Shown piece after piece: positions 1 to 23,143 of a stretch of 23,143 nucleotides of DNA. The stretch spans positions 1 to 23,143 of the IMG/VR virus record IMGVR_UViG_3300023119_000129. One strand, 5' to 3'. Made by a program: the position numbers and the translations under genes. Origin of the DNA: a virus. The notes beneath the pieces are model-generated. The model ran no database searches. It was not told the origin of the DNA and worked only from the letters and a program-made list of their open reading frames with translations. The first letter of the stretch is position 1. Every line of letters begins with the position of its first letter.

Positions 1-355
1 TTACAGTATCGTCGTCCTCATTGACAACTGTAACAGTATTTGGCTTGTGGTTTTTGTACAATACATATGAGCAAGTTGGCATCTTGACATCAAATGTTTT
101 TGCGTTGTTCCACTTGAAGTAGCTCAAGCCATTGTTCAATAATTCGTTGTTAAACTTTTTAAATGTTGCGTTGTTTAGTGATGTCCAACGTGATGGAGTA
201 ATAATAGCTGTAGCATAGTTTGAAAGCTCTACAGCCAGTCTTACATACTCCATATATAAATCTTTTTGTGTATCGTTACTGTATGGTGGGTTTAGCAACA
301 CAACATCAAACTTTTCATTCGTAGGAAGTTCTGTAATAACTTTGACCCCCATCAT
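1..355 (-). CDS. DNA adenine methyltransferase, NPPY-type (partial, runs off left edge)
   Basis: This reading frame is too close to the edge to be complete: 118 codons lie in the window and it continues past position 1. The visible protein begins MMGVKVITELP and contains FDVVLLNPPYS at about residues 17-27. NPPY is motif IV, the catalytic motif of N6-adenine (or N4-cytosine) DNA methyltransferases. It is followed by a helix and AIITPSRW, as in Eco57I/N6-MTase families. The start at 355 is the only ATG before an upstream in-frame stop at 401-403. A good sigma70-type promoter lies at 389-416, leaving a leader of roughly 25-30 nt. Oddly, only about 20 residues precede NPPY, so the SAM-binding motif I that normally comes first is absent here. 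It is either lost, encoded after NPPY in a permuted order beyond the window, or supplied by another protein. Family call confident; function uncertain. Confidence 0.75.
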   Translation of the reverse strand, partial: MMGVKVITELPTNEKFDVVLLNPPYSNDTQKDLYMEYVRLAVELSNYATAIITPSRWTSLNNATFKKFNNELLNNGLSYFKWNNAKTFDVKMPTCSYVLYKNHKPNTVTVVNEDDDTV

Positions 356-388
356 TTCTAACCACTCTGTTTTTTCTTTATAAATATT

Positions 389-416
389 ATTATAGCACAC
401 TTAGCAGGAAAGTCAA
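389..416 (-). promoter_or_regulatory. Sigma70-type promoter for the methyltransferase gene
   Basis: On the minus strand TTGACT (411-416) and TATAAT (389-394) are separated by 16 nt. The -35 box overlaps the stop codon of the upstream 76-aa gene. It shares the CTTGAC core with three other promoters in this window. Confidence 0.75.
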
Positions 417-643
417 GCCTTTTTCTTACCTTTTTTTGTCTTTTTCTTTTGGTTGATCATTTTTCTCACCAATGCCAGCTCCAGCTCTCGCTTGGCGTGA
501 TATGGCGTTCCGATCTCACCTCTGTTCTCATCGTGCTCAAGCTCAGCCACAATCTCCTGCTCTAGCATCTTGAGGGTCGTGCGGCTGAACTTATTATACT
601 TCTTATAGAATTTAGTCAGCGCCTGCTTTACGGTTGTCTTCAT
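413..643 (-). CDS. Small basic protein of unknown function (76 aa)
   Basis: I do not recognise this protein. It is lysine-rich, especially at the C-terminus (KKKTKKGKKKA), with a predicted helical middle (LKMLEQEIVAELEHDENRG), so nucleic-acid binding is a possibility but only an inference. It starts inside the end of a 45-codon membrane microprotein gene (32-nt overlap), so the two are probably translationally coupled and share the promoter at 758-786. The start ATG is preceded by GAGGATCAAAAA, a reasonable ribosome-binding site. The stop codon overlaps the -35 box of the methyltransferase promoter. Its position under an early-type promoter suggests early expression. Confidence 0.7.
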   Translation of the reverse strand: MKTTVKQALTKFYKKYNKFSRTTLKMLEQEIVAELEHDENRGEIGTPYHAKRELELALVRKMINQKKKTKKGKKKA

Positions 644-749
644 TTTTTGATCCTCTAAATAAAATTCTTAGAATTACTTCTACAAGTATAACCACTAGGA
701 CCAAAGGCCCAAATGATATGATGAACATCAATGTTTCAAAATCTACCAT
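612..749 (-). CDS. Single-pass membrane microprotein (45 aa)
   Basis: A short frame reading MVDFETLMFIISFGPLV followed by LVVILVEVILRILF, then a charged tail (RGSKNEDNRKAGAD). Residues about 7-31 form one hydrophobic transmembrane helix with the basic/polar tail predicted in the cytoplasm. The ATG sits only 8 nt downstream of the -10 box of a near-perfect sigma70 promoter, so the mRNA would be essentially leaderless. An alternative is an internal start at Met8. The gene overlaps the next gene by 32 nt in a different frame. No family is recognised. Support comes from the promoter, the clean membrane segment and coupling to the next gene. Phage microproteins of this kind often act on the host envelope, but nothing here shows a specific role. 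Confidence 0.55.
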   Translation of the reverse strand: MVDFETLMFIISFGPLVLVVILVEVILRILFRGSKNEDNRKAGAD

Positions 750-757
750 ATATTCTC

Positions 758-786
758 ATTATAGCTTAATGTTTAGGTTCTGTCAA
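758..786 (-). promoter_or_regulatory. Near-consensus sigma70-type promoter
   Basis: Minus strand TTGACA (781-786), a 17-nt spacer, and TATAAT (758-763) followed by GAGAAT. It starts just past the stop of the SleB-like gene and drives the 45-aa and 76-aa genes. Confidence 0.8.
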
Positions 787-794
787 GTAAAAAA

Positions 795-1541
795 TTATAG
801 CCAGCGATAAAATTTATGTTTGCCAATTCTACCAACTGGATATTTTGTCTTCGCCCAGCGTGGATTGACATATGTTGCGTGGTAGTGTGTGCTGCCCTCA
901 GTGATCCCTCTGAAGGTTAGGTTGCCCAGCATCATATACGCAATAGTAGTAGCCTGCCTCCAAGCAAGCTCTTCGTGTGTGTCGTCGTCTTGTCCATCAC
1001 AATACCAAGAGAATTGGCATTTGTTCTTTACGGGATAGTAAATAGCGTCATTTGGATCCTCTGTAAGTTTTGTCTTTGCGGACTCATACACTGGACCTTC
1101 TTTGACTACTTCACATATAGTATTTGGAAACCGCTTATCATCTACACGATTGAGGACTACATCAGCTACAGCAAACTGCCCAGCCAACATATCATTTCGT
1201 GCCTCATGGTAAATGTTTTGCGCTAAACAATCAATTTCTTCTTTAGCATATGAGTTGATTCGTCTGCTGAAATCATCCAATGCTTCCTGCTTCTTATAGG
1301 ATCGTTCTACTTCCTCAGACATATTATATACTTTCTGATTTTCAACAACATCAGATGATCCAATGGAGGATGGGGTTATAAATGCTGTAGTCAGCAATAG
1401 CACTACAATAAGAAATAGAGCACGATAGAGCATAGTGCTTGTTCGCCCTCTGCGCTCTTCTTTCTTTTGAAAAATTATTCTTTGCTGTTTCCTATATAGA
1501 CGCTTGTTCATTTTCTTCTTCACACTATACCAAAATAGCAT
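795..1541 (-). CDS. SleB-like cell wall hydrolase with N-terminal membrane anchor
   Basis: The C-terminal half (about residues 102-248) matches the SleB/CwlJ Hydrolase_2 family of lytic transglycosylase-like wall hydrolases: CLAQNIYHEARNDM, then a long middle with CQFSWYCDG, then GSTHYHATYVNP. Glu113 in the HEAR motif is the expected catalytic acid. The first about 37 residues are strongly basic, followed by one transmembrane segment (about 38-57, LYRALFLIVVLLLTTAF), so the enzyme is predicted to be tethered to the inner membrane with the catalytic domain in the periplasm. This layout resembles a signal-anchor endolysin or a virion/lysis hydrolase. The start at 1541 has AAAAAGGT upstream; an internal Met11 is possible. 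It lies 9 nt after a peptidoglycan-binding protein gene, suggesting a wall-degradation pair. Confidence 0.85.
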   Translation of the reverse strand: MLFWYSVKKKMNKRLYRKQQRIIFQKKEERRGRTSTMLYRALFLIVVLLLTTAFITPSSIGSSDVVENQKVYNMSEEVERSYKKQEALDDFSRRINSYAKEEIDCLAQNIYHEARNDMLAGQFAVADVVLNRVDDKRFPNTICEVVKEGPVYESAKTKLTEDPNDAIYYPVKNKCQFSWYCDGQDDDTHEELAWRQATTIAYMMLGNLTFRGITEGSTHYHATYVNPRWAKTKYPVGRIGKHKFYRWL

Positions 1542-1550
1542 ACTACCTTT

Positions 1551-3971
1551 TTAGGTTGTAGTTGAGTAATCATCCACTAATGTTACAATATCGTCAAAGT
1601 CTTTTTCTAGAACCGCAAAGTCCTCCGTACTTGCTGATTCTTGATATTTTTTGAGATTGGCATGGAAATTGTTGATTCGCTCACCAATTCCTGCATACAT
1701 TTTACTATTTGGATCCGTATCCAACGGGGCGTTATCTTCACTCCATCCTATACCTTCGATAGTGGTTGTAAGAAACTCTACAACTCGTGTAGCGTGGTCC
1801 TGTGCTAACTCTAATAATTCTGTCTCTTCTTCATCTTTTGCTATATAAGAAGCATCTGTGGTTGGGTTCTGTACATCTACAGCTAAATCAGCTACTAGTT
1901 CTGTATTTAATTCATGATCATTTGCTATACGATTTTTAGCAGCATCTGCTGCCTCTTGTTCTCTGGTTTCTTCATCTTGTTCGTCTTGGGCGACTCTTTG
2001 GTCGAAATCCTTTTCCCAAGCAGTCAAGTCTTTGAGATCTTGTTCTTCTTGCGGAGTTAGTTTAAACTCATCACTTAGTCCAAACTTGGTTTTTGCTCGG
2101 AGTGCTGCTAAGTATTCACCTTTAGCCTCATCGTTCATATTTTGCCACTCTTGAGTCTCTTGCCCAATCCTGCTAAATATGTCTTCCCATTCCTCAAGCC
2201 CGTCTTCCCAATCATCTATAAGATCCGTGTGGATTGGTATATCTCTTGAATATCTTCTAGCAGTATCTATATATTTCTTAATCCCTTTAAAGAGATCTTT
2301 CAAACCAAGGAATTTATATACTTGTCCTTCTTCTATAAAGAATGGGATATCTGCTTCAGCATATAAATCTTCATACATGTCTTCATCAATAATTGATTTA
2401 CCATTAGAATCTAAATATTTTTGTGCCCATTCTTCTATGTCATATAAATCATTGAGTGCGTCTCTAGCCTTGCCACGTTTTAATCCATCGCCAGATTTCA
2501 TATCGGCTTTTAACCGCTCGATATGTTTATCTCTATCAAATAGATGTTGTTGTTGATACCATACTTCAGCATTTTTAGCCATTATAGCAGATTTATGAAG
2601 TTTAGTCAAGTATTTCATACTAGGACCAGTCCATTCAATAGCTATGTTTCCTAGATCTGGTTGTTGATCATAATCACTGTCAAAATCATATGGCTCTTCT
2701 GTAGTTGGTTGTACAAAATTCTGTACCTCTCCTACACTAGGAACATAATTATTTGGGTCTTGAAGCTCTTGCATTATTTCAGCAGCCATTTGCTTTCGTT
2801 TTGCTCTAAGCTCACGTTTATCTTCAGTCAGTATAGGCCTATGTGTTGGCTGTTTGCTTTCAAAAGTTGCTCCCCATTTCTGTGCATGTCCTTGAAGGTC
2901 CAACAAATACTTTGTTAGCTTTGGAAAGTCTTGCCCACTAGCTTGTGCCCGCTGCTGTATATTAGCTAACTGGGCTTGTAACTCTTGAATCCCATCTTTA
3001 CTATTACTATTAATCATATTCTTTAGTGTTAGAAAAGATTGTGATAGATCATTTCTAAATTGATCTCTTGAGCTATATCCTTGCAATGGAACTTCTTCTG
3101 GTGCTATAGTATTAGTTGCAGGATCCGTGCTAGCCTGCGCCTGTGGCTGAGAATTATTTGCCTCTGGCGACACTTCTTGGCTGAAGTCTGCCGGTGTTAT
3201 AGTATTAACTGCAGGATTCGTGCTAGCCTGTGCCGGTTTGTGAAATTTTTGATAATTTCCTGCGGTTTGCTGCTGAATTTGTTGGGTAGCTTGTGGAATC
3301 TCAGGCGGCACCTCTGGAGCTGGTTCAGGTGTTGGTGCTGGTGCTGGTGTGGGCCTATTAGCATATGAGGCATACCTAGCAGCCGTAGCAAGATCCTCTG
3401 GTGATGGTTGCTCTGGTTGCTCTGGCTGTTCTGGTTGAAGTGCTGGGTCAGCTTGTTGATCGCCTACTTGTCCTGCAGGGACAGGTTCCTGTGATACTGT
3501 AGTATCTTGTGGTTGTTGGGATAGTGTTGGGTCTTCGCCTTCTGGTGCGGCAAACTCTGCTTCTTCTTCTGGGGTTACTTCTGGCGTTGTATCTTGTTCA
3601 GGAGCAGCAGGAGCTTGAGTTGGTTCTTCAAACTCCGCCTCTTCCTCAGGTGTTACTTCTTCTTCTTCAGGCTCTTCTTGAGCTGTCGGAGTAACTTCTT
3701 CTTCTGCCCCTTGGACAGTTTCTTCATTTTCTTCTTCTTCATTGCCCTCTCCTTCGTAGGAAATAATAGATTCAATAGTATTGACACCAGCAATACCATC
3801 TTCCTCTAATCCTGATTCACGCTGAAAATTAGCTACAGCCTGTGATGTCTTTTGTCCGTATCTGCCATCTTCTTTGATGCTGGCACTAGTAAATTGGTTT
3901 AGCCATTTTTGAAGCTCTTTTACTACTTCACCGCGTGAGCCTACAGATAATGAGGTTTCTTGTTCTGCCAT
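1551..3971 (-). CDS. Large acidic protein with N-terminal peptidoglycan-binding domain (806 aa)
   Basis: Residues about 6-72 form a PF01471-type peptidoglycan-binding domain (SVGSRGEVVKELQKWLNQF, EDGRYGQKTSQAVANFQ, GLEEDGIAGVNT). A long Glu/Pro/Gln-rich, low-complexity linker (about 73-300) follows, with repeated PEEEAEF blocks and two copies of an AST(N/D)PA(V/T)NTI unit. The rest (about 300-806) is mostly helical and highly charged, with no catalytic motif I can name. It is likely a virion-associated or internal protein that contacts the murein during entry or exit, and the SleB-like hydrolase directly downstream supports this. The start has AAGGACAGTC before the ATG, 9 nt after the preceding gene. 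Domain call firm; overall role inferred. Confidence 0.75.
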   Translation of the reverse strand: MAEQETSLSVGSRGEVVKELQKWLNQFTSASIKEDGRYGQKTSQAVANFQRESGLEEDGIAGVNTIESIISYEGEGNEEEENEETVQGAEEEVTPTAQEEPEEEEVTPEEEAEFEEPTQAPAAPEQDTTPEVTPEEEAEFAAPEGEDPTLSQQPQDTTVSQEPVPAGQVGDQQADPALQPEQPEQPEQPSPEDLATAARYASYANRPTPAPAPTPEPAPEVPPEIPQATQQIQQQTAGNYQKFHKPAQASTNPAVNTITPADFSQEVSPEANNSQPQAQASTDPATNTIAPEEVPLQGYSSRDQFRNDLSQSFLTLKNMINSNSKDGIQELQAQLANIQQRAQASGQDFPKLTKYLLDLQGHAQKWGATFESKQPTHRPILTEDKRELRAKRKQMAAEIMQELQDPNNYVPSVGEVQNFVQPTTEEPYDFDSDYDQQPDLGNIAIEWTGPSMKYLTKLHKSAIMAKNAEVWYQQQHLFDRDKHIERLKADMKSGDGLKRGKARDALNDLYDIEEWAQKYLDSNGKSIIDEDMYEDLYAEADIPFFIEEGQVYKFLGLKDLFKGIKKYIDTARRYSRDIPIHTDLIDDWEDGLEEWEDIFSRIGQETQEWQNMNDEAKGEYLAALRAKTKFGLSDEFKLTPQEEQDLKDLTAWEKDFDQRVAQDEQDEETREQEAADAAKNRIANDHELNTELVADLAVDVQNPTTDASYIAKDEEETELLELAQDHATRVVEFLTTTIEGIGWSEDNAPLDTDPNSKMYAGIGERINNFHANLKKYQESASTEDFAVLEKDFDDIVTLVDDYSTTT
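3100..3234 (-). repeat. Two imperfect 42-bp direct repeats inside the 806-aa gene
   Basis: Positions 3100-3141 and 3193-3234 match at 37 of 42 positions by eye. They encode the repeated AST(N/D)PA(V/T)NTI segment in the Pro/Gln-rich linker. Most differences are third-position changes, so the peptide repeat appears to be under selection. Confidence 0.75.
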
Positions 3972-3980
3972 TGACTGTCC

Positions 3981-4403
3981 TTATTTTTTATACAGTCGGC
4001 GCATATCCTTAGATAGTGATTCAAGGAAATCTCGGTACATTGGATAGTCACCCCAAGATTTGCGGATGGCATACTGAACATTATCTGATAGCTTGGCTCT
4101 TCCTTCAGACAGTTGTGGATGTCTATACAAAGACTGTGCAAACTTTAGGTAGCCTTTCATTTCAGCAATTGTTTCATGTGCTGAATCTGGTAAAGCATTC
4201 CCCCCAAACTCACGCTTGAAGTCATTGTACATTTTGACTAATTCTTTTGACTCATTTGTGTAGTGTGACATAAAAGTAGCATATGGTGCGCTAAAGTATT
4301 TCCTAGCCCATGCGTCATTGTCAGCAGTCATATCGAGGACTTCCTCTTGTACAACTTCTTTCTTATCTAAATCAATGTTTTCCAATAAATCATAAACTTT
4401 CAT
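3981..4403 (-). CDS. Conserved-type phage protein of unknown function (140 aa)
   Basis: I do not recognise the family. The protein is predicted mostly helical and rich in Tyr, Lys and Asp, with no signal peptide or membrane segment. Its opening MKVYDLLENIDL resembles the short amphipathic N-termini (M-x-x-x-[DE]LLE) shared by several proteins in this window, such as MRLNELLGE and MQVQELLED, a pattern I associate with virion-module proteins of T4-like marine phages. It has a T4-type late box (GATAAATA, 4431-4438) and an AAAGGACA ribosome-binding site. It ends 9 nt before the large peptidoglycan-binding protein gene, so the two are probably one late operon. Confidence 0.65.
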   Translation of the reverse strand: MKVYDLLENIDLDKKEVVQEEVLDMTADNDAWARKYFSAPYATFMSHYTNESKELVKMYNDFKREFGGNALPDSAHETIAEMKGYLKFAQSLYRHPQLSEGRAKLSDNVQYAIRKSWGDYPMYRDFLESLSKDMRRLYKK

Positions 4404-4430
4404 TCATTGTCCTTTAAATATCTCTACTTT

Positions 4431-4438
4431 TATTTATC
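4431..4438 (-). promoter_or_regulatory. T4-type late promoter box
   Basis: GATAAATA on the minus strand, about 28 nt upstream of the 140-aa gene start, in the short gap after the 72-aa gene. Confidence 0.6.
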
Positions 4439-4442
4439 GTTT

Positions 4443-4661
4443 TTATTGTCTGACACATCCAGTAGTTTTGGGGTCATCCCATTTACCGCATATGTTTTTA
4501 TAGGCTGGTTTATTGTTTCGTTTTGATGAATTGTCTTTTTTGGGAGGATTGGCTTTTGCTATATCCATCTTGCTGCTAGCACTTGCTTTGCCAAATCTAA
4601 ATGCATCGCCTATTCTATTAATAAGATCAAATGCACCTTCATCAATTTCTACCAATTTCAT
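4443..4661 (-). CDS. Small protein of unknown function (72 aa)
   Basis: The frame is open from 4667, but the ATG at 4661 is preferred because AAGGA lies 6 nt upstream of it. The protein starts MKLVEIDEGAFDLINRIGDAFRFGK, continues with a Ser/Lys/Asn-rich basic middle, and ends with a short Cys-containing tail (ICGKWDDPKTTGCVRQ). The two cysteines and the basic centre could suggest nucleic-acid contact, but no known motif is present. It lies directly downstream of the tmRNA gene, whose 3' processing region runs into its leader. Function unknown. Confidence 0.6.
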   Translation of the reverse strand: MKLVEIDEGAFDLINRIGDAFRFGKASASSKMDIAKANPPKKDNSSKRNNKPAYKNICGKWDDPKTTGCVRQ

Positions 4662-4735
4662 TATCATTCCTTGTTGTGGGAGGTTTTCTGTTGCCGGGCT
4701 TACCCCCTCTAACCCCGAAGCCTCACTACCTATTA

Positions 4736-4807
4736 GGCAGCGACTAGATCACGATCCATTGAAAAATCCAAGGATGTGATAGCTTCAGCAATGAAACTTT
4801 CGTTTGC
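4736..4807 (-). other. tmRNA proteolysis-tag reading frame (24 codons)
   Basis: The resume codon GCA is preceded by AAAT and followed by AACGA, closely like the GCAAACGACG of the E. coli tag start. The encoded tag begins ANESFIAEA and ends MDRDLVAA. A hydrophobic -VAA/-LAA end is the ClpXP recognition signature. Tandem stops TAA and TAG follow. The tag is longer than the usual roughly 10-15 residues. Confidence 0.85.
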
Positions 4808-4887
4808 ATTTATAAAGTTTGATGGTAGGTCATCGCCCTCTTTGCTCCTCTTTGATATCGTTATCCTACGTCGAAACTATCATCCCC

Positions 4888-4915
4888 CAACATACCACTT
4901 CGTAAAATGCTATCT
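4888..4915 (-). other. Intervening segment of permuted tmRNA
   Basis: These 28 nt separate the ACCA 3' end of the acceptor piece (A at 4916) from the first G of the coding piece (4887). In permuted tmRNAs this segment is cut out of the precursor, leaving two RNAs held together by base pairing. The exact cuts are inferred from the acceptor stem. Confidence 0.75.
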
Positions 4916-4983
4916 TGGTGGAGATGAGGGTGGCGAAACCCTGTCCGTAGCAACTATTTTCTCAAGTCATCAAGCAAAATCTT

Positions 4984-5088
4984 TTATCCGATGTCTGGAA
5001 CTGCCAGTGCTGTTTCTAAGACTGCTAATACAACAAATATTACTAACATACATATCAGCCAAATCGCTAAATTCCTTGCATCATTCAT
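4984..5088 (-). CDS. Membrane microprotein (34 aa) upstream of the tmRNA
   Basis: The frame reads MNDARNLAIWLICMLVIF, then VVLAVLETALAVPDIG. Residues 7-24 are a clear hydrophobic transmembrane helix flanked by charged ends. The ATG is exactly 5 nt after a late box (CATAAATA, 5094-5101), predicting a leaderless late transcript, a spacing also seen at two other genes in the window. The stop lies right at the start of the tmRNA acceptor piece, so the frame and the tmRNA precursor probably share a transcript. No family is recognised. It could instead be only the promoter-proximal leader of the tmRNA transcript, but the clean membrane segment favours a real peptide. Confidence 0.5.
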   Translation of the reverse strand: MNDARNLAIWLICMLVIFVVLAVLETALAVPDIG

Positions 5089-5093
5089 ATATA

Positions 5094-5101
5094 TATTTAT
5101 G
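5094..5101 (-). promoter_or_regulatory. T4-type late promoter box before microprotein and tmRNA
   Basis: CATAAATA on the minus strand, overlapping the stop codon of the PAAR gene and 5 nt before the microprotein ATG. It is the best promoter candidate for the tmRNA transcript. Confidence 0.6.
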
Positions 5102-5399
5102 CTGTATAGCTGGTTCCAGAGCCAGATACTATTGTAGCTACATATGGTCCAGCAACGGAGTCGCCAACCCTGGCAACGCCAATTCCATCCGCAAATGATA
5201 CGCCTGATGCTGATACAATTGAGCTTACATGCCCACAGCCTGGAAGGACAGCATCGCCTAATCTTGCTACCCCAGAACCGTCAGCAAATGTTGTACCACT
5301 TCCTGATATAATAACTCCTGAACCACTCCATGGTGACTTTGGATGTCCTAAGGGGCATGTACCTACTGTTGTATCACCTATTCTCGCAATAGCTGGCAT
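5097..5399 (-). CDS. PAAR-domain protein (tail spike tip)
   Basis: At 100 aa it is a single PAAR domain over its full length: MPAIARIGDTTVG at the start, then repeated GxGVAR(L/V)GD blocks (GSGVARLGDAVLPGCGH, GIGVARVGDSVAG) and the alternating Gly/Ser pattern of short beta strands. PAAR proteins form the sharp, metal-bound cone that caps the VgrG/gp5-type spike of contractile tails and pierces the outer membrane. His and Cys residues (CPLGHP, PGCGH) are candidates for the metal site. The gene is last in the nrd-containing operon, one nucleotide after the 58-aa gene. No extra effector domain is fused to it. Confidence 0.92.
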   Translation of the reverse strand: MPAIARIGDTTVGTCPLGHPKSPWSGSGVIISGSGTTFADGSGVARLGDAVLPGCGHVSSIVSASGVSFADGIGVARVGDSVAGPYVATIVSGSGTSYTA

Positions 5400-5400
5400 T

Positions 5401-5577
5401 TTACATTCCGTTCTTTTTGTCTTGAATCTCTTTGCGACGAGCAGTCACAAGTTTACCTAAGTCACCCAATGCTTTACGAGCTCTTGGTGCTGCGGCTTTT
5501 GTACCTTTGTTTTCAAAGGTAGCTGATTCAGCTAGATAGAGATTGAATGCCTGTATAATTTCTTCGTGAAGTGTCAT
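5401..5577 (-). CDS. Small basic helical protein (58 aa)
   Basis: The protein reads MTLHEEIIQAFNLYLAESA, then TFENKGTKAAAPRARKALGDL, and ends GKLVTARRKEIQDKKNGM. It is entirely helical and strongly basic in its second half, with an AAAPRARKALG block reminiscent of small histone-like or DNA-packing proteins seen in T4-like marine phages. That resemblance is from memory and no function is proven. The ATG follows AAGGAAAAC, a good ribosome-binding site. The gene sits between the 95-aa Lsm-like-sized protein and PAAR with almost no spacing, so it is part of the same operon. Confidence 0.75.
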   Translation of the reverse strand: MTLHEEIIQAFNLYLAESATFENKGTKAAAPRARKALGDLGKLVTARRKEIQDKKNGM

Positions 5578-5585
5578 TGTTTTCC

Positions 5586-5873
5586 TTATATTGCTAAGTC
5601 ACTTGTTCTCTGTAGATAATCATCAGCAACCTCTTTTGCGGATTTTACTACACACAACAATTGTTGATTATTTAGTTTAATAGTTGCGTCCATATTAACA
5701 GTGTATAAGAAAGGAGCCATCACTGCTCCTTCTTGTGTAATAACAGTAACTAGTGGCTTATTGACTATGACTGTTGAGCTATCCTCGCCTTCATACCTAG
5801 CAATAAGTTCTTGTCCAGCTACTGTTTTCAGTGTTACTACATCTCCTTTTTTATATGGAGTTTCAATTAGCAT
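5586..5873 (-). CDS. Small beta-rich protein of unknown function (95 aa)
   Basis: The N-terminal part (YKKGDVVTLKTVAGQELIARYEGED) reads like a small beta-barrel of the Sm/Lsm sort, where short strands with Gly turns and a G-x-E-L-I-A step are common. The rest (MAPFLYTVNMDATIKLNNQQLL) could form further strands before a helical tail. Fold assignment is an inference from pattern only. The gene overlaps the end of the glutaredoxin gene by 11 nt and is 8 nt from the 58-aa gene, so it is translated from the nrd operon transcript. I recall similar proteins of unknown role in T4-like cyanophages. Confidence 0.7.
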   Translation of the reverse strand: MLIETPYKKGDVVTLKTVAGQELIARYEGEDSSTVIVNKPLVTVITQEGAVMAPFLYTVNMDATIKLNNQQLLCVVKSAKEVADDYLQRTSDLAI

Positions 5874-6117
5874 TTACACCTTTAGTGTCTAATCCCATTG
5901 TCTCGATATAAGTAATCATTTGCTCATATCCTCCAACAGGTGTGTTATTAATTTTGACTTGTGGGAATGTTCTAGCATTAACAAACTCTGTTAGCACTTC
6001 TTCCCGTGTAAAGTCTTCTCCTAGCTTTTTGTATATATAGTCTATGTTACGAGTCTCTAAGTAAGTCTTGGCTTTGAAGCATTGTGTGCATTGATCCTTG
6101 CCCCATATCTCTATCAT
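5863..6117 (-). CDS. Glutaredoxin
   Basis: This 84-aa protein is a compact glutaredoxin: MIEIWGKDQCTQC at the start puts the redox pair Cys10-Thr-Gln-Cys13 after the first beta strand. ARTFPQVKIN supplies the cis-proline loop, and VGGYEQMITYIE the Gly-Gly turn and last helix. It would act in the cytoplasm, passing electrons to re-reduce the C-terminal cysteines of NrdA after each turnover. The start codon overlaps the nrdB stop (ATGA), which fixes the start and shows coupling. The gene order nrdA-nrdB-glutaredoxin supports its role as the dedicated reductant for this reductase, as in other T4-like phages. Confidence 0.93.
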   Translation of the reverse strand: MIEIWGKDQCTQCFKAKTYLETRNIDYIYKKLGEDFTREEVLTEFVNARTFPQVKINNTPVGGYEQMITYIETMGLDTKGVNAN

Positions 6118-7202
6118 AAAGTAAATCCTTTCAAACTATCTTTATTTACATCTTGTTTTATACCGCCAATAATATATGATTCTACTTCTGTCTCTTGTGG
6201 TGCGACTTGTAAGCCTGAACTAGTGAGCCAATGTTGTGTCCATGGTAGAGGGTTTGTATTTACTGGTTGTTCAAATATTGTATTATAGCCTAATGCTCGT
6301 AAGCGCCTATTAGCGATGTATTCAACATACTGATTCAACAGTGTAGTATTGAGTCCGATCATTGAACCATCTTTAAATAAATATTCTGCCCATTCCTTTT
6401 CCTCTGCTACACATTCACGCCAAAGGTTATACACTTCTTCCTCACATTCTCCTGCTATTGTTAGCATGTCTGGATCATCTTTACCTTGCATCCATAGTTT
6501 TAGAATGTGTGTTGAGATAGCCAAATGTTGTGCTTCGTCACGGGCAATAAAAGAAATAATTTTAGCAGAGCCTTCCATTAGCTTCAGTTCGCCAAAGCCA
6601 AAGGTACAAGCAAACGAAACATAAAAACGCAATCCCTCTAGGATATTTACGGTCATCATAGCCAAGAACAAGTTCTTCTTGACTGTTTTCATATTTGAAG
6701 TTTTATCGCTTGCTAACTCTATAAATTTATCATAGTGTCTTGTAACAGACTCTGCTCGTTTGATGATATTCTCATCATCAAGTATAGTATCAAACACCTC
6801 AGATGGATCAGCATATATATTCTTCATTATATGCGTATATGAGCGTGAGTGGATAGTCTCAAAGAAATCCCACGTTACAATACAACCCTCAAGCTCAGGT
6901 AGTGAAACGTGTGGTAAAAATGCTAGACAAGGACCACGCCCTTGCACAGAGTCTAATAATGTTTGATATTTTAAATTGGATGTAAAAATATGTTTTTGTT
7001 CGGGTCTAAAATTTTGATAATCTGATCTATCTTTTTGTAAGCTAACTTCCTCAGGTCTCCAAAAATAACCTAGCATTGTTTGATTTAGCTTATCAAACTG
7101 TGGAAATTTAAACACGTCATATCTTTGTGTGCTTTGTGGAGCACCAAAAAACATATGTTGTTTAGTATAGTCTATTTTGTCTTTATTAAATACAGTCGTC
7201 AT
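6114..7202 (-). CDS. nrdB: Ribonucleoside-diphosphate reductase, class Ia small subunit
   Basis: NrdB holds the diiron-tyrosyl radical that starts reduction of ribonucleotides in NrdA. All expected residues are visible: Asp84 (KYQTLLDSVQG), Glu115, His118 and the radical Tyr122 (FFETIHSRSYTHI), then Glu189 (NILEGLRFY), Glu223 and His226 (ARDEAQHLA). The first group has the same numbering as E. coli. At 362 aa it is near the family's usual about 375. It makes deoxynucleotides for phage replication from the host's ribonucleotides. The start lies 8 nt after the nrdA stop, and the stop overlaps the glutaredoxin start. No intron or intein interrupts it. Confidence 0.97.
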   Translation of the reverse strand: MTTVFNKDKIDYTKQHMFFGAPQSTQRYDVFKFPQFDKLNQTMLGYFWRPEEVSLQKDRSDYQNFRPEQKHIFTSNLKYQTLLDSVQGRGPCLAFLPHVSLPELEGCIVTWDFFETIHSRSYTHIMKNIYADPSEVFDTILDDENIIKRAESVTRHYDKFIELASDKTSNMKTVKKNLFLAMMTVNILEGLRFYVSFACTFGFGELKLMEGSAKIISFIARDEAQHLAISTHILKLWMQGKDDPDMLTIAGECEEEVYNLWRECVAEEKEWAEYLFKDGSMIGLNTTLLNQYVEYIANRRLRALGYNTIFEQPVNTNPLPWTQHWLTSSGLQVAPQETEVESYIIGGIKQDVNKDSLKGFTL

Positions 7203-7210
7203 TCATTGCC

Positions 7211-9505
7211 TCATATTACGCAGGACTCACATTCCTCAGCATCTTCTAGCTCAGGTAATGGTTCAATTTTTCTTTCGGTTTCTTCAAAGTCACTAGGATC
7301 AGTCTTAAAATCATATGTATTCTGATAGTAGCTTGTCTTCCATCCTAGTTTATATGTGGTGAGCAAGTCCCGTAACATTACGCTCATAGGAACTTCGTTG
7401 TTATCGTAGTTGAGGGGGTTGTAGCTCCAATTACCACTAATCGCCTGATCAAAGAATTTTTGCATTACTGCTACTATATTGATATAACCTTCGTTGCTGG
7501 GCATATCCCATAGTAGGGTGTAGTAATTTTTAAGGCTTTGATACTGCGGAACAATTTGTTTAAGAGGCCCTTTTTTGCTTTTCTTAATGGACAAAAATCC
7601 TCTTGGAGGTTCGATTCCATTGGTAGCGTTTGACACAACAGATGAGCTTTCTGATGGCATTTGTGCGGACAGTGTTGAGTGCCGTAAGCCGTGTTCTCTG
7701 ATATCAATTCTAAGAGCTTCCCAATCATAGTGATGCTGCTTTCCACATATATCATCCAAATCCTTTTTGTAAGTATCAATAGGAAGGATGCCATCATAGT
7801 ATTTAGTGCGTGGGAAAGCAGTGCAAGGTCCTTTCTCTTTGGCGAGTTGGTTACTTGCTAGCAATAAGAAATATTGAAATGCCTCTGTTAAATGGTGAAC
7901 TAAATCAACAGCGCCTGGATCATTATATCCCATTTTGTGTCGTGCCAAGAAGTGGGCCAAGCCTATATAACCAATACCTAAACTGCGACGAGCTTTTGTT
8001 CCATACTCTGCTGCTAACACTGGATATCTCTGGTAGTCAATCACTTCGTCTAGTGCTCGTACTGCCAGCTCGCATATTTCGTGTAAGTCTGTAAAGTTTT
8101 CAATCACACCAACATTAACTGCACTCAAAATACATAGTGCTATTTCTCCGTCAGTGTCGTCTATATGTTGTAATGGGTTGGTTGGAAGGGTTATTTCTTG
8201 ACATAAGTTACTCATATATACAGTGTCTTTGAAACTGCTATGAGTATTACAGTGATCTACATTCATAATATAGATGCGCCCTGTTTCTGCTCGCTCCTTT
8301 AATAAATCTGAAAATAGATCCATTGCTTTGAGCTTTTTCTTTTTGATACTTGTAGCTCTCTCATATTTTTCGTATAGCTCTTTGAACTTCTCTGGCTCTC
8401 CAAAATATGCGTCATACAAGTCTGGAACATCGTGCGGGCTGAACAGTGTAATCTCACCATCCCCAAGCAATCTCTCATACATTGTTTTGTTCATTTGTAT
8501 TGAGTAGTCTAGCTTGCGAACACGATTGTCCTCTGTGCCTTTGTTATTTTTTAGCACAAGGATATCTTCTATCTCTTGATGCCATAGTGGGAAGTGTACA
8601 GTTGCTGATCCTCCCCGTACTCCATTTTGTGTGCAACAACGAACCGTAGATTCAAACTTCTTTAGGAATGGGATAACACCAGTGTGTGCTACTTCTCCGC
8701 CACGTATTTTTGAATTGACTCCACGGATGCGTCCTGCGTTGATACCAATGCCTGCTCGCTGTGCTATGTAACGTCCAATAGCCATATCTGATGAGAAAAT
8801 AGAATCGAGAGTGTCATCAGAATCTACTAATACACAACTAGCAAACTGTCGCATAGGTGTTCGTACCCCTGCCATAATGGGAGTTGGAACATTTATCTTA
8901 AATAGCGAAATTGCGTTGTAGTATCTGCGAACATAGGAGAGGCGTGTTTCTGGTGGGTATTTAGCAAAGAGTGTAGCAGCAATCATCATATACATATATT
9001 GCGGTGTCTCATATAACTGACCCGTACTACGATCTTGACATAAGTATTTGTCCACTACCTGACGTAACCCAGCGTATGTAAAATTCTCATCTCTCTTGTG
9101 AGCAATATATGTATTGAGTTTGTTTAGTTCTTCTTCATCATATAGTTCTAGGATCTCAGGATCATATACTCCTAGTTTTACATTTCGTTCAATTAGATTC
9201 TTTAGTGGGATAGTACAGTAATCGCCAAATACTTCTTTATATGTTCCGTATAATAAAAGTCTAGCTGCGGCATATTGATAGTTAGGGTGGTCCAATGATA
9301 TTAAATCATTAGCACTACGAATAAGGACTTCTTGAATTTCCCGTGTAGTAATACCATCATAAAACTGGATGTTTGCGTTCATCTCAATTTGGCTACTACT
9401 TACGCCTGCGAGTCCGTCACAAGCAAACTCCACTACAGTGTGGATCTTATCTATGTTTAGTGGTTCTTTAGCTCCAGTTCTTTTAATGATATTGATCTCT
9501 GACAT
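7211..9505 (-). CDS. nrdA: Ribonucleoside-diphosphate reductase, class Ia large subunit
   Basis: The protein is a full-length NrdA of 764 aa (E. coli about 761). An ATP-cone regulatory domain covers about residues 3-95 (INIIKRTGAKEPLNIDKI). Active-site residues are Cys224 (RQFASCVLVD), Asn433-Leu-Cys435-Gln-Glu437 (SNLCQEITLPT) and Cys458 (EIALCILSAVN). The radical-transfer pair is in TSYYQNTYDF near the C-terminus. The flexible tail ends CESCVI, so Cys759 and Cys762 can shuttle electrons from the glutaredoxin two genes downstream. It works in the cytoplasm with NrdB. AAAGGATAAGA precedes the ATG, which starts 2 nt after the 142-aa gene ends. The presence of the ATP cone suggests normal dATP feedback control, though this cannot be confirmed from sequence. 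Confidence 0.97.
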   Translation of the reverse strand: MSEINIIKRTGAKEPLNIDKIHTVVEFACDGLAGVSSSQIEMNANIQFYDGITTREIQEVLIRSANDLISLDHPNYQYAAARLLLYGTYKEVFGDYCTIPLKNLIERNVKLGVYDPEILELYDEEELNKLNTYIAHKRDENFTYAGLRQVVDKYLCQDRSTGQLYETPQYMYMMIAATLFAKYPPETRLSYVRRYYNAISLFKINVPTPIMAGVRTPMRQFASCVLVDSDDTLDSIFSSDMAIGRYIAQRAGIGINAGRIRGVNSKIRGGEVAHTGVIPFLKKFESTVRCCTQNGVRGGSATVHFPLWHQEIEDILVLKNNKGTEDNRVRKLDYSIQMNKTMYERLLGDGEITLFSPHDVPDLYDAYFGEPEKFKELYEKYERATSIKKKKLKAMDLFSDLLKERAETGRIYIMNVDHCNTHSSFKDTVYMSNLCQEITLPTNPLQHIDDTDGEIALCILSAVNVGVIENFTDLHEICELAVRALDEVIDYQRYPVLAAEYGTKARRSLGIGYIGLAHFLARHKMGYNDPGAVDLVHHLTEAFQYFLLLASNQLAKEKGPCTAFPRTKYYDGILPIDTYKKDLDDICGKQHHYDWEALRIDIREHGLRHSTLSAQMPSESSSVVSNATNGIEPPRGFLSIKKSKKGPLKQIVPQYQSLKNYYTLLWDMPSNEGYINIVAVMQKFFDQAISGNWSYNPLNYDNNEVPMSVMLRDLLTTYKLGWKTSYYQNTYDFKTDPSDFEETERKIEPLPELEDAEECESCVI

Positions 9506-9507
9506 TC

Positions 9508-9936
9508 TTATCCTTTTATTAAGTCATTTATATTAATTTCTTTTAACACGGAAAATTTATTATCAATATCGTCTTTCAAAAGTATTTCATTATCCATTCC
9601 TAATACATGGTTATCTACTACGCAAAGATAGCGTGTCTGTAATTCTTCATCTTTAGCTATAATAAACTTCAAGTCTTCGTCTTTATAGCGTTCTGTTAGT
9701 TTTAGGCTATAACACATTCCTAACGTGCGTAGGAAAGCACAATACCTATTTTCAAATATTAACGTCCAAGGGCTAGGCCAATCCTTTTCATCCCAAGGAT
9801 TATACTCCTGACTCTTTAGCTCTATTTTATTGTACTTCTCTGATACATCCTGTAATGGATCTTGACTCTTTTCCAAAGAGTCTCTAAACATCGCCCAGTA
9901 CAATAGACGATCTTCATAAGAACCTTTATCAAACAT
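9508..9936 (-). CDS. Conserved-type phage protein of unknown function (142 aa)
   Basis: I recall proteins of this pattern in T4-like cyanophages, without a known role. Visible signatures are RLLYWAMFRDSLEKSQDPLQDV at the N-terminus, NPWDEKDWPSPWTLI in the middle (a Trp/Pro-rich turn), and NRYCAFLRTLGMCYSLKLTERY. No signal peptide or membrane segment is present. The gene begins one nucleotide after the tail-spike stop and ends 2 nt before nrdA, so it bridges the tail-spike and nucleotide-metabolism genes. Tight coupling to the spike hints at a virion or chaperone role, but this is only inference from position. Confidence 0.7.
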   Translation of the reverse strand: MFDKGSYEDRLLYWAMFRDSLEKSQDPLQDVSEKYNKIELKSQEYNPWDEKDWPSPWTLIFENRYCAFLRTLGMCYSLKLTERYKDEDLKFIIAKDEELQTRYLCVVDNHVLGMDNEILLKDDIDNKFSVLKEININDLIKG

Positions 9937-9937
9937 A

Positions 9938-11614
9938 TTAGAATTTTAGTTTATGATTCACCAGCTTATATCTAAAATAGGTTGGGGCAACAAAATCACT
10001 AGTGGCTCTCAAATAAATTGAATACACCGGATCTGTTGATGTTCCATCGTTTATAAACTCGCCGGAAAAATGTATATCATAATTTAGATATCCAGTTATT
10101 GTTTCATATTTAGAATCGCCAACTTGATCATAGCTGTCGCTAATGTAAACTTTATCAGCGCCTGTTTTATCACATGCAATAGTTAACACACCAGTTCGTT
10201 GTAAATCATAACTCTGATTAAACATATAGTATTCTAGTGTATAACTTTGATTTTGTTCAGCTGGTAACCGCAGCACATTCTCAGGTGTGCTTGAAGTATA
10301 TATCATACAATCATGAGTATAACCACTCTGATGGTTAACATTGCCTTTTACTTCAGCAATATATGTAGATGCTACAACAAACTCGGTCCTCAATAAATCA
10401 GTTCTATGAAAATAATCATTTACTGTTTCGTTTGTTGTATAGTTAAAATCTAAAATTGGTGTAATAGATTGATACTCATTGCCGCCATAGTTACCTACAC
10501 TTCTAAATGTATTATTTGTGCTAAGATTATTTCTTCCTCTATCAATTTTTATAGCTTCAGAATGTATATCATCAAATGTAGAGTTTGATATAATGTTATT
10601 ACAAGGTAACTCATTATTAGTATTCATCTGAGCACCAAAGACTATAGCCCGTCCTAAATCATGGAATGTACATCTATCATATAAGTTTTCTATAACATAT
10701 TGATTAGCAATTGTACCATATGTAAAGTTAGATATAATAGTGTTTGTGATAGTTACATTACTAGTCTTAACAACAGAACTCAGTGAGTCTAATAATATAC
10801 CAACACTTCTAGATAGTTCTGTAGCATGAATAGGAGTAAGTGAATCGCCAATTACCCAACTACCTTTTATCTTAACATTATTAATAATAGACTGTTTGCA
10901 ACTAGATAAGTGTATTCCTATGCCATTTTTGTCTGCGTGTTGTATTGTTAAATTCTCTAATCTTATAGAGCGTGGCTGATTGTTGTAAGTTGTAGCACTA
11001 TCAACAGAAACTTCATCGAGAGCTGGAAGTCCAGGTTGGCTGAGATCATTTACTGTTATAAAGGCAGCCCCTATTCCTATATAATCAATTATAGTTTTAT
11101 CTACACCTGCTCCAACAATTGTAGCATATGGAGGAATGTATATAGTTTTAGAAATAGTATATGTACCAGGATCAATATTTAGCACAACTCTGCTACGGGG
11201 ATCACCCTTTGTAGCATTGTTTATAAACAGTTGATCTATTGCTCTCTGGAATTCCTCTGTTACATCATCTAGTGGATCACCCATACAGCCAAATGCTCGT
11301 ATGGATACTACATCATCTAACCTGTCTTGTAGAGAGCGTGTGGTAGGGCTTGCTGGTGCTGAGCCTGTTTGAACAAAAGGATAATCCTCTTTGTAAGCAT
11401 AAGCATCACCAAGTTTAAATATATTATCTCTGGCAGTAAGTATCTTTGTATTGCCAAGCATTGGGGCGCCTTCAGTTAGGCTACCATTACCAATGTATAG
11501 TTCCTGTGTATCAATTGCCCAGCCAAGCTCTCCACTGGCTAGCTGGGGTAATCCTAATCCTTGATTTTTCTGTCCTCTACGGATCTGTATTCTACTGATT
11601 TGGACAACAGCCAC
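9938..11614 (-). CDS. Tail spike with right-handed beta-helix (pectate lyase-like) domain
   Basis: The N-terminus (about 1-50: VVQISRIQIRRGQKNQG, LASGELGWAIDTQELYIGNG) is the small attachment domain common in marine phage tail fibres, similar to the Mtd N-terminal domain. A junction (DDVVSIRAFGCMGDPLDDVTEEFQRAIDQLF) leads into a pectate-lyase-type parallel beta-helix (about 115-410) with the hallmark DPGTYTISKTIYIPPYATIVGAG and many Asn/Ile/Thr-rich coils. The C-terminal about 150 residues form a beta-rich cap. Such spikes bind or cut host surface polysaccharide; catalytic residues cannot be assigned here. A late box (CATAAATA, 11640-11647) and AAGGAGAGTC precede the ATG. Host-range role is inferred from the family. 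Confidence 0.87.
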   Translation of the reverse strand: MAVVQISRIQIRRGQKNQGLGLPQLASGELGWAIDTQELYIGNGSLTEGAPMLGNTKILTARDNIFKLGDAYAYKEDYPFVQTGSAPASPTTRSLQDRLDDVVSIRAFGCMGDPLDDVTEEFQRAIDQLFINNATKGDPRSRVVLNIDPGTYTISKTIYIPPYATIVGAGVDKTIIDYIGIGAAFITVNDLSQPGLPALDEVSVDSATTYNNQPRSIRLENLTIQHADKNGIGIHLSSCKQSIINNVKIKGSWVIGDSLTPIHATELSRSVGILLDSLSSVVKTSNVTITNTIISNFTYGTIANQYVIENLYDRCTFHDLGRAIVFGAQMNTNNELPCNNIISNSTFDDIHSEAIKIDRGRNNLSTNNTFRSVGNYGGNEYQSITPILDFNYTTNETVNDYFHRTDLLRTEFVVASTYIAEVKGNVNHQSGYTHDCMIYTSSTPENVLRLPAEQNQSYTLEYYMFNQSYDLQRTGVLTIACDKTGADKVYISDSYDQVGDSKYETITGYLNYDIHFSGEFINDGTSTDPVYSIYLRATSDFVAPTYFRYKLVNHKLKF

Positions 11615-11639
11615 ATGACTCTCCTTATTCTATATTGTG

Positions 11640-11647
11640 TATTTATG
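11640..11647 (-). promoter_or_regulatory. T4-type late promoter box for tail spike
   Basis: CATAAATA on the minus strand, overlapping the end of the PD-(D/E)XK gene and about 25 nt before the spike start, with a clear Shine-Dalgarno between. Confidence 0.65.
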
Positions 11648-12329
11648 CTGCTGCCTGTTTCTGATAGTAAGCATATAACCGCTCATACCACTCGTGTCTC
11701 CACTCGTCATAGTTCTCAGGAGTCAAGTCAAACTGCTGATACTCAAAGTCTCTAGAACACATAAAGATGTGTCCTTCACGAATATTAGTTCCATATATTT
11801 CGTTATGTGCTTCAGCGTAGGCTACTAACTGTAAGTAATAGTCAATAACCCATTCTTCTTTTTTAGGCTTGTTCGTCTGTTTAAAATCGCATATTGACGG
11901 ATTACCTTTATACTCACAGACTAAGTCAGTTGTGCCAGCATACATATTAGGCATATATACTGCTATCTCAGAGCCCCATATCTCAGTGATTTGGCTAAAT
12001 GCTTGCTCACGGATAACTTCTGCCATTTTGTGTGCTTGTTGGGCATATGGATTGCTTCCAGGTGTGGGCCACTCGCCAGTCTCAATGTAGTCCTCAAGAT
12101 ATTTGTGCATCCTAGTTCCTACACCGGCAGCCTCTGTAGTAATCTCTTGTGCTTTTTGTTCACCAACTCTCTTCCGCCATTCCATTAGATGAGTTTTGTC
12201 CTTTGTAGCGTCTAGTACCGTAGTAACACTAGGCACAGGACCGCCGTTAGGAGCATTATAAAGTCGCTTTCCATCGACACTCGTTCGGGTGAGGGGTTTG
12301 TAATCAAATTTATTTACTATTAGACTCAT
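11643..12329 (-). CDS. PD-(D/E)XK nuclease (RecB/MGME1-like exonuclease)
   Basis: The 228-aa protein shows the full set of RecB-family nuclease motifs: GVGTRMHKYLEDY with His75 in a GxxxH motif, Glu121 (WGSEIAVYM), Asp135 (AGTTDLVCEY), Asp148-Phe-Lys150 (ICDFKQTNKP), and Gln167/Tyr171 (YYLQLVAYAEA). These bind metal and cut DNA, so it is probably a DNA exonuclease or endonuclease used in replication, recombination or host-DNA breakdown. The early part (GPVPSVTTVLDATKDK) is typical of the MGME1-like subgroup. It starts 2 nt after the Fe-S scaffold gene and would share its promoter. No [4Fe-4S] cysteine cluster of the AddB type is seen. Confidence 0.85.
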   Translation of the reverse strand: MSLIVNKFDYKPLTRTSVDGKRLYNAPNGGPVPSVTTVLDATKDKTHLMEWRKRVGEQKAQEITTEAAGVGTRMHKYLEDYIETGEWPTPGSNPYAQQAHKMAEVIREQAFSQITEIWGSEIAVYMPNMYAGTTDLVCEYKGNPSICDFKQTNKPKKEEWVIDYYLQLVAYAEAHNEIYGTNIREGHIFMCSRDFEYQQFDLTPENYDEWRHEWYERLYAYYQKQAAA

Positions 12330-12331
12330 AT

Positions 12332-12661
12332 TTAATTTAGCATAGAGGGATCATTATTAGAATCAAAGAAAGTGTCATCATATGAATAATATGGATTATT
12401 ATATGCTGTATCGTGTTCTGCTTGAATAAACTCCACTTCTGGAACGTGTTGGCGGAACATACCTTCGATTCCCATTTGTAACGTATAAGTTGAGCCAGCG
12501 CAGCCACTACAACTACCAGACAGTTGTAATGTTAGAACACCATCTTCAAAACTAATAAAGTTTACCACCCCACCATGCATATCCACCGCAGGTGCTACAT
12601 ACTCTTTTAGAATTTCTTTAATATGTGTAATTACTTCTTCGTTGGTTCTTACTTTTTCCAT
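12332..12661 (-). CDS. NifU/NfuA C-terminal-type Fe-S scaffold protein
   Basis: The 109-aa protein is a NifU C-terminal domain: an N-terminal helix (EEVITHIKEILKEYVAPAVDMHGG), a beta strand pair (VVNFISFEDGVLTLQLSG), then SCSGCAGSTYTLQMGIE with Cys51 and Cys54 that would hold a bridging [4Fe-4S] cluster in a dimer. The last about 30 residues are an acidic Asn/Asp/Tyr tail not part of the family. It would work in the cytoplasm, delivering clusters to client proteins. Which client is unknown; host Fe-S enzymes are possible. The gene has its own near-consensus sigma70 promoter at 12673-12701, with only a few nucleotides of leader before the ATG. Confidence 0.9.
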   Translation of the reverse strand: MEKVRTNEEVITHIKEILKEYVAPAVDMHGGVVNFISFEDGVLTLQLSGSCSGCAGSTYTLQMGIEGMFRQHVPEVEFIQAEHDTAYNNPYYSYDDTFFDSNNDPSMLN

Positions 12662-12672
12662 TTTATACTTTC

Positions 12673-12701
12673 ATTATAACACGAATAATTTCGTTTGTCA
12701 A
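12673..12701 (-). promoter_or_regulatory. Near-consensus sigma70-type promoter for Fe-S scaffold gene
   Basis: Minus strand TTGACA (12696-12701), 17-nt spacer, TATAAT (12673-12678) then GAAAGT. The ATG is 11 nt after the -10 box, so the leader should be about 4-5 nt and has no Shine-Dalgarno. Confidence 0.85.
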
Positions 12702-12708
12702 GTCTTTT

Positions 12709-13149
12709 TTATACATTAGATCCGAGGCTACTAATATCAGTAGCTTGTTTAGCCAGTTGCTCTACTCCGTTTGGATCAGCATCAGTTGCTGCTTCCTCAC
12801 CGCCTTTGTCATCTATTGTTTTTGCTGTTTTAGCTTCAATTCCCTTCTGATCAAAGTTTGCTACCATTGTCTTTACACGTGGATCAGTATCGTATGAAGC
12901 TTTAAATGCCCCATAGTCAAAGTTTTCTCCACCAGCGTTACGCATTGCTTTGTTCAAGTCAATGTTCATAGCGCCTTCTTTTTTGTTCTCGTCTGTTACT
13001 TTGTCAAAGTGTAGATATAAGCCTGTGTTCTTTTCATCAGCAGCGCCAATTAGACTGCGAAGAACCATAGCTAATTTTGGTGCTGTGGATTTAGGTCCTG
13101 CGTCAGGCGCGGGTGGAGGTGGAGGAGCTTCTCCATCCATCCCCATCAT
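12709..13149 (-). CDS. Virion-module protein, probable -1 frame extension of the upstream gene (146 aa)
   Basis: The open frame has Met codons at 13149, but its frame stays open upstream to the A10 run at 13173-13182. There it reads KKKIISEEGEDMMGMDGE, which continues the upstream protein's C-terminus (GTILSSKKK) without a break in character. Residues then run through APPPPPAPDAGP (linker) to a helical domain (APKLAMVLRSLIGAADEKN...). A single-base slip on the A10 run would fuse both into one about 518-aa protein. Alternatively it starts independently at 13149, where GAAGAAGGCGAAGAC could serve as a weak ribosome-binding site. The role is unknown; T4-like marine phages carry related structural-module proteins. 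Confidence 0.65.
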   Translation of the reverse strand: MMGMDGEAPPPPPAPDAGPKSTAPKLAMVLRSLIGAADEKNTGLYLHFDKVTDENKKEGAMNIDLNKAMRNAGGENFDYGAFKASYDTDPRVKTMVANFDQKGIEAKTAKTIDDKGGEEAATDADPNGVEQLAKQATDISSLGSNV

Positions 13150-13169
13150 GTCTTCGCCTTCTTCAGAAA

Positions 13170-14261
13170 TTATTTTTTTTTTGAGCTAAGGATTGTTCCT
13201 AGTGAGTGTGATAGCCTATTGATGCTTTCTCTTGCTGGGCGTCCTGCGTCTTCCATTCCGCCTCCTGCTGCGGGTGCTGTGGCAAACTCATCTCCGCCTG
13301 CTTCCATACCTGCTTCCATACCTGGTTCAGCTGGCATCTCTGCTCCCATTTCAGCTCCGCCCTCAAGTGGTTCCATCTCGCCTTCTGGCGCTGGTTCGGC
13401 ACCCATCTCTTGAGGTGCTGCGCCGCCTTCGCCTGTTAACAAGGATACTCCTTGTGTTAGTGCGCCTCTTGATGCCTCTAGTGCTTGATATAGTGCTTCT
13501 AATGTGGGTTTTACTGATTGCTGGAATTGATCCGCCTGCTCTTGTCCAAGTTCATCACGGATTGCGTCTGTTAGTTTCAACATACTTTCTGATTGCATCT
13601 CAGCAGTATCCTGTAACCATTTGCCTACTGTATCTACAAGTTCTTTCGCTGCCATTACAAGTTCAGCTTGCTCTTGTGCACCTTCAGCTAATCTTGAACC
13701 GTTGGTGTACATAATGCCTTCGCCTCTTAGAGAATTTACGGCATCTTTGGCGTGTTTGCCTGCTTGCTGTCCTGAGGATTTTGTTCTAACTTTGAACTTT
13801 TTCTTAGGTTGCATTTGCTTAGTTCTATATCTATCAATAGCGTCATCAGCAGCATCTACAGTATTATCAACTCCTCTGCCTACTCTTTTTACGCCTTTCT
13901 TAGCAAGCTTCATACCTGGAGTAATGACATTGTCATCAACCCATTGTTGCCCTTTTCTTAGTGCTTTACCTATACCAAGGTCCACTGTTGAAGTACGTTC
14001 TGAGATATGATTTCTCTCACTAAGAGCAGCATTTAAAACATCCAAATACATTTTGTTTCTTTGGTAGTCTTCGTTTCGTATTGTAGCATCAAAACTTTCT
14101 GTAGTTTCAATGTCACGCAAACTTGTTCTCACTTTATTGCGAGCATCTTGTAACTGCTCTAAAGTAAATGCCTCTAAATCAATCTTTTGGCCGAAGGTTT
14201 TAGCTAGAGTTTCATTTAGCTGTGCAGCAGTTTTTGGTTTCGAAATCTCTTGTAGTTTCAT
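13170..14261 (-). CDS. Virion-module (structural/core-like) protein ending at an A10 run (363 aa)
   Basis: The N-terminus MKLQEISKPKTAAQLNE is followed by helical regions (about 20-90), a basic stretch (KKGVKRVGRGVDNTVDAADDAIDRYRTKQMQPKKKFK), a long helical section (ELVMAAKELVDTVGKWLQDTAEMQ...) and a Glu/Pro/Gly/Met-rich low-complexity tail (about 280-340) before RPARESINRLSHSLGTILSSKKK. The layout resembles structural proteins in T4-like cyanophages, from memory; no enzyme motif is seen. A late box (GATAAATA, 14291-14298) lies upstream, and TTATTAGGATGAGTAATC precedes the ATG. The stop TAA falls directly after ten A residues, a slippery site into the -1 frame of the next open frame. Confidence 0.75.
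   Translation of the reverse strand: MKLQEISKPKTAAQLNETLAKTFGQKIDLEAFTLEQLQDARNKVRTSLRDIETTESFDATIRNEDYQRNKMYLDVLNAALSERNHISERTSTVDLGIGKALRKGQQWVDDNVITPGMKLAKKGVKRVGRGVDNTVDAADDAIDRYRTKQMQPKKKFKVRTKSSGQQAGKHAKDAVNSLRGEGIMYTNGSRLAEGAQEQAELVMAAKELVDTVGKWLQDTAEMQSESMLKLTDAIRDELGQEQADQFQQSVKPTLEALYQALEASRGALTQGVSLLTGEGGAAPQEMGAEPAPEGEMEPLEGGAEMGAEMPAEPGMEAGMEAGGDEFATAPAAGGGMEDAGRPARESINRLSHSLGTILSSKKK
13173..13182 (-). other. A10 slippery run at gene end (possible programmed frameshift or transcriptional slippage)
   Basis: Ten A residues on the minus strand (TCA AAA AAA AAA then TAA). A -1 ribosomal slip, or one extra A added by RNA polymerase, skips the stop and continues into the 12709-13149 frame. 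A sequencing or assembly indel in the homopolymer would look the same. Confidence 0.55.
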
Positions 14262-14290
14262 GATTACTCATCCTAATAATATATTTTATT

Positions 14291-14298
14291 TATTTATC
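14291..14298 (-). promoter_or_regulatory. T4-type late promoter box
   Basis: GATAAATA on the minus strand, about 30 nt before the ATG at 14261, just past the end of the 140-aa gene. Confidence 0.6.
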
Positions 14299-14299
14299 T

Positions 14300-14722
14300 T
14301 TACGCTAATATTATTTCTTTAATCTGCTGTTTAGCATGAGCAGTGAGTGCCTCAGATAGTTCTAATCTCGTAGTAATAGTTAATGTCTTATCTGGATTAT
14401 CGGAATGTGCCAATGAGTTTTTATAAAATCTACTATCTAGTTCATGCTTCTCAATTAGCTTATCTAATTCTTTGATTTTAGATATGTGTTCTAAGTTGTT
14501 CGTTATTCGTGCTCTAACAAAAGCAAGAGCTGCTGCTCTTGTCCATGTTTCTTCTATTACACGATCCCGCTCAACATCTATAACATAATAACCTGCCTCA
14601 ATTGGCATAATCTCATAACCGCCCACACGAATATTATTATTGATCTTGACTGGAATAGTTGATAGCATTTTAGATTTATTAATGAGTGAAAAGATTTGTT
14701 CAACGATGTGTTTATTGTACAT
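14300..14722 (-). CDS. Conserved-type phage protein of unknown function (140 aa)
   Basis: The protein has a helical start (YNKHIVEQIFSLINK), a small beta section (GGYEIMPIEAGYYVIDVERDRVIEETWTRAAALAFVRA) and a long helical C-terminus (NNLEHISKIKELDKLIEKHE). The GYYVIDVERDRVI segment followed by an Ala-rich helix resembles proteins in the structural region of T4-like cyanophages that have no known job. The start overlaps the previous gene by 11 nt and has AAGGAAAA just before the ATG. It sits in a run of small, tightly spaced genes between the 157-aa abundant-type protein and the core-like protein, suggesting a virion or assembly role. Confidence 0.7.
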   Translation of the reverse strand: MYNKHIVEQIFSLINKSKMLSTIPVKINNNIRVGGYEIMPIEAGYYVIDVERDRVIEETWTRAAALAFVRARITNNLEHISKIKELDKLIEKHELDSRFYKNSLAHSDNPDKTLTITTRLELSEALTAHAKQQIKEIILA

Positions 14723-14918
14723 TTTTCCTTACTGAAACGAGTCCACCTTCAACAATACGTTTGACTAGGGATTTCCTAATCAAATCATTTAAAACAACTT
14801 GCTCATGATCATTGAAGAAAGTCAATAAAACATTATGCTCAGGCATTCTGTCTAGGAGAGCACTTTCTTCATTATTAACGTAGATACTAAATTCGCCTAG
14901 TAGCTCATTCAGTCTCAT
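14712..14918 (-). CDS. Conserved-type small phage protein of unknown function (68 aa)
   Basis: The protein reads MRLNELLGEFSIYVNNEESALL, then a helical middle with FFNDHEQVVLNDLIRKSLVKR and a short strand (EGGLVSVRKN). The EEsALLD and HEQvvLNdLIRKSLVkr blocks resemble a small winged-helix-like pattern, and I recall homologues of unknown function in cyanophage structural regions. The ATG overlaps, as ATGA, the distal stop codon of the TGA-interrupted gene upstream. That overlap is informative: it shows that the upstream reading frame was designed to run to 14915. Confidence 0.75.
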   Translation of the reverse strand: MRLNELLGEFSIYVNNEESALLDRMPEHNVLLTFFNDHEQVVLNDLIRKSLVKRIVEGGLVSVRKNVQ

Positions 14919-15019
14919 ATCACGTTAACTTTTGTCCCGGCTTTTAGTCCTTGCTGAGCGCCAGGGCCGGATGCCTTTGTGTTTATTGTTACGTTGCCTT
15001 GCTTGTCAGTAGATGCAGA
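14915..15019 (-). pseudogene. In-frame continuation after an internal TGA
   Basis: Past the TGA at 15022-15020 the same frame continues for 34 codons (SASTDKQGNVTINTKASGPG, AQQGLKAGTKVNVI) to a second TGA that overlaps the next start codon as ATGA. The segment reads like natural protein, continuing the D/K/T/P-rich style. It is either the lost C-terminus of a gene broken by a nonsense change, or is made by stop-codon readthrough. Confidence 0.6.
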
Positions 15020-15214
15020 TCATGGGTTCTTTGGATCCTTAGGTATGTTCATTGTCACCTTTGTTTTAGGATCAACCACTGTAGTAGCTTTGGGATCATC
15101 TTTGACGACTTGCATTTGCTTAGGTCCGTTAGCATTGCCAGGACCAGTAGGAGGTGTGGGCGGTGTGGGGCCCATTTCTAATAACGGCTCTTGTGTAATA
15201 TCTGATATTCTCAT
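15020..15214 (-). CDS. Pro-rich small virion-module protein, interrupted by in-frame TGA (64 aa to the stop)
   Basis: The protein begins MRISDITQEPLLEMGPTPPTPP, continues through a Pro/Gly/Asn linker (TGPGNANGPK) to QMQVVKDDPKATTVVD and PKTKVTMNIPKDPKNP, then meets TGA. The codons after the TGA stay open to exactly the next gene's start, so the ancestral protein was very likely 99 residues. I recall cyanophage relatives with a similar IPKDP...P segment mid-protein, which fits the longer form. The start has AAGGAATAAT upstream, 8 nt after the 93-aa gene. The N-terminal MRISDI resembles other virion-module openings here. Function unknown. Confidence 0.7.
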   Translation of the reverse strand: MRISDITQEPLLEMGPTPPTPPTGPGNANGPKQMQVVKDDPKATTVVDPKTKVTMNIPKDPKNP

Positions 15215-15222
15215 ATTATTCC

Positions 15223-15504
15223 TTAGTGTTTGTTGAGCCGTTGTACTCGTTTAGAAGCAGGATTTACTCGTTTGGTTTTTTGTGCTTTACGCATCATACG
15301 AGCGCCTTGCTTAGATTTAGTCTTTCTCAGAGACATTCGTTTTTTGATATCAATAGGAGCATAGCATTGTGACATAGAAGTAACAACTCTACCATTGCGT
15401 TTGCCACCTGAACATCGATATTTTCTTACAACTTGTTTTCCGGATCGAGCCCAAACTTGTTTTTCGTTTATCTCGATATCCTCTAATAATTCTTGTACTT
15501 GCAT
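15223..15504 (-). CDS. Basic virion-module protein of unknown function (93 aa)
   Basis: The N-terminal MQVQELLEDIEINEKQ is followed by VWARSGKQVVRKYRCSGGKRNGRVVTS, then SQCYAPIDIKKR and a very basic tail (KTKSKQGARMMRKAQKTKRVNPASKRVQRLNKH). The two Cys (CSGGK, QCYAP) and WARSG/KYRC blocks recur, as I recall, in T4-like cyanophage proteins of unknown role. The strong positive charge suggests binding to packaged DNA, by inference only. The ATG is exactly 5 nt after a late box (ACTAAATA, 15510-15517) with no room for a Shine-Dalgarno, so the transcript should be leaderless. Confidence 0.75.
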   Translation of the reverse strand: MQVQELLEDIEINEKQVWARSGKQVVRKYRCSGGKRNGRVVTSMSQCYAPIDIKKRMSLRKTKSKQGARMMRKAQKTKRVNPASKRVQRLNKH

Positions 15505-15509
15505 ACAAG

Positions 15510-15517
15510 TATTTAGT
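15510..15517 (-). promoter_or_regulatory. T4-type late promoter box, 5 nt before a start codon
   Basis: ACTAAATA on the minus strand followed by CTTGT and then ATG of the 93-aa gene. With the usual late start point about 6 nt downstream of the box, transcription would begin at or next to the A of ATG. Confidence 0.6.
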
Positions 15518-15905
15518 CGATATGTCTAAAAGTTATATTTTTCTTTCGAGAGTCTTTTGTTAACATAACTGCTTGATCTATCTCTGCTGTTTCATCTAGT
15601 CCTAATGTAACAGGAACAAAATCAAAATCTTCTTTAAACATATCAGTCGTAATAGGAGTATCTCTTTCATCTTCAAATGTTATAACCCAATACTTCTGCT
15701 TACCTTTAAAGTTAACACCAAAGCCTAGTGTAGAAATTCCTCCGTGTTTTAGTTCAATTTTTGTAGGGGTTAGGTTAGCTCTTAAAGATGCTGTTTGGAT
15801 TAGTGTATTTAAATTTGATTGTTGTGCGTATTCTTTTTGATTATCATCGCCTCGACGGGCGTTTGTATTTGTAACGTCAATAAGTGTTAGTATTTGTGTT
15901 CTCAT
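15513..15905 (-). CDS. Conserved-type phage protein of unknown function (130 aa)
   Basis: The longest frame begins at 15941, but that ATG lies inside a terminator hairpin and its first residues (RCFFYFYLNSS) look non-coding. The ATG at 15905 (MRTQILTLIDVTNTNARRGDD) sits exactly 5 nt after a late box (CTTAAATA, 15911-15918), so it is the better start and predicts a leaderless mRNA. The protein is mainly beta: KIELKHGGISTLGFGVNFKGKQKYWVITFEDERD. I recall related proteins of unknown role in T4-like cyanophages (MRTQILTL..DxTNTNARR). No catalytic motif is visible. Confidence 0.75.
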   Translation of the reverse strand: MRTQILTLIDVTNTNARRGDDNQKEYAQQSNLNTLIQTASLRANLTPTKIELKHGGISTLGFGVNFKGKQKYWVITFEDERDTPITTDMFKEDFDFVPVTLGLDETAEIDQAVMLTKDSRKKNITFRHID

Positions 15906-15910
15906 ACTAC

Positions 15911-15918
15911 TATTTAAG
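15911..15918 (-). promoter_or_regulatory. T4-type late promoter box, 5 nt before a start codon
   Basis: CTTAAATA on the minus strand, then GTAGT and ATG. It lies between the terminator of the 157-aa gene and the 130-aa gene, consistent with a fresh transcription start. Confidence 0.6.
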
Positions 15919-15924
15919 TAGAAG

Positions 15925-15959
15925 TAAAAAAAGCACCGCAAAAAACGGTGCTCTTTTTA
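15925..15959 (-). terminator. Rho-independent terminator after the 157-aa gene
   Basis: Perfect 7-bp stem AGCACCG/CGGTGCT (15932-15938 with 15946-15952), 7-nt loop, followed on the minus strand by a run of seven T. The plus strand also has five T after the stem, so it may work both ways, but all adjacent genes are on the minus strand. Confidence 0.92.
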
Positions 15960-15979
15960 CAGTGGGTTAAATCCCTATC

Positions 15980-16453
15980 TTAGTGAAGTGGAGCGAAGTA
16001 AGCAACGATTGTAGCGGAACCACCAGCTTCGGCAGCAGCATCGTCAATGTTTGGTTCGCCAGTTGTTTGGCAGCGGAACCACATCTCGCCCAGTGTTGAA
16101 CCACCAGCAGCCTCAATCTTGTCTTTGATGGGAAGTCCATCAGGAGTACCAAGAGCGGCAATTGTTACTGTATCTACTGGCAATGGATCAGCACCATCTG
16201 CATATGGATGTCCATTTGGGTAACCTGTTACAGGTGTAAAGATGTTAGTAGCTGAGGCAGTTTGTGTAGCAGACTTGCCTTGAGCCATAGTCATCTTATT
16301 CATAAAGACCCAAATATCATCATATGTCATAGCCGATTTTACGAAACGAACGATTAGTTCGCGTCCTACATCAGCTTGGTTATTAGTAAGAGTTTTATAA
16401 TTATCAGCATACCCCCACCCGTGATGGGTTGTATAATTCATTAAATCAGCCAT
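15980..16453 (-). CDS. Probable abundant virion protein (157 aa)
   Basis: I cannot name the family. The protein starts MADLMNYTTHHGWGYADN, is rich in Ala, Thr, Gly and Asp, and ends with a compact beta-type segment (GSATIVAYFAPLH). There are no Cys-based motifs apart from one Cys, no signal peptide and no membrane helix. Expression signals point to a highly made protein: its own late box (GCTAAATA, 16485-16492), a strong Shine-Dalgarno (AAGGAG) and a strong terminator directly after the stop. Codons such as GCA/GCC and GTC are used more freely than in neighbours. A capsid-decoration or other major virion protein is the best guess from this pattern. Confidence 0.7.
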   Translation of the reverse strand: MADLMNYTTHHGWGYADNYKTLTNNQADVGRELIVRFVKSAMTYDDIWVFMNKMTMAQGKSATQTASATNIFTPVTGYPNGHPYADGADPLPVDTVTIAALGTPDGLPIKDKIEAAGGSTLGEMWFRCQTTGEPNIDDAAAEAGGSATIVAYFAPLH

Positions 16454-16484
16454 TTTTCATTCTCCTTAAAAATGTTTCTAATAT

Positions 16485-16492
16485 TATTTAGC
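16485..16492 (-). promoter_or_regulatory. T4-type late promoter box
   Basis: GCTAAATA on the minus strand, overlapping the stop codon of the 290-aa gene and about 32 nt before the 157-aa gene, which also has AAGGAG. Confidence 0.6.
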
Positions 16493-17360
16493 CATTTTTT
16501 GATTTTAAAGCTCGCTTATGTAGATTTCGTAACATCTGAACTTCAGCTGGTCCAGCATCTATGATATCACTTATAATCTCAAATAACGGATGATACGAGC
16601 TGACTAAGTGGCTTGGTATTGATTTACCTTCCCTAGCATGGCGTAGGAACATCATGAGCTGCCCTAGTTTATTTCCTTCTACGCCTAACCTTCTATATAA
16701 CATAAACTCTTTAGGAGTTGTAGTTATATCAGGTGTGCTTTGTGCAGGCTCTGTATCTGTAACTCGTGAGCTTTCTAAATCGTTATCTGCGACTAGCTTG
16801 CTAAAATCATCTATAATATCGCTATTTCGTAGTTTAGCTCGTAAAGCATATAATAATTTAGTAGCAATATTTTTTTGAGCCTCTCTAGACTCTTTGCTGT
16901 AACGCCCAATATAGCGTCTCAATTCGCTATAATCTTTATTGTTTATGTTTAATCCATTCTCTATACGAATGAACATTTGTTGTGTTGAAGACGGAGTTCC
17001 TACACTCATACGAGCTATATATTGTGTAACCTCTCGAGCAGGAAAAGCACTCAAACCTTGCTGCCTTCGAGCAGATCCTGGATCTTTTAGTTTTCCTATA
17101 GCTTCGTCATCGCCTTGAATAAAATATATGTAATTGTATAAGTCTGTTCCGCTTGGGCGAAATGCCTTATAACTGTGATGTTTTGTTTTAGATGCATACT
17201 TATGAACAAAACTTGAATATCTTGGGTAATGTTTCATCAGTTCCATACTAAGAAGTATAAGATACATTCGTTCACAACAATCACTATAAGTGAGAGATCT
17301 CTGATTTAGAGAGTCTCTAATCATTTTAGATTCATGCAATTCTTTTATAAATTCCATCAT
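16488..17360 (-). CDS. Conserved-type phage protein of unknown function (290 aa)
   Basis: The protein is mostly helical and basic (many Arg/Lys/Tyr/Ser), with no membrane segment. Notable segments are TYSDCCERMYLILLSMELMKHYPRYSSFVHKYASKT, GTDLYNYIYFIQGDDEAI, PGSARRQQGLSAFPAREVTQYIARM and KLGQLMMFLRHAREG. I recognise no enzyme motif. Its start overlaps the stop of the ligase-like gene as ATGA, so the two are translationally coupled and it is the last gene of the nucleotidyltransferase cassette (19492 to 16488). The coupling makes a shared role likely, for example a binding partner of the ligase-like protein, but that is inference. A late box for the next gene overlaps its stop. Confidence 0.7.
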   Translation of the reverse strand: MMEFIKELHESKMIRDSLNQRSLTYSDCCERMYLILLSMELMKHYPRYSSFVHKYASKTKHHSYKAFRPSGTDLYNYIYFIQGDDEAIGKLKDPGSARRQQGLSAFPAREVTQYIARMSVGTPSSTQQMFIRIENGLNINNKDYSELRRYIGRYSKESREAQKNIATKLLYALRAKLRNSDIIDDFSKLVADNDLESSRVTDTEPAQSTPDITTTPKEFMLYRRLGVEGNKLGQLMMFLRHAREGKSIPSHLVSSYHPLFEIISDIIDAGPAEVQMLRNLHKRALKSKNG

Positions 17361-18517
17361 CGTTCTATTGCTCTGTTTGCTGCTGTAAATCCTGCTCTAT
17401 TAACTAACTTAATAGGACCTTCAGGATGAGATAATACATAGCCTTCACCTCCTGGAGTATCACCAATAGATGCTTTGACATCAGCGTCTTGCTTGTCAAA
17501 CTGATCTATAATATGATCCTTTACAACTTGTATTTCTCTTACTATTTTCCATAGTGCTGTAAATCCTGCTTTGTTGTTTTGAATATAATCTCGCATTCTC
17601 TCTTGCTTTGGTGCGCTAACTTTACTACTGGCTAGCCAATCAAGAAAGTCGCCCCCCAAGTCATTCATATTAGAACCAACTTTACTGTTTGTGTATGTGT
17701 AGAAGACAGAAGGCAAATCTGATATTTTTAGCCCTTGTAATGTTTCTCTTTTTAGCAAAGAATCAATAGCTTTACCATGCTGATTGATATGAGCTTGTAA
17801 CTGCTTTATTTCATCGTTCTTTACTTTTGGAGATTTTTGTACAACGACTGGAGGGAATATCAATGCCTCTCCGTCACCAAAATAAGCTTTGGGATCAATG
17901 CTTAATGGTGATTCAGTGCCATCCTCACTAACCTCATTGTGTATAACTACGCCTGTTTTAGAACGAGCGATGCGTTGCCCTAACTCACTCTTGACAGGTA
18001 TAGTATATGTTACAATATTTGGTGTGAAGACAAAGTTACCGTCTACGACTTTTGGCGTATCAAAGTACAGCAAGTCACCCTTGAAGTATCCAGTATGATC
18101 CGGTGGAACTACTGATTGAAAGCTATCAAATATATTCTTCATATTACGGGCAAACTTGGCATAACCATCTGGAACTTCCTGTCCTTTGCTCAACTTCCTG
18201 TTTACCAACATTTTTTCTAATTCTCTGCCTGATTTGCTTTTGCCGTCGTATCCCTTCGCACCAAAACCCGACTTGTCTGTTAGCACAAACTTACCAGTAA
18301 CTTCGTCACGTCCAAATATGATAGCAGGAGATCCGTCCCACTTTATAGTGACATCCTCATGTCCTCCGTTAGCTAAATTCTTAAGGCTTTCTAGAGCACG
18401 AATTGCTCCCTGAGATCCCTCCCAGAACACAACGTCTTCGGCGTGTTGGATTCTTGCGCCTTCCATTAGTAACTCATCTTCTAATAGTAAAGATTCACTA
18501 AATTCAAAAAACCTCAT
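17357..18517 (-). CDS. ATP-dependent ligase-like covalent nucleotidyltransferase (386 aa)
   Basis: Motifs of the DNA/RNA ligase nucleotidyltransferase superfamily appear in order: motif I VTIKWDGSPAIIFGRDE with the candidate nucleotide-accepting Lys59 (KxDG), GYFKGDLLYFDTPK near 143-156 as a motif-III-like segment, and near the C-terminus GGEGYVLSHPEGPIKLVNRAGF, where Glu358-Gly-Tyr-Val-Leu and Lys370-Leu-Val match motifs IV and V. About 150 residues of helical insert separate III and IV, longer than in compact ligases. It could join or adenylylate nucleic-acid ends. The family is known to me only as an uncharacterised group in T4-like marine phages. It overlaps both neighbours by 4 nt (ATGA), coupling it to the pol-beta-type protein upstream. 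Confidence 0.75.
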   Translation of the reverse strand: MRFFEFSESLLLEDELLMEGARIQHAEDVVFWEGSQGAIRALESLKNLANGGHEDVTIKWDGSPAIIFGRDEVTGKFVLTDKSGFGAKGYDGKSKSGRELEKMLVNRKLSKGQEVPDGYAKFARNMKNIFDSFQSVVPPDHTGYFKGDLLYFDTPKVVDGNFVFTPNIVTYTIPVKSELGQRIARSKTGVVIHNEVSEDGTESPLSIDPKAYFGDGEALIFPPVVVQKSPKVKNDEIKQLQAHINQHGKAIDSLLKRETLQGLKISDLPSVFYTYTNSKVGSNMNDLGGDFLDWLASSKVSAPKQERMRDYIQNNKAGFTALWKIVREIQVVKDHIIDQFDKQDADVKASIGDTPGGEGYVLSHPEGPIKLVNRAGFTAANRAIER

Positions 18518-19257
18518 AAGCCAGCCGCTGCCTTCATTTGTTCTAGCTCGTCATAGTGCTTGCTCTCTTGTAGAGATAAGCCCTCTTTAGCAAACGCATC
18601 ACGAGCGTCAGCTACGAGCTTCTCAGCATCAGGCATTACTTTTACTTTAGCCCACATAGCCTCAACTGAATCTAAATCTTCAGCTCTGCCATTTGGTCCT
18701 AGTAATTTCTTTGCTATCTCGGCTGGGTTTTGTGATATAAGTTCTCGAGTTTCTCTGTTAACTAATCCTTTTTGAAAGCTCCACATCATTCCTTTAGCTT
18801 TAGCAATAGATGCCATCATTAGATGTCTATGCTTTCCTTTGAATGGAGAGTCAGATGCTATACCTTTCATGCTCCATCTCATCCAATCTTGATCTCCAAA
18901 CATCAGATCGGTTTGAACAAAACCGTTGCTTTCGTCGCCACGGATAGGAGTCTTGAAACTAATATTGACACCAAACTTCTTTATCCATTGTTTAGGATCT
19001 AGATTGCGCTCATTAACCCAAGCCATAAGTTTGTTGTAAATCTCTTCCTTATCTTTTGGATTAACAGCTATATCTAAATCACCTGAAGTGTCTTTTATTC
19101 CTGTTGTGCCTAGTTTGAAGTCTTGGTGAGGAACACCTGTTAACTTCTCTAGCCAAGCTAGGGTAGGTTCAACATCTGCTCTGTTGATTCTTTGTGTTCC
19201 ACCTTCGCCAGTCCAAATGTTGCCGCCTTCATTTATTATCACGCCGTTTGCTTTCAA
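18514..19257 (-). CDS. Pol-beta-type nucleotidyltransferase (247 aa)
   Basis: The motif KLGTTGIKDTSGDLDIAVNPKD (about 48-69) carries the Asp60-x-Asp62 metal pair of the pol-beta nucleotidyltransferase fold, with GFVQTDLMFGD giving the third Asp (118). Such enzymes transfer a nucleotide to RNA, a protein or a small molecule; the substrate here is unknown. The C-terminal half is helical and has a GKHRHLMMASIAKAKGMMWSFQKG region. The start is non-ATG: TTG at 19257 (directly after an in-frame stop) or GTG at 19242; neither has a good Shine-Dalgarno. It overlaps the 87-aa gene by 29 nt (or 14 nt from the GTG), so translation is probably coupled. The stop overlaps the ligase-like start. Confidence 0.75.
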   Translation of the reverse strand: MKANGVIINEGGNIWTGEGGTQRINRADVEPTLAWLEKLTGVPHQDFKLGTTGIKDTSGDLDIAVNPKDKEEIYNKLMAWVNERNLDPKQWIKKFGVNISFKTPIRGDESNGFVQTDLMFGDQDWMRWSMKGIASDSPFKGKHRHLMMASIAKAKGMMWSFQKGLVNRETRELISQNPAEIAKKLLGPNGRAEDLDSVEAMWAKVKVMPDAEKLVADARDAFAKEGLSLQESKHYDELEQMKAAAGL

Positions 19258-19492
19258 TTATTTTATCTACGCCTCTCTTAAATTTGCGAGGATCACCTGA
19301 GCGTATGCTATTGAAAAACCTACGCTCAAGCTCATTAGCAGTCTGTTCATCATACGTTTCATAAATCTTTTTGAATAGATTTATACTGCTGTTTATAATA
19401 TTGTTGGCTGTGCTCTCGATGAGATGATCCGTATTACGGTTCCTTGCCATTTCGTTTAGTTCTTGTAATATAGAACGAGTCTGCTTTTTCAT
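19229..19492 (-). CDS. Small helical protein of unknown function (87 aa)
   Basis: The protein is all helical and highly charged: KKQTRSILQELNEMARNRNTDH at the start, then NIINSSINLFKKIYETYDEQTANELERRFFNSIRSGDPRKFKRGVDKIIESKRR. It has no known motif. A late box (GATAAATA, 19511-19518) and ATTATAGGAATACGCAT precede the ATG. It leads the four-gene cassette with the two nucleotidyltransferase-type proteins and overlaps the first of them, which suggests a small partner or regulator, by context only. Confidence 0.7.
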   Translation of the reverse strand: MKKQTRSILQELNEMARNRNTDHLIESTANNIINSSINLFKKIYETYDEQTANELERRFFNSIRSGDPRKFKRGVDKIIESKRRDNK

Positions 19493-19510
19493 ATGCGTAT
19501 TCCTATAATA

Positions 19511-19518
19511 TATTTATC
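19511..19518 (-). promoter_or_regulatory. T4-type late promoter box for the nucleotidyltransferase cassette
   Basis: GATAAATA on the minus strand, overlapping the stop of prs and 18 nt before the ATG of the 87-aa gene. It separates the cassette's late transcription from the sigma70-type prs promoter. Confidence 0.6.
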
Positions 19519-20467
19519 AACTAAACAAACTTGAGATGCTCTCCTCGTTCGTTACTCTACGCATAGCTTCGCCAAATACTTCAGCAACTGTAATCTGTCG
19601 TATCTTTGTTATTTCTTTTGGGCAGCGATCTGATATAGTATCTGTTATAACAAGCTCTGTTAGCAATGATTCTTGTACTTTTTGACATGCCTGTTTAGAT
19701 AATACTCCGTGTGTAATATACGCACGAACTGACAATGCACCTTCATCCATAATAGCTTGAGCAGCATTACAAAGAGTGCCGCCTGAATCAACAATATCAT
19801 CTACTAGGATTGCGTGTTTGCCTTCAACTTCACCAATGAGATTCATTACCTCAGACACTCCAGCTTTGGGTCTTCGTTTATCTACTACAGCAATCTCTCC
19901 GTTGAAGCAATCCGCAAACTTACGAGCACGAACAGCCCCGCCAGCATCTGGTGATACAAACACTAAGTTTGATTCTGAATCATCAACATCAAATAGATTG
20001 AGAGTTTTTTTGATGTCCTTTACAAAGACTAGCCTACTAGTCAAATCATCTACAGGAATGTCAAAGAAGCCTTGGATCTGCCCTGCGTGTAAGTCCATAG
20101 TGAGCACTCTATTAGCGCCTGCTGTAGTAAGCAAGTTGGCTACTAGCTTTGCTGTAATGGGCGTTCTGCTTGCTGATTTGCGGTCCTGCCTAGCATATGG
20201 GAAGTATGGAATAACTGCTGTAATCCGTTTAGCCGACGAGCGTTTTGCTGCGTCAATCATAATGAGCAGTTCCATTAGGTTATCATTTACAGGAGTGTTA
20301 GTGGATTGGATTATAAATACATCCCGTCCTCTGATGTTCTCTTCAAAGGATACTTGGACTTCGCCATCTGCGAACTTGGAAATTGTGCTGGGTAGTATTG
20401 GAACGAAACAGTGTTCAGCTATTCCGTCGGACAGTCTCTTGTTTGAATTGCCTGCGATGATTTTCAT
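19517..20467 (-). CDS. prs: Ribose-phosphate pyrophosphokinase (PRPP synthetase)
   Basis: PRPP synthetase makes phosphoribosyl pyrophosphate from ribose-5-phosphate and ATP, the entry point to purine, pyrimidine and NAD synthesis. The protein is full length (316 aa, usual about 310-320). It shows the N-terminal FADGEVQVSFEENIRGRDVFIIQST, the ATP-contacting PYFPYARQDRKSASRTPITAK, the DLHAGQIQGFFDIPVDDL loop, and the PRPP-binding signature AILVDDIVDSGGTLCNAA (about 215-232). It acts in the cytoplasm. With nrdAB and pstS nearby it would feed nucleotide supply during infection, the usual reading for this gene in marine phages. Promoter at 20497-20525 and Shine-Dalgarno AAGGAG give it independent early-type expression. 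Confidence 0.96.
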   Translation of the reverse strand: MKIIAGNSNKRLSDGIAEHCFVPILPSTISKFADGEVQVSFEENIRGRDVFIIQSTNTPVNDNLMELLIMIDAAKRSSAKRITAVIPYFPYARQDRKSASRTPITAKLVANLLTTAGANRVLTMDLHAGQIQGFFDIPVDDLTSRLVFVKDIKKTLNLFDVDDSESNLVFVSPDAGGAVRARKFADCFNGEIAVVDKRRPKAGVSEVMNLIGEVEGKHAILVDDIVDSGGTLCNAAQAIMDEGALSVRAYITHGVLSKQACQKVQESLLTELVITDTISDRCPKEITKIRQITVAEVFGEAMRRVTNEESISSLFS

Positions 20468-20483
20468 ATTCTCCTTAAGGTTA

Positions 20484-20505
20484 GGGTATAATTTTCATTA
20501 TACCC
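20484..20505 (-). promoter_or_regulatory. Perfect inverted repeat overlapping the prs -10 box (candidate operator)
   Basis: Arms GGGTATAAT and ATTATACCC (9 bp each) are separated by a GAAA spacer. One arm contains the -10 box of the prs promoter and the other lies at about +1 to +9. A repressor bound here would block initiation. Confidence 0.55.
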
Positions 20506-20525
20506 TATTTATAAGGATTTGTCAA
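20497..20525 (-). promoter_or_regulatory. Near-consensus sigma70-type promoter for prs
   Basis: Minus strand TTGACA (20520-20525), 17-nt spacer, TATAAT (20497-20502) then GAAAAT. It begins 7 nt past the pstS stop and leaves a leader of about 23 nt with an AAGGAG site before the prs ATG. Confidence 0.88.
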
Positions 20526-20532
20526 GCAAAAA

Positions 20533-21492
20533 TTATTTTACGTTGTCTCTCACTTGGGCAAGCATCTTCTCGTCAAGTGGTACTAGTCCTGCATCTCCAA
20601 GATAGCCCCAGTCTCCCATTGCTGCGTCAGATACATATTCGTTCATGAACTCCTGCATGCCGTGTATCACGCCAACGTGTTGTCCTTTGCCATAAAGGTA
20701 TAGTGGGCGAGCAATTGGATACTCGTATGATTGGATGGTGTCTAAGTTCAATTCTACACCATTTACCTTTGCTCCTTTGATTTTGTCTCCGTTCATATCT
20801 AGAAAGGAGAAACCAAAGATACCAAATAGATTTTCATCAGCCGCTAGTCGTTTTACAATAAGTGTATCGTTTTCGCCTGCTTCTTCTACTCTACCATCTT
20901 CTCTGAACAAGTCGCAGTTCTTCTTGTTTGCGGCTTTGATGTCAGCTGGGCATCCTTTACGCATCACCAACTCTACCCAAGCGTCTCTGGTGCCTGAGGT
21001 TGGAGGAGGTGCTAAAATAAAAATCTCTTGATGTGGGAAGCGAGCATCAATCTCGTCCCAGTAATTTGGCAGACTTCCTTTGGCTGCCATTGCTTGCCAT
21101 AGTTCTTGTACTGTTACATCAAACTGTGGTCCTGTTGTTTTATTAGCAAACGCAATACCGTCGTTGCCAACAATCATTTCAATAATATTAGTTACGCCAT
21201 TGCTTTTACATAATTCTACTTCTGATTGCTTTATATGTCTGCTTGCATTTGTGAAATCTGGATGTTTTGGTCCTAGTCCAGCGCAGAACAATTTCATTCC
21301 ACCACCAGTACCAGTAGATTCTACGATAGGTGTTTTGAATCCTTTTTGTCCGTGCTTCTCAGCTACAATAGTGGTAAAGGGATATACTGTTGATGATCCA
21401 ACAATCTTAATTTGATCTCGCGCCATAGCAGGAGTAGCAGCCAACATAGCTACAGCAAAGAATGCTCCTACCAATTTCATAAATCGATTCAT
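20533..21492 (-). CDS. pstS: Periplasmic phosphate-binding protein PstS
   Basis: The protein is the substrate-binding part of the high-affinity phosphate ABC transporter, exported by a signal peptide (MNRFMKLVGAFFAVAMLAATPAMA, cleavage after AMA). Phosphate-contacting loops are visible: IVGSSTVYPFTTIV near the N-terminus, VESTGTGGGMKLFCAGLG, GNDGIAFAN, and PTSGTRDAWVELVMRKG. At 319 aa it is near full family length. PstA, PstB and PstC are absent, so it would work with the host's own permease to raise phosphate uptake during infection, as proposed for marine phages. AGGAGACAC lies before the ATG. The upstream region has a -10 box, a 19-bp palindrome and a Pho-box-like direct repeat, but no good -35 box. 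Confidence 0.95.
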   Translation of the reverse strand: MNRFMKLVGAFFAVAMLAATPAMARDQIKIVGSSTVYPFTTIVAEKHGQKGFKTPIVESTGTGGGMKLFCAGLGPKHPDFTNASRHIKQSEVELCKSNGVTNIIEMIVGNDGIAFANKTTGPQFDVTVQELWQAMAAKGSLPNYWDEIDARFPHQEIFILAPPPTSGTRDAWVELVMRKGCPADIKAANKKNCDLFREDGRVEEAGENDTLIVKRLAADENLFGIFGFSFLDMNGDKIKGAKVNGVELNLDTIQSYEYPIARPLYLYGKGQHVGVIHGMQEFMNEYVSDAAMGDWGYLGDAGLVPLDEKMLAQVRDNVK

Positions 21493-21507
21493 ATATGTGT
21501 CTCCTAT

Positions 21508-21534
21508 ATTATATGATGATTACTTTGTAATCAT
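21508..21534 (-). promoter_or_regulatory. pstS promoter region: -10 box plus 19-bp palindrome
   Basis: TATAAT at 21508-21513 (minus strand) has no good -35 at the expected place. Instead a perfect palindrome, ATGATTAC-AAA-GTAATCAT (21516-21534), fills the spacer, as expected for a regulator-bound promoter. Confidence 0.55.
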
Positions 21535-21552
21535 AGTTACTTATTTTCCTAA

Positions 21553-21569
21553 TGTTAGGATTGTGTTAG
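21553..21569 (-). promoter_or_regulatory. Pho-box-like direct repeat upstream of pstS
   Basis: CTAACA occurs twice on the minus strand with an 11-nt period (21564-21569 and 21553-21558), the spacing of PhoB half-sites. Each copy differs from CTGTCA at two positions, and the repeat lies further upstream of the -10 than usual, so this is tentative. Confidence 0.3.
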
Positions 21570-21617
21570 AGTGAGTTTTCTAGATTTAACATAAAATATT
21601 TGGGTGCGTGAATTAAT

Positions 21618-21625
21618 GATAAATA
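21618..21625 (+). promoter_or_regulatory. T4-type late promoter box (plus strand)
   Basis: GATAAATA with the predicted start at about 21631, at a short hairpin. It is divergent from pstS and points towards the small plus-strand genes. Confidence 0.6.
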
Positions 21626-21628
21626 CAT

Positions 21629-21644
21629 TGTTACGATTGTAACA
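21629..21644 (+). promoter_or_regulatory. 5'-leader hairpin of plus-strand late transcript
   Basis: TGTTAC and GTAACA form a 6-bp stem with a GATT loop, starting at about the first nucleotide of the predicted late transcript and 30 nt before the ATG. Confidence 0.5.
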
Positions 21645-21673
21645 TACACATTTACACATAGAGGAGTAAAAAA

Positions 21674-21829
21674 ATGGTTCAATATTTTTTAAATGCATTC
21701 CGATCGACTCGGAATTCAGACTTGAAATCCTACTTCAAATCTGAATATGGAAATGATTGGAAATATGCCTATTCCCAGTATTTACATACTAAACAATTAC
21801 ATCCACAAGATGAAAAAGTTCGTTGGTAA
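21674..21829 (+). CDS. Small protein of unknown function (51 aa)
   Basis: The frame reads MVQYFLNAFRSTRNSDLKSY, then FKSEYGNDWKYAYSQYLHTK and QLHPQDEKVRW. It is Tyr/Lys-rich with no membrane segment or named motif. The ribosome-binding site GAGGAG lies 7 nt upstream, and a late box plus leader hairpin lie 30-55 nt upstream, so expression support is good. It overlaps the following small gene by 20 nt in another frame. No homologous family is recognised. Confidence 0.65.
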   Translation: MVQYFLNAFRSTRNSDLKSYFKSEYGNDWKYAYSQYLHTKQLHPQDEKVRW

Positions 21830-21908
21830 GTTATGGCGGAAGATAGAAGAAGTCCAAATGAAAAGGGCTGAACACCGTCTTCATGCTTTAGGCTATAAAA
21901 TTAAATAA
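21810..21908 (+). CDS. Small basic protein of unknown function (32 aa)
   Basis: The frame reads MKKFVGKLWRKIEEVQMKRA and then EHRLHALGYKIK, a single amphipathic, strongly basic helix. Very short proteins with a K-x-x-KRAE pattern occur, as I recall, in T4-like marine phages. It overlaps the end of the 51-aa gene by 20 nt, so translation is probably coupled; no separate Shine-Dalgarno is obvious. The stop codon TAA is part of the next late box. Function unknown. Confidence 0.55.
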   Translation: MKKFVGKLWRKIEEVQMKRAEHRLHALGYKIK

Positions 21909-21911
21909 ATA
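21904..21911 (+). promoter_or_regulatory. T4-type late promoter box (plus strand)
   Basis: AATAAATA overlaps the stop codon of the 32-aa gene, about 52 nt before the 98-aa gene start, and precedes a strong leader hairpin. Confidence 0.5.
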
Positions 21912-21913
21912 AG

Positions 21914-21935
21914 TGTGAGCCAATAATGGCTCACA
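21914..21935 (+). promoter_or_regulatory. 5'-leader hairpin before the 98-aa gene
   Basis: Perfect 8-bp stem TGTGAGCC/GGCTCACA with loop AATAAT, located at about the predicted start of the late transcript. No T-run follows, so it is more likely an mRNA-stabilising 5' hairpin than a terminator. Confidence 0.55.
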
Positions 21936-21962
21936 TTACTCACACACACGAAAGGAACTAAT

Positions 21963-22259
21963 ATGAAACCGAATGGATTTGCAACCCCAGAACAATTAAC
22001 CGATATGATGAAGAATATGATGCCTGAGTTTAGGACCGTAGCAAAAAATGGCTACGAAATCAGAACCGAAATATTGGGTCTCGCTAAGGACCAGGTCTGG
22101 GCGGACTATACTGCCAAGTTTGGAGCATGGGAAACTTCTGTAAAGAAGGAAGGCGATGAGATCGTCACTACAGTTCAAATGCCTGAAGTACCAGGTGTGG
22201 CGGCTGTTCTTGAGGCGGCGGAACGAATGTACTCCTTTGTTACTGGAAACAATAAATAA
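21963..22259 (+). CDS. Helical phage protein, phasin-like in pattern (98 aa)
   Basis: The protein starts MKPNGFATPEQLTDMMKNMM and contains VAKNGYEIRTEILGLAKDQVWADYTAKFGAWETSVKKEGDEIVTTVQMPEVPG, ending with a helix (AAVLEAAERMYSFVTGN). I recall similar proteins in T4-like marine phages with a KNGYEIRTEIL...AK motif; some are annotated as phasin-like, which I cannot confirm. It has no signal peptide or membrane segment. AAAGGAACTAAT precedes the ATG, with a late box and leader hairpin upstream. It is the last plus-strand gene and is followed by a long hairpin terminator shared with the convergent tail-fibre gene. Confidence 0.7.
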   Translation: MKPNGFATPEQLTDMMKNMMPEFRTVAKNGYEIRTEILGLAKDQVWADYTAKFGAWETSVKKEGDEIVTTVQMPEVPGVAAVLEAAERMYSFVTGNNK

Positions 22260-22314
22260 AACATAGGAGCAAATATATATTTGGGGCGTAGCCTCCTTAA
22301 GACAAACAAGCCAT

Positions 22315-22397
22315 AAAAAAAGCTGAACGGGAAGAAATCATTACTGCTGTTTATATACAGGTACAGTAAGCAAATTTCCGTTCAGCTTTCTTTTTTT
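22315..22397. terminator. Long multi-tier hairpin terminator between convergent genes
   Basis: A-rich left flank, then AGCTGAACGG (22321-22330) pairing with CCGTTCAGCT (22378-22387), extended by GAA/TTT with a G-U pair. Inside, TTACTG (22341-22346) pairs with CAGTAA (22364-22369) and CTGT (22347-22350) with ACAG (22357-22360). T-rich tracts follow on both strands, so it can stop the plus-strand 98-aa transcript and the minus-strand tail-fibre transcript. Confidence 0.82.
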
Positions 22398-22411
22398 AAA
22401 GCACTTTTATA

Positions 22412-23143
22412 TTAATAGACTCCGCCATCTATAACATTAGAAGGTGTAGGGACACCTGAAGCATCATATCGTAAATAGAAAGATGCATCGGGATCGACGG
22501 GTGCAGTAATCGTCTTAAGATCATTAGTGCCGTCACCATACAGTATAGAGTTAACAGGGACAGAAGCCAATCCTGTTCCGCCGAAAATAACATCCAATTG
22601 TTGTTGAACTTTAGTTGTCAAATCAATTGTGCCATTAGCAATATGCTGATTTAGAACTCCCAAGTCTTTGATATTGAGGAAGTCTGCTGTGATCTCAATT
22701 GTAGAGTCATCTACATTGACCCACATCTCATTACCATCTTTGCTAAGTCCTTCGCCAGCAATAATCATTCCAGCACCAGAGAACTGAACAAAAGTAAGTG
22801 GATCAGTACCTAATGTAGGAAGTCCATCGTGTGTAGCAACAAAGCCGTTGTTGTCTAATGTATTACCTCGTTCTACAAATACAAATACACCACCAGCAAC
22901 TTCGTTTCCACGATAAGCATTGCTAGCATTGTCAGCATCGCCTGAGCGTGTCAATGTCCAAGATGATCCATCAGCAGCAGTTACATCGTAAATACCGTTT
23001 TGGATTTGATTAGCTTGATCCTTGACAAGGATTCTCCAACCAACTTGAGCAACAACGCCATCAATAGTCAAAGCACCTGAGCCTGTCAATGTAGGTTCTG
23101 TATAAGTTCCTGTCAATGGTGCGGTAGTAGCTAACTGAACTGC
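22412..23143 (-). CDS. Tail fibre protein (partial, N-terminus beyond right edge)
   Basis: The frame is open through the right edge of the window (AVQLATTAPLTGTYTEPTLTG at the edge), so only the C-terminal about 243 residues are seen. The block GALTIDGVVAQVGWRILVKDQANQIQNGIYDV, followed by GSSWTLTRSGDADNA and VFVERGNTLDNNGFV, is the repeat domain common in phage tail fibres and structural proteins (pattern ATT.aL...G.GatLt.dG..v..GdRvLVKdQ). A later part (GGTGLASVPVNSILYGDGTN) is a typical fibre shaft/loop segment before the end DGGVY. It ends 15 nt before the shared terminator. It likely acts in host recognition; receptor unknown. Confidence 0.85.
   Translation of the reverse strand, partial: AVQLATTAPLTGTYTEPTLTGSGALTIDGVVAQVGWRILVKDQANQIQNGIYDVTAADGSSWTLTRSGDADNASNAYRGNEVAGGVFVFVERGNTLDNNGFVATHDGLPTLGTDPLTFVQFSGAGMIIAGEGLSKDGNEMWVNVDDSTIEITADFLNIKDLGVLNQHIANGTIDLTTKVQQQLDVIFGGTGLASVPVNSILYGDGTNDLKTITAPVDPDASFYLRYDASGVPTPSNVIDGGVY

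Follow-up and report, generated by a model that had tools for sequence, protein, structure and literature searches.

Does the viral DNA analysed here, a stretch of 23,143 nt that we call the window, encode a working tmRNA, and if so, what might a phage gain from it? Two-piece tmRNAs in phages are a known kind. They were described in 2022, with 53 unique sequences in 18,146 phage genomes, 50 of them marine or aquatic (PMC9004378), and a 2025 database holds 79 unique phage tmRNA sequences (PMC11915505). The rarity of phage tmRNAs assumed in a preliminary description of the window is therefore not borne out. What appears to be new is the long conserved tag, of which we found no description in the open-access literature searched.

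A complete two-piece tmRNA gene

The minus strand of the window holds, at about 4977-4677, a complete circularly permuted two-piece tmRNA gene (Table 1); the preliminary description had placed it at 4681-4983, giving no strand. The merged permuted model of Rfam (RF04321, tmRNA_permuted; curated cut-off 47 bits) matches over its full length at 4977-4733 with 78.5 bits and an E value of 8.3e-14. The lack of any tmRNA covariance-model hit had been named beforehand as an outcome that would speak against the gene, and a score of 78.5 against 47 is the opposite. Of the other checks proposed, RF01849 (alpha_tmRNA) scores 49.9 bits (E 1.5e-12) at 5022-4677, just below its cut-off of 50, and ARAGORN makes no call, perhaps because the T-loop has six bases. 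The core pattern CTCCACCA-spacer-GGGG-WTCGAC has a single match in the window and none in 100 shuffles, which together with the E value of 8e-14 rules out a chance origin.

Table 1. Features of the tmRNA locus and other genes of the window
Feature	Position	Strand	Basis or remark
74-aa ORF, directly downstream of tmRNA	4443..4667	-	no family match
Coding piece	4677..4887	-	RF04321 and RF01849 alignments; 3' end approximate
3' terminal domain	4679..4707	-	GGCAACAGAA motif conserved in RF01849; compensatory stems in relatives
Tag reading frame ANESFIAEAITSLDFSMDRDLVAA	4730..4807	-	direct reading; protein-level constraint in relatives
P2, CGTAG pairing with CTACG	4870-4866 with 4950-4946	-	direct reading
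Acceptor 5' strand GGGGATG	4887-4881	-	direct reading
28-nt spacer between CCA and G1	4888..4915	-	probably removed from precursor
Acceptor piece	4916..4977	-	RF04321 alignment and direct reading; 5' end approximate
CCA	4918-4916	-	direct reading
Discriminator A	4919	-	direct reading
Acceptor 3' strand CATCTCC	4926-4920	-	direct reading
T-arm AGGGT/ACCCT, 6-nt loop	4942-4927	-	direct reading
34-aa predicted membrane ORF MNDARNLAIWLICMLVIFVVLAVLETALAVPDIG, directly upstream of tmRNA	4984..5088	-	50% identical homologue, same place in relatives
PAAR-motif protein gene, upstream	5097..5399	-	phrog_281, E 3.8e-9; syntenic in relatives
NifU-like gene	12332-12661	-	
PRPP synthetase gene	19517-20467	-	
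PstS-like gene	20533-21492	-	

Direct reading recovers all the parts claimed earlier: the acceptor half with its CCA end comes first, the spacer follows, the stem GGGGATG/CATCTCC forms 7/7 pairs with G3-U70 among them, and P2 is in place. The coding piece comprises the acceptor 5' strand, a D-loop-like TTTCGACG followed by the CGTAG of P2, a pseudoknot region, the tag and the 3' terminal domain, where GGGGGT (4707-4702) pairs with ACCTCC (4684-4679) on either side of GGCAACAGAA. The T-loop (AGGGU-UUCGCC-ACCCU) is one base short and lacks the position-58 A of the usual loop; the same 6-nt form is found in two other viral tmRNAs (L226 and L230), both with intact tags. Directly upstream of the gene there is no obvious promoter, promoter-like sites there being not above chance, and a glutamine riboswitch was not found in the window.

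Relatives, covariation and phage affiliation

As close relatives of the locus we took 16 virus contigs retrieved by the neighbouring PAAR gene at a protein identity of at least 78%. RF04321 matches at the same place in 12 of them, and the remaining four contigs stop about 310-400 bases past the PAAR gene, too early for a full tmRNA. Three IMG/VR contigs from other samples, with a PAAR protein and neighbour genes 100% identical to those of the window, give the same 78.5-bit match, so the gene is not an error of a single assembly. In seven relatives RF01849 reaches 51-57 bits and thus exceeds its cut-off of 50. Within its group, no copy is more diverged than that of the window, which shares 192 of 280 aligned bases with L327. 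ARAGORN calls only one tmRNA among the relatives searched, and since covariance models find genes that it misses, phage tmRNAs are under-annotated.

A search of viral contigs with a pattern of the tag motif yielded 27 stretches, which fall into two lineages, that of the window and a sister lineage; RF04321 scores above its cut-off in all 15 records of this set that had not already been searched. The sister contig L277 shares the gene order nrdB, glutaredoxin, phrog_527-position gene and tmRNA. The acceptor arm of the sister phages is identical to that of bacterial alphaproteobacterial ssrA, with T-arm and acceptor strand matching in L271 and L279, and RF01849 gives 100-142 bits in sister contigs, suggesting that the tmRNA gene is of alphaproteobacterial origin. 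Directly upstream of sister tmRNAs, about 75 nt before the CCA, lies a strong sigma-70-like promoter, TTGACA-N17/18-TATAAA (L259, L260, L262, L263, L267, L268, L271, L274, L275, L279 and L281); no such promoter precedes the gene in the window lineage.

The sister lineage offers two further observations. One member carries a glutamine riboswitch downstream of the tmRNA (L275:6707-6755, plus strand), parallel to that at the 3' domain of the tmRNA of the Methylophilales phage Melnitz (PMC9004378). In four others (L260, L262, L274 and L277) the acceptor and coding pieces are separated by 202 nt, and within this spacer lies a 62-aa ORF (L277:6620-6808, plus strand) preceded by AAGGA. It starts 12 nt after the CCA and ends 1 nt before G1, a protein gene nested in a tmRNA gene; differences at third positions are the commonest class in it, though few distinct sequences exist.

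Pairing was examined in 101 unique viral permuted tmRNAs. Since these had been preselected for at least 6/7 acceptor pairs, the share of paired positions is not independent evidence, whereas the variety of pairs is. Acceptor pair 5 occurs as G-C, C-G, A-U, U-A and G-U, pair 6 is mainly U-A or C-G, and 93 of the 101 have G-U as pair 3-70. Pairs 5-7, which the search pattern leaves free, give a less biased count: among 113 viral hits all three are complementary in 91, and among the 90 hits with an upstream GGAC, in 85. In relatives, compensatory versions take the place of the 3' terminal stem around GGCAACAGAA, which is GGGGGU/ACCUCC in the window.

The small predicted membrane ORF upstream of the tmRNA (NLAIWL..CM...E.AL.VPD) is conserved in most relatives of the window lineage. 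The names PstS-like and NifU-like come from reading the sequences, not from a database match. The host is likely alphaproteobacterial, given that the nearest relatives of the phage PRPP synthetase are alphaproteobacterial ones; with the phage PstS as query, bacterial genomes yielded no relative. NrdA is nearest to cyanomyoviruses (about 71%) and NrdB to Mosig, cyanomyoviruses and HTVC008M (63-65%, with Mosig as top match at 64.8%), and only these two proteins point to a Kyanoviridae-like myophage. The placement of the gene in a late operon of a T4-like phage is not established: the window contains the T4 late promoter TATAAATA about as often as chance predicts (3 observed, 2.3 expected), and a gp23 profile search was uninformative, as it matched nothing anywhere, its controls included.

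The long tag and its family

The tag frame had been described as having a resume context, an LVAA end and two stops, and it reads exactly so. From the resume codon GCA (4807-4805, context ATAAAT-GCA-AAC-GAA) it runs for 24 aa, with the last codon ending at 4736 and followed by TAA (4735-4733) and TAG (4732-4730). It belongs to a family of tags of 24-26 aa, ANxNFxPEAFTSLDMSM..EL(L/V/I)AA, common to the 27 viral stretches, every member of which ends in [LVI]AA. The automatic tag finder over-extends a few tags upstream (to 29 or 32 aa, for example), and extreme lengths were left unused. Summed over all pairs of distinct tag sequences, differences at codon positions 1, 2 and 3 number 126, 76 and 380; these pairs are related by descent and so not independent, but the bias is also visible in single pairs. 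In every pair listed, those with the window included, pN is below pS. In all likelihood, therefore, the long tag is translated and under constraint as a peptide.

Shorter tags, of 9-14 aa and without the middle segment, were read from isolated phages. Melnitz (MZ577095; PMC9004378) resembles the window in having a permuted tmRNA of alphaproteobacterial type in an aquatic phage, upstream of a small phage gene, but its tag ANDNYVPVDYALAA has 14 aa instead of 24. The SsrA of the Pelagibacter phage Mosig (MT647606) is likewise phage-borne and permuted, yet its tag, GEDNFALAA, has 9 aa and its gene neighbourhood differs. The same permuted RNA type is found in the Rhodobacter, Ruegeria and Phaeobacter phages RcXuper, RpoS-V10, DSS3_MAL1 and MD18. 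With MD18 left out, the tags ANENFAPMEMRLAA (RcXuper), ANINNAPMEMAIAA (RpoS-V10) and ANTNAAPMEMAIAA (DSS3_MAL1) were read, each of 14 aa and without the TSLDMSM segment. Direct DNA comparison of the window tmRNA with the isolated phages gave nothing meaningful. As the RcXuper tag and the tag family have an ANENFAP start and an AA end in common (LAA in RcXuper), the family resembles an ordinary phage tag into whose middle a segment has been inserted.

Bacterial alphaproteobacterial ssrA (RF01849) shares with the window the architecture, G3-U70, the resume context and the terminal GGCAACAGAA. It differs in being chromosomal and in its tags, which in our sample are mainly of 9-14 aa (for example, ANDNYAEARLAA) and reach about 22 aa at the longest. 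A sample of 385 alphaproteobacterial genomes, spread evenly over the class, contains no match to the tag-family pattern, though the true host may lie outside this sample; tblastn with the 24-aa tag gave no match, and the motif is found nowhere else in the loci examined. The wider viral set contains two more groups of long phage tags, of 22-25 aa: ANxxALGFADLTV.M..LRLAA (L191, L208, L151, L251) and ANAFKPEVTVP.S.FAD.ELVAA (L205, L231, L173, L224). It also contains a short one, ANESYALAA (L164, L169, L178, L226, L253), which is the tag of two Pelagibacteraceae genomes (L301, L303).

Possible roles of the phage tmRNA

The anatomy of the RNA, its covariation, its conserved place and the protein-level constraint on its tag are directly supported. 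We consider it probable that the gene gives rise to a functional phage-encoded two-piece tmRNA of alphaproteobacterial type, acting in the ordinary way with host SmpB, AlaRS and ClpXP. The precursor of a permuted tmRNA gene is cut into two pieces; here, the cuts at the CCA end and at G1 would be made by host tRNA-processing enzymes, and the acceptor and coding pieces would stay joined through the acceptor stem and P2. G3-U70 directs alanine charging of tmRNA, for which host AlaRS would serve, and host SmpB would deliver the charged RNA to stalled ribosomes. The nascent chain would then gain the 24-residue tag. Two terminal alanines preceded by a hydrophobic residue allow ClpXP-type recognition, so that Leu-Val-Ala-Ala may mark the tagged protein for degradation. 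During infection, ribosomes would be kept circulating and truncated proteins cleared, presumably to the benefit of the phage. Conceivably the phage RNA might also outcompete host ribosome rescue or redirect tagged proteins, as the preliminary description proposed. Against a functional RNA speak the ARAGORN miss, the short T-loop, the status of the window copy as the most diverged one, the lack of an obvious promoter and the lack of a phage SmpB. As SmpB was not found in nine phage records, one of them of 117 kb, the window tmRNA would depend on a match with host SmpB that is unproven.

The same result fits another reading, namely that the main effect of the phage RNA is to titrate host SmpB or AlaRS and thereby to block host trans-translation. 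There is a precedent in the tmRNA of mycobacteriophage DS6A, also a phage-borne derivative, since a DS6A-like molecule strongly inhibits endogenous tmRNA when expressed (PMC4131195; PMC11915505). However, the DS6A molecule consists of the tRNA-like domain only and has no tag frame. A decoy needs no tag either, yet here the frame is kept open under selection at the amino-acid level, with resume context and stops intact, and this makes the decoy improbable in our view. Still less credit can be given to a non-functional passenger, that is, a decaying copy of a host ssrA or the remnant of an attachment site. tmRNA genes are common integration sites, and the window copy, with its shortened T-loop, is the most diverged of the group; nevertheless, relatives carry the gene at the same place, its stems show covariation, purifying selection acts on its tag, and the scanned proteins, a subset of the ORFs, include no integrase. 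The remnant in particular can be rejected, because the gene is complete and not a 3' fragment.

The middle segment raises a different question. Kept by both lineages in the 27 viral stretches, constrained as protein, absent from the 385 bacterial genomes and from the tags read from isolated phages, it might route tagged proteins to a fate or protease adaptor other than that of the host tag. As a rival to the ordinary role we regard this as unlikely: the ANxNF start and the [LVI]AA end are of host type, so ordinary degradation suffices, some hosts have long tags too, and the motif has no second occurrence in the loci examined. It is nonetheless tempting, if tentative, to imagine that an aquatic phage lineage gave its two-piece tmRNA a phage-specific tag of 24-26 residues in which the host-like AN.NF.P start and [LVI]AA end were kept, while a conserved EAFTSLDMSM..EL alters what becomes of tagged proteins during infection or how they are recognised, for instance via a phage or host adaptor. 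If true, the phage tmRNA would be a re-programmed tagging system, beyond a copy of host ribosome rescue. Conservation of the tag at the amino-acid level across divergent phage tmRNAs implies that the phage has a use for tagging as such, beyond the release of ribosomes, and the long tag provides a concrete sequence for testing protease recognition.

Two minor observations concern tmRNAs elsewhere. RcXuper (L332) and Ruegeria phage vB_RpoS-V10 (L333) carry complete-looking permuted tmRNAs with no tmRNA feature in their records. A Hyphomicrobiales genome (G048) has, besides its main permuted tmRNA of 136 bits, two extra ones on contig C30 (L306 and L308; 86.9 bits) with tRNAs nearby, and these extra copies are possibly prophage-borne.
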